From NCBI RefSeq assembly GCF_018771565.1, contig NZ_CP076326.1, positions 1,860,001 to 1,924,000 on the forward strand: a stretch of 64,000 bases of DNA. Reading direction: 5' to 3'. Numbering within the stretch: the first letter of the stretch is position 1; each line of letters begins with the position of its first letter. The stretch comes from Thermoflexus hugenholtzii (GTDB lineage Bacteria; Chloroflexota; Anaerolineae; Thermoflexales; Thermoflexaceae). Positions 1 through 64,000 of this stretch are shown in pieces. The notes under the pieces are model-generated. The model was not told where the DNA came from. It worked only from the letters and a program-made list of their open reading frames with translations, and made no database searches. A program made the translations under genes and the position numbers.

Positions 1-2
1 AC

Positions 3-1013
3 GGTCGGATCGTCTGGGTGGCGGACGCGTATACGTGGACGGATCGTTACCCGTATAGCCAGCCGCACGGGGACCTCAACTACATCCGGAACAGCGTGAA
101 GGCGGTGATCGACGCCTACGACGGGACGGTGACCTTCTACGTGGTGGAGGATGAGCCCCTGATCCGGGCCTGGCGGCGGATCTTCCCCGCCCTCTGGCGG
201 GATTTCTCGGAGATGCCGGAGGGCCTCAAGGCCCATCTGCGCTACCCGGAGGGCCTCTTCCGGATCCAGGCGGACATCCTCCGGACGTATCACGTGCAGG
301 ATCCCCGCACCTTTTACAACAAGGAGGACGTGTGGGCGGTCCCGACGGAGATCTTCGGCTCCGAGCCCCAGCCCATGGAGCCCTACTACGTGCTCACCCG
401 GGTGGATCCAGAGGGACCGGTGGAGTTCGTCCTGATCCTTCCCTTCACGCCCTCCGGGCGGCAGAACATGATCGCCTGGATGGCGGCCCGCTCGGACCCC
501 GGGCGGTATGGGGAGGTGATCCTGTATCGGCTGACCAAGGAGCGGCTGATCTTCGGCCCGCAGCAGATCGAGGCGCGGATCGATCAGGAACCCACGATCT
601 CGGCGCAGCTGACCCTGTGGAGCCAGCGGGGCAGCCAGGTCATCCGGGGGAACCTCCTGGTGATCCCCATCGGGGAGGCGTTCCTGTATGTGGAGCCGCT
701 GTATCTCCTGGCCGAGCAGGGGCAGATCCCGGAGCTGAAGCAGGTGATCGTGGCGACCGAGCAGCGGGTGGCGATGGCCCCCACCCTGGAGCAGGCGCTG
801 GCTCAGGCCATCGGCGGAGCGGAGGTCTCGGGGCCCTCAGGCCCTTCGGCCCCTCCGGGCGGGGATGTGGCCGCCCTGATCCGGGAGGCCTACGCGCACT
901 ATCAGCGGGCCCAGGAAGCCATCCGCCGGGGGGACTGGGCGGCTTACGGCGCGGAGATCGAAGCCCTGGGCCGCGTCCTGGAAGCCCTGCGGCAGGCCGC
1001 GGGCGGGCCATAA
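3..1013 (+). CDS. UPF0182 family membrane protein, C-terminal part (5' truncated by window)
   Basis: The reading frame is open to the left edge, so the true start lies outside the window. The product begins GRIVWVADAYTWTDRYPYSQ, which matches the conserved DAYT-x-DRYPYS segment of the UPF0182 (COG1615) family. These are large integral membrane proteins of unknown function with an extracytoplasmic domain. The visible 336 residues also hold the family segments around RIQADILRTYHVQDP and FYNKEDVWAVP, a short Pro/Ser/Gly linker at about residues 277-290, and a helical C-terminal tail (IREAYAHYQRAQEA). The membrane segments must lie upstream. Family assignment is firm; function is unknown. Confidence 0.88.
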   Translation, partial: GRIVWVADAYTWTDRYPYSQPHGDLNYIRNSVKAVIDAYDGTVTFYVVEDEPLIRAWRRIFPALWRDFSEMPEGLKAHLRYPEGLFRIQADILRTYHVQDPRTFYNKEDVWAVPTEIFGSEPQPMEPYYVLTRVDPEGPVEFVLILPFTPSGRQNMIAWMAARSDPGRYGEVILYRLTKERLIFGPQQIEARIDQEPTISAQLTLWSQRGSQVIRGNLLVIPIGEAFLYVEPLYLLAEQGQIPELKQVIVATEQRVAMAPTLEQALAQAIGGAEVSGPSGPSAPPGGDVAALIREAYAHYQRAQEAIRRGDWAAYGAEIEALGRVLEALRQAAGGP

Positions 1014-1035
1014 CCTGAGAGCCATCGTTCCGCGT

Positions 1036-1041
1036 TAAAAT
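1036..1041 (+). promoter_or_regulatory. Predicted -10 box of rnpB
   Basis: TAAAAT ends 6 bases before the first paired base of the RNase P RNA P1 helix (about 1048), the right distance for a -10 box to a transcription start. No convincing -35 box is visible about 17 bases upstream, where the preceding gene ends. Confidence 0.45.
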
Positions 1042-1047
1042 AAATGT

Positions 1048-1464
1048 GGGCCGCGTCAGAAGGCCGGGCGGTCGCGGGCCGGGGATTTCCCGGCCTGAGG
1101 AAAGTCCGGGCTCCAGCGGGGCAGGGTGCCGGGTAACACCCGGACGGGGCGACCCGTGGACAGGGCCACAGAAAACAGACCGCCGATCCGCCCGGGAACT
1201 CCCGGGGTCATGGAGGCAAGGGTGAAAAGGTGGGGTAAGAGCCCACCGGCCGGGCGGCAACGCTCCGGCGCATGGCAACCCCCACCCGGAGCAAGGCCAA
1301 GCAGCGGGCGCGGCGCCCTTCGGGGCGCCGGGGCTGCCCCGCGCCCAATGCCCGCGGGTAGGCCGCTTGAGGCGGCGGGTAACCGCCGTCCCAGAGAGAT
1401 GACCGCCACCCCGTGGCTCCCCACGGGGGACAGAACCCGGCTTACAGGCCCTCTGGCGCGGCCC
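1048..1464 (+). ncRNA. rnpB: RNase P RNA, bacterial type A
   Basis: This is the catalytic RNA of ribonuclease P, which matures tRNA 5' ends. Conserved core segments appear in the right order: GAGGAAAGTCCGGGCTCC near 1098, an ACAGAAAACAGACC segment near 1168, GGTAAGAG near 1233, and AGAACCCGGCTTACAG near 1433. The ends pair into a long P1 helix: GGGCCGCG at 1048 with CGCGGCCC ending at 1464, and the complementarity continues inward for about 18 positions. The length of about 417 nt fits type A. The large GC-rich loop at 1290-1380 is a variable region, as expected in a thermophile. Confidence 0.95.
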
Positions 1465-2835
<1,371 letters not shown>

Positions 2836-2844
2836 CCGCTGACC

Positions 2845-2871
2845 GGGGGGATGGGGCGCTCCCATCCCCCC
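2845..2871 (+). terminator. Stem-loop after gap
   Basis: A perfect 11-bp stem (2845-2855 pairs with 2861-2871) closes a 5-base loop 9 bases after the gap stop codon. The following bases are CTTCCC, so there is no long U-run. This is probably a terminator or an mRNA 3' end. Confidence 0.65.
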
Positions 2872-2895
2872 TTCCCCCGCCTCCACCCCCCGTGT

Positions 2896-2901
2896 TAGAA
2901 T
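2896..2901 (+). promoter_or_regulatory. Predicted -10 box of the acyl-CoA synthetase gene
   Basis: TAGAAT occurs in an AT-rich island 60 bases before the next start codon and just downstream of the gap hairpin. The -35 side is C-rich and not recognisable. Confidence 0.4.
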
Positions 2902-2960
2902 TAATCCGCGTGGGGTGATTCCCCTGTTCTTCGATTCCCCTATCCGGAAAGGAGGGTGCC

Positions 2961-4598
2961 ATGGAAGGCCTGATGATGGACTGGCCGCTCACCCTGCATC
3001 ATTTCCTGGACCGCGCCGCCCGTCTCTTCCCCCGCAAGGAGATCGCCACCCGCACCGCCGCTGGCATGCACCGCTACACCTACGCCGACTTCCATCGACG
3101 GGTTCACCGCCTGGCCCACGCCCTGACCCGGCTGGGGATCGGGCGGGGCGATCGGGTGGCCACCTTCGCCTGGAACACCTACCGCCACCTGGAGATCTAC
3201 TTCGCCGCCCCCTGTATGGGCGCCGTCCTGCACACCCTGAACATCCGCCTGGCCCCCGATCAGCTGATCTACATCATCAACCACGCCGAGGATCGCGTCA
3301 TCTTCGTCGACGCCTCCCTGGTCCCCCTCCTGGAGCGCATCCGGGATCAGATCCCCACGGTGAAGGCCTTCGTGATCATGAGCGACACCGGCCCGGTCCA
3401 GACCTCCCTCTCCCCGGCCCTCGACTACGAGGCGCTGCTCGCCGAATCCCCGGAGGCCCCCTATCCCTGGCCGCGCCTGGACGAGAACGCCGCCGCCGGC
3501 ATGTGCTACACCTCGGGGACGACGGGGAACCCCAAGGGTGTGGTCTACAGCCACCGGGCCATCTTCCTGCACTCGATGGCCCTCTGCCTGGCCGACACCT
3601 TCGGGATCTGCGAACGGGACGTGCTGATGCCGGTGGTCCCCATGTTCCACGCCAACGCCTGGGGGATGCCCTTCGCCGGGGTGATGGTCGGCGCCAAGCT
3701 GGTCTTCCCCGGGCCCCATCTGCAGCCCCGGGACATCGCGGAGCTGATCCAGAACGAGCGGGTGACGGTGACCGCCGGCGTGCCCACCATCTGGATCGGC
3801 CTCTACGCCCTGCTGGAGCGGGAGCGCTACGACCTCTCCAGCCTCCGGGTGATGCCCGTGGGCGGATCGGCCATGCCGCGGGCTCTGATCGAGGCCTTCG
3901 AGAAGCGCTTCGGCATCCGTATCGCCCACGCCTGGGGCATGACGGAGATGACCCCGCTGGGCACCGTGGCCAACCTCAAAAGCTATATGGAAAGCTGGCC
4001 TGACGAGGAGCGCTTCGCCGTCCGCGCCAAGCAGGGGATGCCCGTCGTGGGCGTGGAGATCCGGGCGGTGGATGAGCAGGGGCGGGAGGTGCCGTGGGAT
4101 GGCAAGACCATGGGCGAGCTCCAGGTCCGCGGCCCCTGGGTGATCCGCGCTTACTACAACGACCCCCGCACCGCCGAGGCCTTCCAGGACGGGTGGTTCC
4201 GCACCGGGGACGTGGTGACCATCGACCCGGAGGGCTACATCCAGATCGTGGACCGGACCAAGGACCTGATCAAGAGCGGCGGGGAGTGGATCTCCTCGGT
4301 GGACCTGGAGAACGCCCTGATGGCCCACCCCAAGGTCCTGGAGGCGGCGGTCATCGCCGTGCCGCACCCCAAGTGGCAGGAGCGCCCGCTGGCCGTGGTG
4401 GTCCCTCGCCCCGAGTTCAAGGAGGACCTCACCAAGGAAGAGCTGCTGGAGTTCCTGCGGCCGCGCTTCGCCAAGTGGTGGCTCCCCGATGACATCGTGT
4501 TCGTGGAGGCGATCCCCAAGACCAGCGTGGGGAAGTTCGACAAGAAGGTGCTGCGGGAGCAGTTCAAAGACTACCGTCTTCCTGAAACCCCCGCCTGA
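2961..4598 (+). CDS. AMP-forming fatty acyl-CoA synthetase (medium/long chain)
   Basis: Adenylates a carboxylic acid with ATP and transfers it to CoA, feeding beta-oxidation or lipid synthesis. The 545-aa ANL-superfamily protein has the P-loop [11 protein letters not shown] (183-193), the A5-like motif [11 protein letters not shown], the hinge region [15 protein letters not shown], and the C-terminal catalytic lysine in TSVGKFDKK (Lys525). Overall pattern resembles AlkK-type medium/long-chain ligases; the true chain length cannot be read from sequence. ATG follows a strong SD (AAGGAGGG). The gene stands alone between two hairpins. Confidence 0.92.
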
Positions 4599-4611
4599 TC
4601 GCTCCTCTTCC

Positions 4612-4642
4612 GGGTGGGGACCGCCGAGGGCGGTCCCCACCC
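4612..4642 (+). terminator. Perfect 14-bp stem-loop after the acyl-CoA synthetase gene
   Basis: Bases 4612-4625 are the exact reverse complement of 4629-4642, with the loop GAG. The hairpin begins 14 bases after the stop codon. It lacks a U-run but is very stable. The remaining bases to about 4837 hold nothing recognisable. Confidence 0.7.
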
Positions 4643-4837
4643 TCAGGCTTCTGAAGGGCCACCCCGAAATCCGAGCCTGCATTCGGGGACGGCCTCGCGG
4701 CGCTTGCCGCCCGGCCCCCTCCCGCTTCGGACGCCGGGGCCATCGAGGAGTCCGAGCCCGAACGCACGCATCGGGCCCCTCGAGCCTTTACGCCCCTTTC
4801 CCTTCGTGGATTCGCGCTCCCCCTCGTGGACGGCTCC

Positions 4838-5482
4838 TCATCCGGCGCGGATCCAGCGGACGAAGGCTTCGAGGGGGCGGCGGTCCTTCGCCCGGGGCGG
4901 CCCTGCCGGGAACCCCACCAGGATCATCCCCTGGGGCTCCCAGTCTGCGGGCAACCCCAGCGTCTCGCGCACCGTCTCCGGGCAGAACAGCGGGGCGCAG
5001 ATCCAGCAGGCCCCCAGACCCATGGCGTGGGCCATCAGCAGGAGGTTCTGCCCGGCCATGGCCACGCTCTGGACGGCCATCGTCCGCTCCGCGGCCTGGC
5101 GCCGCGCATCGGGGTAGCGGTCCATCTCCGCCATCGAGAGGCAGACCACGAGGGCCAGAGGGGCAGCGGTGATCCGCGCCACCGAGCGGGCGACCTCCTC
5201 GGCGACCCGCTCCGCCGGGACGCCATCGCGCCGCAGGTCCTCCGCCAGCCGCTCCCCCATCGCCTCCGCCAGGCGGGCCTTGACCCGGGGGTCCTCCACC
5301 ACCGCGAAGCGCCAGGGCTGCCGGTTGTGGGCCGAGGGGGCCCAGCGGGCGGCCTCCAGCAGGGCCTCCACCCACTCCCGGGGGATGGGATCCGGCCGGT
5401 AACGGCGGACAGAGCGCCGGGAGCGGATCTGCTCCAGCAGGGCTCGGGCGGGGTCGGGCAGCGCCGCCGTCATGGCCTCCAT
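4838..5482 (-). CDS. Nitroreductase-family protein resembling the C-terminal domain of FbiB (dehydro-F420-0 reductase)
   Basis: FMN-binding nitroreductase fold, 214 aa. The order of motifs is close to the C-terminal half of mycobacterial FbiB: RRSVRRYRPDPIP, APSAHNRQPWRF, a DL-x-x-DGVPAERV segment, YPDARRQAAERTM, GLGACWI and LPADWEPQGMILVGFP. In FbiB that domain reduces dehydro-F420-0 during coenzyme F420 synthesis. Other F420 genes lie at 62.9-64 kb, so a stand-alone reductase for the same step is plausible, but a generic nitroreductase cannot be excluded. Start ATG at 5482 overlaps the upstream adenosyltransferase by 13 bases; an in-frame ATG at 5473 is an alternative. Confidence 0.72.
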   Translation of the reverse strand: MEAMTAALPDPARALLEQIRSRRSVRRYRPDPIPREWVEALLEAARWAPSAHNRQPWRFAVVEDPRVKARLAEAMGERLAEDLRRDGVPAERVAEEVARSVARITAAPLALVVCLSMAEMDRYPDARRQAAERTMAVQSVAMAGQNLLLMAHAMGLGACWICAPLFCPETVRETLGLPADWEPQGMILVGFPAGPPRAKDRRPLEAFVRWIRAG

Positions 5483-6018
5483 GGGATATCCTCCACCCCA
5501 TGCGCCGCGTTGGCCCAGCGGGCCAGCATGAACAGCAGGTCGGAGAGACGATTGAGGTAGGCCAGGATCCAGGAGGGAACCGGTTCCCCCCGATGGAGGG
5601 CCACCACGGCCCGCTCCGCCCGCCGGCAGACGGTGCGGGCGATGTGCAGCGCGGCGCTCAAGGGATGCCCACCCGGCAGGATGAAGACGCGGGTCGGCCC
5701 GACCACCGCCTCGCACTCGTCGATCCACCCTTCCATCTGGGGGATCCGCTCCTCCGGCGGGGGAGGCAGGGCGGCCGCCCGATCCGCCACGGTGGGATCC
5801 AGGGCCAGGTAACTGCCGATGACGAAGAGGTCCCGCTGGATCTCCTGCAGCCGCTCCGCCCATGGAGGGGGGAGCCCCATGGCGTGCAGGTAACCCAGCC
5901 AGGCGTTCAGTTCGTCCACCGCCCCGTAGGCCGCCACCCGGGGGTGATCCTTGGGGACCCGGGTCGGGCCCATCAGCTGGGTGGTGCCGTCGTCGCCGGT
6001 GCGGGTGTAGATCTTCAT
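5470..6018 (-). CDS. PduO-type ATP:cob(I)alamin adenosyltransferase
   Basis: Transfers the adenosyl group of ATP to cob(I)alamin to make coenzyme B12. The 182-aa protein starts with the diagnostic ATP-binding segment YTRTGDDGTT (residues 4-13), followed by VDELNAWLGY, and has the C-terminal helix ARTVCRRAERAVVAL with the conserved Arg/Glu residues, then YLNRLSDLLFMLARWAN. Length is normal. It sits second in a compact minus-strand group (PAP2-like protein upstream, nitroreductase downstream). A degenerate paralogue is at 62.1 kb. Confidence 0.93.
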   Translation of the reverse strand: MKIYTRTGDDGTTQLMGPTRVPKDHPRVAAYGAVDELNAWLGYLHAMGLPPPWAERLQEIQRDLFVIGSYLALDPTVADRAAALPPPPEERIPQMEGWIDECEAVVGPTRVFILPGGHPLSAALHIARTVCRRAERAVVALHRGEPVPSWILAYLNRLSDLLFMLARWANAAHGVEDIPWRP

Positions 6019-6028
6019 CCCTCTCCCC

Positions 6029-6481
6029 TCAGGGCGCGAGCTGCCACCAGATCCACGCGATGGCGATCCCCAGCAGCGCCCCCACCACCACCTCCATCGG
6101 GGTGTGGCCGATGAGCTCCTTCACGCGCTGCTCGCTCAGGGGACGGCCCGCGAACACCTCGTCCAGGATCTGATTGAGGAGGCGCGCCTGGATGCTGGCT
6201 GCGCGGCGGACCCCCGCGGCGTCATACATCACGATGAGGGCGACGATCAGGCTGATGGCGAAAGCGGTGGAGGTGAAACCCTCCCGCAGCCCCACGGCGG
6301 TCGCCATGGCCGAGACCAGGGCGGCGTGGGAGCTGGGCATCCCGCCGGCGCTGAACCACAGCCTCAGGTCCAGCCGTCGCCGCCGCGCCCACTCCACCGG
6401 GACCTTGGAGAGCTGGGCGGCCGTCCAGGCCAGGAAGGCCGGGATCAGGATCGGGTTCCGGAAGAGATCCGCCGGCTCCAT
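6029..6481 (-). CDS. Divergent PAP2 / DUF212 family membrane protein (YuiD-like)
   Basis: A 150-aa integral membrane protein of the divergent PAP2 family. The signature SAGGMPSSHAALVSAMATAVG (about residues 43-63) and the later GHTPMEVVVGALLG segment correspond to the phosphatase motifs of PAP2 lipid phosphatases. Three or four hydrophobic helices are visible. The substrate is unknown; lipid or polyprenyl phosphates are the usual guess for the superfamily. Only 3 bases separate it from xseB upstream, so the two are probably co-transcribed. Confidence 0.88.
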   Translation of the reverse strand: MEPADLFRNPILIPAFLAWTAAQLSKVPVEWARRRRLDLRLWFSAGGMPSSHAALVSAMATAVGLREGFTSTAFAISLIVALIVMYDAAGVRRAASIQARLLNQILDEVFAGRPLSEQRVKELIGHTPMEVVVGALLGIAIAWIWWQLAP

Positions 6482-6484
6482 CCG

Positions 6485-6721
6485 TCACCCTTCTTCGAAG
6501 GGCGAGAGGCGGAGCGCCCCGGATTCGTCCCGCTCCAGGATCCGGACGCGGAGCTGGGCCTCCTGCAGCAGCCGCTGACAGCGCTCCGCCAAGGCCTGTC
6601 CCCGCTCGTAGAGGGCCAGGGCCTCCTCCAGGGGGAGGCCGCCCCCTTCCAGAGCCCGCACGATCCGCTCCAGCTCCGCCAGCGCCTCCTCAAAGGTCAT
6701 CTCGTGAACCGGTTTGTCCAT
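6485..6721 (-). CDS. xseB: Exodeoxyribonuclease VII small subunit
   Basis: Small helical subunit that binds XseA to form exonuclease VII, which degrades single-stranded DNA. The 78-aa product MDKPVHEMTFEEALAELERI carries the family core (FEEAL-x-x-LE-x-I-V-x-x-LE, LPLEEALALYERG). The ATG at 6721 is chosen over an upstream one because it has a purine-rich SD (GGAGGGG) and matches family length. The large subunit XseA is not in this window. Confidence 0.92.
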   Translation of the reverse strand: MDKPVHEMTFEEALAELERIVRALEGGGLPLEEALALYERGQALAERCQRLLQEAQLRVRILERDESGALRLSPFEEG

Positions 6722-6765
6722 CCGCCCCTCCGCGTCCGGGTTGCAAAAGCCCACCGTCGGGCCCT

Positions 6766-7842
6766 TCAGATCGTGGAGGAGACCACGCGCAGCCCGGGGG
6801 TTGCCTCCTCAATGGCCTGAGCGATGCGCTGGACGCCCATCTTAAGGGCCAGGGTGGGCCGGAGCCCTCCGATCTCCGCCGGCTTCAGGATCCAGAGCCC
6901 TGACCCGTGCGGGCGGAAGAGCAGGGCCACCGTCTCCACCCAGGCGCCCTCGGCCATCAGCAGCTCGATCAGCAACCCCTCCCCTTCCAGGGCCCGATAC
7001 AGGCCCTTCACCCGCCAGATGGTCTCCCCGTCCTGCCACAGGCGTCCCCGCAGCTGCGCCGCCACCTGAGAGAGATCCGGATCCCCCTCCCAGATCCGAT
7101 GGGGCATGGACGCCTCCCCTTGCATGATCCGCGGCAGCGCCGGCGCCGGGACCGGCCCGGAGCGCCGCCAGACGAAGTAAAAGCACGTCCGTCCGGCCGC
7201 CAGGGCCTTGCGTTCATATCGCGTGGGCTCCCGCCCCGGCAGGGCGTGCACCCATGGCGTCTCGAAGACGCTCGCCAGACCGGGGGTGCCCCGAAGCGCC
7301 TCCGCGATCCAGAGGGCGTAATCGGGATCATCGGTGGCGATCGTCAGGAGGCCGCCGGGCCGGAGGCGGTGGGCGGCCAGATGAAGGAAGCCCGGCGTCA
7401 GCAGCCGTCGATGATGATGACGGGCCTTCGGCCAGGGATCCGGGAAGTTGACATAAAGCCCTTCGATGGACTCCGGCTCGAACAGGAAGGCCAGGGCGGC
7501 GAAGGCGTCCCCCAGCACCAGCCGGACGTTCTCCACTCCCTCCCGGCGCATGCGCCGGAGGGCCCAGCGGGTCGGCTCCAGGGCCCGCTCCACCCCGACC
7601 AGGTTGGCGGCCGGCATCCGGCGGGCCAGGGCGGCCAGGAAGGCCCCATCGCCGAAGCCCAGCTCCACATGGAGCGGCCCCGGGCGGCCGAAACAGACCG
7701 CCCACGCCACCGGCCACGGCAGGTATCGCAGCTCCAGCAGCCACCGCGGGTCCCCCAGCTGAAACCGCGGCGGCGGGATCCGATCCCCATCGCCCATCGG
7801 CGTGGACACCGGCCGGAGATCCGGAGAAAGTAAACCGTTCAC
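6766..7842 (-). CDS. trmB: tRNA (guanine-N7-)-methyltransferase with long C-terminal extension
   Basis: SAM-dependent methyltransferase that makes m7G46 in tRNA variable loops. Residues about 30-235 hold the SAM site ELGFGDGAFL, the catalytic/RNA motif VNFPDPWPKARHHHRRL, and the PTRYERKAL segment that closes the family domain. About 120 further residues follow, as in TrmB proteins of some thermophiles (Aquifex and Thermus relatives have such extensions); it may stabilise tRNA binding. The GTG at 7842 lies 7 bases after a TATAAT on the same strand, so translation may be leaderless; an in-frame ATG at 7797 is an alternative but lacks a clear SD. Confidence 0.9.
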   Translation of the reverse strand: MNGLLSPDLRPVSTPMGDGDRIPPPRFQLGDPRWLLELRYLPWPVAWAVCFGRPGPLHVELGFGDGAFLAALARRMPAANLVGVERALEPTRWALRRMRREGVENVRLVLGDAFAALAFLFEPESIEGLYVNFPDPWPKARHHHRRLLTPGFLHLAAHRLRPGGLLTIATDDPDYALWIAEALRGTPGLASVFETPWVHALPGREPTRYERKALAAGRTCFYFVWRRSGPVPAPALPRIMQGEASMPHRIWEGDPDLSQVAAQLRGRLWQDGETIWRVKGLYRALEGEGLLIELLMAEGAWVETVALLFRPHGSGLWILKPAEIGGLRPTLALKMGVQRIAQAIEEATPGLRVVSSTI

Positions 7843-7849
7843 GGGTGGA

Positions 7850-7857
7850 ATTATAGT
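7850..7857. promoter_or_regulatory. Overlapping divergent -10 boxes (trmB minus, lipoprotein plus)
   Basis: The minus strand reads TATAAT at 7855-7850, placing a start at or next to the trmB GTG (7842). The plus strand reads TATAGT at 7852-7857, 48 bases before the lipoprotein ATG. Neither has a good -35 box. Confidence 0.4.
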
Positions 7858-7904
7858 AGAGACGAAAGCCCGGGGGCCTTCGGCTCCCTGCGCGGAGGGA
7901 TGGG

Positions 7905-8519
7905 ATGAGAGGCGGGGTCCTTCTCGGCGGGATGATCGGCATCATGCTGCTCGCCGGCTGCCGCGCGCCCGCTCCGGCGCGTTACGCCGCGGACTTCCGC
8001 GAGGGCGCGCCGGGGTGGCTTCTCCCTCGGGATCCGCGCTTCCAGGCCCGGGTGGAGGACGGACGCCTGATCCTCACGCTGCAACCGGCGCGGACCGTCG
8101 CCTGGGCCTTCTCCCCGTTCACGTTCCGGGAGGGCCAGGTGGAGGTGGAAGCGGCCTTGCTCGAAGGCCCCTCCTCCGCGGATTACGGCCTGGTCCTGGA
8201 GGCCGGGCCGGGGCGCCTTTACCGGTTCGCCGTCAGCGCCGACGGCTACTATGGGATCTTCCTCTACGAGCAGGGGACATGGCGAACGCAGGTCGACTGG
8301 ACCGCCCATGAGGCCATCCGAACCGGACGAACCACCAACCACCTGCGGGTCCGATGCGAACGCGGCGAGATGGTCTTCTGGATCAACGGGGTCGAAGCGG
8401 CCCGGATCCCGCGGGATCCCCGGGAGGCGGGCGGGCGCGTGGGGGTGAGCGTGGGAACCATGGCGGCGGGAGCGGCGCGGGTGGGTTTCGATCGCTTCCT
8501 GGCCGTCCGGGATCGGTAG
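7905..8519 (+). CDS. Secreted lipoprotein with a concanavalin-like (DUF1080-type) beta-sandwich
   Basis: The 204-aa product has a lipoprotein signal peptide (hydrophobic residues 4-18, lipobox LLAGC with Cys19). The mature part fits a jelly-roll carbohydrate-binding or LamG-like fold: FREGQVEVEAALLEG, YGLVLEAGPGRLYRFAVSADGYYGIF, NHLRVRCERGEMVFWINGVEAARI and GRVGVSVGT are the usual strand patterns of the 3-keto-disaccharide hydrolase/LamG superfamily. No catalytic residues can be assigned, so binding rather than hydrolysis is possible. Monocistronic, convergent with the following ABC gene across a shared hairpin. Confidence 0.75.
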   Translation: MRGGVLLGGMIGIMLLAGCRAPAPARYAADFREGAPGWLLPRDPRFQARVEDGRLILTLQPARTVAWAFSPFTFREGQVEVEAALLEGPSSADYGLVLEAGPGRLYRFAVSADGYYGIFLYEQGTWRTQVDWTAHEAIRTGRTTNHLRVRCERGEMVFWINGVEAARIPRDPREAGGRVGVSVGTMAAGAARVGFDRFLAVRDR

Positions 8520-8520
8520 A

Positions 8521-8553
8521 GGGGGCGGGGATGCCGGTGCGCTCCCCGCCCCC
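8521..8553. terminator. Bidirectional stem-loop between convergent genes
   Basis: A perfect 11-bp stem (8521-8531 with 8543-8553, loop of 11 bases) begins 2 bases after the lipoprotein stop and lies 10 bases from the stop of the convergent ABC gene. It can serve both directions. Confidence 0.7.
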
Positions 8554-8562
8554 GGGGTGGGC

Positions 8563-9663
8563 TCATCGGATCGCCCGCTCGGTCTCCGCGTCGAAGAGGT
8601 GCATGCGGTCCATATCGAAGAGGACGCGGATGGTGTTCCCGACCAGGGCGCGGGTTCGCGGATCGACACGGGCGACGAAGATCTGGCGGTCGGCCACCAG
8701 GTGCAGATGGACCTCGCTGCCCATCAGCTCCCGCACGTCCACCCGAGCCTGCACCTCCGCCGGATGGTTGAGGGGCGGCGCGAACTCGGGGTCGTAGATG
8801 TGCTCCGGCCGCAGCCCGAAGATCACCCGCCGGCCCACATAGGGCCGATAGACGGGCACCCGATCCGGCGGGACCGGGACGCGGAAAGCCCCCGTGTCCA
8901 CCCACAGGCCTTCTCCTTCCGGCACCAGGCGGGCCTCGAAGAAGTTCATAGGCGGCGAGCCGATGAACCCGGCCACGAACAGGTTGTCGGGCCGCTCGTA
9001 AAGGTTCTGGGGCGTGTCGACCTGCTGGAGCACCCCGTCCTTCATGACCGCGATGCGGGTGCCCATGGTCATGGCCTCGACCTGATCGTGGGTCACATAC
9101 ACAAAGGTGGTCCCCAGCCGCTGGTGCAGCTTGATCAGCTCCGCCCGCGTCTGGACCCGGAGCTTGGCGTCCAGGTTGGAGAGGGGCTCGTCGAAGAGGA
9201 AAACCGCCGGGTCGCGGACGATGGCCCGGGCCACGGCCACCCGCTGGCGCTGCCCACCGGAGAGCTGCCGCGGCTTGCGGTCCAGCAGGTGTTCGATCTC
9301 CAGCATGCGGGCCGCCTCCCGCACCCGGCGCTCGATCTCCGCCTTGGGGACCTTGCGCATGCGCAGGCCGAAGGCGATGTTGTCGTAGACGTTCATGTGG
9401 GGGTAGAGGGCGTAGGACTGAAAGACCATGGCGATGTTGCGATCTTTGGGGGGAACCTCCGTCACGTCCCGATCCCCGATGTAAATCCGCCCCTGGGTGA
9501 CCTCCTCCAACCCGGCCAGCAGCCGCAGGGTGGTCGTCTTGCCGCAACCGGAGGGGCCGACCAGCACCAGGAACTCGCCGTCCGGGATGTGAAGGGTCAG
9601 GTCCTTCACCGCGACCACGTTCCCGAACTGCTTGGTGACATGCTCAAAGGCCACGCTCGCCAT
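8563..9663 (-). CDS. Sugar ABC transporter ATP-binding protein, UgpC/MsmK/MalK type
   Basis: Cytoplasmic ATPase that energises carbohydrate (or glycerol-phosphate) importers. The 366-aa protein has Walker [11 protein letters not shown]-loop [11 protein letters not shown], signature [14 protein letters not shown], Walker [15 protein letters not shown]-loop VTHDQ, and a C-terminal TOBE/regulatory domain ([11 protein letters not shown]). No permease or binding protein is near, which is normal for MsmK-like ATPases shared among several importers. ATG at 9663 has an SD (AGGGGGA). The in-frame extension upstream runs into the palindromic repeat at 9784 and is not coding. Confidence 0.93.
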
Positions 9664-9722
9664 GGGATCTTCCCCCTGCTCAGCAAAGTCCAGCCTGTCC
9701 GGATCCTCTCTGATTTCTTTAC

Positions 9723-9728
9723 ATTGTA
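9723..9728 (-). promoter_or_regulatory. Predicted -10 box of the UgpC-type ATPase gene
   Basis: The minus strand reads TACAAT, 60 bases upstream of the start codon, in an AT-rich island. No clear -35. Confidence 0.4.
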
Positions 9729-9765
9729 GCACAATTCGGGGGAGCGCGTCCTCCTGAGCGGGGCT

Positions 9766-9813
9766 CGGGTGTGTCCCAAAATCGTAGGACAACTGCGAGC
9801 AGTTGTCCTACAA
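9766..9813. repeat. Palindromic repeat, copy 1
   Basis: GTAGGACAACTGC at 9784-9796 is exactly inverted at 9799-9811 with a 2-base centre (GA). The 18 bases upstream (cgggtgtgtcccaaaatc) and the trailing AA are identical to those of copy 2 at 20403. It lies in the divergent gap between the ABC ATPase gene and pfkA. Confidence 0.9.
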
Positions 9814-9900
9814 GAAGGGCCCCTGCGCGGCCGACGGCGGCTGCCGGCGATCGCGCCCGCTGTGAGGGCGGATCTTTGTCCGGATATACGGGGGGAGCGC

Positions 9901-9915
9901 TAAAATGAGTAAAAT
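9901..9915 (+). promoter_or_regulatory. Two candidate -10 boxes of pfkA
   Basis: TAAAAT occurs at 9901-9906 and again at 9910-9915, 52-66 bases before the pfkA ATG. Which is used cannot be decided; no consensus -35 is visible. Confidence 0.35.
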
Positions 9916-9966
9916 GTCCGATTTCGGAAGCGACCCGCTTGAAAGCCGCCACGGAGGTGATGCGGG

Positions 9967-10932
9967 ATGCGGTGCATTGGGGTGATGACCAGCGGAGGGG
10001 ATGCGCCGGGCATGAACGCCTGCATCCGGGCGGTGGTGCGCACCGCCGCCTATCACGGCGTGCGGGTCCTGGGGATCCGACGGGGGTTCCAGGGCCTGAT
10101 CGAGGGGGAGATCGTGGAGCTCCGCCCCCGGGACGTGGGCGGCATCATCCAGCGCGGCGGGACCATTCTCCAGACCGCCCGCTCGAAGGAGTTTATGACG
10201 GAGGAGGGGCAGCGCAAGGCTCTGCGCCGCCTGAACCAGCATGGGATCGAAGGCCTGGTGGTGATCGGCGGCGACGGCTCCATGCGCGGCGCCCTGGCCC
10301 TCCACCAGCGCGGCTTCCCCGTGGTCGGCGTCCCCGCCAGCATCGACAACGACATCTGGGGCACGAACATGAGCATCGGGGTGGATACGGCCCTGAACAC
10401 CATCATCGACGCCATCGACCGGCTGCGGGACACCGCCTCCTCCATCGGGCGGGCGTTCCTGGTGGAGACCATGGGACGGGATTGCGGGTATCTGGCGCTG
10501 ATCGCAGGGGTGATCGGCGGGGCGGAGATGGTGCTGATCCCGGAGCGGGAGACCCGTCTGGAGGAGGTGGCCCGGGCGGTGATGGACGCTTACGAGCGGG
10601 GCAAAACCCATGCCCTGATCGTCATCGCGGAGGGCGCCCCTTACCGCACCACGGAGGTCGCCAAGTTCCTGGAGAGCCATCCCATCGGCTTCGATGTGCG
10701 GATCACGATCCTGGGTCATATCCAGCGGGGCGGGAGCCCCACGGCCTTCGATCGCCTGCTGGCCACCCGCATGGGGGTGAAGGCCGTGGAGGCGCTGCTG
10801 GGAGGCGAGCGCGGGGTGATGACCGCCCTGCAGGGTCGGGATATCGTCACGATTCCTCTGGAGGAGGTGGTCCAGCGCCGACGGGAGGCTAACCTGGCCT
10901 ACTACGATATGGTGCTGATGCTGGCCCGCTGA
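9967..10932 (+). CDS. pfkA: 6-phosphofructokinase
   Basis: Phosphorylates fructose 6-phosphate to fructose 1,6-bisphosphate, the committed step of glycolysis. The 321-aa protein has SGGDAPGMNACIR at the phosphoryl-donor site, GGDGSMRGA (the Gly after GGD is usual in ATP-dependent enzymes; PPi enzymes usually have Asp), SIDNDIWGTN with the catalytic Asp, ETMGRDCGYLA, and GHIQRGGSP. The catalytic loop reads PASIDND instead of the common PGTIDND, a Thr to Ser change that keeps the hydroxyl. ATG is preceded by GGAGGTG. Convergent with the molybdopterin gene, 6 bases apart. Confidence 0.93.
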   Translation: MRCIGVMTSGGDAPGMNACIRAVVRTAAYHGVRVLGIRRGFQGLIEGEIVELRPRDVGGIIQRGGTILQTARSKEFMTEEGQRKALRRLNQHGIEGLVVIGGDGSMRGALALHQRGFPVVGVPASIDNDIWGTNMSIGVDTALNTIIDAIDRLRDTASSIGRAFLVETMGRDCGYLALIAGVIGGAEMVLIPERETRLEEVARAVMDAYERGKTHALIVIAEGAPYRTTEVAKFLESHPIGFDVRITILGHIQRGGSPTAFDRLLATRMGVKAVEALLGGERGVMTALQGRDIVTIPLEEVVQRRREANLAYYDMVLMLAR

Positions 10933-10938
10933 GCCGTT

Positions 10939-11463
10939 TCACGCCCGCAGGGTGTGGGCGGCCGCAGGGCCGCTTTCCCCCCGCGCCATGGCCAGCGCAT
11001 GGGGGAGCACAGGGGCCAGGACCTCCATCGCCTCCTGCACCGCCCGGGGGCTCCCCGGCAGGTTGATGATCAGGGTCCGCCCGCGGATGCCGGCCACGCC
11101 CCGGGAGAGCATGGCGAAAGGCGTGCGCTGTAGCCCGTAGAACCGCAGCGCCTCGGCGATCCCCGGCGCCTCCCGCTCCAGCAGGGGCCGCGTCGCCTCC
11201 GGGGTGAGATCCCGGGGGCCCAGCCCCGTCCCCCCGGTGGTGAGGATCAGATCCAGCCCCTCCTCATCGCACCAGGCCCGCAGGGTTTGCTGGATCGCCT
11301 CGACCTCATCGGGGACCACGCGATAGCGCGCCACGGTCCAGCCCAGCCGCTCGGCGACCTGCTGCCGCAGGAGGGCCCCGCTCTCATCCGCATAGATCCC
11401 CTGGGCCGCGCGATCGCTGATGGTCAGGATGCCCACCCGCACCGGTTGTCCTGTGGAAGCCAC
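10939..11463 (-). CDS. MogA/MoaB-family molybdopterin adenylyltransferase-like protein
   Basis: Molybdenum cofactor biosynthesis protein that adenylates molybdopterin before metal insertion. The 174-aa protein shows ILTISDRAAQGIYADESG, the nucleotide-binding loop TTGGTGLGPRDLTPEAT, LSRGVAGIRGRTLIINLPGSP and the C-terminal helix (VLPHALAMARG). MogA and MoaB cannot be separated by eye. GTG start has a strong SD (AAGGAGG). It is the last gene of rbfA-nrnA-mog, with 10 bases to nrnA. No other Moco genes are in the window. Confidence 0.9.
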   Translation of the reverse strand: MASTGQPVRVGILTISDRAAQGIYADESGALLRQQVAERLGWTVARYRVVPDEVEAIQQTLRAWCDEEGLDLILTTGGTGLGPRDLTPEATRPLLEREAPGIAEALRFYGLQRTPFAMLSRGVAGIRGRTLIINLPGSPRAVQEAMEVLAPVLPHALAMARGESGPAAAHTLRA

Positions 11464-11473
11464 GGGGCCTCCT

Positions 11474-12442
11474 TCATCCGGAAGGATCCGTGCGGCCGTC
11501 CCGCGCGGCGGCCTTCAGGGCGGACAGGATCGGAGGGATGACTTCCTCCAGAGGGCCGGGGACCAAGCAGCCGGCGGCCGGGGGATGACCGCCGCCGCCG
11601 AAGGCGAGGGCGACGCGGGCCACATCGTAACCGGGTCGGGCCCGCATGCTCACCTCCACTTTGCCATCGTCCCGCTCGGTGAAGACCGCGGCGATCCGCG
11701 CCTCCTCGGCGCTGATCAGGAAGCTGGAGAGGCTGAGGTCGTTGGCCTGGCCCAGCCCCAGGGTCTGTCGCATCTCCCGCGTGACCACCGTCCAGATCAC
11801 GCCGTCCTCCAGCCGGACCCCGGCGAGGGCCTGGCCGAAGAGGCGGATGGCCGCGAAGGAGCGCCGGTTGAAGAGGACATCCACCAGAGCCGGCAGGGAG
11901 GCCCCCGCTTCCACCAGGCGGGTGACCTCCCGCAGGACCTGGGGGGTGACGTTGGGCGTGCGCAGCCCCATGGTGTCCCCCACGATCCCGGCCAGCAGGA
12001 TCGAAGCCAGCTCCCGATCCAGCGACACCCCCAGGTCGTCCGCCAGCCACAACACCATCTCCGCCGTGGCCACGGCGGAGGGATCCACCCAGTTCACCGT
12101 TCCGAAGCCGGTGTTGGTGATGTGGTGATCGATGTTCAGCAGGGGAGCCTCCCGGACCTCCGCGAAGGCCCGGCCCAGGCGGGCGGGGTCGCTGGCGTCC
12201 AGGCTGACCAGGAGATCGAAGGAGCCCCGGGCGGCGCGGGAGATCTCCTCGGCGTGCGGGATCGCCCGCAGGCGCGGGGGCAGCTCATCGTCGCAGAACG
12301 GCTCCGCCTCCTTCCCCAGACGGCGGAGGATCTGCGTCAGCCCGATGAGGCTGCTGATGGCGTCCGCATCCGGGGTGATGTGCGTGGCCACCGCCACGCG
12401 GCGCGCCTGCTCCAGGGCCTGTCGGGCCTGCTCACGACTCAT
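11474..12442 (-). CDS. nrnA: DHH-family oligoribonuclease / pAp phosphatase
   Basis: Degrades nano-RNA and/or dephosphorylates pAp. The 322-aa protein (from ATG 12442) has the DHH/DHHA1 architecture: VATHITPDADAISSL, LVSLDASD, NIDHHITNTGFGTVNW, GIVGDTMGLRTPN, and the C-terminal DHHA1 glycine motif FGGGGHPPAAGC. The start at 12442 is preferred because it follows AAGGAG and gives an 11-base overlap with rbfA; an ATG at 12466 has no SD. Confidence 0.92.
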   Translation of the reverse strand: MSREQARQALEQARRVAVATHITPDADAISSLIGLTQILRRLGKEAEPFCDDELPPRLRAIPHAEEISRAARGSFDLLVSLDASDPARLGRAFAEVREAPLLNIDHHITNTGFGTVNWVDPSAVATAEMVLWLADDLGVSLDRELASILLAGIVGDTMGLRTPNVTPQVLREVTRLVEAGASLPALVDVLFNRRSFAAIRLFGQALAGVRLEDGVIWTVVTREMRQTLGLGQANDLSLSSFLISAEEARIAAVFTERDDGKVEVSMRARPGYDVARVALAFGGGGHPPAAGCLVPGPLEEVIPPILSALKAAARDGRTDPSG

Positions 12443-12800
12443 CCGAGGGCTGCTCCTTCCCACCATGGAGCCGGGAGATCAGGCGCTCGATGCGATCCGC
12501 GCGATCGAACGTGTCGTCCCATTTGAACACCAAATCGGGGATGCGGCGCAGGATGACGCGGCCGGCCAGCTCATGCTTCAGGTAGCCCTTCGCGTGCTCC
12601 AGGCCGGCCAGCACCTCCTCCCGTCGGGCGGGATCCGCCGGCCAGGTCGTCACGTAGACCTTGGCGATGGTCAGATCCGGCGCCGGCTCCACCGCGGTGA
12701 CCGTCACCCCGGCCACCCGGGGATCCTTCAGCTCCCCGATCAAGGCGCTCAACTCCTCCCGCAACAGCTCCCCGATCCGTCGTTGCCGTCGCTCTCCCAT
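12432..12800 (-). CDS. rbfA: 30S ribosome-binding factor A
   Basis: Assists maturation of the 16S rRNA 5' region of the small subunit. The 122-aa protein has the type II KH pattern of the family: RRIGELLREELSALI, ELKDPRVAGVTVTAVEPAPDLTIAKVYV, and ILRRIPDLVFKWDDTFDRADRIERLI. ATG with SD GGAGG. It is normally next to nusA-infB or truB; here it leads rbfA-nrnA-mog. The rbfA-nrnA pair is a common remnant of that cluster. Confidence 0.95.
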   Translation of the reverse strand: MGERRQRRIGELLREELSALIGELKDPRVAGVTVTAVEPAPDLTIAKVYVTTWPADPARREEVLAGLEHAKGYLKHELAGRVILRRIPDLVFKWDDTFDRADRIERLISRLHGGKEQPSDES

Positions 12801-12821
12801 GGTGAACCTCCAGGGCGCTCC

Positions 12822-12827
12822 ATCGTA
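12822..12827 (-). promoter_or_regulatory. Predicted -10 box of the rbfA operon
   Basis: The minus strand reads TACGAT, 22 bases upstream of the rbfA start. Weak evidence on its own. Confidence 0.3.
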
Positions 12828-12949
12828 GCACAGGAGCGCCGCCCCGTCAAAAAGGGGGGCTCGGCGCGTGAGGTCACCCCCTGGAACGGGCGCTCTCTTC
12901 CGGCCATCGGACGAACGGGTGATGGCTCGCAGCAACCCTGCAGCGGTAA

Positions 12950-12955
12950 TACAAT
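12950..12955 (+). promoter_or_regulatory. Predicted -10 box of the SPFH-SPFH-S24 operon
   Basis: TACAAT lies in the only AT-rich patch of the 328-bp divergent gap between rbfA and the first SPFH-like gene. Its distance to the start (about 174 bases) implies a long leader; a second weak TATA-like patch occurs at 13013. The rest of the gap holds nothing else recognisable. Confidence 0.35.
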
Positions 12956-13128
12956 ACACGTAAGGTTGAAATCTGCAGGCGATTTCGCGGCGTTCCCCTG
13001 GCCTTTCCGGGATATACGGGGATGAAACCATGCCCTTCCACCGGGCCCCCGGATGGGGATTCGGGTCGGGGATCAGGAGGCCCGGGAAATCGCGGCGCGC
13101 TACGGGGGTCCCTCCAGGGGAGGCAAGC

Positions 13129-14301
13129 ATGCTGCGGAGAGGCAGAATCGGGGCATGGCTGGGGCTGCTCCTCGTCGGGCTTCTGAGCGGGATCGGATGG
13201 CTCCGCTGGGCGAAGATCCCCGGGCTCCTGTTCGCCCTCTGGCTCCTCGCGATGATCCTCTATGGGGTCTTCCTTTTCTTCTTCCTCCTCCCTGCCTTAG
13301 CTCCCACTGCGCCGCACGAGGCCGGCCTTGTGCGACGGGCGTTCGCCGCGTGGATCTTCGGCCGGCTGCGCAGCCTGGGGGTGGTGGACGCGGGCCAGCC
13401 GCGCGCTTCTACGGAGCCCCTGCAGGGGCCCGGGCTCTGGCTGATGGACGCCCGGAGCGCCCTGGCCGTGGAGGGAGAAGCCGGGTTCCTCCGCATCGCC
13501 GGCCCCGGGCTGACGTGGGTGCAAAAGGAGGAGCAGATCACCGCCTTCGTGGATCTCCGCCCTCAGCGCTACCCGCGGAGCGAACCGGAGCCGGTGACGG
13601 TCCGCACCCAGGATGGGCTCTCCCTCGGATTCCAGATCCGCACCGTCGCCTCCTTCGCCGCCCAGCGTCTCCCTCCCGTCGAGCGGGGATTGTCCCCGTA
13701 TTTCTACCCGGCCCCGCGCGTCGCCCGGTCCATCGCCCAGGCCCTCCGGGCCGCTCGCGTCGATGAGGATCGGACGCTCCACTGGTTCGAGCTGGCCTAC
13801 CACCGGGCCCGGGAGGAGCTCGCCCTCCGGATCGGCAACCGCCTCTTCGACGAGCTGTTCGGGCTGGCTCGGGAAGGGGAGGAGCGGCCGGGTCCACCCC
13901 TCGTCCGGCTGGCGCAGGAGATCCAGGGGGCGCTGGCCCCGGAGCTGAGCCGGGCCGGGATCCGGCCGGACCGGCTGCATCTCGCCCTGGCAGAGGTGCC
14001 TGAGGAAGCCCGACGCCAGCGGGTGGAGGTCTGGCGCAGCCAGTGGGCCGCCCGGCTGGCCCGCTGGATCGGCCTGGCGGAATCCGAGCTGCTGCTGGAA
14101 TACGCCCGCGCCCGTCATGCCGCCCAGATGGAGACCCTCCAGGCCCTCCGGGAGGTGCTGAGCGGCCGCGACGCCCTCTCCCCCGATCTCATCCTCCTGC
14201 ACTTCCTGGAGACGCTGGACGCGGCGGTCCGCAAGAGCGGGTTGCTGCTGCCGGAGGAACTGAACCGCCTCCGCACATATCTGCAAGGAGGGAGCCCGTG
14301 A
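13129..14301 (+). CDS. Two-helix membrane protein with SPFH/band-7-like domain (protein 1)
   Basis: A 390-aa protein. Residues 1-60 hold two hydrophobic segments (about 8-26 and 30-55). The cytoplasmic part shows stomatin/prohibitin-like patterns: a GPG-x-x-LMDARSALAVEGEAGFLRIAGPG pair of glycine turns, VDLRPQRYPRSEPEPVTVRTQDGLSLGFQIRTV (band-7 proteins have DLR-PQ and T-x-DG at these points), then a long charged helical tail (EEARRQRVEVWRSQWAARLARW) that could be a coiled coil. The start ATG at 13129 follows AGGGGAGG; the longer frame upstream has no SD. First gene of a tightly overlapping operon. A precise function is not known. Confidence 0.7.
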   Translation: MLRRGRIGAWLGLLLVGLLSGIGWLRWAKIPGLLFALWLLAMILYGVFLFFFLLPALAPTAPHEAGLVRRAFAAWIFGRLRSLGVVDAGQPRASTEPLQGPGLWLMDARSALAVEGEAGFLRIAGPGLTWVQKEEQITAFVDLRPQRYPRSEPEPVTVRTQDGLSLGFQIRTVASFAAQRLPPVERGLSPYFYPAPRVARSIAQALRAARVDEDRTLHWFELAYHRAREELALRIGNRLFDELFGLAREGEERPGPPLVRLAQEIQGALAPELSRAGIRPDRLHLALAEVPEEARRQRVEVWRSQWAARLARWIGLAESELLLEYARARHAAQMETLQALREVLSGRDALSPDLILLHFLETLDAAVRKSGLLLPEELNRLRTYLQGGSP

Positions 14302-15674
14302 GAGCGCGGATGGAGTTCCTCCTTCGGGTGGCCATCCCCTTCGCCGCCGGCCTGCCCGGCCTGGTGCTGGTCCCTCTCCTGATCGGCGCATGGTGGGGGG
14401 AGCGGATCGGGGAGATCTTGAGGCTCGGCTGCGGACTGGGCTTTCTGATGGAAGGAGCGATCGCCGCCTTCATGCTGGTTCAGGCCTCCACCTTCGTCGC
14501 GCGGATGTATCGGGTCCGCTGGGGCCAGGCCGTCGGCTTCCTCCTGCGGGCCCTGTTCTTCCCCCATGCGCGAACCCCGGTGGGCCACGCGCGGGACGGA
14601 GATCTCACCGCGACGACCCGCACGTCCCCCCTGGTCCGGATCGGCGGCCCGGGCACCCTGGTCGTGCACGAGAGCTGTCTGGTCCTGCTGGAGCGAGGCG
14701 GCGCCTTCGTCCGGCTGATCGGGCCGGGGGAGCATCGCCTGAGGCCCTTCGAACGCCCGGCCCTGGTCCTGGATCTTCGTCCTCAGATTCGCCGCCGGCA
14801 GGTGAACGCATGGACCCAGGATGGGCTGCCGGTGCAGGCGCGGCTGGAGCTCGGCGCGCAGCTGCGCTGGGAGCCCGGGGACGCGACCGGGGAGGCCCGG
14901 TTGATCCGCATGGCCTACGCCCTGGACACCGGCTCCCGGGACCGGGGCTATGGCGTGGACTGGGCCGGCGAGCTGGCCGATGAGGCCCGGAACCGCCTGG
15001 CCCGCCGGCTGGGAGCCCTGTGGTTCGATGAGATGTGGTCCCCTTACACCAGCCTGGAGGAGGCCCGGGCCCAGCCGCCCCGCTTCGCCGGGGAGCCGGC
15101 CGAGCCGCCCCACACCAGGGGGATCCCGGAGCGCCCCCCGGAGGACGCGCCGACCCCCGTGCGCTGGGAGCAGATCCGAGCGGCAATTCGCGCCGAGCTG
15201 GAGGAGCAGGCGGCGCAGTGGAACGCGCAGATCCTGCACTTCGCCTTCACCCCGCCCATGCCCCGGCCGGAGGTGGAGCCGTTGATCCGGCAGGCGTGGC
15301 TGGAGCACTGGCAGGTGCCCTGGCGGGGATGGGTGGTGCATATGCAATCCCGGGCCGTGCGGGAGCAGCTGCGCCAGCGGGAGCTGGCCCGGGCCATGGG
15401 CCAGCGGGAGCTGCTCGAGGCCATCACCGCGGTGGTCCGGGAGGAGTGGTCCGCGGCGGACCCCCAGCGGGGGCTCCACCGCCTGCTCCTGCGGCTGGTG
15501 GAGCTGGTGCAGCACTGGGCCCAGCCGGAGGCGGCCCTGCTGACCCCGAAGGAGCTGCTGGAGCTGTTCCATCACCTGCGGCGGATCCTGCAAAGCCCCC
15601 AGGGCGACACAGGAGGCGCGTCCGGTGGAGCGGGAGCGTCGCCTTCTTTCCCATCTGATTCGGACCCTGGATGA
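14298..15674 (+). CDS. Two-helix membrane protein with SPFH/band-7-like domain (protein 2)
   Basis: A 458-aa partner of the preceding protein. Hydrophobic segments lie at about 9-34 and 44-67. The band-7-like core reads VRIGGPGTLVVHESCLVLLERGG, RLIGPGEHRLRPFERPALVLDLRPQ, then NAWTQDGLPVQARLELGAQLRW, which is a clearer match to the SPFH pattern than protein 1. A Pro-rich loop (about 260-295) separates it from a long helical region (IRAELEEQAAQWNAQILHF, RQRELARAMGQRELLEAI). GTG is the start: it overlaps the upstream TGA (GTGA) and has SD AAGGAGGGA. The 3' end overlaps the S24 gene by 50 bases. Confidence 0.72.
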   Translation: MRARMEFLLRVAIPFAAGLPGLVLVPLLIGAWWGERIGEILRLGCGLGFLMEGAIAAFMLVQASTFVARMYRVRWGQAVGFLLRALFFPHARTPVGHARDGDLTATTRTSPLVRIGGPGTLVVHESCLVLLERGGAFVRLIGPGEHRLRPFERPALVLDLRPQIRRRQVNAWTQDGLPVQARLELGAQLRWEPGDATGEARLIRMAYALDTGSRDRGYGVDWAGELADEARNRLARRLGALWFDEMWSPYTSLEEARAQPPRFAGEPAEPPHTRGIPERPPEDAPTPVRWEQIRAAIRAELEEQAAQWNAQILHFAFTPPMPRPEVEPLIRQAWLEHWQVPWRGWVVHMQSRAVREQLRQRELARAMGQRELLEAITAVVREEWSAADPQRGLHRLLLRLVELVQHWAQPEAALLTPKELLELFHHLRRILQSPQGDTGGASGGAGASPSFPSDSDPG

Positions 15675-16764
15675 AGGCCGGCATCCGGCCCTGCAAGCGC
15701 TCCGGGCGCTGCTGGATCAGGATCCGCCGGATCCGGAGCGGCTGCGCACCCTCGGCCATCTCCTGATGCTCCTGCCGGCGGATCCCCTGGCCGGGCCGGG
15801 GGAGGCCATGCCCGGTCGGATCGGGGCCCAACTGGTCGGGATGGCCCTGGACCGATGGGCGGGTTATCTGCCCCCGGGCGCCCTGCGGCAGCCCCTGACG
15901 GAGATCCTTCGCGCCCTTCGGTTTCACGGCCCGGCCCTGGCGGAGGCGCTCGCGGCGCTGCTGGGGGCCTTCTGGCTGCGCGGAGAGGATCCGGCATGGG
16001 CCCTGGAGATGGCGCGGCGGGCGGAGCAGCTGCTGCAGGACCGGCAGCGGGCGGCCGCGCTTCAGGGCGTGACATCGCCGGAGCTGGCGGAATGGCTCCG
16101 TTGGGCGCAGGAGATCATCGGGGAGATCCTCCGCGACCGACACCTCGCTGCCGCGGAGCCTCCGCGGGAGGAGGCTCCGGAAAGGACGCCGGCCGAGCCC
16201 ATCCCGACGCCGGAAGGCCCGCTCCGGCCCGCCCGCCTGGCCCTGCTCTCCCTCGTCCTGCTCCCGGACACCCACCCTCAAGCGGGGGACCTTCAGTTCC
16301 TGGACCCCCAGACCGCGGAGCGCCTTTCGGATTCGGCGGAGGTTCAGATCGAGCGACTCCGCGTGGGGGAGCAGGTGTATCGGGTGTATGTGGAGGCGGA
16401 CATGGATCGGGTGGTGGTGGCGCGTCGGGAGGAGCTGATCGTGCTTCGGGTGGAGGGGGAGAGCATGCGGGGGGCGGGCATCGAGCCCGGGGACCTGATC
16501 CTGGCGCGGCGGCTCTCAGGGCCGGCGGCGCGGGATCCGAACGAGTGGCGCGCGCTCCTGGGGAGGCTGGTGCTGGCCGTCCTGGTGGAGGATTACCACA
16601 GCCAGGCGCACCGGGCCTTCCTGATCAAGCGGCTGAACTATCGCAACGGGAAATGGTTGCTCTCGCCGGAGAACCCGGCTTTCGAGGAGATCGCCATCGA
16701 GCCCGGCCGCCCGGAGCTCCACCCCGTCCTGGCCATCCTCAAGCCGGAGCCCATCGAAGCGTAA
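15625..16764 (+). CDS. S24/LexA-type Ser-Lys peptidase-domain protein with helical N-terminus
   Basis: A 379-aa protein in two parts. Residues 1-215 are Leu/Ala-rich helices with no recognisable domain and no HTH. Residues about 240-379 match the S24 peptidase fold of LexA and CI-type repressors: VLRVEGESMRGAGIEPGDLIL with the nucleophile Ser280, and AFLIKRLNYRNGKWLLSPENPAF with the base Lys335. Both catalytic residues are kept, so autocleavage or cleavage of a partner is possible. It lacks a membrane segment and a DNA-binding domain, so it is not a classic repressor. GTG start with SD AGGAGG 8 bases upstream, overlapping protein 2, indicates translational coupling. Confidence 0.78.
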   Translation: MERERRLLSHLIRTLDEGRHPALQALRALLDQDPPDPERLRTLGHLLMLLPADPLAGPGEAMPGRIGAQLVGMALDRWAGYLPPGALRQPLTEILRALRFHGPALAEALAALLGAFWLRGEDPAWALEMARRAEQLLQDRQRAAALQGVTSPELAEWLRWAQEIIGEILRDRHLAAAEPPREEAPERTPAEPIPTPEGPLRPARLALLSLVLLPDTHPQAGDLQFLDPQTAERLSDSAEVQIERLRVGEQVYRVYVEADMDRVVVARREELIVLRVEGESMRGAGIEPGDLILARRLSGPAARDPNEWRALLGRLVLAVLVEDYHSQAHRAFLIKRLNYRNGKWLLSPENPAFEEIAIEPGRPELHPVLAILKPEPIEA

Positions 16765-16782
16765 TGCCGGTCGAGGATCTCT

Positions 16783-16811
16783 TTGACCGCCATCCGTGGG
16801 GATGCGAACAT
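16783..16811 (+). promoter_or_regulatory. Weak candidate promoter of the NACHT gene
   Basis: TTGACC at 16783-16788 is followed after 17 bases by GAACAT (16806-16811). The -35 is good and the -10 poor. The 101-base gap between the S24 gene and the NACHT gene would allow either read-through or a separate promoter. Confidence 0.3.
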
Positions 16812-16865
16812 AAGGGGGGAGCCTCTCAGGCGGCGGCCATCGGGTGGAAAGAGGGGTGAGCGGAG

Positions 16866-19800
16866 ATGATGCCGCAGTCCCTTGACGACCTGACGGCGCG
16901 TTACCGGCGCGCCGTCGCCGAGGAATGGCGATACCTGACGGTCACCGTCCACGGCGAAGAACGCCGCCTGCCGCTGGAGCGCGTCTTCTTCATGCTCCAG
17001 GCGCGGGAGCGGCCCGAACCGAAGCCGACGGAGCCGCCACGCCCCGACCTGGACCCGGCGGGGGCGCGCCTTCAGGACGCCGGCGCGCCCCCGCCTCCCC
17101 AGCCGCCTCCCCCGCCGGTCCCCCTGGAGGCGGCGCTGGCGAAGGGGGAGCACATGGCCCTGCTGGGCGAGCCGGGGGCGGGGAAATCCACCGCCCTGCA
17201 GTTCATCGGGCTGTGCTTCGCCCGCGCCGACGAAAACTGGCACAGGGAGCGGCTGGGGATCCCGCGCCCCTACATCCCGATCCTGCTGAACCTGCAGGCC
17301 CGGGCTTATGCCATCGCCGGGCAGAAGACCCTGTGGGATGCCCTGCGCGCCGAGGTGCGCGAGCGGCTGCAATGCCCCGAGGACGAGGCGGAGGCGCTGC
17401 TGCACGCGTGGAGGCAGGCGCCCGGCCTGCTCGTCCTGCTGGACGGGCTGGACGAGGTGCCGGAGGCGCTGCGGGAGGCTGTGCGGCTGCGGGAGGCCGT
17501 GCGGGAGCGCATCCAGCGCTTCGCTCAGAGCGGGGCCGGATGGGTGATCCTGACCTCCCGCCCGGCCGGGTTCCAGCCCCTGCCGGGGCTGCGCGAATAC
17601 CTCCTCAAGCCGTTCGAGGACCCCGAAGCCGAAGCCCTGCCCTACCTGCGCGGCTGGCTGGCCGCCCTGAAGCCCGAGTGGACGGCCGAGGAGGCCGGGG
17701 CGCGGGCCCGGGAGCTGTTAGAGAGGATGCGGGCCCACCCGGCCCTGCGCCGCCTGCTGGACAACCCCCTCTTGCTGCGCCTGAGCGCCCAGCACTACGC
17801 CCAGGCCGGCGAGATCGCCCGCAGCCGCGCCGACCTCTACCGCCTGTGGGTGGAGGAGGCCTGGGAACGCGCCCGGCGGCGCGGCGCGAAGGAGGAGGAA
17901 AAGCCGCGTTTTCTGGAGGCCCTCCAGGCCCTGGCCTGGCACCTGCACACCGGCGGGGGGAACGAAGAAGCCGACCTGCTGCAGGCGCTGCAAAGGTTCG
18001 GGCCGGCGCAAGATGGAGCGGAGGCCGAAGGCTTGCTGGGCCGCCTGCGGGAGCAGACCGGCCTCCTCGCCCGCCTGTCGGAGGCGGAAGATGGAAAAGC
18101 GCGTCATCGCTACGTCTTCAGCCACCAGACCCTGCGGGAGTATTTCGTCGCCCTGCGCCTGAAGGAGGCCTGGGAGCGGGACGCCCGGCGCGCGTGGCGC
18201 TTCCTGCGGGCCCGCCTGCACCTGCCCGACTGGCGCGAGCCCCTCGCCCTGCTGGTCGGGTCGCTGCCCGAGCCCGAGGCCCTGCGCCTGCTGAAGTGGA
18301 TCTTGCATGCCCGCTCGCCGGAAGAAGGCTTCCTGCGCCGGGACCTGTTCCTGGCCGCCGAACTGGCCGGGGAGAGCGGCCACGCGAAGGCGATGTGGGG
18401 ACGCCTATGGCCCGAGCTGCGCCGGGCGCTTCAGGGTGAGACGTGGGAGGTGCGCGAGGCGGCGGCGGAGGCGCTGGGGCAGATCGGCGACCCCCAGGCC
18501 ATCCCCGCCCTCATCCAGGCGCTCCAGGATGAGGAGTGGTGGGTGCGCGAGGCGGCGGCGAGGGCGCTGGGGCAGATCGGCGACCCCCAGGCCATCCCCG
18601 CCCTCATCCAGGCGCTCCAGGATGAGGAGTGGTGGGTGCGCGAGGCGGCGGCGAGGGCGCTGGGGCAGATCGGCGACCCCCAGGCCATCCCCGCCCTCAT
18701 CCAGGCGCTTCGGGATGAGGAGTGGGTGGTGCGCGAGGCGGCGGCGAGGGCGCTGGGGCAGATCGGCGACCCCCAGGCCACCCCCGCCCTCATCCAGGCC
18801 CTCCAGGATGAGGATTGGCGAGTGCGCGAGGCGGCGGCGGAGGCGCTGGAGAAGATCGGCCCACCCGCCGTTCCCGCCCTCATCCAGGCGCTTCGGGATG
18901 AGAAGTGGGAGATGCGCCAGGCGGCGGCGGGGGCGCTGGGGCAGATCGGCGACCCCCAGGCCACCCCCGCCCTCATCCAGGCCCTCCAGGATGAGGAGGG
19001 GGTGGTGCGCCAGGCGGCGGCGGGGGCGCTGGGGCAGATCGGCGACCCCCAGGCCACCCCCGCCCTCATCCAGGCGCTCCAGGATGAGGAGGGGGTGGTG
19101 CGCCAGGCGGCGGCGGGGGCGCTGGGGCAGATCGGCGACCCCCAGGCCACCCCCGCCCTCATCCAGGCGCTTCGGGATGAGGATCGCGATGTGCGCCAGG
19201 CGGCGGCGGAGGCGCTGGGGCAGATCGGCGACCCCCAGGCCATCCCCGCCCTCATCCAGGCGCTTCGGAATGAGATGTGGTGGGTGCGCCTGGCAGCAGC
19301 GGAGGCGCTGGGACAGATCGGCGACCCCCAGGCCACCCCCGCCCTCATCCAGGCGCTTCGGGATGAGGATCGCGATGTGCGCCAGGCGGCGGCGAAGGCG
19401 CTGGAGAAGATCGGCCCACCCGCCGTCCCCGCCCTCATCCAGGCGCTTCGGGATCAGGATGTGGGGGTGCGCGAGGCGGCGGCGAAGGCGCTGGAGAAGA
19501 TCGGCCCACCCGCCGTCCCCGCCCTCATCCAGGCGCTTCGGGATCAGGATGTGGGGGTGCGCGAGGCGGCGGCGAAGGCGCTGGAGAAGATCGGCGACCC
19601 CCAGGCCACCCCCGCCCTCATCCAGGCCCTCCAGGATGAGGATTGGGGAGTGCGCCAGGCGGCGGCGTGGGCGCTGTTGAAACTCCCACCCGTCTCGCCG
19701 CCTCAGAACGAGCAAGAACGCCGCGCCTGGCAAAAGCGCCTAACTTCCATCCGGCGAGCGGCGCGGCGGGCGAAAGAATACGAGCTGCTTGCCGCCGTCC

Positions 19801-20105
19801 TGGAGCGGCAGGCGGCATGGGAGGCGGCCCTTTCGCCCTGGCAGGACCCGCTGCAGCCGCCCCCCGTCCCGGCCTGGCGGGCCTGGGCCCGGCGGGCCGG
19901 CGGGGGCGCGCTGGCCCTGCTCATCGCCGGCCTGGTGGCGCTGGCAATGGCGGTGCTCTCCGGGATCGGCGAACCGCTGTCGGAGGCCGTCCGCGCCTTC
20001 ATTCAGGAGCAGCCCCTCTGGGCGGCGGCGTTGCTGATCATCATTCTGGGCGCGGCGGTCGCGCTGCTGGACTGGATCAGGGAGGCCTTGCGGAAAAAGA
20101 CGTAG
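16866..20105 (+). CDS. NACHT NTPase with 14 HEAT repeats and two C-terminal membrane helices
   Basis: A 1079-aa STAND-type ATPase. After a short N-terminus (1-50) and a Pro-rich linker (72-86) comes a NACHT module: Walker A GEPGAGKS (101-108), Walker B LLVLLDGLDE (188-197), the sensor region TSRPAG (230-235), then winged-helix-like segments (DNPLLLRLSAQHYA, FSHQTLREYFVALRLKEAW). Residues 521 to about 941 are 14 HEAT/PBS-lyase units of 30-31 aa, almost identical to each other. Two hydrophobic segments close the protein (about 1013-1035 and 1050-1071). Such NACHT-repeat proteins act as immune or stress sensors in bacteria; here the likely output is the membrane pair, since there is no N-terminal effector domain. 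It follows the S24 gene by 101 bases. Role is inferred. Confidence 0.85.
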   Translation: MMPQSLDDLTARYRRAVAEEWRYLTVTVHGEERRLPLERVFFMLQARERPEPKPTEPPRPDLDPAGARLQDAGAPPPPQPPPPPVPLEAALAKGEHMALLGEPGAGKSTALQFIGLCFARADENWHRERLGIPRPYIPILLNLQARAYAIAGQKTLWDALRAEVRERLQCPEDEAEALLHAWRQAPGLLVLLDGLDEVPEALREAVRLREAVRERIQRFAQSGAGWVILTSRPAGFQPLPGLREYLLKPFEDPEAEALPYLRGWLAALKPEWTAEEAGARARELLERMRAHPALRRLLDNPLLLRLSAQHYAQAGEIARSRADLYRLWVEEAWERARRRGAKEEEKPRFLEALQALAWHLHTGGGNEEADLLQALQRFGPAQDGAEAEGLLGRLREQTGLLARLSEAEDGKARHRYVFSHQTLREYFVALRLKEAWERDARRAWRFLRARLHLPDWREPLALLVGSLPEPEALRLLKWILHARSPEEGFLRRDLFLAAELAGESGHAKAMWGRLWPELRRALQGETWEVREAAAEALGQIGDPQAIPALIQALQDEEWWVREAAARALGQIGDPQAIPALIQALQDEEWWVREAAARALGQIGDPQAIPALIQALRDEEWVVREAAARALGQIGDPQATPALIQALQDEDWRVREAAAEALEKIGPPAVPALIQALRDEKWEMRQAAAGALGQIGDPQATPALIQALQDEEGVVRQAAAGALGQIGDPQATPALIQALQDEEGVVRQAAAGALGQIGDPQATPALIQALRDEDRDVRQAAAEALGQIGDPQAIPALIQALRNEMWWVRLAAAEALGQIGDPQATPALIQALRDEDRDVRQAAAKALEKIGPPAVPALIQALRDQDVGVREAAAKALEKIGPPAVPALIQALRDQDVGVREAAAKALEKIGDPQATPALIQALQDEDWGVRQAAAWALLKLPPVSPPQNEQERRAWQKRLTSIRRAARRAKEYELLAAVLERQAAWEAALSPWQDPLQPPPVPAWRAWARRAGGGALALLIAGLVALAMAVLSGIGEPLSEAVRAFIQEQPLWAAALLIIILGAAVALLDWIREALRKKT
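18426..19688 (+). repeat. In-gene tandem array of 14 HEAT-coding units (93 or 90 bp)
   Basis: Unit consensus at protein level is AL-x-DE-x-x-x-VR-x-AAA-x-ALGQIG then DPQATPALIQ. Ten of the first 13 units are 31 codons; three (the 5th, 11th and 12th) have the shorter linker PPAVPALIQ and are 30 codons. The 14th is truncated after WALLKLP. Nucleotide identity between units is very high; for example units 2 and 3, units 7 and 8, and units 12 and 13 are nearly the same. The array produces long periodic antisense ORFs that are not genes. Confidence 0.93.
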
Positions 20106-20402
20106 GGCCTGGGAAAACCGGCCGCGCCACCCCTCCTCATCGGGCGCAACATAGGGCAAGGGGGTTAGCGGCGCGGCGCCCTCGCCATGGCGGAGCGGAA
20201 AGCGCCGGGTCCTCAACGCAAGCGAGGAAGGGGCGCCGGGGGATTCTCCGTCCTGCGCGCGGGCGCATCTCCAGGACGGCGGAGGTTCCCGATGCCTTGC
20301 GACCCGCAACGCCATCACCGGCGGTCCATCCGCCTGCCGGGATACGATGACCCCCAACCCGGCGCTTCTTTCATCCCCATCGTCCCCCACAACCGGATGC
20401 CG

Positions 20403-20450
20403 CGGGTGTGTCCCAAAATCGTAGGACAACTGCTCGCAGTTGTCCTACAA
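20403..20450. repeat. Palindromic repeat, copy 2
   Basis: GTAGGACAACTGC at 20421-20433 is inverted at 20436-20448 with centre TC. The whole unit including the 18-base left flank is the same as copy 1 except for the two central bases. Confidence 0.9.
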
Positions 20451-20585
20451 AGCGGCGAGATCGCGCGCGCGGAGTGGCTCCAAACCGCCATCGCGCGCCC
20501 CTATGGGGGGTTGCACCCTGACGAATTCGTCGCGATGCCCAACCCCGCGCATGGGATCATCCGGATCATGGATTATGAATGTAGG

Positions 20586-20604
20586 GGCGACCCGTCGGGT
20601 CGCC
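20586..20604. repeat. Short GC-rich inverted repeat
   Basis: GGCGACCC at 20586-20593 is inverted at 20597-20604 around GTC, within a GTAGGGGCGACCC context typical of REP-like elements. Single copy in this window. Confidence 0.55.
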
Positions 20605-20622
20605 ACTACCCGGAATCCGTGC

Positions 20623-20628
20623 TATACT
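20623..20628 (+). promoter_or_regulatory. Predicted -10 box of the pan operon
   Basis: TATACT about 200 bases before panB. It is the best -10 match in the gap but lacks a convincing -35. Confidence 0.35.
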
Positions 20629-20826
20629 GAAAGCGCCACCGACCCGCATGGGCGGTGAGCCGAAAGGAGCGGAACCCCGGATGGATCGCCTGCGACCGCC
20701 TGGATTGCCGACGGGCAACCGGGACGGCCGGGAACGGAAGATCCCGCCTCCCATGACCCCGGTATCCCTCCGCGGCTTCGGGCCGGTCGCCCCCTGTTTC
20801 CTCACGCGCATCTCCGGGAGGGGACC

Positions 20827-21711
20827 ATGGATCGCAAAAAGGTCACCATCCACACGTTGCAGGCCTGCAAAGCCGCCCGCCAGCCGATCACCATGATCAC
20901 CGCCTACGACTACCCCACCGCCCTGGCGGTGGACCGCGCGGGCGTCGATGTCATCCTCGTCGGCGACTCCCTGGGCATGGTGGTCCTGGGCTACCCCAAC
21001 ACGCTCCCCGTCACGATGGAGGAGATGCTCCACCACGCCAAAGCGGTCGCCCGCGCCAACCCCTCCGCCCTGCTCGTGGGCGACCTCCCCTTCATGGCCT
21101 ACCAGGCCGACATCGCCGAGGCCGTCCGCAACGCCGGGCGCTTCCTCAAAGAAGCGGGGATGGACGCCGTGAAGCTGGAAGGCGGGCGGGAGATGGCCCC
21201 CACGGTGGAGGCCATCGTCCGCGCCGGGATCCCGGTGATGGGTCACATCGGCTTCACCCCCCAGTCCCTCCACCGGCTGGGCGGCTACCGCGTCCAGGGC
21301 CGCACGGCCGCCGACGCCCGACGCCTGCTGGAGGACGCCCTGGCCCTGGAGGCCGCCGGATGCTTCGCCATCGTCTTGGAGATGGTCCCCGAGCCGGTGG
21401 CCGCCGCCATCACCGAACGCCTGCGCATCCCCACCATCGGCATCGGGGCCGGAGCGGCATGCGACGGCCAGGTGCTGGTCCTGCACGACCTCATCGGGCT
21501 CTTCGACCGCTTCACCCCCCGCTTCGCCAGGAAATACGCGGACCTGCACCAGGAGATCGTGCGGGCCGTCCAGGCCTACTGCGAGGACGTGCGGAGCCGG
21601 CGGTTCCCGGGCCCGGAGCACACGTTCTCCATGGACCCCGAGGAGCTGGCCGCCTTCCAGGCCATGCTGGAAGGGCTCCCCGCCCCTGCGCCCGTGCGGG
21701 AGGCCCGATGA
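20827..21711 (+). CDS. panB: 3-methyl-2-oxobutanoate hydroxymethyltransferase
   Basis: First committed step of pantothenate synthesis: hydroxymethyl transfer from methylene-THF to ketoisovalerate, giving ketopantoate. The 294-aa protein has MITAYDYPTALAVDRAGVD, LVGDSLGMVVLGY, VKLEGG, PVMGHIGFTPQ and GIGAGAACDGQVLVLHD, the metal- and substrate-binding segments of PanB. ATG with SD GGGAGGGG. Translationally coupled to panE (ATGA). Confidence 0.97.
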   Translation: MDRKKVTIHTLQACKAARQPITMITAYDYPTALAVDRAGVDVILVGDSLGMVVLGYPNTLPVTMEEMLHHAKAVARANPSALLVGDLPFMAYQADIAEAVRNAGRFLKEAGMDAVKLEGGREMAPTVEAIVRAGIPVMGHIGFTPQSLHRLGGYRVQGRTAADARRLLEDALALEAAGCFAIVLEMVPEPVAAAITERLRIPTIGIGAGAACDGQVLVLHDLIGLFDRFTPRFARKYADLHQEIVRAVQAYCEDVRSRRFPGPEHTFSMDPEELAAFQAMLEGLPAPAPVREAR

Positions 21712-22676
21712 TGCGGATCGCGTTGCTGGGCACCGGCGCCCTGGGGACCCTCTTCGGAGTCCGTCTGGCGGGGGTGGCGGAGGTCTGGATGCTGGGGACG
21801 TGGCGGGAGGCCCTGGAGGCCGCGCGCCGCTACGGCCTGCGCCTGATCACCCCCCAGGGGGAAGAAACCGCCTTCGTCGCGGCCGCCGAGGATCCGGCGG
21901 AGGTCCCTCCGTGCGACGCCGCCCTGATCCTGGTCAAGGCCTACCAGACGGAGCGGGCCGCGCGGTGGGCCCGGCAGGTCCTGAAGCCCGCCGGGATCGC
22001 CCTGACCCTCCAGAACGGCCTGGGCCCCTATGAGACGCTCCGGACGGTCCTCGGGCCGGAGCGGGCGTGGCAGGGGGTGACGATGATGGGGGCCACGCTG
22101 GAGGCCCCGGGCCGCGCCCGGCTGGGCGGCGAGGGCCCCATCTGGCTCGGCGCCCCCTCATCGTCCCGGGCGCCCCTGGAGCCCCTCCTCGCGCGCCTGC
22201 GGCAAGCCGGGTTCGCCGTGGAGATCCGGGAGGACCTGCGCGGGGTGATCTGGGGGAAGCTGGTGGCCAACACCGCTATCAACCCGGTGACCGCCCTCTT
22301 CGACGTCCCGAACGGGGCCCTGCTGGAGCGGCCGGCGCTGTGGGCCCTGGCCCGGGGGACGGCTCGGGAGACGGCCGCGGTGGCCCGCGCCCAGGGGATC
22401 CGGCTGCCCTTCGAGGACCCCGTCGCCTTCGTGGCCGAGGTCTGCCGGCGGACCGCGGCGAACTCCTCGTCGATGCGACAGGACGTGCAGCGGGGCCGCC
22501 CGACGGAGATCGACGCCCTGAACGGGGCAGTGGCGGCCATCGGACGGGAACGGGGGATCCCCGTCCCCCTCAATGAGGCCCTCTGGCGGGCCGTCAAGGC
22601 CCTGGAGCGGAAACGCGTTCGCGCTCCGGTCTCCCCGCCCCCGAAGGTCCGGGCGGGGGAGATCGTCCCGGGATGA
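21708..22676 (+). CDS. panE: 2-dehydropantoate 2-reductase
   Basis: Reduces ketopantoate to pantoate with NADPH. The 322-aa protein starts MMRIALLGTGALGTLFG (Rossmann G-x-G-x-x-G), with LVKAYQTERA, QNGLGPYE, GKLVANTAINPVTAL (the conserved catalytic Lys and Asn region) and SSMRQDVQRGRPTEIDALNG. The ATG overlaps the panB stop as ATGA; the next codon is also ATG (21711). Lies between panB and panC, so its pathway role is well supported. Confidence 0.95.
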   Translation: MMRIALLGTGALGTLFGVRLAGVAEVWMLGTWREALEAARRYGLRLITPQGEETAFVAAAEDPAEVPPCDAALILVKAYQTERAARWARQVLKPAGIALTLQNGLGPYETLRTVLGPERAWQGVTMMGATLEAPGRARLGGEGPIWLGAPSSSRAPLEPLLARLRQAGFAVEIREDLRGVIWGKLVANTAINPVTALFDVPNGALLERPALWALARGTARETAAVARAQGIRLPFEDPVAFVAEVCRRTAANSSSMRQDVQRGRPTEIDALNGAVAAIGRERGIPVPLNEALWRAVKALERKRVRAPVSPPPKVRAGEIVPG

Positions 22677-22721
22677 AGAGCGGAACCTGTTACGCGCAGA
22701 TCGCCTGGGGAGGTGATGCGC

Positions 22722-23555
22722 ATGCGCGTGGTTCATACCATTGCGGAAGCCCGCGCCGTCCGCCGGGCGCTCCCCGGCACGTGGGGCTTCGTGCCCACGA
22801 TGGGCTATCTCCACGAGGGACATCTCTCCCTCGTCCGGCGCGCCCGCGCGGAGAACGACCGCGTCGCAGTGAGCATTTTCGTCAACCCGACCCAGTTCGG
22901 GCCCCACGAGGACTACGCCCGTTACCCCCGTGATCTGGAGCGGGACCTCCGGCTCCTGGAGCCCCTGGGGGTGGACCTGGTGTTCGTCCCCTCCGTGGAG
23001 GAGATGTATCCGCCGGGCTTCCAGACCTGGGTGATCGTGGAGGAGGTGAGCCGCCCCCTGGAGGGCGCCTCGCGGCCGGGGCACTTCCGGGGCGTGGCCA
23101 CGGTGGTGGCCAAGCTGTTCAACATCCTCCAGCCGGACCGGGCTTACTTCGGCCAGAAGGACGCCCAGCAGACAGTGGTGATCCGGCGCATGGTGCAGGA
23201 CCTGAACATCCCGGTGGAGATCGTGATCTGCCCGACGGTGCGGGAGCCGGACGGGCTGGCCATGAGCAGCCGCAACACCTATCTGAACCCGGAGGAGCGG
23301 CGGGCGGCCACGGTGCTGTTCCGGGCGCTGCAGGCCGCGAAAGTCCGTTATGAGGCCGGGGAACGGGACGCCGAACGCCTGCGGGAGGCCATGCGGGAGG
23401 TGATCCGGGCGGAGCCCCTCGCCCGCATCGATTACGTCAGCGTGGCGCATCCGGAGACCCTGCAGGAGCTGGAGCGGGTGGAAGGCCCCGCCCTGCTCTC
23501 CCTGGCGGTCTACATCGGGACCACCCGGCTGATCGACAACCTCATGCTCCCATAG
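22722..23555 (+). CDS. panC: Pantothenate synthetase (pantoate--beta-alanine ligase)
   Basis: ATP-dependent condensation of pantoate and beta-alanine. The 277-aa protein has the adenylate-forming motifs [38 protein letters not shown] and [13 protein letters not shown]. Of the clustered starts (GTG 22713, ATG 22716, ATG 22722) the last is chosen, since the SD TGGGGAGG then sits 8 bases away and the product begins [11 protein letters not shown] as in the family. panD is not found in the window. Confidence 0.96.
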
Positions 23556-24152
23556 CCGGGATCCCACCGACCCATGCCGGCGGGAGCTTCCACCGCCACC
23601 CCCTGCGGGATCGAAAACGGAGGTTCGGGGCGAAAGCCCCTCTTACCAGGACAATGTATTTTTGGTAGGAGCGGCTTTAGCCGCGACCCAATGGGATCAA
23701 GAAGACGGGGAGCCGGAATTGGAGGGACGGCTTCCACCGCCACCCCTTGTGGGATCGAAAAGGGAGGTTCGGGGCTGAAGCCCCTCCTACCAGGAGGATC
23801 GATGTATTGTTGGTAGGAGGCTTTAGCCGCGACCCGGCGGGATCAAGAAGACGGGGAGCCGGAATTGAAGGGACGGCTTCCACCGCCACCCCCTGCGGGA
23901 TCGAAAACGGAGGTTCGGGGCGAAAGCCCCTCCTACCAGGACGATGTATTTTGGTAGGAGCGGCTTCAGCCGCGACCCAATGGGATCAAGAAGACGGGGA
24001 GCCGGAATTGAAGGGACGGCTTCCGCCGTCACCCCTTGCGGGATCGAAAACGGAGGTTCGGGGCGAAAGCCCCTCCTGCGGGAAGACCGATGCGCGGACC
24101 ACGCCGAGATCCTGTCCGCAGGCCTTCCGGTCCGTAGGGAAGGAGCGCCGCG
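23556..24152. other. Gene-free repeat region between panC and coaX
   Basis: The 597 bases consist almost wholly of the 145-bp tandem repeat (23587-24080) and a 70-base leader before coaX. ORFs read through it on both strands because the period keeps changing frame without stops, but they have no SD and repeat the same nonsense peptide. Confidence 0.75.
23587..24080. repeat. Tandem repeat, about 3.4 copies of a 143-146 bp unit of REP-like modules
   Basis: Copies begin near 23587, 23731, 23877 and 24020 (the last is cut off near 24080). Each unit has two small imperfect palindromes: one around GGTTCGGGGCGAAAGCCCC and one around GTAGGAGCGGCTTTAGCCGC, separated by a variable 15-25 base spacer, followed by GGGATCAAGAAGACGGGGAG. 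Copies differ by small indels and point changes. A rearranged relative is at 61696-61911. Confidence 0.85.
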
Positions 24153-24923
24153 ATGTTGCTCTGCCTGGATATCGGCAACACCAACATCAAGGCCGGGGTG
24201 TTCGAGGGGGAATCCCTGATCGCCCACTGGCGGTTCTCCACCCAGCGGCATCGCCTGGCGGATGAATACGCCGCCCTCTTCATGCAGCTCTTCGATCTTC
24301 ATCAAATCCGCCCCCGGGAGATCCGGGGCTGCGCCATCGCCTGCGTGGTCCCGCCCCTGCGCGCGGTGTTCGAGGAGATGGTCCGACATTACCTGGGCCT
24401 CGAGCCCCTGATGGTCGGCCCCGGGATCCGCACGGGGATCCGGCTGGCGGTGGAGAACCCGCGGGAGGTGGGGGCGGATCGCGTGGCGAACGCGGTGGCC
24501 ACCTACCGGCTGTATGGCGGGCCGGCCATCGCCATCGCCTTCGGGACCGCGACGGTGTTCGATGTGATCTCCCGCGACGGGGAATACCTGGGCGGCGCCA
24601 TCGCCCCGGGGATCCTGGTGGCGGCGGAGGCCCTGGTCACCGCCGCGGCCCAGCTGTATCAGGTGGAGCTGACCCGGCCGCCCCGGGCCATCGGCCGGAA
24701 CACCATCCAGGCGATGCAATCCGGCCTGATCCTGGGCTTCGCCAGCATGGTCGAGGGGATGATCCAGCGCATCCAGGCCGAGCTGGAGGAGCCCGCCCGG
24801 GTGATCGCCACCGGCGGCCTGGCGGACACCATCGCCCACGAGGTCCGCGCCATCCAGGTGGTCGATCCCCACCTCACCCTGCACGGCCTCCGGTTCCTGT
24901 TCGAGCTCAACCGCCGGCGGTGA
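24153..24923 (+). CDS. coaX: Type III pantothenate kinase
   Basis: Phosphorylates pantothenate, the first step from pantothenate to CoA. The 256-aa ASKHA-fold protein begins LLCLDIGNTNIKAGVF (phosphate 1 motif), has VGADRVANAVATYRLYGG, a second phosphate motif FGTATVFDVI and the adenosine segment VIATGGLADTI. The family usually has GTATT-x-D; here Thr is replaced by Val-Phe. ATG with SD AAGGAG. It continues the pan gene set, separated by the repeat block. Confidence 0.94.
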   Translation: MLLCLDIGNTNIKAGVFEGESLIAHWRFSTQRHRLADEYAALFMQLFDLHQIRPREIRGCAIACVVPPLRAVFEEMVRHYLGLEPLMVGPGIRTGIRLAVENPREVGADRVANAVATYRLYGGPAIAIAFGTATVFDVISRDGEYLGGAIAPGILVAAEALVTAAAQLYQVELTRPPRAIGRNTIQAMQSGLILGFASMVEGMIQRIQAELEEPARVIATGGLADTIAHEVRAIQVVDPHLTLHGLRFLFELNRRR

Positions 24924-24936
24924 GAACGGCTCCGGT

Positions 24937-25413
24937 TCAGGAAGCGCCGGGGCGCATCCGCAGGCGCCGGGCCAGGAAGGCCAGCAAGAGCACGCCCACC
25001 GCCCCCAGCCCCCAGGCCAGGCCGCTTCCTCCGCCGGTCTGAGGCAGCCCGGCCGGCCGCGGGGTGGGTGTGGGGCGGGCCGGGGTTGCCGTCGGCTCCG
25101 GAACAGGGGTAGCCGTAGGCTGCCCGGCGAGCTCCACGGTCGGCATGGGCGCCGGGGTGGGAGTCGTCGGCCGGGTCGGGCTGGGGGTCGGGGTGTAGGT
25201 CGGCGGCAACGGGCTGGGCGAAGGGATCGGTGTGAAAGTGGGCGCCCCCGCTGGAGCCGCCGGCCGACCCCGAGCCGGGCCGCTCAGGGCCAGATACAGC
25301 CCGATGGCGAAAAGCAGGACGACGAACAGCCCCCCCAGGACCAGCAGAGCCAGGATGAACGTTCTGTTCTGCCCCTCCTCCGGGGGCAGCCCCTCCAGAT
25401 CCACATCGGCCAT
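24937..25413 (-). CDS. Small LPXTG-anchored surface protein with Pro/Thr-rich stalk
   Basis: A 158-aa protein: cytoplasmic N-terminus (1-19), a membrane helix (about 20-43), a Pro/Thr/Ser-rich low-complexity stalk (50-121), the sortase-like motif LPQTG (123-127), a second hydrophobic helix (about 132-148) and a basic tail (ARRLRMR). That tail order (LPXTG, helix, Arg-rich end) is the classic cell-wall sorting signal. Having a second N-terminal helix instead of a cleavable signal is odd. A sortase-like gene lies at 38.3 kb. Converges on coaX, 13 bases apart. Confidence 0.72.
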   Translation of the reverse strand: MADVDLEGLPPEEGQNRTFILALLVLGGLFVVLLFAIGLYLALSGPARGRPAAPAGAPTFTPIPSPSPLPPTYTPTPSPTRPTTPTPAPMPTVELAGQPTATPVPEPTATPARPTPTPRPAGLPQTGGGSGLAWGLGAVGVLLLAFLARRLRMRPGAS

Positions 25414-25494
25414 CGAAGACGCCTCCTGAGCCCGTGGTGGTTCCGAGCAGAAGTCTCCAGAAAAGTTCTCAGAAGGTTCTGCGGAAGAGCTCAG

Positions 25495-26592
25495 CTATGA
25501 ACGTAGAACTTCCACATTATAAACCGGGACCCGGACGGGACGCTCTTCCCCGTCCAGCCGGATCTCCGCGCACCACACCCGCAGGCCGCTCTCCAGAACC
25601 TGCGGGTCCGGGAGGACGCGAAGGACGGTCCCCGTGCGTCCCCGATGCGGCTCCCGCAACAGACGGACATGCAAGCCGGGCTGGAGGACGACCTCCCCCG
25701 TCGGCTCCGGCGGCGGGGGATTCTCCGTCGGGACCGGGATCACGATCTCCGGGCGGCCCGGCGTTCCATCCGGATCCGCGGGAGGGTGCAGGATGAAGGC
25801 CTCGCGGCCCTGATAGAGGGAGAAGATCCGGAAGATCCCCGGATGCATCGGGAGGCGGCCGAACCCTTCCGTCAGGATCACCGGGAAGGAGAGCTCCCGC
25901 AGTCGGGGCAACAGAGAGGCCTCCATGCTCCCGGCGATCATCCCCCGCACCTGAAGCCGCTCCGCCTGCTCGAGGGCGCTCGGCTCGATCCACCCGCCCC
26001 CCACCACGATGGTGCCCTGGACCATGGGATCCAGGACGCGCGCCCGCAACGGCTCCGCCCCGCTGGTGACCACCCGGAGAACCCCGCTGAAATCTGAGCC
26101 GCTGGACCAGAAGGCCTGGATCAGGGCGCCCGTGGCTTCGAGGATCGCCCCATATGAAGGGATCACCTCCACGACCACGCCGGGGAACCCGGCTCGCACC
26201 TCCAGCGTGCGCGTCCCTGTCCGGATCATCACCCGGCCCCCGCCGGCCGCCACCACCTCCCCGTCCACCGGCGAACGCACCCGCAGAGTGCGCAGCCCCA
26301 GGAGGGTCCGTCGGGCGGCCAGCACCTCCTGAGCGCGCACCGACGTGCCGGGCTTGCGCCGCAGATACGCGAGGGCCCGCTCCGGGGGGACCCGCAGGGG
26401 ACGGGCGAGATCCACGATCACCACGCCCATCGGCTGCTCGGCGGTGGCGAGGACGGTCGTGGCCTCCACCGTCTCTCCCCGACGCACCCGCACCTTCCCC
26501 GGGAGGGGCAGGCGGCGCTCCCGGCGAATGGTCGCCAGGGCCATAAACGTCACGGACCCGGGATAGAAGCGAGGCGATTCCATCGAGATCAC
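25495..26592 (-). CDS. KOW-domain protein of unknown function, operon with the ASKHA ATPase
   Basis: A 365-aa soluble protein. The middle section (SPVDGEVVAAGGGRVMIRTGTRTLEVRAGFPGVVVEVIPSYG) looks like a barrel-sandwich/lipoyl-like module, and the C-terminus (PGLHVRLLREPHRGRTGTVLRV) has a KOW-type turn. No enzyme motif is visible. GTG at 26592 is preferred: it overlaps the upstream stop as GTGA and has SD GGAGGT at 5 bases; an ATG at 26583 is also in frame. It is the last gene of the unknown operon (the LPXTG gene is 80 bases further on). Confidence 0.68.
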   Translation of the reverse strand: MISMESPRFYPGSVTFMALATIRRERRLPLPGKVRVRRGETVEATTVLATAEQPMGVVIVDLARPLRVPPERALAYLRRKPGTSVRAQEVLAARRTLLGLRTLRVRSPVDGEVVAAGGGRVMIRTGTRTLEVRAGFPGVVVEVIPSYGAILEATGALIQAFWSSGSDFSGVLRVVTSGAEPLRARVLDPMVQGTIVVGGGWIEPSALEQAERLQVRGMIAGSMEASLLPRLRELSFPVILTEGFGRLPMHPGIFRIFSLYQGREAFILHPPADPDGTPGRPEIVIPVPTENPPPPEPTGEVVLQPGLHVRLLREPHRGRTGTVLRVLPDPQVLESGLRVWCAEIRLDGEERPVRVPVYNVEVLRS

Positions 26593-28358
26593 AGGGCACC
26601 TCCCAGCGCGCCGACGTCCCAGAGCCAGCGCTGGTTCTGCTCCCGACGGGTTTCCGGATCCTCGGCCAGCCGGAGCGGCCGCCCCCGCCCGTCGACGATC
26701 AGGCCCAGCATCCCTCCCGGGATCCGGATCCGCCGGGGCGCCCGCCGGGGTCCCCATCCCAGATCCACCGGGCGTCGCATCCGGAAGCGTCGCAACTCGG
26801 TCTCGCCGGCCTCGGGGATGGGCACCACCTCCAGGCGTCCGCCCCGGGCCTCGATCTCATACACCGATTCCGAGCCGTCCGGCCCTCGATGGTGGACCTC
26901 GAAGGTGAAGAGCAGCTCATCCGGGGCCACCGGGCTTTCCAGAGCAGGGGCCAGGACCGTGGCCAGGAGGATCCAGGGCCGGCCGGTGATGGCCTCCACC
27001 GCGGATCCGGGGTCCAGGGCCGCCAGGGCCCCCAGGCCGGGGAGCAGGCCGACCGGATCCCAGAGCAGGGTGGTGAGGCCGATGGGTTGGAGGGCGTCGA
27101 GAGCGGCCAGCGCCAGGGCCCCGGGTCGGGTATGGGCGGCGAAGGCGCCGCCGCTGAGCAGGATCGGTTCGAAGAAACGGACGGTCCGCCCGAGCTCGGG
27201 CCAGAGGACGTGGAGGCGTTCCCACGCCTCCGATAGGGCCTCCCGAACGAAGGCCAGCTCGATCCACATCTCCTCCGGGGTTTGAGGGACCGAGAGCGGG
27301 TGCAGGGCCTTCGTCCACACCAGCGTCTCCAGGGCTTCCGGAGGGATCTCCTGGGGCAACCACCGGGCAATGCGTTCGTAACCCCGTCGCTGATACAGCG
27401 ACAGGATCCCCGGGCCGATCCCGCTGTCCGGCTGCACGACCTGAGCCAGCATGCCGCCATAGGCGGCTGCGAGCACCACGTGGCGCCCCCCCACATCGAC
27501 CACCAGGGCCCCGCGCTCCGGGGTCTCCAGGCTGAGATAGCGGGCCACATGGCTGAGGGCTCGGGCGGTCGGGAGGATCTCGCCACGGGCCCATCCCTGC
27601 AACGCCGACAGGCCCGGCAGGCGCATGGCCGCCTGCTCCGCGTAGCGTCGATCCAGCTCCTCCACCACCGGGCCAATGCGCTCCACCCCCGGGCGCGGGC
27701 GGACGTTCTCCAGCACCCGCAGCGGGATCTGCCGCCCGGCCATGGCCACCGCCTCCTCGCGCAACAACGCGTTCCCGGCGAAGAGAAGCAGGGGGCGCTC
27801 CTCCTCCGGGCGCAGCTGGGCCGCCAGGACGGCCGCCTCCAGCAGGGCCTCCACCGGCCGGGTGCCCCCGCCATCGACGCCGCCGGCGATCACTACCACA
27901 TGGGGCTCCGCCGCGACCAGGGCATACAGCCATTCCTCTTCGGTCCGCGGGGATCCATCGGGCGAGATCACCGAGAGCGTCTCAAGGACCCGCGTGTAGC
28001 TTCCCGCCGCCGCGCGATGGAGGCTGGCGAGGCTCCACTCAGGGGCGATGCCCCCCAACACCACTCGCAACGGAGGGGCGGCGCTGAGGGTGATCAAGCA
28101 GACGTCCACCCCCGCTCCTGTGGAGAGCTCGGGGGCGATCAGGATCCCCTGGGGATCCAGCAGGGGGCGCCCGGAGATCGCGCTCAGATGCTCCAGGGCG
28201 CGGATCGCGCCGAGGAGGACATCCGGATCCGGGCCGCGCAGGGAAGTGGGGGCGCTGGCCGCCGCCACGAAGCGGAAGCGATCCTCCACCCGGGCGAACA
28301 GCATCGCCCGGGTCTGCACACTCCCCACATCGATGGTCACCAGGCTCTTCAGGGTCAT
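26589..28358 (-). CDS. Glutamate mutase L-like ASKHA ATPase
   Basis: A 589-aa protein beginning TLKSLVTIDVGSVQTRAMLF, the phosphate-1 loop of the ASKHA (actin/Hsp70/hexokinase) fold. Further glycine loops follow: VVVIAGGVDGGGT, LLLFAGNALLREE, ALVVDVGGRHVVLAAA and ILLSGGAFAAHT. This matches the family annotated as glutamate mutase L (MutL). The family name comes from neighbours of glutamate mutase, but no GlmS/GlmE genes are present here, and the gene is embedded among membrane proteins. It probably acts as an ATP-dependent chaperone or reactivase-like factor for a membrane complex (inference). Confidence 0.78.
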   Translation of the reverse strand: MTLKSLVTIDVGSVQTRAMLFARVEDRFRFVAAASAPTSLRGPDPDVLLGAIRALEHLSAISGRPLLDPQGILIAPELSTGAGVDVCLITLSAAPPLRVVLGGIAPEWSLASLHRAAAGSYTRVLETLSVISPDGSPRTEEEWLYALVAAEPHVVVIAGGVDGGGTRPVEALLEAAVLAAQLRPEEERPLLLFAGNALLREEAVAMAGRQIPLRVLENVRPRPGVERIGPVVEELDRRYAEQAAMRLPGLSALQGWARGEILPTARALSHVARYLSLETPERGALVVDVGGRHVVLAAAYGGMLAQVVQPDSGIGPGILSLYQRRGYERIARWLPQEIPPEALETLVWTKALHPLSVPQTPEEMWIELAFVREALSEAWERLHVLWPELGRTVRFFEPILLSGGAFAAHTRPGALALAALDALQPIGLTTLLWDPVGLLPGLGALAALDPGSAVEAITGRPWILLATVLAPALESPVAPDELLFTFEVHHRGPDGSESVYEIEARGGRLEVVPIPEAGETELRRFRMRRPVDLGWGPRRAPRRIRIPGGMLGLIVDGRGRPLRLAEDPETRREQNQRWLWDVGALGGAL

Positions 28359-28394
28359 GCCCTGCTCCCGCCGGTGCGTATCGGAACAGGGATC

Positions 28395-29018
28395 TCAGGG
28401 TCCCCACCGGCTGAGGGCCTGGATCAGGAACTCGGCCCGGCCGATCAGGAGGGAGATCCCGGTGATGAGGGCGCTGCCGAACAGCGCGCCCAGGGTGAAG
28501 GCCCACACCGCCCGTCCCAACCCCTGCAGAACCCCCCATGCGGCGCTCAGGGCAGGGGACCGCGCCGGCGGGCGGTAGAACTGGGCGGCCAGCAGCGCGA
28601 GCAACGTCGCCGCCAGCCCCAGGGTGAACCCCTGGCCCGCCCCCGCGGCCACCTGAGGCCCGATGGTCCCGAACAGCGCCCCCGCCCCTGCGATCCCCAG
28701 GCCCACGCCCAGGGCGATGGCGAGACCCAGATCCCCCAGGATCCCCAGCCGCGGCACGCCTTTCGCCAGGACCAGAAGCCCCAACCCGAGCTGCAGGAGA
28801 AGAAAAGCCCGTCGGGCCGGATCCACCGCCACGGGAAGCGCCCGCCACTGCGGGATCAGGACGTTCCACAGCATCACGGCCGTGAAATACCCGATGCTCA
28901 GTCCCACCAGCAGGCTGGCGGCCAGCCGATAGACCGCCGTGTCCTCGATCAAATAGCTCAGGATCATCAGAGTGAGAAAGACGGCCAGAGCGGTCCCCAT
29001 GGCCTCCATCGGGTTCAT
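28395..29018 (-). CDS. Polytopic membrane protein of the unknown operon
   Basis: A 207-aa protein with about six hydrophobic segments (starts MNPMEAMGTALAVFLTLMILSY; others near GLSIGYFTAVMLW, LLLQLGLGLLVLAKG, LGLAIALGVGLGIAGAG, FTLGLAATLLALLAAQ, LGALFGSALITGISLL). No motif recognised. It overlaps the upstream zinc-ribbon gene stop by 4 bases (ATGA), so the two are translated together. Confidence 0.7.
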   Translation of the reverse strand: MNPMEAMGTALAVFLTLMILSYLIEDTAVYRLAASLLVGLSIGYFTAVMLWNVLIPQWRALPVAVDPARRAFLLLQLGLGLLVLAKGVPRLGILGDLGLAIALGVGLGIAGAGALFGTIGPQVAAGAGQGFTLGLAATLLALLAAQFYRPPARSPALSAAWGVLQGLGRAVWAFTLGALFGSALITGISLLIGRAEFLIQALSRWGP

Positions 29019-31096
29019 CCCTCCCTCCGGCGCGCGGCGAACAGGCTGATCCCCAACCCGACGCCGATCAGGGCGACAACGAGCATTTGAAGCAACGCCT
29101 GCGCCTGTAGATCAAAAAAGGCCGGGCTGCCCTCGGCCACCTCGCCCGCCAGCAGCAGCGCGTCCCGCAAGCCGGTGGCCACCGCCCGGAGCTGGCCGCT
29201 CTCCTGATACGGGGCCGCATAGGGCGCGATGCCGGCGCTCACCGCCGCGATCACCGGCACTTCCGGGGGGAGGATCCCCCGGGCCTGCTGCAGCCAGCCT
29301 CGCAGGGCCTCCGGGGAACCGGTGATCAGCACCACCAGGCTCACCCGGGCCGCCAGCGGCTCCTCCCCGAAATCCCGGGCGATGGGCAGATCCTGCACCG
29401 GCCGTCCGGTGTAATCAACGGGGAACCGGCGGAGCGGCTGGCTCAACAGGCGGGCGATCGCCACCTCATGCCCGGGCACATACCCCAGATGCATCACACG
29501 CTCCCCATAGTCCGACCGCGCCAGGACCACGGAGGCGGCCTGGGCCGCTCCCCAGGGGCTGAGGCTCACCGTCAGCGCCCGCACCCCACGGTCCGACAGC
29601 CGCTGCAGCACCCCCCTCAGGAAGCCGTCCAGCTCGGCCGCGCGGTCCGGCCCATACTCCACCGCCACCAGCGCCAGCCCTCCGGATGGGGCCTCATCCA
29701 GCGCGGCGACGAAGGCCGTCGGCGGCGTCAGAAAGGCGGGCCGGAAGAAGGGCAGCGGCCAGTAAAGGCCAAGGATCAACGCCACGAGAATCAGGGCGAA
29801 CAACAACCCGCGCTCCACCGCCTGGGCCAGACCGGCCGGGGTCGGCTCCGCCACCCGCTCGCCGATCAGGAAGGTCAGGCCCTGGGCGAGCAGACTCCCC
29901 CAGGCCTCCGCCCGCGTCCGGAGCTCCGGGATCGGCTCGGCCCGAAGACGGGCGGGAGGGCCCTGGACCTCCACCAGCTGGGGATGTCGTGGGAGCACAT
30001 CCACCAGCCCGGCCAGCGGACCCTGTTCCTCCACCACCACCGGCTCCAGAGGCAGGAGCGTCTCCACCGGCGCCTCTCCGCCCTCCTCGGCGACCGGCCG
30101 GAGGGTCTGCAACCACTCCGGCATCTCCGCCAGCACCGCCTCCAGGTCTGTGAAGGGCGGGACTTCCTCCGGAGGCGGGGGTGGAGGCGCTTCCTCCAGC
30201 TGGAAGGGCGCTGTCGCCGGCGGCGCCGTCATGACCTCCTCCGGGAGCCCCTCGGCCCGAAGAGGAGGGGCCTGGGCAGGGACCTCCTCCGATGAACCGG
30301 GCGGAGGCGCCTCCGTCAGCCCCAGCTCCTTCCACCATTCCGGCAGCTCCTCCCCCTCCGGCCATGGAGGAGGAAGGGCCTCCACTTCCTCGCCGCCCGG
30401 AGAAGGGGCCTCGATCGCGGGAGGACGCTCCGCCTCTTCCTCCAGCGGGAAGAAGGTGAACGGAGCCGTCTCCGGCGGGGAAGCCTCCTCACCGGAGAAG
30501 CCCGCCTCGCTGACCGGAGGGGTTTCCCCGAGCTCTGGAACCTCGAAGAGCGGAGGGAGCTCCGGGAACGGGGATGCCTCGGTCTCCGGAGGCATCCACG
30601 GCGGAACGGCCATCCCGGTCTCCGCCTCCGGCGGGCCGGGAGGAGCGCCCTCCTCCGGGGGCATGGCCTCCGGCTCCATTTCTTCCGAGAAGGGAAGAAT
30701 CGGAGCCTCAGGGCCCGAAGGGGGAGCCTCCCCCGGACCCTGCGCTTCTTCCACCGGCGGCGCCCCGAACGGCGGGCGTTCCTCCTCGACGGTTTCCGGG
30801 AAAGCGGGAGGCGCTTCCGGGAACAGATCCTCCACCGCAAGCAGCCATTCCGGCATCCCGGGCTCCGGGGGCGCTCCGGCTGCCTCCTCCCGCCTTACCT
30901 CCCCTTCCTCCTCCGCTTCCTTCAGCCGGACACCGCACTGCTCACAGAACACGGCCTCGGGCGGGTTCCGGTATCCGCAGACGGCGCAGAGGGTTCCCTC
31001 GATCTCCCCGGGGCCATCCACCAGATCTGCCCCACAACGGGTGCAGATTTGCGCCTCCTCCGGGTAAAGCGCCCCACAAACCGGACAGCGTCGCAT
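29015..31096 (-). CDS. Double zinc-ribbon, acidic Pro-rich, membrane-anchored protein
   Basis: A 693-aa protein. Two zinc ribbons open it: Cys4, Cys7, Cys18, Cys21 and Cys37, Cys40, Cys51, Cys54. Residues about 60-390 are a Glu/Pro-rich low-complexity region, probably disordered. A first hydrophobic helix (LLFALILVALILGLYWPLPF, around 435) precedes a folded domain of about 200 residues (ALVAVEYGPDRAAELDGFLRG, LVVLITGSPEALRGWL, VPVIAAVSAGIAPYAAPY), and a last helix (LLQMLVVALIGVGLGISLF) ends the chain. The folded part would be outside the cell, the ribbons inside. Function unknown; gene order ties it to the DUF6754-like protein and the ASKHA ATPase. Confidence 0.75.
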   Translation of the reverse strand: MRRCPVCGALYPEEAQICTRCGADLVDGPGEIEGTLCAVCGYRNPPEAVFCEQCGVRLKEAEEEGEVRREEAAGAPPEPGMPEWLLAVEDLFPEAPPAFPETVEEERPPFGAPPVEEAQGPGEAPPSGPEAPILPFSEEMEPEAMPPEEGAPPGPPEAETGMAVPPWMPPETEASPFPELPPLFEVPELGETPPVSEAGFSGEEASPPETAPFTFFPLEEEAERPPAIEAPSPGGEEVEALPPPWPEGEELPEWWKELGLTEAPPPGSSEEVPAQAPPLRAEGLPEEVMTAPPATAPFQLEEAPPPPPPEEVPPFTDLEAVLAEMPEWLQTLRPVAEEGGEAPVETLLPLEPVVVEEQGPLAGLVDVLPRHPQLVEVQGPPARLRAEPIPELRTRAEAWGSLLAQGLTFLIGERVAEPTPAGLAQAVERGLLFALILVALILGLYWPLPFFRPAFLTPPTAFVAALDEAPSGGLALVAVEYGPDRAAELDGFLRGVLQRLSDRGVRALTVSLSPWGAAQAASVVLARSDYGERVMHLGYVPGHEVAIARLLSQPLRRFPVDYTGRPVQDLPIARDFGEEPLAARVSLVVLITGSPEALRGWLQQARGILPPEVPVIAAVSAGIAPYAAPYQESGQLRAVATGLRDALLLAGEVAEGSPAFFDLQAQALLQMLVVALIGVGLGISLFAARRREG

Positions 31097-31111
31097 CGGC
31101 TTCCTCCCGGA

Positions 31112-31735
31112 TCAACGGCCCATAGGCCGATCCAGCCCCAGCGCGATCCGCAGCATCATGACCACCACCCCTAACGCCACGCCCAGCAGGATCCCCCGAA
31201 CCCCCCCGGTGATCAGGGGCTCCACCACCGCGTGGGACAGGGGACCCCAAAGCAGAGGGAGGGAGGTGCCGCCGGAGCGGAGGATCAGGACGCTCAGGAC
31301 GCCGGCGGTGAACAGCAGGGCTTCGACGGAGGGTCGAGCGCGCAGCCGGCGCCAGAGGGCAAGGATCATAAAGAAGGGAAGCAGCGCGCCCAGCGAGGCC
31401 TCGAGGGGCAGCACCCCATATTGATAGATCCACATCATCCAGGGGCCGGCGAGCCCGCTGCCCCGGATCCATCCTTCGCCTGCGGCGAGGATCAGGACGG
31501 CGAGGGCGCTCAGGACGATGACCAGGCTATACGGCCATCCCTCCCCCTGGAGGCGGATCCGACGGAGGTGGGCGTCCAGGAAGGCCAGGAAGGCCACCAG
31601 CGTGGCATACGCCAGGAGCGTGGAACCCAGCTCGGTCAGGGCCTGGCGGAGCGCCGGCTGGGGCCACAGATACGGCACCAGGGCGAGAAGGATCGCCAGG
31701 CTCAGAACCCCGGTGAACACCACCCGCCGGATCAT
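31112..31735 (-). CDS. Polytopic membrane protein of the unknown operon (second)
   Basis: A 207-aa protein with about six hydrophobic helices (FTGVLSLAILLALVPYLW, STLLAYATLVAFLAFLDA, SLVIVLSALAVLILAAG, ASLGALLPFFMILALW, ALLFTAGVLSVLIL, GILLGVALGVVVMMLRIALG). No family recognised. It lies 15 bases from the zinc-ribbon gene and 12 bases from the DUF6754-like gene, in the same direction. Confidence 0.7.
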   Translation of the reverse strand: MIRRVVFTGVLSLAILLALVPYLWPQPALRQALTELGSTLLAYATLVAFLAFLDAHLRRIRLQGEGWPYSLVIVLSALAVLILAAGEGWIRGSGLAGPWMMWIYQYGVLPLEASLGALLPFFMILALWRRLRARPSVEALLFTAGVLSVLILRSGGTSLPLLWGPLSHAVVEPLITGGVRGILLGVALGVVVMMLRIALGLDRPMGR

Positions 31736-31747
31736 CCCTTCCCTCCT

Positions 31748-32461
31748 TCACCCACGTCCCATCGCCCCCAGCGCGGCGGCGATGAGGAGCGCGATCAGCA
31801 ACCAGCGAAGCAGATCGTGAGCCAGCCAGCGCCCCGGGGCATCCTCACGGGGCGCTGCGGTGAGGGCCTCCTCCCCCACCGCGAGGGACGGGTCCAGAGG
31901 CCACATGGCCGCCGCGCCGGAAGGATCCGGCATGGCGAAGAGAGAGACCGCCCCCTCCCGCTGGCCCGCCTCGCCGGCGAGGATCGCCTCCTCCCGAAAG
32001 GACCCGCCCAGGATGTTGGCGGCGACCGGTCGGAGGCCCAGGGAGAGGGTCAGGCCGGCGATGTAGGCCATCGGGCTGGCGCCAGCCCATTCGATGCGAT
32101 CCAGGGGAGGAGAGGACATCGCCGGCAGCCGGGCGGCCTCCTGGAAGAGATGCCGCGCATACAGCAGCGCCACGGGATCGGCCACGGCCACCCAGGGAGG
32201 GACCTCCCCTGTTCGCACATCCCCCAGCGCCCGCTCCAGGGACCGGGCCGCGCTCAGGGTGAACGCGGCCTCGCCGCCGAGCAGCCCGCCGGATCCCAGC
32301 GCGAACTGGAGGGGCTGGCCGGTCTCCAGCGAGCGCCCGACCTGGAAGGGGATCTGCCGGAAGGATTCGAGGGCACGGGGGGAGAGGCGGATCCGCCGCC
32401 CGCCGTAGACAGCCGCCAGCGTCAGCGCCGCAGCGATCAGCAACAGGACGCCCATGGTCAT
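31748..32461 (-). CDS. DUF6754-like protein with one N- and one C-terminal membrane helix
   Basis: A 237-aa protein. Helix about 3-16, then a domain with QIPFQVGRSLETGQPLQFALGSGGLLGGEAA, PPWVAVADPVALLYARHLF, AGASPMAYIAGLTLSLG, VAANILGGSFREEAILAGEAG, and a final helix (DLLRWLLIALLIAAALGAMG). This order is what I recall for DUF6754 proteins of Anaerolineae; no catalytic residues are known. ATG at 32461 overlaps the stop of a 68-aa gene as ATGA, with an SD (GGAGG). Confidence 0.7.
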   Translation of the reverse strand: MTMGVLLLIAAALTLAAVYGGRRIRLSPRALESFRQIPFQVGRSLETGQPLQFALGSGGLLGGEAAFTLSAARSLERALGDVRTGEVPPWVAVADPVALLYARHLFQEAARLPAMSSPPLDRIEWAGASPMAYIAGLTLSLGLRPVAANILGGSFREEAILAGEAGQREGAVSLFAMPDPSGAAAMWPLDPSLAVGEEALTAAPREDAPGRWLAHDLLRWLLIALLIAAALGAMGRG

Positions 32462-32664
32462 CGGGGATCCTCCCGGCCTGGCCTTCGGGGTGCGGATTCG
32501 AGGACGGCGATCCAGCGGGCGAGAGGCTCCGCGCCGATCCACGGGCGCAGGAGCCAGAGGCCCTGGGCCAGAGGGAACCGCAGGGGCGCGAAGGCCTCCA
32601 GGATCCATTCGAGATCCGCAAACGGAACTCTGCCCACGCGCTGGGGATCTTCCAGCCTGCCCAT
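32458..32664 (-). CDS. 68-aa protein leading the unknown operon
   Basis: MGRLEDPQRVGRVPFADLEW and onwards; a small Leu/Trp/Pro-rich protein without recognisable motif. It is likely real because it has an SD (GAGGTGG), its stop overlaps the next start as ATGA, and a good -10 (TATACT) lies about 58 bases upstream. Longer in-frame starts run into the promoter and the palindromic repeat. Confidence 0.6.
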   Translation of the reverse strand: MGRLEDPQRVGRVPFADLEWILEAFAPLRFPLAQGLWLLRPWIGAEPLARWIAVLESAPRRPGREDPR

Positions 32665-32721
32665 CCGCCACCTCGCTCCTGGAGCCTTCGGGTGAAACCC
32701 GCAGATCCAGCGATCGGCTCG

Positions 32722-32750
32722 AGTATACCCGATTTCCGCCGCTTTCAAAA
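32722..32750 (-). promoter_or_regulatory. Candidate promoter of the unknown membrane operon
   Basis: The minus strand reads TATACT at 32727-32722, with TTTTGA at 32750-32745 (17-base spacer) or TTGAAA at 32748-32743 (15-base spacer) upstream. The -10 is good and the -35 moderate. The palindromic repeat copy 3 lies directly upstream. Confidence 0.5.
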
Positions 32751-32764
32751 CAGAAGGCATCCTC

Positions 32765-32808
32765 CGGGTGTATCCCACTTGTAGGACAACTGCTCGCAGT
32801 TGTCCTAC
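32765..32808. repeat. Palindromic repeat, copy 3
   Basis: GTAGGACAACTGC at 32781-32793 is inverted at 32796-32808 with centre TC. The core is identical to copy 2. The left flank (CGGGTGTATCCCACTT) has drifted from that of copies 1 and 2, so the palindrome is the conserved part. Confidence 0.9.
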
Positions 32809-32825
32809 CTCCTCGGGCCGGGCGG

Positions 32826-33776
32826 CTACGCCAGGGCGGCGCCGGGCACCGGAACCCGGTTCATGATCTCCTCCAGAACCTGCTCCGGGGTAACCTCCCG
32901 CATGCGGGCGGTGGGATGAAGGATCAGGCGATGGGCCAGGCAGGGCTGGACCAGGGCCTTGATGTCGTCGGGGATCACGTAATCCCGCCCCCGCAGGACG
33001 GCCCGGGCTTGCGCGGTGCGGAACAGCGCCAGCGTCCCTCGCGGGCTGGCCCCCAGATAGACGTCCGGATGCTCCCGGGTGCGCTCCACGATCTCCAGGA
33101 GATAGCCTCGGATCTCCGCGGAGACGTGGACGGCCCGGATCTCCTCCTGCGCGCGGCGCAGCTCCTCCAGTCGCACCACCTGGTCGAGGGTCTCAATGGG
33201 ATGGCGGAACTGCTGGGCCTCCAGGATCGCCAGCTCGTCCTTGCGGGCCGGATAACCCAGACGGATGCGCAGCATAAACCGGTCCAGCTCCGCCTCGGGC
33301 AGCGGGAAGGTGCCCTCATACTCGATGGGGTTCTGGGTCGCCAGCACCAGGAACGGCTGAGGGAGAGGATAGGTGACGCCGTCCACGCTCACCTGCCGCT
33401 CCTCCATCGCCTCCAGCAAGGCCGCCTGGGTCTTCGGCGTGGCCCGGTTGATCTCATCCGCCAGGACGATGTTCGCCATGATCGGCCCGGGGCGGAACTC
33501 GAACGTGCGGGTGCCGGGGTTGAAGATCGAGACGCCGGTGATATCGCTGGGCAGCATGTCCGGCGTGAACTGGATCCGCCGGAAGGTTCCCCCGATGGAG
33601 CGGGCCATGGCCTTGGCCAGCATGGTCTTGCCCACGCCGGGCACATCCTCGATGAGCAGATGGCCCTGGGCCAGGAGCCCGATCACCGCCAGCTCCACCG
33701 CCTCCCGCTTCCCGAAAATCACCCGCTCGATGTTCTCCACCAGCCGGCGGGCAACCTCCTGCGCAAACCCATCCAT
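32826..33776 (-). CDS. MoxR-family AAA+ ATPase
   Basis: A 316-aa chaperone-like ATPase. Walker [15 protein letters not shown], Walker [25 protein letters not shown], sensor 1 [23 protein letters not shown], and the C-terminal lid [23 protein letters not shown] are all present. MoxR proteins usually work with VWA-domain and DUF58 proteins; none is adjacent here. No SD-linked neighbour on the same strand is within 60 bases downstream except the unknown operon after the repeat. Client unknown. Confidence 0.93.
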
Positions 33777-33875
33777 TCCGAATCCTCCATCGCAATGGGA
33801 TTCCCTGCCCCGGACGGACGACCTCCTCCCCCCTCCGCCTTTGATTTTAGAGGCTGCTTATCTGAAGATCCACCT

Positions 33876-34637
33876 CTATGGGAAGAGGGGGGAAAGCGGG
33901 GGCGTGGGCGGAGGGGAGAGCATGGGCGTGGACGTGGGCGCCGACGGAGGCGGCGGCTCCTCGGTCGGAGGGGCAGGCGGCTGGGAGGCCTCCCCAAGCC
34001 CCTCCGTCGGGGGTCCGCTTCGGGAGGGCGGGGCGGGTGTCGGGGATCGCTGCGGCTCACTCTCAGGCGTCCCGGGTGGGATCGAGGGGGTCTCCGACGA
34101 AGGGGTGGGACGCAGGATCTCAATCACCACCCATGGGGTTCGAAGGGCCGGCGATGGACCTCCCCCGGCAGCTGCAAGCCCCCGCCCCCCGAACCGCACC
34201 GCGGGGAGCCCGAAGGCCAGGGCCATCGCCAGCCCGACTCCACCGGCGGTGGCCAGGGCGCGCTGCCAGGGCTTCCAGGCGTCCGGGAGGGCGGCCCCCG
34301 TGAGAACCGCTCCCACCAGGGTGAACAGCGGCCCCTTCCCGATCTCCCGGGCGGGATCCGCCGCCGAGGCGGCGGCCGTCTGCCAGGCGCTCAGCCAGGC
34401 CCCCAGGGCGCCCACGGCGGCGAGGAAGGCCAGGGCTCCCAGGATCGGCCGGGCCCGGGGCGATCCCCGGATGGCCCAGGGCAGCCACAGGGCGGGCACG
34501 CTGACCATCAGGACCAGCACCCCCCATCCGTCCAGCCCCCGGGCCGCAGGGCCTGCCCCCCAGGGGAGCATCGTCCCGGCCAGCATCAGGGCGGGCCCCA
34601 GCATCCGCAAGGCAGGGGAGGGCGTCTCCGCGTTCAT
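33876..34637 (-). CDS. Polytopic membrane protein with Pro/Ser/Thr-rich C-terminal tail
   Basis: A 253-aa protein with about five hydrophobic segments in the first 160 residues (MLGPALMLAGTMLPWGAG, GVLVLMVSVPALWLPW, ILGALAFLAAVGALGAWL, LFTLVGAVLTGAALP, ATAGGVGLAMALAFGLP), then a low-complexity Pro/Ser/Thr/Glu tail of about 80 residues that is probably outside the cell. No family recognised. ATG at 34637 overlaps the stop of the MNT-HEPN gene as ATGA. Confidence 0.65.
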   Translation of the reverse strand: MNAETPSPALRMLGPALMLAGTMLPWGAGPAARGLDGWGVLVLMVSVPALWLPWAIRGSPRARPILGALAFLAAVGALGAWLSAWQTAAASAADPAREIGKGPLFTLVGAVLTGAALPDAWKPWQRALATAGGVGLAMALAFGLPAVRFGGRGLAAAGGGPSPALRTPWVVIEILRPTPSSETPSIPPGTPESEPQRSPTPAPPSRSGPPTEGLGEASQPPAPPTEEPPPPSAPTSTPMLSPPPTPPLSPLFP

Positions 34638-35416
34638 GGCTCCCAGCGCCCGGTGAGGGAATCGAGGAAAGCCATCAGCTGGGTTCGAAGCTCCCGAAAC
34701 GTCTCCGGCATCCGCTCCGCCAGCGGCCGACAGCGCTCCCACTCCAGCTCGAATCCATCGGTATGACGGAACAGATGCCGGAAACGAAGGTAATCCGAGA
34801 GGCGGGATCCCAGGGCGGGATCGATCACGGCGGGTCGGGATTCCCCCCACGGGCTCATCATCCGCCACAGCCAATCGGTGTGCCCATGAGGGTCGGCAGG
34901 GAGGTCCCCATCGATCCGCACCGCGATCCGCTCGAAGATCCGTTCGACGCCGGTGTAGAAATCGTGCAGGATGCTCCCCAGGCTGCGCAGGGCGAACTCG
35001 TCGGGCTCGCCGGGCCAGCGGCTCATCAGCCGCTCCAGCCGGGCGAGCTCCAGGTCGATCTCCCGACGCAGGGCTTCCGTCGGCTCGATGGGCATCTCCT
35101 CCTCCCCCAGGATGCGGGCGCGCAGGGTGGGAGGGGCGCTCTCCAGAGGGATCAGATCCAGCTCCATGCCCTCCGGAAGGAGCGCCTCACACTCCCGCAG
35201 GGCGTCGAAGTAGCGCTCCGGCGCCAGCCCTTCCACGGCGATATCGATGTCTGAGCGCGCGTGCCAGGGACTCTGGCCGGCCAGGGAGCCGAAGATGAAG
35301 ACCCATCGTGCCCCGAAGCGGCGGCGCAACAACTCCGCGCACGCCCGGGCCGCCTCCCAGGCCGCCGCCCTCCGGCGCTCCAACATCTCGTCTTTCATGG
35401 ACTCGTCGCTCACCAT
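34634..35416 (-). CDS. MNT nucleotidyltransferase-HEPN fusion (MntA/HepT-like), protein 1
   Basis: A 260-aa protein joining two domains that usually form a toxin-antitoxin pair. Residues 35-110: minimal nucleotidyltransferase with G43-S44 then ten residues and D56-x-D58 (GSLAGQ, SDIDIAV). Residues about 145-255: a helical HEPN domain with R213-x4-H218 (also R211-x6-H218) in LRFRHLFRH. In classic MntA-HepT, MntA AMPylates a Tyr in the R-x4-6-H-x-Y motif; that Tyr is missing here (H218 is followed by T-D), so the mode may differ. Coupled (ATGA) to a membrane protein downstream. Confidence 0.8.
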   Translation of the reverse strand: MVSDESMKDEMLERRRAAAWEAARACAELLRRRFGARWVFIFGSLAGQSPWHARSDIDIAVEGLAPERYFDALRECEALLPEGMELDLIPLESAPPTLRARILGEEEMPIEPTEALRREIDLELARLERLMSRWPGEPDEFALRSLGSILHDFYTGVERIFERIAVRIDGDLPADPHGHTDWLWRMMSPWGESRPAVIDPALGSRLSDYLRFRHLFRHTDGFELEWERCRPLAERMPETFRELRTQLMAFLDSLTGRWEP

Positions 35417-35489
35417 CCCGGGAACGGTCTCCTTTGAATGATAAACCGGATCCTCCGGCCTCGCAGGGTGCGCCGGACCCGGAGCCGCC

Positions 35490-36668
35490 TCACCTTTGCT
35501 TCTCCACGATCAGCGTCTTCAAGTAAAGGGTCTCCGGGATCTGCAGGATCCATGGGTGATCCGGCGGCTGATAGGTGACATCCCGGACGACCAGGCGGCA
35601 GCCCACGTCGGCCGCCGCCAGGCGGACGGCCTCGATCAGATCCTCCAGGCGGACCGGATAGGCGCACGAGGAGAAGAACAGCACCCCGCCCTCCTCCAGC
35701 AGGCGCAGGGCGAGCGCGGCCATCTCCACGAACCGTCGGCGCACCCCCCGCTCCCATTCCGTCCGCCGCTTCACCATCGCGGGCGGATCCAGGACCACGT
35801 GGGTGAACCGCCTTCCCTCCGCGAGCAACGCCTCCATCATCTCCAGGGCATCCCCCAGGCGGACGGTGATCCGGGAGGCCAGGCCGTTGCGGGCCGCGTT
35901 GCGCTCCGCCTGCTGCAGCGCCCATGGGTCCTTGTCGATGACCATCGCCGTCGCCCCCGCGGCGGCCGCGTGGATGGCAAAGGTCCCGATGTAGCCGTAA
36001 ACGTCCAGCACCCGATCCCCCGGCCGCACCATCCCTCGCAGCCGTCGGCGGTTCTCCCGCTGATCCAGATAGAACCCGGTCTTCTGCCCGCGGATCGCGC
36101 TGGTTTCGAAGACCAGCCCGTCCTCCTCCACCTCCAGCGGATCCGGGATCTCCCCCCACAACAGGCCAGCCCGCGGCTCCAGCCCCTCGTCCTCCCGGGC
36201 CTCCACATCGCTGCGCTCATAGATCCCCCGGGGCGCGAACCGTTCGCGCAACGCGTCCACCAGCATCTCCCGCCAGCGCTCCATCCCCAGGTTCCGGATC
36301 TGCACCACCAGGACGTCGCCGTAGCGATCGACGATCAGCCCGGGGAGCCCATCCGCCTCCCCGTGGACCAGGCGGACGGCGTTCGTGTCCCGGATGCTCC
36401 TTCGCCGGTCGGCGGCCTCCGCCAGGCGCCTCCGGAGCCACTCCGAATCCACAGGCTCGTCCCCCCGGGTGAGCATCCGAAGGGGGATATGGGCCGCGGG
36501 GTTGTAGAACGCCCTCCCCACCAGCGTCCCCGTGGCGTCCCGAACCTCCACGACGGCCCCCGGCTCCGGGTCCCCGTGAACGCGGGCGATGTCATCGTGG
36601 AAGGCCCAGGGGTAGAAATTGCGGAGCTTGCGCTCCGCGTGGGGCTTGAGGACGATCCACGCCTTCAT
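35490..36668 (-). CDS. rlmI: 23S rRNA (cytosine-C5)-methyltransferase, RlmI family
   Basis: SAM-dependent methyltransferase. The 392-aa protein has the N-terminal PUA-like domain (KPHAERKLRNFYPWAFHDDI, VEVRDATGTLVGRAFYNP), the EEH-like middle (YERSDVEAREDEGLEPR), and a Rossmann domain with GQKTGFYLDQRENRR, VLDVYGYIGTFAIHAAAAGA, VVLDPPAMVKRRTEWERG and FFSSCAYPVRLEDL (catalytic Cys region). Exact target cytosine is inferred from the family. ATG overlaps the holA stop (ATGA). Confidence 0.92.
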   Translation of the reverse strand: MKAWIVLKPHAERKLRNFYPWAFHDDIARVHGDPEPGAVVEVRDATGTLVGRAFYNPAAHIPLRMLTRGDEPVDSEWLRRRLAEAADRRRSIRDTNAVRLVHGEADGLPGLIVDRYGDVLVVQIRNLGMERWREMLVDALRERFAPRGIYERSDVEAREDEGLEPRAGLLWGEIPDPLEVEEDGLVFETSAIRGQKTGFYLDQRENRRRLRGMVRPGDRVLDVYGYIGTFAIHAAAAGATAMVIDKDPWALQQAERNAARNGLASRITVRLGDALEMMEALLAEGRRFTHVVLDPPAMVKRRTEWERGVRRRFVEMAALALRLLEEGGVLFFSSCAYPVRLEDLIEAVRLAAADVGCRLVVRDVTYQPPDHPWILQIPETLYLKTLIVEKQR

Positions 36669-37633
36669 ACGGCTTCCCGTCGGCCCACCGAGACGATGAA
36701 CGTCTCCAGCGCCACCACATCCGGGACCTGGCCGGTTTTGATGGCCAGGTCCAGCTCCGCCAGGCTCCGGTAGAAGGTTTCCAGCTGGGGGATCGAGAAG
36801 GCGACCGCGGACTCCGCGATCTTGCGCGCCGCATACGGATGAAGGCCCAGCAGGTTTCCGGCCTCCGCGGGGGAGAGGCCCCGTTCCAGCTGTTCCTTCA
36901 TCAGGAGCATCAGACGGAACTGGCGGACGATCATGCCGAACAGCCCGAGGGGGTGCTCTCCCTCCTCCAGGAGCCGGTGGAGGGCGGCCAGGGCCCGGCG
37001 CACATCCCGCCGTCCTAAGGCCTCCGTGAGCTCGAAGAGGCTGATCGGCGCCGCATAGGGGACCAGCCGCTCCACATCCTGAGGGGTGACGGGGCGGCCG
37101 GCAGCCCATGCGGAGAGCTTGCGGATCTCCTGATCCAGCAGGCGGAGATCCGTGACCAGGGCGGCCAGGGCGGAGGCCGCCTGCGGGGTGAAGGTCCCGC
37201 CGTATCGCCGGGCCCGCTCCATCACCCACTCCGGGAGGGCCCGGGGAGGCGGCAGGGGGAAATGCCGGACCTCCGCCTGATCCGGATGCGTCGCCATCCA
37301 GCGCAACAGCGGATGATCCTCCGGTAGGGTCCTCCGTTCGATCAGGACCAGGAGGGTGGTGGGCGGGACGGCGGCGAGGGCCTGTCGGAAGGCCTCGTCC
37401 TCCTGGGCCCGCCGGCGCTCCCGGGCGAACCATCCCTCCACGACGACCAGGCGCCGCGAGGCCAGGAAGGGCATCGCCGCGCATGCCGCCTGCAGCTCCG
37501 CCGGGGAGATCCGCCGGCCGTCCAGGACGATCACGTTCATGGACTGGGCGGCCGCATCCCCCACCTCCCCGCGAAGCTCCCGCAGGGCCTCCTCGATCTC
37601 CAGCTCGTTCTCACCGTGGAAGAGGAGGATCAT
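36665..37633 (-). CDS. holA: DNA polymerase III delta subunit
   Basis: Clamp-loader delta subunit that opens the beta clamp. The 322-aa protein shows the degenerate AAA+ start ILLFHGENELEIEEALRELR, MPFLASRRLVVVEGW, LLVLIERRTLPEDHPLL, and the C-terminal collar domain (LFGMIVRQFRLMLLMKEQLERG, AGNLLGLHPYAARK). Start ATG with SD AGGAGGA. It is co-oriented with rlmI and overlaps it by 4 bases. Confidence 0.93.
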   Translation of the reverse strand: MILLFHGENELEIEEALRELRGEVGDAAAQSMNVIVLDGRRISPAELQAACAAMPFLASRRLVVVEGWFARERRRAQEDEAFRQALAAVPPTTLLVLIERRTLPEDHPLLRWMATHPDQAEVRHFPLPPPRALPEWVMERARRYGGTFTPQAASALAALVTDLRLLDQEIRKLSAWAAGRPVTPQDVERLVPYAAPISLFELTEALGRRDVRRALAALHRLLEEGEHPLGLFGMIVRQFRLMLLMKEQLERGLSPAEAGNLLGLHPYAARKIAESAVAFSIPQLETFYRSLAELDLAIKTGQVPDVVALETFIVSVGRREAV

Positions 37634-37702
37634 CGGGACGTCTTTGCGGTGTTCCGCGAATGATTCGTGTAGTTCCTTGGTTACGGCTCGGGCTCCGGAC
37701 GC

Positions 37703-38206
37703 TCATCCGCCCCGGGTCTCCACGAAGTGGACCCGGACGAAGCCGCCGGGGAGGGCCCGCACCCCCACGATCTCCAGATCCCCCGGGTCAGCCCGGGTGG
37801 TGACGTGGGCCTGCAGCCATGGGCCCAGGGGTTGCACGGCGATCAGCGTGAGCACCGTGGCGAAGATGACCAGGGGGAGAACGTCGCGGCGCCGGCGATG
37901 GGGCACCAGGCCCAGGGTGAGAAAGGCCGCCAGGCCGGCGGAGGTGCCGGAGGCCACGTAGTTGGTCCCGCAACCCGGATGGATCGCCCAGTGATGCTCG
38001 CCTCGACGCAATCGCTCCAGGGCCTCACGGGCCGCAGCGATCACCGCCTCCATCGGCACGTTCCCGTAAACGTAGAACCCGAAAGGGGTGGAGCGACCGG
38101 CCATGGGCAGGCCGGGGAACCGCTGGCTGAGCAGATGGATCGTGGCGTGCTCCAGCGCATGGTTGCGCCGGATCCGCCGCAACGGCGTCCAATCCAGGAT
38201 CGACAT
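37703..38206 (-). CDS. DUF6391-like membrane protein
   Basis: A 167-aa protein with an invariant-looking start RRIRRNHALEHATIHLLSQRFPG, then FGFYVYGNVPMEAVIAAAREAL, HHWAIHPGCGTNYVASGT, and two hydrophobic helices (about residues 89-101 and 110-126). The HALEHAT and HPGCGTN motifs are the hallmark of a conserved family seen in Chloroflexota and Cyanobacteria (I believe DUF6391). Function unknown. His and Cys conservation suggests metal binding (inference). Confidence 0.72.
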   Translation of the reverse strand: MSILDWTPLRRIRRNHALEHATIHLLSQRFPGLPMAGRSTPFGFYVYGNVPMEAVIAAAREALERLRRGEHHWAIHPGCGTNYVASGTSAGLAAFLTLGLVPHRRRRDVLPLVIFATVLTLIAVQPLGPWLQAHVTTRADPGDLEIVGVRALPGGFVRVHFVETRGG

Positions 38207-38264
38207 CCCGACCTCCAGTTCGGAAAGTTCGCATGAGCGCTCGCGCGCGCCACGCCGGGCGCCC

Positions 38265-38972
38265 TCACGGGGCCGGGCGGGCCACCACGATCAGGCGATG
38301 GGTGTTGTTCTCCGGCGGCCAGCATGTGACCAGGGTGAGGCGCTCCTCCGGGGTGGGCAGGATCCACCCCAGATTCCGCTGCCGCACCTCCGGAGGCTGG
38401 CCTTTCTCCGGCAGGATGTGGATCCCCTCCACCTGATACGCGTAGGCCTGCCGGGAGGTCTCCACCCGGATCCGCTGACCCGGGCGCAGGCGATGGAGGG
38501 CGCGGAAGACCTTCCCCTCGATGTTGTGGTGGCCGATCAGGACCACGTTGCCCCCCTGGCCGGGCGCCGCCGAGGTGGGGAGCCAGCCGGCGGCGAACCC
38601 GTGGGGAGGCTCCCAGGTGATGAAGACCTGGCTCCCCTCCGTCATCGTGGTCAGGCGCGCCGGGACCACCGGGGCCTCCAGCCCGATGTCCGGGATGATC
38701 AGGCGGATGGGGGGATCCGCCACCGCCCCGGAGGACGGCGAGCGGGTCGGCGCAGGCTCCGGGCGCATCGCCCTGGCCTCCTGCACCCCCCTCGGCTCCG
38801 GAGATGGGCGGGCCGGTGGGGCCGCGGAAGGCCCCCGGGGTGGAAGTGGAAGGGGTTCAGGATCCCGGGGGGTGGGCCAGGCCGTCGCGAGCCCGGCGGC
38901 CCCGAGGAGCAGCCCAGCCCCGATCAGGAGGCCGCTCAGCCGGTTGCCGGACGGACGACGGCCTGATCCCAT
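38265..38972 (-). CDS. Class E/D-like sortase
   Basis: A 235-aa membrane-anchored transpeptidase-like protein. N-terminal helix (LSGLLIGAGLLLGAAGLATAW), a Pro-rich spacer, then the sortase barrel: IRLIIPDIGLEAPVVPA, GGNVVLIGHHNIEGKVFRALHRL with the catalytic His, LTLVTCWPPENNTHRLIVVA with the catalytic Cys (TLVTCW) and Arg. ATG at 38972 lies inside the 3' end of the upstream HTH gene (37-base overlap), so the two are co-expressed. The LPQTG protein at 24.9 kb is a candidate substrate. Confidence 0.88.
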   Translation of the reverse strand: MGSGRRPSGNRLSGLLIGAGLLLGAAGLATAWPTPRDPEPLPLPPRGPSAAPPARPSPEPRGVQEARAMRPEPAPTRSPSSGAVADPPIRLIIPDIGLEAPVVPARLTTMTEGSQVFITWEPPHGFAAGWLPTSAAPGQGGNVVLIGHHNIEGKVFRALHRLRPGQRIRVETSRQAYAYQVEGIHILPEKGQPPEVRQRNLGWILPTPEERLTLVTCWPPENNTHRLIVVARPAP

Positions 38973-39586
38973 GGCGCGCGCTCCAGATATCCCCCCACCA
39001 TCGCCAGCAACGTTTCGTTGTAAAAAGCGAGGATGTCCCGATAAACCTCGCGCCAGCGCTCCGGCGCCCCGCCCAGCTCCACCATCCGGAACACGCTCTC
39101 CAGGAGGTAGCCGCCGAAGTGGAGGAACGCCCGCAACAGGTCTTCCAGCCCCAGCCCGGCCGCGTGCGCCTGCTCGGCGTAACGCTGCCCGATCCGGCGG
39201 GGGCGATGCGGGTCGTGATCCCGGATGTAAGCCTGGAGCTCCTCCAGGAGCTGATAGCACGTGGCCTGGAACTCCTGAGCGATGGGGCCGCGCATCCGTT
39301 CGAACCAGGGGGCCTGAGGGCCGACTCCCCGGGCGAGCTCCAGACGGAGCTGGCCCAGGGTGTAAGTGATCAGCATGCGCACCCCGGGCTCCGCGCCGTG
39401 GGCCTGCAGCCAGGCTTCCAGATCCTTGCGGGCGAACCGCCGGTGCCCCCCGGCGGTCCGCTGGGAGGGGATGCGCCCGGCATCCGCCCACGCCCGCAGC
39501 GTGGCCGGGTGCACCCCCAGCATCGCCGCCGCCTCCTTCAGAGAGAGCCACTCCCCGGTGGGATTCCTCGTTTTCCGCTTCCCCAT
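38936..39586 (-). CDS. MerR/excisionase-type HTH protein with RsbRD-like helical domain
   Basis: A 216-aa regulator. Residues about 12-62 form a winged-helix of the excisionase/MerR type (WLSLKEAAAMLGVHPATLRAWADAGRIPSQRTAGGHRRFARKDLEAWL). Residues about 70-200 are an all-helical domain (YQLLEELQAYIRDHD, LLRAFLHFGGYLLESVFRMVE, YNETLLAMVGGYLERA) resembling the RsbR/RsbRD N-terminal non-haem globin-like sensor. It overlaps the sortase gene and may control it. Ligand unknown. Confidence 0.78.
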   Translation of the reverse strand: MGKRKTRNPTGEWLSLKEAAAMLGVHPATLRAWADAGRIPSQRTAGGHRRFARKDLEAWLQAHGAEPGVRMLITYTLGQLRLELARGVGPQAPWFERMRGPIAQEFQATCYQLLEELQAYIRDHDPHRPRRIGQRYAEQAHAAGLGLEDLLRAFLHFGGYLLESVFRMVELGGAPERWREVYRDILAFYNETLLAMVGGYLERAPWDQAVVRPATG

Positions 39587-39628
39587 CGTCCCCCTCCGGA
39601 TCCCCGGCCTGGCAGGCCGCTTCCCCCA

Positions 39629-40739
39629 TCACGAGCGGGGAGCCGCGACAGCCTGGCGCAGATAGGCCTCAATGAAATCGTCCAGCTCCCCGTCCAGGAC
39701 CCGCTCCACCTGGCTGGTCTCGTAGTCGGTGCGATGGTCCTTGACCAGCTGATAAGGATGCAGCACATAGGAGCGGATCTGGTTGCCCCACTCGGCGCTG
39801 ACGTGTTCGCCCTTGAGGGCGGCGATCTCCGCCCGGCGCTTCTGCTCCTCCAGCTCCGCCAGCCGGGCCTTCAGGATCTTGAGGGCGGTCTCTTTGTTCT
39901 GGGTCTGGCTGCGCTCGTTCTGGCAGGAGACCACGATCCCCGTCGGGATGTGCCGGATGCGGACGGCCGTCTCGTTCTTCTGCATATGTTGGCCGCCCGC
40001 CGTGGAGGCCCGGAAGGTCTCGATGATGATGTCCTCCGGCCGGATGACGATCTCCGGGCTCTCCCCGATGTCCGGCCAGACCTCGACCAGGGCGAAGGAC
40101 GTGTGGCGGCGGCGGGCGGCGTCGAAGGGGGAGATGCGCACCAGGCGGTGCACCCCTTTCTCCGCCTTCAGGTAGCCGTAGGCGTAGGGGCCTTTCACCA
40201 GCACCGTGGCGCTCTTGATCCCCGCCTCCTCGCCGTCCACCTTGTCCAGCAACTCGGCCTCCCAGCCCCGGCGCTCCGCCCAGCGCAGATACATGCGCAA
40301 CAGCATCTCCGCCCAGTCCTGGGCGTCGGTGCCGCCGGCCCCCGCGTGGATGGCCAGGATGGCGTCGTGGCGGTCATAGGGGCCGGACATCCAGACCTCG
40401 AACTGGCGGTGGCGCACCGTCTCCTCCAGGGCTTCGATCTCGCGGGCCAGCTCGGCCATCAGCGCCTCATCGCCCTCGCCCTCCGCCAGCTCCAGCAGCT
40501 CCCGGGCCTCCTGAGCCCGTTGGCGTAGATGGAGCCAGTTGCGGACCTCCTCCTTCAGGCGGCCTAACCGCTTCAGCACCTCCTGCGCCTGGGCCGGCTG
40601 TTCCCAAAAATCCGGCCGGGCGGCCTCCTCCTCCAAACGCTGGATCTCCGCCTGCTTCTCCGGGATGTCAAAGACGGTCCAGGAGATCTTCCAGCGTCAG
40701 CGTCAACGCTTCCAATCGCTCTCGCAGATCCGTCGACAT
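39629..40739 (-). CDS. prfB: Peptide chain release factor 2, with +1 programmed frameshift
   Basis: Recognises UGA and UAA stop codons. The gene starts at ATG 40739 (SD AAGGGAGGG; an adjacent in-frame ATG at 40742), reads 23 codons to CTT, meets an in-frame TGA, and continues in the +1 frame to 39629; the product is about 369 aa. The frame-2 part begins DIPEKQAEIQRLEEEAARPDFW as in RF2, and has the hydrolysis motif GGQ in ASTAGGQHMQKNETAVRI. The residues after GGQ differ from the textbook RF2 sequence. The frameshift is the usual autoregulation: low RF2 lets the ribosome slip. Confidence 0.93.
40667..40673 (-). promoter_or_regulatory. prfB: RF2 recoding site CTT TGA C
   Basis: On the minus strand, CTT (40673-40671) is followed by TGA (40670-40668) and C. 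Skipping T40670 gives GAC (40669-40667). This is the canonical prfB slip site. The upstream internal SD is weak: only GGA four bases before CTT, compared with AGGGGG in E. coli. Confidence 0.9.
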
Positions 40740-40823
40740 CATCTCCCTCCCTTTCTATGGATCTCTCTATGGATCTCCACCGGCCGCCTGGCAAGGGCGG
40801 CCTTCCCCTGCTTTCGGGCAGGT

Positions 40824-41699
40824 TCATGGGGCGGACGTCCCCTCGATCAAGCGCGCGGTGACCTGCATGAACGCCTTCAGATCCCGGATCGCCTGCGGGA
40901 GCATGGCGTGAACCTGGGCGTGATCGATATCCCAATACAGGTGGACCAGCCGGTTTCGCCACCGGGCCATCTGCGCCATGGCTTCCGCCAGCGCCTCCGG
41001 CAGGATCCCCGCCCGTCCCAGAATCCGAAAGACCTCCGCGTAGCTCTGAGGACGCCCCAATCCCATGTGGGCGATGAGGTGATGCCCGATGTCCAGCGCC
41101 GCTTCAATGGCCAGCTGGAGGAAGCGCTCCGCGCTGCCGTAGCGATACGGATCCCCGCAGAAGTCCGAGCGGTCCAGGGCGGCCAGCGGCTCCAGCAATG
41201 CGAGGAACTCCTCCAGCCGGGTCATGCGATCCATCAATAAATCTCGATCGATCACTGAGCTTTCCCCCTTCCAGCGCTTCAGGGAGGTCCGGTTCAGGAG
41301 CTCCCGAAAGGGGCCCTCGTCCAGATAGGCCCGCATCGCCCGGGCTTCCCAATCCGCGCAGCGGCCGGGGTCCCGGCAGAACAGGAGCTCCCGCTCCTTT
41401 AGAACCGCGAACTGACGGGCCGGAGGCAGCGTGTTCAGCAGGATCAGGTCGATCTCATGGCCCGGAAGGGCCTCCTCCAACCGGGCCTGGAGACGATCCA
41501 GGAGCTCCGGGAACCGCGCGGGGGGCACATCCGGATCCACCCACACGGCGATGTCCACATCGCTCAGGGCATCCGCCCGGCCGGCGGCCCAGGAGCCAAC
41601 CAAATACGCCCCGATCACCTCCGGGATGTCCACCGCCCGGATCATGGCATCCCGGGAGGGTGCCGGGATCTCGATTTCAGGCAGGCGACCCCGTCGCAT
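40824..41699 (-). CDS. MNT nucleotidyltransferase-HepT (DUF86) fusion, protein 2
   Basis: A 291-aa single-chain version of the MntA-HepT toxin-antitoxin pair. N-terminal MNT domain: G35-S36, ten residues, D47-x-D49 ([18 protein letters not shown]). C-terminal HepT/DUF86 domain from about 150: [42 protein letters not shown], and the HEPN RNase motif R248-x4-H253-x-Y255 in [10 protein letters not shown]. All toxin and antitoxin signature residues are intact. It begins 23 bases inside the 3' end of ftsY, so it is probably co-transcribed. An in-frame ATG at 41645 is an alternative start. Confidence 0.88.
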
Positions 41700-42606
41700 C
41701 CTCGAACAGCTCCTCTACAAAGGCGCCCGCATCGAAGGGCAGCAGATCCTCCAGCCCCTCTCCCACCCCCACAAACCGCACCGGCAGGCCCAGCTCTCGG
41801 GCGATGGCGAAGACCGCGCCCCCCTTCGCTGTGCCGTCCAGCTTGGTGAGGATCAGACCGGTGACGCCCACGGCTTGATGGAACTCCCGGGCCTGCGGGA
41901 GGGCGTTCTGCCCGGTGGTGGCATCCAGCACCAGCCAGACCTCGTGGGGCGCGCCCGGGACCGCTTTCGCGGCGACCCGGCGGACCTTCTGGAGCTCCTG
42001 CATCAGGTTGTATTTGGTGTGCAGTCGGCCGGCGGTGTCGGCCAGGACCAGGTCGTAACCCCGGGCGCGGGCGGCCTGCAGGGCGTCGAAGAGCACCGCG
42101 CCGGGATCGGCGCCGGGCTGCCCCCCGATGCAGGGCACGCCGGCCCGTTCCGCCCAGATCTCCAGCTGTTCCCCCGCCGCGGCCCGGAAAGTGTCCGCCG
42201 CCGCCAACAGCACCCGTCGGCCCTGCTGCCGGAAGCGGTGGGCCAGCTTCGCCACGGTGGTGGTCTTCCCCGAACCGTTCACTCCGACCACCAGCACCAC
42301 CTCCAGGGGATCCCGCCCCAGGTTCAACGGTGGGGGATCTTTGAGCAGGGCGCGCAGCTCCGCTTTCAACATCGCCCGCAGGTCCTCCGCCCGGGTGACC
42401 CCCTCCCGGCGGACCCGTTCTCGCAGGCGATCCAGGAGCTCTTGAGCAACCCGCACGCCCACATCGGCCTGGATGAGGGCGGCCTCCAGCTCCTCCCAGA
42501 GCGCCGGCGTGATCTCGGTTGCCCCCAACAGTTGCGCGATCCGTCCGAAGGCAGCCTGGCGGGTTCGCGCCAGGCCCTCCCGCAGGGCTTGCAACATGCT
42601 CCGCAT
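41677..42606 (-). CDS. ftsY: Signal recognition particle receptor FtsY
   Basis: SRP GTPase receptor for co-translational membrane insertion. The 309-aa protein has the NG domain: the N helices ([27 protein letters not shown]), G1 [29 protein letters not shown]3 [17 protein letters not shown]4 [10 protein letters not shown], and a C-terminal amphipathic helix. The acidic A-domain of E. coli FtsY is missing, as in most compact FtsY proteins. ATG 42606 is chosen over upstream GTG; a further ATG at 42597 is possible. Confidence 0.96.
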
Positions 42607-42648
42607 CGATGCGTCCGCTCCTCCTGCCCGCACGATCCTCTACCTCGA

Positions 42649-42654
42649 ATTATA
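42649..42654 (-). promoter_or_regulatory. Predicted -10 box of ftsY
   Basis: The minus strand reads TATAAT 43 bases before the ftsY start, in an AT-rich divergent gap. -35 is not clear. Confidence 0.5.
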
Positions 42655-42695
42655 TCGAAGGCTCGCCGATCCATCTATGCGATCTCCAAAGGCGA

Positions 42696-42703
42696 TATAA
42701 AAT
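42696..42703 (+). promoter_or_regulatory. Predicted -10 region of the LysM/LTD gene
   Basis: TATAAAAT (-10 as TATAAA or TAAAAT) lies 46 bases before the start of the divergent plus-strand gene. Confidence 0.45.
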
Positions 42704-42748
42704 GGGAATCCTGGATGATCCTCCGGATCACGATGGAGAACGCCCGGG

Positions 42749-43471
42749 ATGAGCACCATGGGACGGGGGCTTTCACGCCGTTCCGGGTCATGGCTCCGAT
42801 GGATGGTCTGGAACCTCATAGCGGCCTGCGGGGTGGGGATCCTGGCCCTGTGGGGGATCGAGCGGATCTGGCCGCTGCCGCCCCTGCCCACCCCTCTCCC
42901 CACGGCCACCCCGATCCCCACCGCGACGCCCCGCCCCCCGCTGATGTATACCGTCCAGCCTGGGGATACCCTGATCGGGATCGCGGCGCGCTATGGGGTG
43001 TCCCTGGAGAGCCTGCTGCGGGCCAACGGCCTGAGCCCGGAGGCGGTCATTTATCCGGGGCAGGTGTTGCGGATCCCGGGGGAGCTCCCGGCGGTGCCGC
43101 CCCCCATCCCTTCTCCGAGCCCGCTGCCATCCCCAGCGCCGGCCGCTGATGGGATCCGCCTGCGGGTTCTGGAGATCCGCGGGGTCGGGGATGTGGAGCA
43201 GGAGACCCTCGTGCTGGTGAACGAGGGGGCGACCCTCAGCCTGGCCGGCTGGCGGCTGCGGGATGCGGATGGGAACCTCTTCGTCTTCCCGGCCCTCACC
43301 CTATGGGCCGGCAGCCGGGTGGCGGTGCACACCCGCGCCGGGGAGAACACGGCCACGGATCTTTACTGGGGACGCGACGGGGCGGTGTGGCAGCCCGGCG
43401 AACGGGGCGTTCTGGAGGACCCGGAGGGGACCGTGGTGCTGGAGTTCCGGATCCCATCGCCTCGCCCTTGA
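42749..43471 (+). CDS. Membrane-anchored LysM and lamin-tail (LTD) domain protein
   Basis: A 240-aa surface protein. One membrane helix (about 17-40), a Pro/Thr linker, a LysM motif (YTVQPGDTLIGIAARYGVSL, LLRANGL, IYPGQVLRIP; about 67-110) for peptidoglycan or glycan binding, a Pro/Ser linker, and a C-terminal lamin-tail-like beta-sandwich (QETLVLVNEGATLSLAGWRLRDADGNLFVFP, GSRVAVHTRAGENTATDLYWG; about 140-240). LTD domains in bacteria occur on secreted nucleases and surface proteins; here no enzyme domain is present. The SD is weak; ATG at 42758 is an alternative. Confidence 0.85.
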   Translation: MSTMGRGLSRRSGSWLRWMVWNLIAACGVGILALWGIERIWPLPPLPTPLPTATPIPTATPRPPLMYTVQPGDTLIGIAARYGVSLESLLRANGLSPEAVIYPGQVLRIPGELPAVPPPIPSPSPLPSPAPAADGIRLRVLEIRGVGDVEQETLVLVNEGATLSLAGWRLRDADGNLFVFPALTLWAGSRVAVHTRAGENTATDLYWGRDGAVWQPGERGVLEDPEGTVVLEFRIPSPRP

Positions 43472-43486
43472 GAGCAACGGCCAGGC

Positions 43487-44509
43487 TTACATCACCCGCC
43501 AGCACGCCACCCAGTGCTCCTGCTGCGGCGTTCCTACGTTGATAAAGGGCGGCTCCTCCCGGGCGCAGTGCGCCATCGCGACCGGGCAACGGGGATGGAA
43601 GCGGCATCCGGCGGGCGGGTTGAGCGGGCTGGGGACATCTCCCTTCAGCAGGATACGCTCCCGCTTGAGGGTGGGATCCGGGATGGGAACAGCGGAGAGC
43701 AAAGCCTGCGTGTAAGGATGGAGCGGATTACGATACAGCTCCTCCCGGGAAGTCAGCTCCACGATCTTCCCCAGATACATCACTGCGACGCGATCGCTGA
43801 CGTGCTCAATGACGCTCAGGTTGTGGGCGATGAACAGATAGGTGAGATGGAACTCCTCCTGAAGCTCTTTCAGGAGATTAATGATCTGGGCCTGGATGGA
43901 GACGTCCAGGGCGGAGATCGGCTCATCGCAGACGATGAACTTGGGGCGCAGGGCCAGGGCCCGGGCGATGACGATGCGCTGGCGCTGGCCTCCTGAGAAC
44001 TCGTGAGGATAGCGGCGGGCGTGGTAATCCTCCAGGCCCACCTTGCGGAGGAGATCGATCACCATCTCCATGCGCTCTTTCGGTGTTCCGATCCCGTGGA
44101 CGGCAAGCCCCTCGGCGATGCTCGCCCCCACCGGCATACGGGGATCCAGGGAGGAGTAAGGGTCCTGGAAGATGATCTGCATATCCCGTCGCAGGGCTTT
44201 CAGTTCGGATTTGGTGAGGGCGAAGATGTTCCTTCCCTCGAAATAGACTTCCCCGGCCGTGGGCTCGATCAGGCGGAGGATCGTGCGTCCGACGGTGGTT
44301 TTCCCGCAGCCGGATTCCCCTACCAGCCCCAGGGTTTCGCCGCGGCGGATGTTGAAGCTCACCCCATCCACGGCTTTCACCCAGGCCACCACGCGCTGCA
44401 GCAATCCCCGACGCACCGGGAAATATTTCTTAAGATCCCGAACCACCACCAGATCCTGATCCGCCGAGACCTCCATGCGGGGCTGAGCCTGCGCTTGCAC
44501 GATGGTCAT
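43487..44509 (-). CDS. Peptide ABC transporter ATP-binding protein, OppF/DppF type
   Basis: A 340-aa ATPase of a peptide/nickel importer: Walker [11 protein letters not shown]-loop [13 protein letters not shown], signature [15 protein letters not shown], Walker [16 protein letters not shown]-loop FIAHN, and the C-terminal OPP domain with [15 protein letters not shown], whose cysteines usually bind an Fe-S cluster or metal. Last gene of a four-gene dpp-type operon (permease, permease, ATPase, ATPase). The binding protein is not adjacent. Confidence 0.95.
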
Positions 44510-44562
44510 CCGTCATCCTCCCTGTTCCAGAGATCCTTTTCGAACGCGCCGGCCGGGGTGCG

Positions 44563-45618
44563 CTATCCGTAAAGCCAGCAACGGACCTGATGTCCGGGCT
44601 CCGTATGAAAGAGCGGGGGGATCTGCTCCAGGCAGACGTTCCCGAGCTGGGCCTGGTTCTCCACGCGGGCGCGGCAACGGGGCGCGAAACGGCAACCCGG
44701 CGGGAGATCGATCAGGTTGGGCACTGTCCCCGGGATTGTGTCCAGGCGGGGTTTCACCACCCCCATCACCGGGATGGATCCCAGGAGCCCCCGGGTATAG
44801 GGATGCTGCGGGTTAGAGAAGATGGTGCGCACATCGGCCTCCTCGATGATCTGGCCCGCATACATCACCGCGACCCGATCGCACATCTCCGCCACAATGC
44901 CCATATCGTGCGTGATGAGGATGATGGCGGTGTGCATGCGGCGCTGGAGCTCCCGCATCAGATCCAGGATCTGGGCCTGGATGGTCACGTCCAGAGCGGT
45001 GGTGGGCTCGTCGGCGATCAGCAGCTCCGGGCCCAGGGCCAGGGCCATGGCGATCATCACCCGCTGGGCCATGCCCCCCGAGAGCTCGTGAGGATAGGAG
45101 TGGGCGCGTCGCTCCGGATCCGGGATGCCCACCATCTGCAGGAGCTCGATGGCGCGACGCCAACCCTCCGCCCGGCTCAATCCCTCGTGGACCTGAAAAA
45201 CCTCCGCGATCTGGTCACCGATTTTAAAGACCGGGTTCAGGCAGCTCACCGGCTGCTGGAAAATCATCGAGATCCGGCTGCCCCGCAGGCGGACCATCTC
45301 CGACTCGGGCAGTTTCAACAGGTCGACCCCGTCGAAAAGCACCTCCCCGCTCAGGATGCGTCCGGGCGGGGTGATCAGGCGCATGATCGAGAGGGAGGTC
45401 ACGCTCTTCCCGCATCCGGATTCCCCGACCAAGCCCAGGATCTCCCCCCGCCGCACGTGGAAGCTCACCCCGTCCACCGCCTTCACCACGCCTTCTTCGG
45501 TGAAGAAATAGGTGCGCAGATCCCGAACCTCGAGCAACACCTCGCGGCTGTCACGGGAAACCAAAGCCATCTCCTCCTTCAGAGGATATCCTCCCCTCAA
45601 CAGATCGCGAGCAGACAT
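44563..45618 (-). CDS. Peptide ABC transporter ATP-binding protein, OppD/DppD type
   Basis: Second ATPase of the importer, 351 aa. Walker [14 protein letters not shown], signature [15 protein letters not shown], Walker [15 protein letters not shown], and the C-terminal OPP domain [15 protein letters not shown]. The ATG at 45618 has SD GGGAGGA at a good distance; an ATG at 45570 also sits behind AAGGAGG but only 2 bases away. Confidence 0.95.
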
Positions 45619-45673
45619 CCGGCCTTCCTCCCCGCAAGATCTTTACGTAGCCCTCCCATGAACCCCGACGGGC

Positions 45674-46594
45674 CTAACGCTTCAGCCGCGGATCCAGGGC
45701 GTCCCGCAGGCCATCCCCCACGAAGTTGAACGAAAGCGAAGTCAGGAAAATGCAGAACCCGGGGACGATGGCCTTGAAGGGCTGGGTCCACATATCCGCC
45801 TGGGCGTTGTTGAGCATGTTGCCCCAGGTGGGCACCGGAGGCTGCACCCCAAAGCCCAGGAAGCTCAGGGCAGCCTCCAGGATGATCACGGTGCCCAGGC
45901 TGAGGGTGGCGCTGACGATGATAGGGGCCATGGCGTTGGGGATCATGTGGCGCACCACGATTTGCAGGTCCGACATCCCGAGGGCGCGCGCGGCCTCCGT
46001 GAACATCTGCTCCCGCAACGAGAGCACCACCCCTCGCACCAGACGCGCAGCCCTCATCCAGCCGAAGACGCTGAGGACGATGATGATGATCACCACGCTG
46101 CTCCACTCCCGACTCAGGCCCGGGATGGTGACGTCGCTGAGGAGAGCGGAGATGGTCAGCAGGAGCGGGAGCAGCGGAAGGGTGAGCATGAAATCCACGA
46201 TCCGCTGGATGAGGTTGTCAACCCAGCCCCCGAAATACCCGGAGATCGCCCCGATGAGGGCGCCGGTGGTCTGGCTGATCAACGTGACCACGAACGCCAC
46301 CGTCAGGGAGATACGGGCCGCGTGCATCAGCCGGGAAAGGACATCGCGGCCCAGCTCATCCGTCCCCAGCCAGTGGGCGGGGGACGGCCCCGCGTTCTTC
46401 AAGTTCAGGTTCTGGGCGTAGGGATCGTAAGGGGCGATCCACGGCGCCAACGCCGCGATGAGGATGAAACCCATCAGGATCGCGGCTCCGAAAAGGGCGA
46501 CCCGGTGACGCCGGAACCGACGCCACACAATCTGGAGGTAACTTTCCTCCCGAACCGTCAGAAGGGCTTCCGCCCGCAGCTCTGCCGTCGCCAT
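45674..46594 (-). CDS. Peptide ABC transporter permease, DppC type
   Basis: A 306-aa inner-membrane permease with six hydrophobic segments, N-terminal OppC-type domain (FRRHRVALFGAAILMGFILIAALAPWIAPYDP), HWLGTDELGRDVLSRLMHAARISL, and the EAA loop REQMFTEAARALGMSDLQIVVRHMIPN that contacts the ATPases. ATG at 46594 with SD GAGGGGGG is preferred to an upstream in-frame ATG. Confidence 0.94.
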   Translation of the reverse strand: MATAELRAEALLTVREESYLQIVWRRFRRHRVALFGAAILMGFILIAALAPWIAPYDPYAQNLNLKNAGPSPAHWLGTDELGRDVLSRLMHAARISLTVAFVVTLISQTTGALIGAISGYFGGWVDNLIQRIVDFMLTLPLLPLLLTISALLSDVTIPGLSREWSSVVIIIIVLSVFGWMRAARLVRGVVLSLREQMFTEAARALGMSDLQIVVRHMIPNAMAPIIVSATLSLGTVIILEAALSFLGFGVQPPVPTWGNMLNNAQADMWTQPFKAIVPGFCIFLTSLSFNFVGDGLRDALDPRLKR

Positions 46595-46604
46595 CCGTCC
46601 CCCC

Positions 46605-47723
46605 TCACTCCAGCCGGATCCGCGGATCAACGATCGTATACAGGATGTCCGCCAACAGGTTGGCGAACACCACCAGCAGCGAGGTGATGAAGAGCAACGC
46701 CATCACCACCGGCCAGTCGTCCGCCTGAAGGGCGTCGTAATAGAGCCGCCCCATGCCCTTATAGTTGAATATCGTCTCCGTGATCACCGCCCCGCTGAAA
46801 ATGCCCGGGATCTCCAAAGTCAGGATGGTCACAATGGGGATGAGGGCGTTGCGCAACGCGTGCTTCATGATCACCACCCGCTCGATCAACCCCTTCGCCC
46901 GAGCCGTGCGCACATAATCCTGACGGAGCACTTCCAGCATGGAGGAGCGGGTGTAGCGGCTCCAGCCGGCCATGTAAAGGAGGCTCAGGACCAGGGTGGG
47001 CAGGATCAGGTGCACGGCCCGATCCAGGGGGGAACCGGGGGTCGCGCCCAGCACGTGGAGAAGACTCCCCGGCGGAGGCGGACGCAGGCTGAAGGTGTTC
47101 CCGGTGGGGAGATACGGCAGGCCCAGGACCTGATACCAGGGGGAGCGCGGGCCGCTGAAGAGGAAGATCATCATCAGCCCGAACCAGAACACCGGCATCG
47201 CGGTCCCGAAGAAGGCAAAGGTCGTCGCCACATAATCCAGGAGGGAGTATTGCCGCACCGCTGAGTAAATGCCGATGGGAATGGCCACCAGAAGGGAGAG
47301 CAGCGTCGCGGAGGTCATCAGGAGGAGCGTGTTGGGGAGACGGAACCAGATCAGATCGATCACCCTCTGCCCTGCGGCCAGCCGCCAGGAGTCGCCAAAG
47401 TCGAAGCGGATCACCCCCCGGGTGCACTCCGTCGGGATCTGCCGGCAGCTGGTTCGCTGAAGATGAGAAAGCCCTACGTCATCCAGCCAGTCCTCCCCCA
47501 GAAGCCAGACGATATATCGCCAGTGCAACGGTCGGTGTAATCCCAGGAACTCCTCGATCCTTCGGATCTCCTCCGGGCTCAGACGGCTTTTCCGATCCGC
47601 TCCCAGATTGATCCCGCTCAACGGCCCTCCAGGGGCCAGGTTCATGATCGCGTAGATCGCCATCGATGAAAGGAGAATGACGATCACCATCTGGAACAGA
47701 CGACGGATCAAATAGTTGACCAT
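46605..47723 (-). CDS. Peptide ABC transporter permease, DppB type
   Basis: A 372-aa permease. It begins MVNYLIRRLFQMVIVILLSSMAIYAIMNLAPGGP as DppB proteins do, and carries the EAA loop EVLRQDYVRTARAKGLIERVVIMKHALRNALIPIVT. About 70 residues of extra periplasmic loop (GEDWLDDVGLSHLQRTSCRQIPTECTRG) lie between helices 1 and 2, making it longer than E. coli DppB (339 aa). First gene of the operon. ATG at 47723 fits an SD at 8 bases; ATG at 47729 is adjacent. Confidence 0.94.
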   Translation of the reverse strand: MVNYLIRRLFQMVIVILLSSMAIYAIMNLAPGGPLSGINLGADRKSRLSPEEIRRIEEFLGLHRPLHWRYIVWLLGEDWLDDVGLSHLQRTSCRQIPTECTRGVIRFDFGDSWRLAAGQRVIDLIWFRLPNTLLLMTSATLLSLLVAIPIGIYSAVRQYSLLDYVATTFAFFGTAMPVFWFGLMMIFLFSGPRSPWYQVLGLPYLPTGNTFSLRPPPPGSLLHVLGATPGSPLDRAVHLILPTLVLSLLYMAGWSRYTRSSMLEVLRQDYVRTARAKGLIERVVIMKHALRNALIPIVTILTLEIPGIFSGAVITETIFNYKGMGRLYYDALQADDWPVVMALLFITSLLVVFANLLADILYTIVDPRIRLE

Positions 47724-47772
47724 CGCCATCTCCCCTCGCTCAACTTAGTGAAAACCACACAACACCCACCGA

Positions 47773-47793
47773 CCCCAGGGGCGGCGCCTGGGG
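47773..47793. terminator. Small hairpin in the gap upstream of the peptide operon
   Basis: CCCCAGG (47773-47779) pairs with CCTGGGG (47787-47793). It could terminate transcription from the amino acid permease gene (minus strand) but there is no U-run. Confidence 0.35.
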
Positions 47794-47836
47794 CCGGATC
47801 ACCCTTACCGCAAGGCCGAATCGGACAACCCCTGTT

Positions 47837-47866
47837 ATTGTAACAAGCCGTGTTTTTCCCAAACAA
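47837..47866 (-). promoter_or_regulatory. Candidate promoter of the peptide transporter operon
   Basis: On the minus strand TTGTTT (47866-47861) is followed after 18 bases by TACAAT (47842-47837), about 110 bases before the first start. This is the AT-richest part of the gap. Confidence 0.5.
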
Positions 47867-47911
47867 GCTCACAAACAACCTCCATCTATCAGACGGCGAG
47901 GAGCTCCCGGA

Positions 47912-48760
47912 TCAACGAGGGACCGCGGTCCGTCGCTCCAGGAGGCGAACGAGCAGGGAGAGCAACAGGGTCATCGCCAGGTAAAGCAGGGCCACCGTGT
48001 TGTATACCTCGAAATACCGGAAGGTCCCCGCCGCCCGCTGGCGCCCCACATACATCAGCTCCGGCACGGCGATCACCGAGGCCAGGGCCGTGTCTTTCAG
48101 CATGGCGATGAAGTCGTTGCCCAGGGGAGGCAGCACGTTCCGGATCGCCTGGGGGAGGATGACCAGGCGCATGGCCTGCCAGTAGGTCATCCCCAGGCTG
48201 CGGGCCGCCTCCATCTGGCCCCGGGGGATGGACTCGATGCCCGCCCGATACACCTCCGCCAGGTAGGCCCCGTAGCCGATGGCCAGGCCGGTCACCGCCC
48301 GGCCCATCTCGCTGCGGATCAGGCGGCCGAGCTCGGCCAGCGGGGGCAGCCCCCACGCCTGGCCGGCCTGGATCAGGGCGTCTCCCATCGGCGGGGCGGC
48401 CACGAAGGCCACATAAAACAGCACCACCAGGAGCGGAACCCCGCGGATGAACTCCACGTAGAGCGTGGACAGGTTATAGAACACCACGTTCCGGGAGACC
48501 CGGCCCAGGCCGGCGATCAGCCCGAGGATCAGGGCGATGGCATAGGCGATCACCGTCAGCTGAAGGGTGACCGGGATGCCCCGGACCAGGAAGCGGACCG
48601 TCGCCTGATAATCCGGGGAGTTCAGGATCGCCACCCCGGTCCACAATCCGAACGCCCCCAGCATCACCGCCCACCAGGGCCACGTCCGCCAGTCCAGGCC
48701 GGATCGCCGCGGCGGCCGCGGGGAGGGAAGCGGAGCCTGTCGTTCGATGGAAACCGCCAT
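47912..48760 (-). CDS. Polar amino acid ABC transporter permease, HisM/GlnP type
   Basis: A 282-aa permease. Features are the paired PF loops of this family: GIPVTLQLTVIAYAIALILGLIAGL, YVEFIRGVPLLVVLFYVAF, the EAA loop IESIPRGQMEAARSLGMTYWQAMRLVILPQAIRNVLPP and LKDTALASVIAVPELMYVG. ATG at 48760 has SD AAGGAG at 8 bases. It is downstream of the binding protein, separated by a terminator. No ATPase gene is adjacent. Confidence 0.93.
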   Translation of the reverse strand: MAVSIERQAPLPSPRPPRRSGLDWRTWPWWAVMLGAFGLWTGVAILNSPDYQATVRFLVRGIPVTLQLTVIAYAIALILGLIAGLGRVSRNVVFYNLSTLYVEFIRGVPLLVVLFYVAFVAAPPMGDALIQAGQAWGLPPLAELGRLIRSEMGRAVTGLAIGYGAYLAEVYRAGIESIPRGQMEAARSLGMTYWQAMRLVILPQAIRNVLPPLGNDFIAMLKDTALASVIAVPELMYVGRQRAAGTFRYFEVYNTVALLYLAMTLLLSLLVRLLERRTAVPR

Positions 48761-48867
48761 CGCCGTCACTCCTTCCACCATCCGGGATGCCGGAGTTCAT
48801 CCCCACCCATCTCGCAACGATTCCGCGCGATACCGATGGAGAGCCTTCGATGGGCACTGCGGATCTC

Positions 48868-48907
48868 TGAAAAAGGATGGGCCGCGAGAAGTTCCCGCGA
48901 CCCATCC
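48868..48907 (-). terminator. Rho-independent terminator after the amino acid binding protein gene
   Basis: On the minus strand, bases 48907-48896 pair with 48886-48875 (11 of 12 positions) and are followed by TTTTT (48874-48870). It lies 34 bases after the binding protein stop and probably gives higher expression of the binding protein than of the permease. Confidence 0.8.
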
Positions 48908-48940
48908 GAACGAAAGCTTCCATCTTCTTGGAGGATCATC

Positions 48941-49744
48941 CTACTGGCCCGGCTTGTATTCCTTGAACCACTTTTGATACAGCCGGTCCAGCGTGCCGTT
49001 CTCCTTCAGGACCTTCAGGGCGGCGTTGAAGGGAGCGACCAGATCGCTGCCCTTGGGGAAGCAGAGCCCGAGGTCCTCGCTGGTGAAGGGCTCCCCGGCG
49101 ATCTTCAGCTTGCCCGGGTTCTGGGCCATGAAGCCATCGGCCGCCGGGCTGTCGATCACCACCGCGTCCACATCCTTGGCCAGGAGCGCCCGCACCGCCA
49201 GGTCGAAGGTGTCGTAGCGCTTGAGCTGCTTGGCCTCGTCGGCCACCAGCGTCTTGGCCGTCTCCTCGTTGGTGGTCCCGATCTGGACCCCCACGATCTT
49301 GTCCTTGAGGTCGTCCTTGCTCTTGATCCGCTCCTCATCGGCCCGGACCAGCACCACCTGGCCGTAACGGAGGTAGGAATCGGAGAAGTCGAACTTCTGC
49401 TTGCGCTCCTCGGTGATGGTGATGCCGGAGGCGGCCAGGTCGAACTGCTTCTGCTCCAGGCCGGCGAAGATCCCCTCCCAGGCGGTGGAGATGATCTTCG
49501 GCTTGCAGTTGAGCAGCTTGCAGATCTCGTTGACCAGATCGACGTCGAAGCCCACGACCTCGTTGGTCTTGGGGTCGACGAACTCAAAAGGCGGGTAGGT
49601 GGTGTCGCTGGCGATCTTCAGCTCCCGCCCCCCCAGGTTGGGCAATTGCGCTCCGGCCCCAGGGGCCGGGGTCGGCGTGGCGGCCGGCTGACACGCAACC
49701 GCCAGCAACGCAGCGATCAGGATTCCCCACAGCAGGCGCCTCAT
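48941..49744 (-). CDS. Polar amino acid ABC transporter substrate-binding lipoprotein
   Basis: A 267-aa family 3 solute-binding protein. Lipoprotein signal with lipobox LLAVAC (Cys18), a Pro/Thr linker, then [74 protein letters not shown] and [11 protein letters not shown], all typical of GlnH/HisJ-like proteins. Substrate within the polar amino acids cannot be read by eye. ATG after AGGAGG. Confidence 0.94.
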
Positions 49745-49809
49745 GGTCTCCTCCTTAAGATTTGGGCTTTCCGGGCGGCCGCCGCGGAAGCCGAGGCGAG
49801 GATCCGACC

Positions 49810-50523
49810 TCAGTGCATCCCCAGGTAAGCGGCCTGGACCTGCGGGTTCTCCGCCAGCTCCCGGGCCGTCCCCTCCAGGACGATCCGTCCGGTCTCCAGC
49901 ACATAGCCGCGGTGGGCCACCTGCAGGGCCATGTGGGCGTTCTGCTCCACCAGGAGGATCGTCGTGCCTTGCTGGTTCAGCTGCCGGATGACCTCGAAGA
50001 TGCTCTCCACCAGCACCGGCGCCAGGCCCATAGAGGGCTCATCCAGGAGCAGGATGCGTGGGCTCATCATCAGCGCCCGGGCGATGGCCAGCATCTGCTG
50101 CTCGCCCCCGGAGAGGGTCCCCCCCTTTTGATAAAGCCGCTCCTTCAAACGGGGGAAGATGCTGAACACGAACTCCATCCGCCGGGCGATCTCCTGGCGG
50201 TCCTTCACGGTGTAGGCGCCCATCTCCAGGTTCTCCCACACCGTGAGCTGGGGGAAGATCCGTCGCCCCTCGGGGACGTGGCCGACGCCCCGGGCCACGA
50301 TCTCGTGGGGAGGTAGATGGGTGATGTCCTCCCCGTTGAGGAACACCTGGCCGTGACGCGCCCGGACCAGGCCGGAGATGGTGCGCAGCGTGGTGCTTTT
50401 TCCGGCGCCGTTGGCTCCGATCAGGGTGACGATCTCCCCCGGCTCCACCTTAAACGAAATGCCCTTGAGGGCATGGATGTGTCCATAATAGGTATGGACA
50501 TCCCTCAGCTCCAGAACGGCCAT
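49810..50523 (-). CDS. livF: Branched-chain amino acid ABC transporter ATPase LivF
   Basis: A 237-aa ATPase. Walker [18 protein letters not shown], LivF-specific [26 protein letters not shown], signature [15 protein letters not shown], Walker [16 protein letters not shown]-loop LVEQN. ATG at 50523 gives the normal family length; the longer in-frame start has no support. Last gene of livKHMGF. Confidence 0.96.
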
Positions 50524-50572
50524 CGCTCCGCTCCCGAACCCCCCGAGTTTTTCCTCCGAAGGCCCTCCCCTT

Positions 50573-51361
50573 TCATCCGGCGACCGCTCCCATCGCCACA
50601 CCCCGCCCCAGGTAGGCCTCGATCACCCGCGGGTTCCGGCGGACCTCCTCCGGGGCTCCCTCGGCGATCTTCTCCCCGTAGTCCAGGACGGTCACCCGTT
50701 CGGAGATCCCCATCACCACCCGCATCTGGTGCTCGATCAGGATGACCGTGATGCCCAGCTCATCCCGGAGGCGCCGGATCAGGCGTGTGGTCTCCGCCGT
50801 CTCCTGGGGGTTCATCCCGGCCGTCGGCTCATCCAGGAGGATCAGCTTGGGACGGGCGGCCAGGGCTCGGGCCAGCTCCACTTTGCGCTGCTCCCCATAC
50901 GGCAGGTTCTTGGCCAGCTCATCCGGGGAGGCCCGAAGCCCGACGAACCGGATCAACCGCAACGCCTCCTCCCGCAACTGCCGCTCTTCCTCCCGAAAGC
51001 GAGGCGTCTGAAAGAGGATATCCACAGGGTTCGCCCGGAAACGCGTGTGCATCCCGACCAGGATGTTCTCCATCACCGTCATGTTGCCGAAGAGACGGAT
51101 GTTCTGGAAGGTCCGGGCGATGCCCCTTGCGGTGATCTGGTCCGGCCGGAGCCCCACCAGGGAGCGGCCTTCGAAGAGGATCTCCCCTTCATCCGGCTTG
51201 TAGATCCCGGTGATGAGGTTGAAGAGGGTTGTCTTCCCGGCCCCGTTGGGCCCGATGATGCTGACGATGCGGCCGGGCTCCAGAGTGAAATCCACCCGGT
51301 TCACGGCCACCAGTCCCCCGAAGCGCTTGGTGACTTTCTTCAATTCCAGCAGGTAGGCCAT
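50573..51361 (-). CDS. livG: Branched-chain amino acid ABC transporter ATPase LivG
   Basis: A 262-aa ATPase. Walker A GPNGAGKTTLFNLITG, GIARTFQNIRLFGNMTVMENI, the LivG-type signature LPYGEQRKVELARALA, Walker B LILLDEPTAGMNPQ, and LIEHQM. All LivG hallmarks are present. Fourth gene of the operon. Confidence 0.96.
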   Translation of the reverse strand: MAYLLELKKVTKRFGGLVAVNRVDFTLEPGRIVSIIGPNGAGKTTLFNLITGIYKPDEGEILFEGRSLVGLRPDQITARGIARTFQNIRLFGNMTVMENILVGMHTRFRANPVDILFQTPRFREEERQLREEALRLIRFVGLRASPDELAKNLPYGEQRKVELARALAARPKLILLDEPTAGMNPQETAETTRLIRRLRDELGITVILIEHQMRVVMGISERVTVLDYGEKIAEGAPEEVRRNPRVIEAYLGRGVAMGAVAG

Positions 51362-51440
51362 CCGGATGCCTCCCGGAACTCGCGTTCCATCACCGTGAGT
51401 CGTTCCGACACCGCCCTTCCCGGCCCTGTTGAGCCGGAGG

Positions 51441-52859
51441 TCAATCCCGTGCGGGCTTGACCTCCGGCGCGGGCACCACCGGCGGGAGCTCCTCCTCCAC
51501 AGGCAGGCGCTCCAGCTCCTCCTCCCGCCCCATGGCTTCGGCCAGCTCCAGTCGATGGCGCCGTTCGGGGATCAAGCCCTGGGGGCGCAGGATCATCATC
51601 AGGATGAGCAGGATCCCGAAGACCAGGCGCTCATACTTGGCCGGCTCCAGCTGGGTCGGCCACTGGCTGAGGGGGAAGTTGATCAGCGGGATCACCACCC
51701 CGGCCTGGCGCAGCTTGTTCAGCATCAACGAGAGGCCCTTCAGGATCTGGAGGTTGAGGATGGTCACCACCGTGGCCCCCACAATGGCGCCGGGGATGCT
51801 CCCCATGCCGCCCACGATCACCATCACCAGCACCCCGATGGATTCCATGAACGTGAAGCTCTCGGGGTTGATGAAATACTGCTTGGCGGCGAAGATCATC
51901 CCCATGGCGCCGGCGAAAGAAGCCCCCGTGGCGAAGGCGGCCAGCTTCATCCGCACGAGAGGGATCCCCATGGCCTGGGCGGCCAGCTCATCCTCCCGGA
52001 TCGCCGTCCACGCCCGCCCCACCCAGGAGTTCTCCAGACGCCGGGCCATCCAGATCGCAAACCCGATCACCAGCAGGACCAGGAAGTAGAAATAAAGCGC
52101 ATAAAGGGTGGGGTCATCCAGGCGGATCCCCAGGGCGTGCAACCACGGCTTGAAGAACAGGGGCGGCCGCTGCACGGGGCGGATCCCCTGCGGGCCGTTG
52201 GTCAGGTTGATCGGCTTGTCCAGGTTGTTCACGATCACGCGGATCACCTCGCCGAAGGCGAGCGTGACGATGGCGAGGTAGTCCCCTCGCAGCCGCAGCA
52301 CCGGCAGCCCCAGGAGGATCCCGGTAAGGGCCGCCACCCCCACCGCCAGGAAGAGGAAGGGGAAGAACCATTCCGGCTCCAGGGGGAAGCGGTTCGTCCC
52401 GAAGGCGATGTTGGCCTGCGGGGAGCCGAAGATGGCCCACAGATACGCGCCGACGGCGTAAAAGGCCACATACCCCAGGTCCAGCAGCCCGGCGAAGCCC
52501 ACCACGATGTTCAGCCCCAGGGCCATCGCCGCGAAGATCCCCACCTGGGTGGCGACCTCCAGCAGGAACGTGTTCCGGACCCCCAGGATGGGGAGGAGGA
52601 CCAGCAGGATGGCCAGACCCAGGAGGGCCTTCAGCGCTCCGGACAGCGGGGCGTAATAAATCACCAGCAAGGAGCCCAGGAAGGCGGCGAAGGCCAGGGC
52701 GGAGACCAGAGGAAACCAGACCGCATCCCGCAGCCCCGGCTGGCTCAACCAGTTCATCAGCAGGAGGGCGGCGACAATGTAACCCAGGACTCCGACGAGA
52801 TAGATCGAACGCCCGTTTCGGATCTGGGCGATCCACTCCACGGCTTTGGCACGGATCAT
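51441..52859 (-). CDS. livM: Branched-chain amino acid ABC transporter permease LivM
   Basis: A 472-aa permease with about ten hydrophobic helices. Family segments: GLNIVVGFAGLLDLGYVAFYAVGAY, LPVLRLRGDYLAIVTLAFGEVIRV, WTAIREDELAAQAMGIPLVRMKLAAFATGASFAGAMG and FTFMESIGVLVMVIVGGMGSIPGAIVGA. It is longer than E. coli LivM (425 aa), with extra residues at both ends. Confidence 0.95.
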   Translation of the reverse strand: MIRAKAVEWIAQIRNGRSIYLVGVLGYIVAALLLMNWLSQPGLRDAVWFPLVSALAFAAFLGSLLVIYYAPLSGALKALLGLAILLVLLPILGVRNTFLLEVATQVGIFAAMALGLNIVVGFAGLLDLGYVAFYAVGAYLWAIFGSPQANIAFGTNRFPLEPEWFFPFLFLAVGVAALTGILLGLPVLRLRGDYLAIVTLAFGEVIRVIVNNLDKPINLTNGPQGIRPVQRPPLFFKPWLHALGIRLDDPTLYALYFYFLVLLVIGFAIWMARRLENSWVGRAWTAIREDELAAQAMGIPLVRMKLAAFATGASFAGAMGMIFAAKQYFINPESFTFMESIGVLVMVIVGGMGSIPGAIVGATVVTILNLQILKGLSLMLNKLRQAGVVIPLINFPLSQWPTQLEPAKYERLVFGILLILMMILRPQGLIPERRHRLELAEAMGREEELERLPVEEELPPVVPAPEVKPARD

Positions 52860-52889
52860 CCCGCACCTCTTCGCCTCAGGAATGCTTCA

Positions 52890-54038
52890 CTACGCCTTCT
52901 GACCCACCTGCTCGCCGAGCAGGCCCGTCGGGCGGAACATCAGGATCAGGATCAGGATCAGGAAGGCGAAGATGTCCTTATATTCCGCCCCGAAGGCCCC
53001 GCCGGTAAACTGAGAGAGATAGGCCCCTGCGAAGCCCTCCAGGACCCCCAGGACGATCCCGCCGAGCATGGCCCCGGTGATGTTGCCGATGCCGCCCAGG
53101 ACCGCCGCGGTGAAAGCCTTGATCCCGGGGATGAAGCCCACGTAGGGATCGATGCGACCCACCCGGATCCCATACAGCACGCCGGTGGCCCCGCCCAGGG
53201 CGCCACCGATCAGGAAGGTCAGCATGATGATCCGATCGACGTCCACCCCCATCAGCGCCGCCGTGGGCCGATCCTGGGCCACCGCCCGGATCGCCCGGCC
53301 CAGCCGGGTCGCGTTCACCACGAAGTTCAAACCGGTGAGCATCAATAAAGAAGCGATGATGATAAAGACCACCTTCGCCTGGATCTGCATCTGGACCGGC
53401 TGGCCGGCCACCGTGAAGGCGGCGATGGGGATCTGCTGATTCAGGACGGGGAAGGATGGATAATTTCGATAGAAAGCGTTGTTCAAGAGACCCTCCAGGG
53501 CCCGGACGGCGTCCTGGAGGAAGAACGAGACCCCGATGGCGGAGATCAGGGGCACCAGGCGGGGCGCCCCCCGCAACGGCCGGTAGGCGATCCGCTCGAT
53601 GGCCACCGCCAGCAGCCCGCTGCCGACCATCCCGGCGGCCACCGCCAGCAGGATCCCGGCCATGATCAGCATCAGGGGGGCCGTGGAGGGGATGGCCAGG
53701 GCGAGCATGAGCTCCACGCCGATGAACGCCCCGACCATGAAGATCTCGCTGTGAGCGAAGTTGATGAACTGCAGCACCCCGTAGACCATCGTGTAGCCCA
53801 GGGCGATCATCGCGTAAAGGAAGCCGATGACCAGGCCGTCGATGGCCACCTGGGGCAACGTGCGGACGACAAACTGGAGAAGCGTCATCCCCCCGGCCAC
53901 CGGGCGGTTGAAGAGGACGGCGAGGAGGAGGATGATCGAGCCGATCACCAGAAGGCTGATCGCCACAAAGACGAAAAGCTGGATCAGCGGGACTACCAGG
54001 GCCTGATACAGAAGGGACTCCGAGAGCTTCCCGCGCAT
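52890..54038 (-). CDS. livH: Branched-chain amino acid ABC transporter permease LivH
   Basis: A 382-aa permease. The core (DGLVIGFLYAMIALGYTMVYGVLQFINFAHSEIFMVGAF, ATRLGRAIRAVAQDRPTAALMGVDVDRIIMLTFLIGGALGGATGVLYG, VLGGIGNITGAMLGGIVLGVLEGF) is clear LivH. An N-terminal extension of about 60 residues adds one more membrane helix (IQLFVFVAISLLVIGSIILLLAVLF) compared with E. coli LivH (308 aa). Confidence 0.94.
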   Translation of the reverse strand: MRGKLSESLLYQALVVPLIQLFVFVAISLLVIGSIILLLAVLFNRPVAGGMTLLQFVVRTLPQVAIDGLVIGFLYAMIALGYTMVYGVLQFINFAHSEIFMVGAFIGVELMLALAIPSTAPLMLIMAGILLAVAAGMVGSGLLAVAIERIAYRPLRGAPRLVPLISAIGVSFFLQDAVRALEGLLNNAFYRNYPSFPVLNQQIPIAAFTVAGQPVQMQIQAKVVFIIIASLLMLTGLNFVVNATRLGRAIRAVAQDRPTAALMGVDVDRIIMLTFLIGGALGGATGVLYGIRVGRIDPYVGFIPGIKAFTAAVLGGIGNITGAMLGGIVLGVLEGFAGAYLSQFTGGAFGAEYKDIFAFLILILILMFRPTGLLGEQVGQKA

Positions 54039-54084
54039 TCGTCACGAATCCACCATAGGATTTGCCGCGCATAACCCCCTGGCC

Positions 54085-54113
54085 GGGTGGGGAGGCTTCT
54101 CGCCTCCCCACCC
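54085..54113. terminator. Stem-loop between livK and livH
   Basis: A perfect 12-bp stem (54085-54096 with 54102-54113, loop TTCTC) lies 20 bases after the livK stop on the minus strand. Without a U-run it is likely a partial terminator or an mRNA 3' stabiliser that raises binding protein over permease expression. Confidence 0.6.
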
Positions 54114-54132
54114 GCGCCATGCTTTATTTACT

Positions 54133-55431
54133 TTACTTCACCCCGCACTTCGCCTTCAGCTCCGGCGTGAAGGGCGGCGGCGCCAGCTCCAGGGTCTTCA
54201 CCAGCTCGTTCTTGCCCCAGTCCTCCGGCTTGCCGGAGACCACCTTGATCACGAAGTATTTCGCCTTGACCGGGTCGCCCCGCTCATCGAAGGTGATCAC
54301 GCCGGTGATCCCCTGGAAGTCCTTGGTTGCCCGCACCTTCTCCGCCACTGCCTTGCGGCTCGGCTTCTGGCCGCCCGCTTCCTTGATGGCCGCCTCGATG
54401 GCCTTCAGCACGATCGCCGTGGCGTCGTAGGCCTGGGCCGAGAAGGGCTCGGGATCCTTGCCGAACTTCGCCTTGTAGTCCTCGATGAACTTCTTGGCCC
54501 CCTCGTAGACCGTCGGCGGCGCGGCCACGCTCGTGTAATACATCCCCACCACCGCATCGCCGGCGATCTTGGCCAGCTCCGAGGAGTCCATCCCGTCCGG
54601 CCCCAGGAAGATCGCCTTCACGCCCTTCTCCCGGGCCTGCTTGAAGAAGACCCCCGCCTGATCGTAGATGCCGCCGAAGTAGATCAGCTCGGGGTTGGCC
54701 GCCTGGATCGCGGTGATCAGGGGATCGAAGTTCGCCTTCTCCTCGGTCCCCTCAAAGCCCAGGACCTTGCCGCCGAGCTCCTCGAAGCGCTTCTTGAAGA
54801 ACTCGGCCACGCCCTGGCCGTAGGTCGTCTTGTCGTGGATCACGAAGGCGGTCTTGACCTTGAGCTCGTTGAAGGCGAACTCCGCGCCCACCGCCCCCTG
54901 CACATCGTCGCGGCCGCAGACCCGGTTCACCACCAGATACCCGCGGTCAGTGATGCAGGGGTTGGTGTTGGCTGGGGAGACCATGACCAGGTCGTAATCC
55001 TTGTAGGTCTCCGAGGAGGGGATGGCCACGCCGGAGTTGAGGTGCCCGATCACCGCCAGGATGTCGGGATCGTTGACCAGCTGCTTGGCGTTGGCCACGC
55101 CCACATCCGGCTTGGCCTGGTCATCGAAGGGGACCAGCTCCACCTTGAAGCCCAGGGCCTCAATGGGGCCTTTGAGCTGCTCGATGGCCAGCTGGGCCCC
55201 GTTCTTGATCCCCTCGCCCAGGGCCGCCTGGCCGCCCGAGAGCGGGCTCTGGGTGGCGATCTTGATGGTGCCCTTCACCGCCGGCGTCGACGTCGCCGCC
55301 GGAGCAGCGGGCGTCGGGCTCGCCGCCGGAGCAGCAGGGGCCTGGGTTGGGGTGGGCGTCGCCGCCGGAGCGCAGGCGGCGAGCAGCAGGCTGAACACCG
55401 TCAGCGCCATCAGGATCCTGGAAAACTTCAT
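54133..55431 (-). CDS. livK: Branched-chain amino acid ABC transporter substrate-binding lipoprotein
   Basis: A 432-aa Leu/Ile/Val-binding protein-like lipoprotein (type I periplasmic fold). Lipobox LLLAAC (Cys20), a 30-residue Ala/Pro/Thr linker, then IKIATQSPLSGGQAALGEGIKNGAQLAIEQ, VAVIG-like segment ILAVIGHLNSGVAIPSSETY, AFVIHDKTTYGQGVAEFF, LIYFGGIYDQAGVFFKQ and PEPFSAQAYDATAIVLKAI. ATG has a very strong SD (AAGGAGGAGG). First gene of the liv operon. Annotated elsewhere as livJ or livK; specificity is inferred. Confidence 0.94.
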   Translation of the reverse strand: MKFSRILMALTVFSLLLAACAPAATPTPTQAPAAPAASPTPAAPAATSTPAVKGTIKIATQSPLSGGQAALGEGIKNGAQLAIEQLKGPIEALGFKVELVPFDDQAKPDVGVANAKQLVNDPDILAVIGHLNSGVAIPSSETYKDYDLVMVSPANTNPCITDRGYLVVNRVCGRDDVQGAVGAEFAFNELKVKTAFVIHDKTTYGQGVAEFFKKRFEELGGKVLGFEGTEEKANFDPLITAIQAANPELIYFGGIYDQAGVFFKQAREKGVKAIFLGPDGMDSSELAKIAGDAVVGMYYTSVAAPPTVYEGAKKFIEDYKAKFGKDPEPFSAQAYDATAIVLKAIEAAIKEAGGQKPSRKAVAEKVRATKDFQGITGVITFDERGDPVKAKYFVIKVVSGKPEDWGKNELVKTLELAPPPFTPELKAKCGVK

Positions 55432-55580
55432 GGCCTCCTCCTTTTAGCAGGATTCGCAGAAGGGAAAACTTTACAGGCAGAAAACACCCGGAACGACCGG
55501 GCTCCGCCCGACCGGAAATAAGGAGGATCCCTCGCGGTCTCGCGCCGCCGCTGGCACCTCCTTTCCGCAAAGGACGGCTT
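55432..55580 (-). other. 149-nt leader of the liv operon
   Basis: Predicted transcript from about 55581 to the livK start. It is long for a bacterial leader and contains a short CGGGC/GCCCG hairpin near 55500, but no riboswitch pattern I recognise. Confidence 0.45.
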
Positions 55581-55587
55581 GTTTGCA

Positions 55588-55616
55588 ATTTTAGAAGCCC
55601 CCGGGCGATCTGTCAA
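55588..55616 (-). promoter_or_regulatory. Near-consensus housekeeping promoter of the liv operon
   Basis: On the minus strand TTGACA (55616-55611), exactly 17 bases, then TAAAAT (55593-55588). This is the best -35/-10 match in the window. Start of transcription predicted near 55581. Confidence 0.75.
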
Positions 55617-55739
55617 GGTCACCCCGGATCCCCTCGTTCTCCCATCCCATCCGCAAAGTGGAACCTCCAAGTGTCTTTTCGAGGCATAAAAGTTTGAGAA
55701 AACTCATAAAATCGCTGGAAGAAATGGTTATCATAGGGA

Positions 55740-56270
55740 TCACCGGGCGGGGGGCTCCGTCGAGGAGGATGGCCCCTCCAGGGCTTGGATCTCCTCCTCC
55801 GGGATGCCCAGGGCGCGCAGCTCCTCCTGCAGGTCGAACTTGAACCGCTGGAGCCAGTAGATAGGGACCTTCAGGTTGTAAAGAAAGATTTGCTCGTTGA
55901 GCTCGGCGATGCGTCGGGCGAAGGCCCGCAGGGCCCGTTCCCACTCCGCCTCGATCCACTCCCGCTCCCGTCGGCTCCGCGGGTCGGATTTCCCCGCCAG
56001 GGCCTGCAGGGCCTCCTGACGCCACTGGAGGGTCCGCCGCAGATCCTGCCGGGCCTGTTCGATCCCCCGCCGGATGGCCAGGTCGGCCTCGATCCACTCC
56101 GGCCGGGCATCGTTCTGCCGGAGAAGATGATAGGCGATGGCGAGCCCCGGTTCGAGGTAGGGGTTCTCCTCCAGCTGCAGCGGCCGCCCCTTGCCCGGGA
56201 GGTGATCGAACTCCCCCCGGCGCATGGCTTCCAGGATCTTCTGCTCCACCCACTCGCCCCAGTTCACCAT
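55740..56270 (-). CDS. DUF1992 (DnaJ homologue subfamily C member 28-like) protein
   Basis: A 176-aa soluble helical protein. The N-terminal family domain is clear: EQKILEAMRRGEFDHLPGKGRPLQLEENPYLEPGLAIAYHLLRQNDARPEWI. The rest is a long coiled-coil-like helix (RREREWIEAEWERALRAFARRIAELNEQI) and KVPIYWLQRFKFDL. Function unknown; no J-domain is present despite the family name. The SD is weak. It follows the ferredoxin reductase gene by 28 bases. Confidence 0.85.
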   Translation of the reverse strand: MVNWGEWVEQKILEAMRRGEFDHLPGKGRPLQLEENPYLEPGLAIAYHLLRQNDARPEWIEADLAIRRGIEQARQDLRRTLQWRQEALQALAGKSDPRSRREREWIEAEWERALRAFARRIAELNEQIFLYNLKVPIYWLQRFKFDLQEELRALGIPEEEIQALEGPSSSTEPPAR

Positions 56271-56298
56271 CCCGCGCCCATCCTTCGGAGGAGATCCT

Positions 56299-57321
56299 TC
56301 ACCGGAGCCGCATCTCGCTGGAGTGGCCGGGGAACACCTTGGCCTGCGGGTTGATGTAGGTGGCCGCATAGTTCACCGCCGTGGCCGCCTGGGCGAAGCC
56401 GATCACGATGAGGTTCAGCGGCTCCACCCCCTCCGGCGCCGTGATGTCCCCCGCGGCGTAGACGCCGGGCAGGTTGGTCTCCATGCGGGCGTTCACCTTG
56501 ATGTAGCGGTTCCCCACCGTCTCCAGCCCCCAGCTCTTGATCGGCCCCAGGTCCGCCTTGAACCCCAGGCTCATGATCACCGCGTCCACCGGGATCACCG
56601 TCTCCTCCCCGGTGCGGTTATCGAAGATCACCGCCTCCCGGATCCAGCCGTCCGGCCCGGGATGGAGGGCTTTCAACTCATGGAAGAGCCGGACCTCCAC
56701 GCCGGAGCGCATGAGCTCGGCCACGCTGCCCGGGTGGGCACGGAACTGATCGCGGCGATGGATCAGGGTGATGTGGGCGGCGAAGTCCTTGAGGTTGAGG
56801 GCCCAGTCCACCGCCGTGTCGCCACCTCCCACGATCAGCAGCCGCTTGTTGCGGAAGGGCCGGCGCTCGGTCACCACGTAATACAGCCCCCGCCCCTCAT
56901 ACTGGTCGATCTCGGGCTTGCCGATCCGGTTGGGCTGAAAGGCCCCGATGCCCGCGGCGATCAGCACCGTCCGGGCCCGATGGATCCCCCGATCGGTCTC
57001 CACAGCCCAGAGCGCGTCCTCCCGCCGCAACCCTACGGCGCGCTCCCCCAGGCAGAAGATGGGGTTGAACATGGAAGCCTGTTCCACCAGCAAGCGCACC
57101 AGATCCTTGGCCAGGATCTTGGGATGGCCCGGCACATCATAGATGAATTTTTCGGGATACAGCACAGCCAGCTGGCCCCCGGGCTGGGGCAGGGCGTCGA
57201 TGACCTTGACGCTGAGGCCGCGAAGCCCGGCGTAGAAAGCCCCGAACAGACCGGTCGGCCCCGCGCCGATGATGACCAGATCCACCGGGCCCGCGTCTTC
57301 ACGCACTGGAGCCTCCGACAT
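56299..57321 (-). CDS. Ferredoxin--NADP reductase, thioredoxin reductase-like (YumC type)
   Basis: A 340-aa FAD/NAD(P)H flavoprotein. FAD site DLVIIGAGPTGLFGAFYAGLRG, PGGQLAVLYPEKFIYDVPGHP, NADP site LLIVGGGDTAVDWALNL, and the second FAD motif GVYAAGDITAPEG. The CxxC redox pair of thioredoxin reductase is missing, which is the mark of the TrxR-like ferredoxin-NADP reductases. ATG at 57321 has SD AAGGAGG. Role: electron transfer between ferredoxin and NADP(H). Confidence 0.92.
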   Translation of the reverse strand: MSEAPVREDAGPVDLVIIGAGPTGLFGAFYAGLRGLSVKVIDALPQPGGQLAVLYPEKFIYDVPGHPKILAKDLVRLLVEQASMFNPIFCLGERAVGLRREDALWAVETDRGIHRARTVLIAAGIGAFQPNRIGKPEIDQYEGRGLYYVVTERRPFRNKRLLIVGGGDTAVDWALNLKDFAAHITLIHRRDQFRAHPGSVAELMRSGVEVRLFHELKALHPGPDGWIREAVIFDNRTGEETVIPVDAVIMSLGFKADLGPIKSWGLETVGNRYIKVNARMETNLPGVYAAGDITAPEGVEPLNLIVIGFAQAATAVNYAATYINPQAKVFPGHSSEMRLR

Positions 57322-57358
57322 CTCCGCCTCCTTCGGTCCGGATGTTTCGCCGCCTCCC

Positions 57359-57366
57359 ATTATAAT
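57359..57366. promoter_or_regulatory. Symmetric TATAAT of the ferredoxin-NADP reductase gene
   Basis: The bases ATTATAAT give TATAAT on the minus strand (57364-57359, 38 bases before the reductase start) and also TATAAT on the plus strand (57361-57366). Confidence 0.5.
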
Positions 57367-57463
57367 TGGGAGAAATCCCTTTCCGAAGCAGCGTCCCGCC
57401 GAGGCCCAGGCGAAGCCCTCCATCCACCCCGCCCGGGGCCCGGCAGGGGCCCCATGCCCCGGG

Positions 57464-57469
57464 TATAAT
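57464..57469 (+). promoter_or_regulatory. Predicted -10 box of the large glycosidase-like gene
   Basis: A perfect TATAAT 52 bases before the start codon. No good -35; the upstream region is GC-rich. Confidence 0.5.
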
Positions 57470-57520
57470 GGGAGTATCTTAAGCCGGGGAGTCCCGGCGA
57501 TCTCAGGGAGGTCCGTTCCG

Positions 57521-60292
57521 ATGGCGATCGCACGTCCCAGAACGCGCGTCCCCCTGTGGGGATGGATCGTCGGGCTGGTCGGCCTGGCCCTGCTGGCCCT
57601 GGCCGGCGTCGGCCTGGCGGCCCGCTCCGCCGGCGCGGCTTGCCAAACAGCCACCGCCGCTCAGCCCCTCCAGCTGCCAACCTTCCGGATGGCCCCGGCC
57701 GATCCCTCGCAAACCCTCCGGGCCGCCGTCCAGCCTTTCGCGGAGCCGGATCGCGCGCTCCGGGAGGCCCTGACCCGTCTGCCTCCGACGCTGAAACCCA
57801 CAGGCCCCTATTACGCGGTGCGTTTCTGCGGCGAGCCTCCGCTTCCCCTTCGGGTGACCGTTTACATCCCGGAGGGAGTGGAGCCCTGGACGACGGCCGA
57901 CGTATGGGGCTGGACCGGAGAGGAGTGGCTCTGGATCGGGGGCGAGCTGGAGGAGGCCCACGGCCTTCTGACCGGGGAGGCTCCCCGCCCGCCGCGCTAC
58001 GTGATCGTCACCGCCGCTCAGGTCCCGGTGCCGGCCTTCGGCGCTGTTCAGGAACCCGGGGTCTCCCCGGATCCCCGGGCGCTGGAGGTGGTGAGCGAGG
58101 TGAGCGTGGCGGGGATGACCCTGGGGCTGGGCGGCCGGCTGATGGGAGATGTCCAGGCCCTCCCACCGCCGGACCCCCAGGGGCGCTTCGTCACCTGGCT
58201 GCTGGTCCGGAACTACCTTCCCGGCGGCGCGCCGAACGCCGCGGCCCTCTCCGCCCTGCTCGCCAGCCCCGCGGTCTATCAAGCCCATGCCCAAGAGATC
58301 GCCGGCGTGGTCCGGTCCCGCAATTACAACGGCGTCCTGGTGGATTACCGGGGGCTCACCACGGACCAGCAAGCGGCGTTCCTGGATTTCCTTGCCCATC
58401 TCCGACGGGCCCTGCATGAACAGGGGAAGATCCTCGCGGTGATGGCTCCGCTCCCGCTGCCGGGGGAGAACGGCCGCTTCCACACCGGTGGTTACGACTG
58501 GAACCGGCTGGGCCGCCTGGCGGACGTCCTTTACGTGGAAGCCCCGGATGATCCCAACGCGTTCGTTCCGGGCGGGCTGGTGGAGCAGAGCCTGCGCTGG
58601 CTGATCGGTCGGGTGAACCGCTACCAGCTGCAGCTGGTAGGGCCCAGCCGGGGGATCGACCTGGGGCCTTCCGGGGCCCGATCCGTGGCGTTCGAGGAGG
58701 CCCTCGCCCATCTCGCCCATCTGGAGAACACCGGCCCGCTGACCGTCACCCCGGGGATCACCCTCACCCTGGAGCCCGGGGCCACCGCCCGGGATCTGGA
58801 GTTCCTGGCCGAAGCCGGGGTCTATCGCTACCTCTATGTGGACCCGGAGGGCCAGCCGCACACCGTCTGGATGCCCACCATCGGCCTGCTGGACCGCCAG
58901 CTGGCCCTGGTCCGGACTTATCGGCTGCGCGGGCTGACGCTGCGGGGCCTGCTGGAGGGCGGGACAGCGCCCGGGACGGTGGAGGCGATGCAGGCCTACC
59001 GCCAGCGCGGGGAGGTGCCGCCTCCGCCGACCCTGGAGTGGGTGTGGCGGATCACCGGGCCGGATGGTCGGATTGTGACGGAGATCCCGCGCCCCCTGGC
59101 CGATGGCCAGGCGCAGTGGGCGGCGCCGGAGTCGGCGGAGGGGCCTTTCCGCATCGCCCTGCTCCTGCGCACCCACATGGGGGAGCAACCCCAGGGGGAG
59201 ACCACGGGCGTCCTTGCCCGCGCCACCCCGACGCCCTCCCCGACGCCGACGCGCATCCCCGGGCCCACGCGGACGCCCGGCCCGACGCCGACGCCGGGTC
59301 CCAGCCCGACACCGCGCCCCACGGCCACCCCGCGTCCGCGGCCCATCGGCGGTGGCTTTGAGCTGGGCGGCCACGTGGACAGCTTCGCCCGGCCGGATCT
59401 GATGCGCTACGCCGGGATGACCTGGGTCAAGCGGCAGGTCCGCTGGTCCCCGGGCCAGGATCCCTCCAGCGTCGCCGGGCTGATCCAGCAGGCCCATGCC
59501 TATGGCTTCAAGATCCTCCTGGGCATCGTGGGCCATCCGCAGGAGATGGGCGCGCCCAACCCCGGCTACTTCGACGCCTTCGCCCAGTTCCTCGGTGGAG
59601 TTGCCGCCCTGGGGGCGGACGGAATCGAGGTGTGGAACGAGCAGAACATCGATCGGGAGTGGCCCACCGGCCACATCGATCCCGTCAGCTACACGGACAT
59701 GTTGCGGCGGGCTTACAACGCCATCAAGAGCCGCAACCCTGGCACCCTGGTGATCAGCGGGGCGCCGGCTCCCACCGGGGCGGAAGGAGCCTTCGGCTCC
59801 CATCGGGTCTGGAACGACGATCGCTACGTGGCCGGGATGGCGGCGGCCGGCGCGGCGAGCTACGCCGATTGCATCGGCATCCACTACAACGAGGGGATCG
59901 TCCCGCCGGACTGGACCAGCGGGGATCCGCGGGACAACTACTACACCCGCTACTTCTGGGGCATGGTGAACACCTACTGGAACGCCTTCGGGGGCGCCCG
60001 CAAGCTGTGCTTCACCGAGCTGGGCTACCTCTCCGACGATGGCTATCCGCCGCTGGAGGCCGTGGCCCCGTCCTTCGCCTGGGCGAAGGACGTGACGGTT
60101 CAGCAGCAGGCGGAGTGGCTGGCCCGCGCCGCGCAGCTCTCGGCCCAGAGTGGCAAGGTGCGCCTGATGATCATCTGGAACGTGGACTTCAGGAACTACG
60201 GGGCGGATCCCATGGCCGGCTACGCCATCATCCGGCCGGATGGCTCCTGCCCGGCCTGCGAGACGCTCCATCAGGTGATGGGGGGCCGGTAG
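57521..60292 (+). CDS. Exported two-domain glycoside hydrolase-like protein
   Basis: A 923-aa protein with an N-terminal signal anchor (about 12-36). The first half has a TIM-barrel-like region resembling GH18/SleL-type proteins (YNGVLVDYRGLTTDQQAAFLDFL), but the expected catalytic Glu after VDY is Arg. A Pro/Thr linker (about 568-606) leads to a C-terminal GH39/GH5-like barrel: VKRQVRWSPGQDP, IEVWNEQNIDREW with acid/base Glu707, ASYADCIGIHYNEG, and LCFTELGYLSDDG with nucleophile Glu833. ATG with SD GGAGGT at 7 bases. Substrate unknown; outside the cell. The C-terminal barrel is paralogous to the next gene. Confidence 0.8.
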   Translation: MAIARPRTRVPLWGWIVGLVGLALLALAGVGLAARSAGAACQTATAAQPLQLPTFRMAPADPSQTLRAAVQPFAEPDRALREALTRLPPTLKPTGPYYAVRFCGEPPLPLRVTVYIPEGVEPWTTADVWGWTGEEWLWIGGELEEAHGLLTGEAPRPPRYVIVTAAQVPVPAFGAVQEPGVSPDPRALEVVSEVSVAGMTLGLGGRLMGDVQALPPPDPQGRFVTWLLVRNYLPGGAPNAAALSALLASPAVYQAHAQEIAGVVRSRNYNGVLVDYRGLTTDQQAAFLDFLAHLRRALHEQGKILAVMAPLPLPGENGRFHTGGYDWNRLGRLADVLYVEAPDDPNAFVPGGLVEQSLRWLIGRVNRYQLQLVGPSRGIDLGPSGARSVAFEEALAHLAHLENTGPLTVTPGITLTLEPGATARDLEFLAEAGVYRYLYVDPEGQPHTVWMPTIGLLDRQLALVRTYRLRGLTLRGLLEGGTAPGTVEAMQAYRQRGEVPPPPTLEWVWRITGPDGRIVTEIPRPLADGQAQWAAPESAEGPFRIALLLRTHMGEQPQGETTGVLARATPTPSPTPTRIPGPTRTPGPTPTPGPSPTPRPTATPRPRPIGGGFELGGHVDSFARPDLMRYAGMTWVKRQVRWSPGQDPSSVAGLIQQAHAYGFKILLGIVGHPQEMGAPNPGYFDAFAQFLGGVAALGADGIEVWNEQNIDREWPTGHIDPVSYTDMLRRAYNAIKSRNPGTLVISGAPAPTGAEGAFGSHRVWNDDRYVAGMAAAGAASYADCIGIHYNEGIVPPDWTSGDPRDNYYTRYFWGMVNTYWNAFGGARKLCFTELGYLSDDGYPPLEAVAPSFAWAKDVTVQQQAEWLARAAQLSAQSGKVRLMIIWNVDFRNYGADPMAGYAIIRPDGSCPACETLHQVMGGR

Positions 60293-60344
60293 GGCTGTTC
60301 ATGGGGAAGGCCTCCCCGGTGCGGATGTGCATCCTTCGGATCGC

Positions 60345-60375
60345 GTGAGCCCGGCTCGACCTGGGCCGGGCTCAC
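60345..60375 (+). terminator. Stem-loop after the large glycosidase-like gene
   Basis: A perfect 11-bp stem (60345-60355 with 60365-60375), loop of 9 bases. No U-run. It separates the two glycosidase-like genes. Confidence 0.6.
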
Positions 60376-60410
60376 GAATTCCATCCCGGCTGAGGAGGTT
60401 CGAGACACCC

Positions 60411-61649
60411 TTGCGCGCTTCCACCCGTCGCAGGATCATCGGCCTGGCGGCCTTTCTGGTGGCCCTGGAGATGAGCATCCTGGGCTTCGCCCTCTGGAAA
60501 TCCTCCACCCCTCGAGGAGAGAGGGCCTCTCTTTCGTTTCCCTCCCCCTCTCCCACAAGCCCGAGTTCGGCCACGCCTTCGCCGCCCGCGCGCTCCTCCC
60601 TCCGCATCGGCGTGCAGGTGCACGGCTACGTAGGGGATCCAAGGGACACCCTGCGTGTGGTCCGCCAGGTGGGTTTCCCCTGGGTCAAGCAACAGGTCCT
60701 CTGGTCGATGCACGAGCCGGAGCCCGGGCGTTACGATTGGGGCATCCTGGAGGGCTTCCTCATCGTGGCGGAGCGGGACGGGTTGAAGGTGGTCCTCAGC
60801 GTGGTGACCGCTCCGGAGTGGAGCCGACAGGAGGGCGGCATCCACGGTCCGCCGGACCGCCCGGAGGACCTGGCCCGTTTCCTTCAGACGCTCATCCGGC
60901 GCCATCGAGGTCGGATCCACGCCATCGAGGTCTGGAACGAGCAGAACCTGCGTCGGGAGTGGCAAACCTCACGGGGCCTGCGCCCGGAGGACTACGTGCG
61001 GCTGTTGCGGGTCGCCTACACGGCGATCAAGGCGGAGGATCCCCGGATCCTGGTGATCAGCGGGGCCCTCTCGCCCACCGGGATCGACGATGGGGTCAAC
61101 GCGGTCGACGATTTCCGCTACCTGAAGGGGATGGTGGACGCGGGTTTCCTGTCTTACGCGGACTGCGTGGGAGTTCATCACAACGGCTACAACATCGGGC
61201 CGGACGTCCGGGCGGAGGAAGCGCCTTCCCTGCCGGAGGCCCGCACCGCCCGCTTCCGGGGGCCCTTCGACAATCCCCACCACAGCTGGAGCTTCAAGTC
61301 CACTTTATGGGGGTATCGGGAGATCATCGGCGGCGCAAAGCCGCTGTGCGTGACGGAGTTCGGCTGGGCCTCCGCGGAGGAATATGGAGTTGTCCCCCCG
61401 GGCTTCGAGTTCGCCCTGGACAATTCCCTGGAGGAGCAGGCCCGCTGGATCGTGGAGGCTTACGAGCGCATGCGGGAGTGGGGCTTCATCGAGATGGCGA
61501 TCCTGTGGAACCTGGACTTCGCCCCCAAGGGGTTCGGGCCGGAGAAGGACGATAATGTCCTCTACAGCATCGTGGACACCCGGGGGGTCCCCCGCCCGGC
61601 CTTCAGCGCCCTGCAGGCTTACCTGGCAGCCCTCCGGCCCGAGCCGTGA
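60411..61649 (+). CDS. Exported single-domain glycoside hydrolase-like protein
   Basis: A 412-aa paralogue of the C-terminal barrel of the preceding protein. Signal anchor (about 10-29), Ser/Pro linker, then GVQVHGYVGDPRDTLRVVRQVGFPWVKQQVLWSMHEPEPGRYDW, IEVWNEQNLRREW with Glu177, GVHHNGYNIGPDVRAEE and LCVTEFGWAS with Glu316. Both predicted catalytic Glu residues are kept. The TTG at 60411 is chosen since it follows GAGGAGGT and starts just before the signal helix; the longer in-frame GTG at 60327 runs into the hairpin. Confidence 0.8.
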   Translation: MRASTRRRIIGLAAFLVALEMSILGFALWKSSTPRGERASLSFPSPSPTSPSSATPSPPARSSLRIGVQVHGYVGDPRDTLRVVRQVGFPWVKQQVLWSMHEPEPGRYDWGILEGFLIVAERDGLKVVLSVVTAPEWSRQEGGIHGPPDRPEDLARFLQTLIRRHRGRIHAIEVWNEQNLRREWQTSRGLRPEDYVRLLRVAYTAIKAEDPRILVISGALSPTGIDDGVNAVDDFRYLKGMVDAGFLSYADCVGVHHNGYNIGPDVRAEEAPSLPEARTARFRGPFDNPHHSWSFKSTLWGYREIIGGAKPLCVTEFGWASAEEYGVVPPGFEFALDNSLEEQARWIVEAYERMREWGFIEMAILWNLDFAPKGFGPEKDDNVLYSIVDTRGVPRPAFSALQAYLAALRPEP

Positions 61650-61695
61650 CGCCATCCCGAGAAGCCATTTCAATCCCCCCAAACCCCATCTTTGT

Positions 61696-61911
61696 CGGAG
61701 CGGCTTCCGCCGCGACCCTGCGGGATCGAAGAAGACGGGGGTCGCGGGCGAAAGATCCCCCTTCGGAGATGATTGCCGTTGCCATCTGGGACGCCCGTTC
61801 GGGGCTGAAGCCCCTCCTGCCGAAAGATCCATTCCTGTAGGGGCGGCTTCAGCCGCAACCTTGCGGGATCGGGGAGACGGAAGTTCAGGGCGGAAGCTTC
61901 TCCTCCTTGCG
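61696..61911. repeat. REP-like modules related to the 23.6 kb tandem repeat
   Basis: Contains GGAGCGGCTTCCGCCGCGACC then GGGATCGAAGAAGACGGGG, then GTTCGGGGCTGAAGCCCCTCCTGCC, and a second GGGGCGGCTTCAGCCGCAACC module. The same pieces occur in the panC-coaX repeat but in a different order and with different spacers. Confidence 0.75.
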
Positions 61912-62010
61912 CCTCCATTCAAGGGCAACCCTTCCTGCTCTCCCCGATCCTTCCCACGGGCGGATCAACGTTCCATCCCACTTTTTGTCCATTTGGGTTA
62001 GGAGTGTTAA

Positions 62011-62016
62011 TATACT
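62011..62016 (+). promoter_or_regulatory. Predicted -10 box of the adenosyltransferase-like gene
   Basis: TATACT, 84 bases before the start codon, in an AT-rich patch. No -35 at a good distance. Confidence 0.45.
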
Positions 62017-62094
62017 CCCAGAGCCTGATGGTTCAAGATGATCCCTGGGGTTAGGATACAAGAGACCCCCTTATCTGAAAGGAGCATCCTCATC

Positions 62095-62607
62095 ATGTCC
62101 GAGCAACAGTGGGACGAAATCCCCTCGGATCTGAATTCCCAGCTCCCGATAGGAGCCCCTTCCGACGGATCAACCTCCTCCGTGGATCCTCTGATTGAGC
62201 TGAACGCCTGGTTGGGCTTCGCCCGGGCCTGCGCCCATAGCGCTCGGGTCCAGGCCATCCTCCTCACCCTTCAAACCGATCTGCGCCTCCTGCTCGCCCA
62301 TCGGAAGGACCCCGAGCGTTTCCCAGCCCTTTCAGAGGAGCGAGTCCACTGGCTGGAGGAGACCCGCGAGCAGATGAGGCAGGCACTCCCGCCCGGATTT
62401 CAATCCCCGGAGCTCCCCGGTGAGACGGTGAGCGGTTCGATCCTGGACCTGGCCTCCGCCGTCGCCGGGCGGGCGCGGGACCATCAGAGGGTCGAGGGGA
62501 TGGATGAAACGGAGACAGCCGCTCAGGGTTACCTGGACCGGCTTCCCGGGATGCTGTCGGCCCTGGCGCGGTATGAGGAGTTCCTCGCTGGCGCACCCCC
62601 CGCCTGA
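62095..62607 (+). CDS. Degenerate PduO-type adenosyltransferase-like protein
   Basis: A 170-aa protein with the helical layout of PduO adenosyltransferases: DPLIELNAWLGFARACAHSARVQAILLTLQTDLRLLLAH, FPALSEERVHWLEETREQMRQALPPGF, and SILDLASAVAGRARDHQRV at the place of the active-site helix. The N-terminal ATP loop (TRTGDDGTT in the 5.5 kb gene) is missing and the active-site Cys/Arg/Glu pattern is changed, so it is probably not an active adenosyltransferase. It may bind cobalamin or act as a regulator (inference). ATG with SD AAAGGAG. Confidence 0.6.
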   Translation: MSEQQWDEIPSDLNSQLPIGAPSDGSTSSVDPLIELNAWLGFARACAHSARVQAILLTLQTDLRLLLAHRKDPERFPALSEERVHWLEETREQMRQALPPGFQSPELPGETVSGSILDLASAVAGRARDHQRVEGMDETETAAQGYLDRLPGMLSALARYEEFLAGAPPA

Positions 62608-62861
62608 AGGCCTCTCGCACGCGCCGGAGCCCGGAAGCCGGTTCGCGAGCGACCGCATCGGCGAGCGGGGCGCCTCTCCGCTTCGGGCGCCGCAGGGATC
62701 CACCGTCTCGAACCCCTGAAGACAGGGCTCTGTTTTCGCGAGGGAAAGCCTTCCCCTTCCATCGCTTCTGTCCTCCTGTTTCTTCAAAGCCGGGACCGGC
62801 CACGGACTCTTCCCCGAGTAAAATGGATCCCTGGATTCATGCCTTCAAGGAGGAAGCGCCG
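62608..62861. other. Gap between the adenosyltransferase-like gene and the F420 reductase gene
   Basis: A weak terminator-like hairpin (CCCTG 62714-62718 with CAGGG 62723-62727, then a short U-run) and a candidate -10 TAAAAT (62819-62824) are the only features. The rest shows nothing recognisable. Confidence 0.4.
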
Positions 62862-63548
62862 ATGGAACCCCGTCCTCGCATCGCTGTTCTGGGCGGGACC
62901 GGCAAGGAGGGCTCGGGGCTGGCCCTCCGCTGGGCCCGCGCGGGCTTCCCGGTGGCCATCGGCTCCCGGGATCCCGAGCGGGCGCGTCAGGCGGTCGAGC
63001 GCCTGCGCGTCCACGTCCCCGATGCCGAGCTCCTCGGCCTCTCGAACGCCGAGGCTGCCGCGTGGGGCGAGGTGGTGGTCGTGGCCGTCCCCTACGCCGG
63101 GCACGCGGACCTCCTGCGATCCCTCCGGGAGACCCTCCGGGGCAAGCTGCTCATCGACGTGGTGGTCCCTCTGGATCCGGACAACCCCCGGCGGTATGCG
63201 CCTCCCCCCGACGGCTCGGCGACCGCGGAAGCCCAGCGCATCCTGGGCGCGGACACGCCGGTGGTGGGCGCCTTCCACAACATCTCCCATCTTCACCTGC
63301 ACGATCTGGAGGACGCCCCCGACTGCGATGTGCTGGTGGTCGGGGAGGACCGGGCTGCGAAGGCCCGGGTGATCCGGCTGGCGGAGGCGATCGGGTTCAC
63401 CGCCTACGACGCCGGCCCCCTGCACAACGCGCCCATCGTGGAGGGCCTCACCGCCCTGCTCATCGGCCTGAACATCCGTTACAAAACCCGGGGGGCCGGG
63501 ATTCGGATCACCGGCATCCCCCGCCGATCGGATCCGCAGGCTCCCTGA
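62862..63548 (+). CDS. npdG: NADPH-dependent F420 reductase
   Basis: Transfers hydride between NADP(H) and coenzyme F420. The 228-aa protein has the family's Rossmann loop IAVLGGTGKEGSGLALRWARAG, IGSRDPERA for NADP 2'-phosphate binding, VVVAVPYAGHADLL, LIDVVVPLDP, VGAFHNISHLHL and the C-terminal YDAGPLHNAPIVEGLTALLIGLN. ATG at 62862 follows AAGGAGG; the longer frame at 62823 begins inside the promoter. Followed 19 bases later by cofE, supporting an F420 locus. Also called fno. Confidence 0.93.
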   Translation: MEPRPRIAVLGGTGKEGSGLALRWARAGFPVAIGSRDPERARQAVERLRVHVPDAELLGLSNAEAAAWGEVVVVAVPYAGHADLLRSLRETLRGKLLIDVVVPLDPDNPRRYAPPPDGSATAEAQRILGADTPVVGAFHNISHLHLHDLEDAPDCDVLVVGEDRAAKARVIRLAEAIGFTAYDAGPLHNAPIVEGLTALLIGLNIRYKTRGAGIRITGIPRRSDPQAP

Positions 63549-63567
63549 ACCGTCGAAGGAGCGCGCC

Positions 63568-64000
63568 GTGGAGCCCATCGCCCTGTTCCCCTTAGAAGGT
63601 ATCCCCCTGGTCCGACCCGGGGATGATCTGGTCGCCCTGCTTGCCGAAGCGCTGGCGCGATGGGGTGGACCCCGAACCGGGGATGTCCTGGTGGTGGCTC
63701 AGAAGATCGTCTCCAAGGCGGAGGGCCGCTTCGTCCGTCTCTCGGAGGTGACCCCTTCCCCCCGGGCGCTGGAGCTGGCGCAGATCACCGGCAAGGATCC
63801 GCGGCTGATCGAGGTGATCCTCTGGGACACCGCGGAGGTGCTGCGGGTGCGCCCGGGCCTGATCATCGTGGAGCACCGGCTGGGCTTCGTCTGCGCCAAC
63901 GCCGGCGTGGATCGTTCCAACGTGGCTCCCGAGGGGGAGGAGATCGTGCTCCGCCTCCCGGAGGATCCGGATCGATCCGCCCGGCAGATCCGGGAAGGGC
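63568..64000 (+). CDS. cofE: Coenzyme F420-0:L-glutamate ligase, 5' part (runs off window)
   Basis: Adds glutamate to F420-0 with GTP. The gene starts at GTG 63568 (SD GAAGGAG) and is open to the window end, so 144 residues are visible. Family motifs: IPLVRPGDDLVALLAEAL, TGDVLVVAQKIVSKAEGR, ITGKDPRLIEVIL, and GFVCANAGVDRSNV (the conserved nucleotide-binding/substrate loop of CofE/FbiB-N). Whether it ends as CofE or continues into a FbiB-like nitroreductase domain cannot be seen; the stand-alone nitroreductase at 4.8 kb suggests the former. Confidence 0.93.
   Translation, partial: MEPIALFPLEGIPLVRPGDDLVALLAEALARWGGPRTGDVLVVAQKIVSKAEGRFVRLSEVTPSPRALELAQITGKDPRLIEVILWDTAEVLRVRPGLIIVEHRLGFVCANAGVDRSNVAPEGEEIVLRLPEDPDRSARQIREG

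Follow-up and report, generated by a model that had tools for sequence, protein, structure and literature searches.

The known operon partners of SPFH proteins are NfeD proteins, some of which have a ClpP-type serine protease domain, while HflK/C works with FtsH (PMC2636767, PMC13086221). In the stomatin/NfeD (STOPP) operons, for instance PH1511/PH1510, YbbK/YbbJ and YuaG/YuaF, an SPFH gene lies beside its partner gene, and partners of the long NfeD form include a ClpP-class serine protease domain. HflK and HflC, each with a single transmembrane segment, are two different SPFH proteins encoded in tandem and linked to the AAA metalloprotease FtsH. A LexA or S24 partner is not mentioned in a 2009 survey of prokaryotic SPFH families (PMC2636767). 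Proteins of the LexA family cut themselves between Ala and Gly, N-terminal of the catalytic core (PMC7101444); LexA, CI, UmuD and IrvR have in common the S24 fold, a Ser-Lys dyad and an Ala-Gly site that separates an N-terminal functional domain from the catalytic one.

Here, we analysed a locus in the complete 3.3 Mb chromosome of a heat-loving Thermoflexus bacterium (Chloroflexota, class Anaerolineae) in which SPFH genes likewise lie beside a partner gene. Compared with the stomatin/NfeD operons, the SPFH genes form a divergent tandem pair and the partner is a soluble S24 protein (LexA fold, Ser-Lys) with a TPR-like domain; neither an NfeD nor a ClpP domain was found in the trio by Pfam and NCBIfam scans. 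The tandem pair recalls HflK/HflC, but the two SPFH proteins, predicted to be cytoplasmic, each have two N-terminal hydrophobic segments, the trio locus contains no FtsH, and the partner is of LexA type instead of an AAA metalloprotease. In contrast to LexA, CI, UmuD and IrvR, the catalytic part is preceded by a TPR-like or SPFH domain and not by an HTH, an extra hairpin separates the predicted cleavage site from the serine, and the partner would be a membrane scaffold rather than DNA.

Positions refer to the window, namely the whole stretch of 64,000 nucleotides that was analysed. Three overlapping ORFs in the order SPFH1-SPFH2-S24 form a tight operon at 13129-16764 on the + strand (Table 1), just as the initial annotation had described, with overlaps of 4 nt (SPFH1/SPFH2) and 50 nt (SPFH2/S24). 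The start of SPFH2 is most likely GTG 14298, where GTGA overlaps the stop of SPFH1, rather than ATG 14310, which is still possible. The 50-nt overlap is identical in five other Thermoflexus genomes. A promoter/terminator scan gave nothing useful. A downstream NACHT-HEAT gene was considered as a fourth member and rejected, as only two species have it next to the trio and it is absent in the other context.

Table 1. Features of the SPFH1-SPFH2-S24 locus (positions of the window)
Feature	Position	Strand	Description
SPFH1	13129..14301	+	390 aa; two N-terminal hydrophobic segments (about residues 7-25 and 27-62), divergent SPFH/Band_7 domain, helical C-terminus
SPFH2	14298..15674	+	458 aa from GTG 14298; two N-terminal hydrophobic segments; SPFH/Band_7 domain
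TPR-S24 protein	15625..16764	+	379 aa; without transmembrane segment; without HTH
TPR-like helical solenoid, residues 1-176 of the S24 protein	15625..16152	+	AF2 model, VIA-align; TPR Pfam matches in relatives
LexA-type S24 domain, residues 206-379	16240..16764	+	cleavage loop, extra beta hairpin, catalytic core; Pfam, PDB profile match, AF2, Foldseek
Ala220-Gly221, predicted self-cleavage site	16282..16287	+	60 residues N-terminal of Ser280
Ser280 codon AGC	16462..16464	+	predicted nucleophile; aligned with E. coli LexA Ser119
Lys335 codon AAG	16627..16629	+	predicted general base; aligned with E. coli LexA Lys156

The first two proteins had been annotated as two-helix, band-7-like membrane proteins. 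Each has two N-terminal hydrophobic segments, of which the S24 protein has none, and family-level profiles speak for the SPFH assignment. In the window itself, SPFH2 scores 23.6 bits against Pfam Band_7, exactly the cut-off, and SPFH1 stays under the cut-off with an E-value of 0.099. The SPFH1 family alignment contains 8 of 10 members that match Band_7 (best 2.7e-12), and more typical relatives clearly match it in both SPFH proteins, with values down to 5.5e-21 for SPFH2 relatives. Neither SPFH1 nor SPFH2 matched an HflK/HflC subfamily profile in NCBIfam. The term membrane microdomain, also used in the initial annotation, would follow from SPFH family membership.

The third protein had been described as an S24-type, Ser280/Lys335 peptidase-like protein of the LexA/CI family lacking a DNA-binding domain, a view in which Pfam, PDB profile and fold comparisons agree. 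Peptidase_S24 (PF00717) is matched at 8.5e-9 and 35.6 bits (cut-off 23.3), and by 10 of 10 relatives; a profile built on the S24 protein retrieves LexA from the PDB and places Ser280/Lys335 on its serine and lysine. The AF2 model (mean pLDDT 64) has eight helices over residues 2-176, followed by a loose linker and by a beta domain modelled with modest confidence (pLDDT mostly 30-70), whose predicted fold matches the C-domains of LexA and lambda CI with a Foldseek probability of 1.00. The N-terminus, where no HTH DNA-binding domain is found, is predicted from the AF2 model and VIA-align to be a TPR-like solenoid; the VIA-align Z-scores of 10-12 (up to 12.2) against TPR domains lie in a range where the similarity of helical repeats may reflect shape alone. 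Pfam TPR models give no match in the window protein and match several relatives. The protein scores 20.4 bits against the lexA equivalog model of NCBIfam, for a cut-off of 110.95, and the host genome has two separate ordinary HTH-LexA genes elsewhere, so the TPR-S24 protein is not the host's LexA/SOS repressor. The TPR-like domain and the Ala220-Gly221 site are additions to the initial annotation.

That site is predicted by alignment with relatives. At the corresponding position, roughly 54-61 residues N-terminal of the serine, they have motifs such as LPVFGRIPAGNP, IPIMEAELAAGEP and LPLFDAIAAGKE; many of these sites resemble that of LexA, LPVFGRIPAGNP and IPIMEAELAAGEP among them, and Ala220-Gly221 of the window protein aligns with the motifs. 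Its context, LPDTHPQAGD, is less canonical than that of the relatives' sites, and it lies about 25 residues further from the serine than in LexA, where the distance is 35 residues, because of the extra hairpin between site and serine. V247-G248 was rejected as a cleavage site, its glycine lying in a hairpin that relatives without the dyad also have. At an overall identity of 19-27%, all 26 dyad-bearing copies have Ala at P1; P1' is mostly Gly (23 copies), with Ser in L142 and L176 and Phe in L092. The Ser and Lys of the dyad never vary where the sequence covers them, one contig stopping before Lys. From this conservation we predict that Ala220-Gly221 is a LexA-type self-cleavage site.

Within the genus, nine Thermoflexus genomes were searched and eight gave SPFH2 relatives; the trio is intact in all of these eight whose contig reaches the third gene (the G006 contig ends before it, that of G002 after Ser280). 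Ser280, Lys335, Ala220 and Gly221 are invariant across the Thermoflexus copies where covered, and a comparison of two Thermoflexus genomes gave dN/dS values of 0.26-0.45. The trio occupies two unrelated chromosomal positions. In three genomes it adjoins rbfA/nrnA; in the remaining ones it is flanked by a gene for a large membrane protein on one side and a 610-residue gene on the other.

A sample of 298 Anaerolineae genomes, apart from the window's mostly metagenome assemblies (MAGs), was then considered, all counts being lower bounds because scoring covered the best candidates of a first round. Tandem SPFH pairs of the Thermoflexus type occur in many families of the class, usually followed by a gene for a TPR-like protein of 300-400 residues. 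A profile that included fusions and LexA revealed dyad-intact S24 domains in other families, and a combined TPR-S24 profile added more, which brought the dyad-bearing S24 genes and fusions to at least 26, spread over eight families. A lineage-specific gain, with S24 confined to the genus plus one genome as a Thermoflexus-only profile had indicated, was overturned by the broader profile. Twenty-three of the 26 copies lie directly downstream of, or are fused to, SPFH genes of the same direction; in the sampled genomes, the TPR-S24 gene did not turn out to occur widely without SPFH partners, in favour of the initial annotation. Among the other three, one faces an SPFH gene convergently (G070 L185), and one belongs to an NTPase-TPR-S24 protein (G065 L234) whose contig, as far as read, shows no SPFH gene. 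The third, in G051, resembled a partnerless copy, a reading we dropped because a remnant of 52 SPFH2 residues lies upstream, next to a transposase-like frame. Some of the loci (L229-L235) have a single SPFH gene in place of two. The module extends outside the window's lineage and often degenerates to a pseudo-protease, neither of which was part of the initial annotation. A phylum sample of 301 Chloroflexota genomes gave no match to the full-length TPR-S24 protein outside the class; matches there cover the S24 domain alone and come mostly from frames some 220 residues long, as in LexA.

Three genomes of one family have SPFH2 fused to S24. In two of them (G230, G268) the C-terminal S24 domain has the IAAG motif, the Ser and the Lys; the third (G220) has lost the IAAG stretch by deletion and carries Gly in place of Ser and Arg in place of Lys. 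In many Anaerolineae lineages the operon persists while its S24 domain is dead or heavily altered, with L087 (Ser to Gly) as an intermediate. Over its full length, the C-terminal domain of the non-dyad third proteins can still be aligned to S24 (hhalign probability 96%, E-value 2.3e-9); in the predicted structure of one of them the helical part is resolved and the C-terminal half has pLDDT below 50, so its relation to S24 rests on the profile comparison. As the operon outlasts dyad and site in many lineages, proteolysis cannot be the only function of the module. The SPFH2 tree implies four or more changes of the dyad, and in nearly all pairings the site goes along with it; there are 2-4 independent pairs, too few for a sign test to reach significance. 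We set aside a Fisher test of site against dyad (p about 1e-9), which ignores kinship; the tree-aware test has too few independent events.

Taken together, operon and fusion evidence supports the linkage between SPFH and S24 proteins well at the sequence level, and from the dyad, the fold, the site and the joint loss of dyad and site in one fusion we infer that the S24 protein cuts itself. We consider it moderately probable that the trio encodes an SPFH assembly in the membrane together with the TPR adaptor that it holds, which cleaves itself in the manner of LexA. This extends the idea, already present in the initial annotation, of a stomatin-like assembly with a LexA-like cleavage switch, for which the site motif, the three fusions and the one joint loss of site and dyad argue. 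A chance adjacency of unrelated genes has practically no probability left: we found no point in its favour, and it is contradicted by the co-directional or fused arrangement of 23 of 26 copies in several families and contexts, by fusions in three assemblies and by the kept overlap. The S24 domain might instead act mainly as a binding and dimerisation domain of a TPR adaptor for the SPFH assembly, its catalysis being an ancestral remnant under weak selection, in keeping with the many Anaerolineae operons in which that domain is dead or heavily altered. We regard this as unlikely given that the P1 Ala, Ser and Lys are invariant where covered in Thermoflexus and six other families, at an identity of 19-27%.

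LexA-family domains are able to cut in trans, and the S24 protein could do so on the SPFH C-termini or on a client gathered by the SPFH proteins, self-cleavage being incidental. There is an operon precedent, the ClpP-class NfeD protease PH1510 cutting the stomatin PH1511 (PMC13086221, PMC3795559), but the S24 protein has a LexA-type site of its own, which is retained along with the dyad and has been deleted from the dyad-less G220 fusion, and we see little likelihood in trans-cutting as the main role. Still less probable to us is an SOS-linked device, in which RecA filaments would trigger cleavage of the TPR-S24 protein and so alter the membrane upon DNA damage. Cleavage in the LexA family is usually RecA-stimulated (PMC7101444), and in G160 (L151) an HTH-LexA gene stands immediately upstream of an SPFH operon; against this, no DNA-repair gene is among the conserved neighbours of the operon, and RecA-independent LexA-like proteins exist. 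RecA dependence of TPR-S24 cleavage is possible and is not required, because one such protein, IrvR, is RecA-independent (PMC7101444).

Under the favoured reading of a self-cleaving adaptor, SPFH1 and SPFH2 would form a two-subunit assembly facing the cytoplasm, with their N-terminal hairpins in the membrane. The soluble adaptor, made of the TPR-like solenoid and the LexA-type S24 domain, would probably dock on this assembly from the cytoplasmic side. The SPFH assembly or the TPR domain may sense a signal, or crowding on the SPFH ring may serve as the cue; the S24 domain would then cut its own chain between Ala220 and Gly221 by means of Ser280/Lys335. The cut would yield a TPR part of about 24 kDa and an S24 part of about 17 kDa, and their separation would reset the assembly; in lineages with an SPFH2-S24 fusion, the same cut would free the S24 domain from the SPFH assembly.

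The SPFH and S24 halves belong to known families; we found neither their combination as a module nor its predicted use described in the open papers searched. To our knowledge, little is settled about what most bacterial SPFH proteins do biochemically. The pairing of two SPFH proteins with a LexA-like partner suggests an undescribed membrane switch built from parts of the DNA-damage response. We see even chances that it represents a new class of membrane-scaffold switch, widespread in Anaerolineae and repeatedly decaying to pseudo-proteases, in which LexA-type self-cleavage would release a TPR adaptor or an SPFH2-fused S24 domain from an SPFH assembly, and not a repressor from DNA. If true, SPFH scaffolds would be tied to an irreversible, one-shot signal through a self-cleaving LexA-type partner, and the LexA family would reach beyond DNA-linked repressors and UmuD, with the fused and unfused, predicted active and dead versions of the module as natural experiments.

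Four genomes of one family (loci L156, L174, L175 and L176) carry two tandem SPFH pairs with the TPR-S24 gene between them, and in L156 both the predicted self-cleavage site and the Ser context of this protein are altered. In genome G216 (locus L229), the TPR-S24 gene lies directly downstream of a gene encoding a large protein with an extra region besides its SPFH domain. An HTH-LexA gene stands about 500 bp upstream of an SPFH-SPFH-TPR operon in G160, whose third protein is devoid of the Ser-Lys dyad.

Many Anaerolineae harbor PfkB-type and psuG-like genes (pseudouridine breakdown) after the SPFH operon, and likewise a dolichol-kinase-like gene (L104, L106, L083, L140, L144, L147-L155 and others). 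The NACHT NTPase encoded after the window trio has hydrophobic segments at its C-terminus, and its HEAT repeats, about 13 in number, are nearly identical to one another. As it adjoins the trio in two species only, its gene is probably independent and possibly a defence gene.

Features at SPFH and S24 loci
Feature	Location	Strand	Context
SPFH-domain protein, 1189 aa	L229:1182-4751	-	G216
NACHT NTPase gene	window 16866-20105		101 bp past trio end
HTH-LexA gene	L151:3410-4051	+	G160
NTPase-TPR-S24 protein, 859 aa	L234:5475-8054	-	G065

The G065 protein is a single chain in which an AAA/STAND-like NTPase and TPR repeats are joined to an S24 domain that has a VPIIGTTAAGEP site and an intact Ser-Lys pair; no SPFH gene was found on the contig read. 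It represents a further HTH-less LexA-type architecture, predicted to be self-cleaving.

Follow-up and report, generated by a model that had tools for sequence, protein, structure and literature searches.

Two of the systems closest to the locus described here consist of an actin-fold protein docked to a peptide: FtsA contacts FtsZ and FtsN through short peptides of these proteins, and PilM attaches to a membrane protein by the latter's cytosolic tail. Specifically, (i) the C-terminal peptide of FtsZ is bound by FtsA (PMC5832921); and (ii) PilM binds the cytosolic tail of the bitopic protein PilN, and FtsA that of FtsN (PMC7613929). Other described proteins with some likeness to members of the locus are GlmL, a mutase accessory protein with which its ATPase has the Pfam MutL domain (PF13941) in common; RnfC/NqrA and NusG/Spt5; and the RCK domains of KtrA and MthK. 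The eight genes discussed here probably belong to a cell-envelope complex not yet described: a description of the operon was not found in the open PubMed Central literature, including under DUF6754 or Chloroflexi glutamate mutase L.

The window (the whole stretch of 64,000 nucleotides analysed here, from the hot-spring bacterium Thermoflexus hugenholtzii) had been predicted to hold seven minus-strand genes at 25495–32664. All seven are found at that place and on that strand, and the set stands except for its size, since an eighth member is now added. They encode a 68-aa protein (g1, 32458–32664); a 237-aa DUF6754-like protein (g2, 31748–32461); a 207-aa protein with six predicted transmembrane (TM) segments and without family (g3, 31112–31735); a 693-aa zinc-ribbon membrane protein (g4, 29015–31096); another 207-aa protein with six predicted TM segments, also without family (g5, 28395–29018); a 589-aa actin-fold (ASKHA) ATPase (g6, 26589–28358); and a barrel-sandwich-hybrid and KOW protein (g7, 25495–26592 and 365 aa with a GTG start, or 25495–26583 and 362 aa with an ATG start). 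The eighth, g8 (24937–25413, minus strand), starts 81 nt downstream of g7 and is counted as an operon member because the g7–g8 pair recurs across relatives. The three overlaps in the original prediction correspond to ATGA at g1/g2 and g4/g5 and, provided that g7 starts at GTG 26592, to GTGA at g6/g7; the gaps between the other neighbours from g2 to g7 are short, as predicted (12, 15 and 36 nt). Hydropathy and Pfam bore out the two six-TM proteins and the zinc-ribbon membrane protein, and the names given to g2 and g7 correspond to sub-threshold Pfam matches, at 26.4 bits for DUF6754 (PF20539; slightly below the cut-off of 27) and 19.1 bits for KOW (below the cut-off of 22.3). Promoters and terminators showed no clear excess over shuffles.

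Scattering of the genes in relatives had been named beforehand as the refuting result, and it did not appear in the synteny survey of Chloroflexota: of 80 relative loci 38 have enough flank, and 35 of these keep the arrangement g2-g3-g4-g5-g6-g7. As this order is kept at about 20–40% protein identity, the grouping is more than chance, and the synteny suggests that the operon proteins may form one physical machine. In a family-spread sample, 32 loci have sufficient flank; g2–g5 lie beside g6 in 19 of them, and the remaining 13 hold a reduced core of g6, mostly with g7 and often with a zinc-ribbon protein bearing the motif LPxWL (see below). In three loci (L086, L089 and L124) g6-g7-g8 are separated from g2–g5, which shows that the group is separable into two modules; besides, g7 is missing from five Chloroflexia-type loci. 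Orthologs of g1 (about 60–85 aa) are found directly upstream of g2 in 60 of the 70 loci holding g2, a count slightly inflated by the at least two contigs that are duplicated in the locus set (L036 = L127 and L041 = L082, judged by identical outputs). At the level of genomes, DUF6754 matches above cut-off in 45 of 201, and its distance to the MutL gene is 2.8–7.3 kb in 37 of the 46 genomes with DUF6754; among 14 control genomes outside Chloroflexota, DUF6754 was found in none and MutL above cut-off in none. Two candidates for a fixed downstream partner were rejected as too inconstant: a response-regulator cluster, seen in 26 of 114 loci, and a phosphohexomutase, seen in 22 and in most cases encoded on the other strand. 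Regarding the sample, loci L034–L073 were hand-picked from search matches (L034 is the window itself), and the six of the 120 loci that lack g6 by profile all fall within this range.

The ATPase g6, by its profile scores, clearly belongs to the Pfam family of MutL domains (161 bits, cut-off 27; PF13941 is matched in 63 of 63 members of family A11). The original prediction that it is far from any glutamate mutase, and its name misleading, holds, with "far" to be read as membership of another subfamily and not as a foreign fold. Against the GlmL model NF040745 (curated cut-off 475) g6 reaches 51 bits and four other g6-family members 39–102 bits, versus 437–598 bits for four control Chloroflexota GlmL proteins, three of them above the cut-off. 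The glutamate mutase E subunit (Met_asp_mut_E, PF06368) has no match in the genome of the window, and of 201 genomes only 4 carry it above cut-off. Given the low GlmL score and a genome devoid of the E subunit, g6 is, on sequence grounds, not a glutamate-mutase partner; it also differs from GlmL in being about 130 residues longer and in its membrane-gene context.

The AF2 model of g6 (pLDDT 93.8, pTM 0.93) has an actin fold. In its structural ranking, where the absence of a family is not treated as exclusion, FtsA holds the first nine rows (Z 14.8–14.1; FtsA range down to 13.7), tied with the BadF-type activator 9gai_C (14.1); acetone carboxylase (13.6) differs by no more than about one unit from most FtsA rows, and PilM (13.1–11.7), the reactivase 2d0o (12.4) and Hsp70 NBD (up to about 11.6) come behind. 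The ATP-site phosphate-1 motif D/E-x-G is present in 27 of 28 diverse g6-family members, and Chloroflexia-type g6 proteins have a C-terminal tail with aromatic and basic residues at its end, a loose resemblance to the tail by which FtsA binds the membrane. In contrast to FtsA, g6 has an extra beta-rich C-terminal part (aa 456–589) and g1–g5, g7 and g8 as neighbours; the FtsA model TIGR01174 gave no g6 match at E 0.1 or better, and the same genome has its own FtsA at another locus (G000:C1:426952-428061), adjoining FtsZ (428265-429200). A role of g6 as FtsA replacement was rejected, since 100 of the 101 genomes have an FtsA above cut-off. As for PilM, one profile matched it (E 0.0018) and another did not repeat the match. 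Two points set the locus apart from PilM-PilN: none of the eight proteins matches PilM, PilN, PilO or a motor ATPase (Pfam/NCBIfam, E 0.1 or better), and in place of a single N-terminal peptide g4 has several copies of the motif along with two TM segments.

What is new here is that the zinc-ribbon protein g4 carries a repeated Pro-Trp motif, LPxWL. In g4, a double zinc ribbon (aa 4–55, 30932–31087; PF12773 DZR 36.1 bits vs 27.3, PF13240 40.9 bits vs 25) is followed by an acidic Pro-rich linker with LPxWL-type motifs and by a C-terminal TM-alpha/beta-TM domain without family match (g4C, 29015–29866). The motif occurs 670 times in 84 g4 homologs, compared with 6.0 expected from composition shuffles, a count slightly inflated by the duplicate contigs and taken after five of 89 g4C proteins with linkers shorter than 150 aa had been dropped; because the search pattern prescribes its P and W, only the other profile positions are informative. 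Outside the g4C set, at least three copies are found in only ten of 20,748 ORFs (120 loci), nine of which immediately precede g6 or g4C in the same orientation; the tenth (L058) is antisense and is not counted as evidence. Of 104 loci, 83 have an LPxWL ORF upstream of g6 at a distance of up to 5.5 kb (again slightly inflated by the duplicates), and the other 21 are without array. Several lineages without the membrane genes retain a zinc-ribbon LPxWL protein directly upstream of g6, and several with g6 and g7 carry no array. Furthermore, the motif is contained in the C-terminal tails of some Chloroflexia-type g6 proteins (L048/L018, L050), and hence its receptor need not be g6. A two-motif DNA pattern searched in 20 genomes matched mostly at about the reversed-control rate, with a few matches inside operons, and is uninformative on the genome-wide specificity of LPxWL.

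The g4 of the window has four loose copies, namely MPEWL (30842–30856), VPPWM (30593–30607), LPEWW (30332–30346) and a second MPEWL (30110–30124), the last common to other Thermoflexus loci. Searched with the same pattern, its relatives L075–L078 have one copy each (MPEWLQTL) and, in consequence, fall short in a two-copy test. The few copies in the window's own genus weaken, locally, the reading of LPxWL as a docking motif.

Regarding the membrane parts, hydropathy predicts six TM segments for g3 as well as for g5, and two for each of g2, g4C and g8. The Rossmann-like domain of g2, placed between its TM segments, would lie in the cytosol to judge by charge bias, and the alpha/beta domain of g4C presumably outside the cell. 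Relations between g2 and g4C and between g3 and g5 were rejected (hhalign probabilities 1.4 and 0.7), and no duplication is claimed. In the g7 family, RnfC_N is matched in 28 of 65 members and KOW in 10 of 65, and a PDB profile search returned Spt5/NusG KOW, ribosomal L24 and NqrA. Unlike in RnfC/NqrA, no iron-sulfur or flavin domain was matched in g7, and no Rnf/Nqr family is found among the eight proteins. Fusion of g7 to g6 in Chloroflexia was rejected, the g6 tails not matching the g7 profile (best E 0.19). The window's g8 consists of an acidic tail, a TM segment, a Thr/Pro-rich stretch, LPQTGG, another TM segment and a basic tail. With its LPQTGG, TM segment and basic tail it could be an LPXTG sortase substrate, yet LPxTG is present in only 36 of 82 g8-family ORFs, a set which includes two extra, apparently unrelated, L103 matches.

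We tentatively propose, as a reading that is possible rather than probable, that the products of all eight genes make up a single envelope complex of Chloroflexota, with g6 as an actin-fold scaffold ATPase docked via multivalent LPxWL on g4. Like FtsA and PilM, cytosolic g6 would serve as a scaffold switched by nucleotide, recruited to the membrane by LPxWL docking motifs on the flexible cytosolic tail of g4, where several weak copies would act jointly; g7 would be its usual soluble partner or adaptor. The membrane platform would be formed by g3 and g5 together with the anchored, perhaps nucleotide-binding, Rossmann domain of g2, and g4C and g8 would display parts outside the cell. ATP hydrolysis by g6 is likewise presumed, and its turnover may assemble, cluster or gate the platform. 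The purpose can be guessed as the organisation of the cell wall or of a cell-cell filament. In favour of this proposal are the conserved gene order, the actin fold and ATP-site motif of g6, the enrichment and placement of LPxWL, and the peptide contacts of FtsA and PilM as precedents. Also, in 30 of 30 Chloroflexota loci, FtsZ tails carry [LI][DE][IV]PxF[LI]R, a layout similar to [DE][LVI]PxWL. Against it stand the tie of FtsA with other families, the unrepeated PilM match, the few motif copies in Thermoflexus, the lineages without array, the motif in some g6 tails and the five loci lacking g7. It is conceivable, and distinctly unlikely, that membrane-bound g6 assemblies constitute a phylum-wide cytoskeleton-like machine organised by a multivalent and previously undescribed LPxWL peptide code resembling the FtsZ tail, with g4 crosslinking g6 or competing with FtsZ for FtsA-like proteins and so tying the complex to division or to multicellular-filament septa.

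The structural ranking of g6 also fits an ATP-dependent reactivase or activator, comparable to BadF/HgdC or to diol-dehydratase reactivase, that would serve an enzyme carried or supplied with electrons by the membrane proteins, with g7 as RnfC/NqrA-like partner. The tie of the BadF-type activator with FtsA, the scores of acetone carboxylase and the reactivase, Foldseek (led by hydantoinase and acetone carboxylase), the RnfC_N resemblance of g7 and the MutL domain common to g6 and GlmL all point that way. This is nevertheless rather unlikely, as no cofactor enzyme was found in the operon by Pfam, NCBIfam and PDB comparisons, g6 and g7 co-occur with membrane proteins instead, and the genome lacks the mutase E subunit. 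The g2 model (pLDDT 88.4) and the two six-TM proteins speak for a transport or channel complex, in which g3 and g5 would be the permease, g2 an RCK-like nucleotide sensor for gating and g6-g7 a regulatory ATPase: the model is nearest to KtrA/MthK RCK domains (Z 10.8–9.2; at 10.8, rmsd 2.6 over 117 aligned residues) and has a glycine-rich loop after strand 1 and an Asp after strand 2. The g2 domain differs from those RCK domains in sitting between TM helices of its own, and identity is about 5%. This reading is unlikely: other Rossmann folds score within one Z unit, Foldseek found nothing that reached E 0.001, and g3 and g5 match no transporter family (Pfam and further profile comparisons).

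A loose neighbourhood, in which housekeeping membrane genes are co-expressed but share no complex, would account for the three split loci and for the reduction to g6-g7 in other lineages; it is very unlikely in view of the order kept at low protein identity and of the recurrence of LPxWL in g4, in stand-alone zinc-ribbon genes adjoining g6 and in some g6 tails. Highly improbable, finally, is a membrane-bound quality-control or insertion system with g6 as an Hsp70-like protein, the zinc ribbons and LPxWL as client or ribosome contacts and g7 near the ribosome through its KOW. The alignment of that KOW with Spt5, NusG and L24, the g4 zinc ribbons and the Hsp70 NBD scores are in its favour; however, g6 has no recognisable substrate-binding domain, Hsp70 scores lower than FtsA, BadF and PilM, and the ribosomal contact is an analogy at motif level only.

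Returning to the proposed envelope complex, its biological meaning is that a large bacterial phylum would keep a membrane complex of eight genes, to none of whose parts a role is assigned, and in which g6 is liable to a glutamate-mutase naming that hides the ATPase. The LPxWL repeat predicts a peptide contact and thereby offers a concrete handle. If the actin-fold reading is true, g6 would join FtsA and PilM as a further actin-fold scaffold that docks to peptides.

The operon is real and conserved. In the window (G+C content of 68.8%), which belongs to a complete genome of 3.3 Mb, seven genes are packed on the minus strand as described in the original prediction; three junctions are 4-nt overlaps, and the remaining ones are spaced by 12, 15 and 36 nt. 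These genes encode (i) g1, a 68-aa protein; (ii) g2, a DUF6754-like protein; (iii) g3 and g5, with six transmembrane (TM) segments each; (iv) g4, a zinc-ribbon membrane protein; (v) g6, an ATPase with a MutL domain; and (vi) g7, a KOW protein. The prediction captured these seven but overlooked an eighth gene, g8, and an array of a Pro-Trp motif (LPxWL) in the g4 linker. Thermoflexus species are the window's nearest named relatives; one of them has a g6 gene with 92% identity.

Gene order was studied in 40 stretches taken from MutL hits in 201 Chloroflexota genomes and in 80 loci found by scanning species genomes, both sets being searched with iterated profiles. In 38 of the scanned loci, the flanks of g6 reach at least 6.5 kb upstream and at least 1.5 kb downstream; of these, 35 contain g2, g3, g4C (the C-terminal TM-alpha/beta-TM domain of g4), g5, g6 and g7 together, and 32 have g8 in addition. 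In the more diverse set, g2-g5 accompany g6 in 19 of the 32 loci with enough upstream sequence. For g1, the initial profile search returned four hits, exclusively from Thermoflexus; when small ORFs adjoining g2 were searched, 60 of 70 loci proved to have an ortholog next to g2, with either seed. As an independent check, DUF6754 was detected in 46 of the 201 genomes: it lies 2.8-7.3 kb from MutL in 37 and on a separate contig in eight, and no MutL gene was found in the remaining one. In three loci (L086, L089, L124), g6-g7-g8 are separate from g2-g5, and several lineages have the g6-g7 core alone. Apart from these exceptions, in view of the order counts, the g1 orthologs and the DUF6754-MutL proximity, these genes are grouped in relatives and not scattered, the latter being the outcome that would have refuted the original prediction.

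Only parts of these proteins can be named, since family searches match g2 (26.4 bits for DUF6754, cut-off 27), the zinc ribbons of g4, the MutL domain of g6 (161 bits) and, below the cut-off, the KOW domain of g7. For g3 and g5 such searches found no family, DUF2304 being weakly matched by one of 18 g3 members, and g4C matched neither a family nor a PDB entry. The g7 protein combines a barrel-sandwich hybrid with the KOW domain. Of 108 loci with sufficient sequence, 101 have g7 after g6; the exceptions are L039, L051 and five loci of what we take to be Chloroflexia type, judging by gene layout and by genome kinship.

The name under which g6 is annotated is misleading, as originally remarked: it scores 51 bits against the model of GlmL (methylaspartate mutase accessory protein), whose curated cut-off is 475, and no mutase E subunit was found in the window's genome. 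With four GlmL controls from Chloroflexota at 437-598 bits, this identity is excluded.

In diverse g6 members the actin-fold nucleotide motifs are kept (phosphate-1 in 27 of 28 sequences), and the AF2 model, built from 63 sequences, is confident (pLDDT 93.8, pTM 0.93). FtsA tops its structural ranking, the first nine rows ranging from Z 14.8 to 14.1 (7q6i_D: Z 14.3, 263 residues, 4.3 A), but a BadF-type activator is tied with it (Z 14.1, 221 residues, 3.8 A), followed by acetone carboxylase (Z 13.6) and PilM (Z 13.1 and lower), and Foldseek alone ranks hydantoinase and acetone carboxylase first; the C-terminal part (456-589) was barely probed by either comparison. Consequently, the predicted actin fold is well supported, while a role like that of FtsA or PilM is only suggested. 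We tentatively propose that g6 would act as a membrane-docked actin-fold scaffold. The main rival, an activator-type ATPase serving an enzyme, appears rather unlikely. A gated transporter ranks after it and is slightly less probable still. As to g2, its model (pLDDT 88.4) has a Rossmann domain flanked by two TM segments; KtrA RCK domains lead the ranking (Z 10.8) with other Rossmann folds close, and Foldseek gave no match at E 0.001 or better. A Gly-rich loop after the first strand and an Asp after the second suggest that g2 may bind nucleotide.

The LPxWL array lies in the acidic, Pro-rich linker that joins the zinc ribbons of g4 to its first TM segment. The linkers of 84 g4 homologs hold 670 copies of [LMIVF]PxW[LMIVWF] (about eight per protein), when shuffles expect 6.0 in all, and the informative positions show a preference for E/D before the motif, D/A/S/E in its middle, L after the Trp and a hydrophobic residue three residues further. 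Outside the g4C set, only ten ORFs in the 120 loci have at least three copies; nine of them immediately precede g6 or g4C in the same orientation, the lineages concerned lacking g2-g5 or having a split g4. In some loci of presumed Chloroflexia type (L048, L050, L018), copies occur in the C-terminal tail of g6 itself, which ends in aromatic and basic residues. Thermoflexus has only a sparse array: the window carries four loose copies, and four relatives have one copy each, common to all. FtsZ tails from 30 Chloroflexota loci show the same layout, but with Phe in place of Trp. Actin-fold proteins are known to bind tails of membrane partners, as FtsA does with FtsN and PilM with PilN (excerpt of PMC7613929), and FtsA binds an FtsZ peptide (excerpt of PMC5832921).

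The g8 gene (24937-25413) begins 81 nt after g7, and in most relatives a member of its family comes after g7. Its product begins with acidic residues and continues through a TM segment, a Thr/Pro-rich stretch and a second TM segment to basic residues; an LPxTG-like sequence precedes the second TM segment in the window, as it does in 36 of the 82 hits to the family. This C-terminal end (LPQTGG, TM segment, basic residues) resembles a sortase signal. In several Anaerolineae (loci L087, L109, L115, L118, L084), g8 is followed by a P-loop-like NTPase gene (GLSNxGKS) of the same orientation, and some of these loci have response-regulator genes farther downstream.

Other features were observed in the window. 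A perfect 28-bp palindrome (12-bp arms, 4-base centre) has three copies (9784-9811, 20421-20448, 32781-32808), one of them between moxR and g1; with 71 genome copies at up to two mismatches and none for a control pattern, it has the appearance of a Thermoflexus REP-type element. Several overlapping ORFs at 23510-24283, between genes which, from their translations, we take to be panC-like and coaX-like, have repeated Arg/Pro-rich stretches in common, suggesting an intergenic repeat. Finally, a minus-strand gene (34634-35416) scores 33.9 bits against the model of MntA-type adenylyltransferase antitoxins, a weak match given the cut-off of 60.

No description of the operon was found in the literature searched; nor did any known system prove to have this set of genes, and the assembly is for that reason considered new, its domain folds being familiar. 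Since Thermoflexus grows as long filaments (excerpt of PMC8129789), a role of the operon in the filament envelope is an attractive guess.
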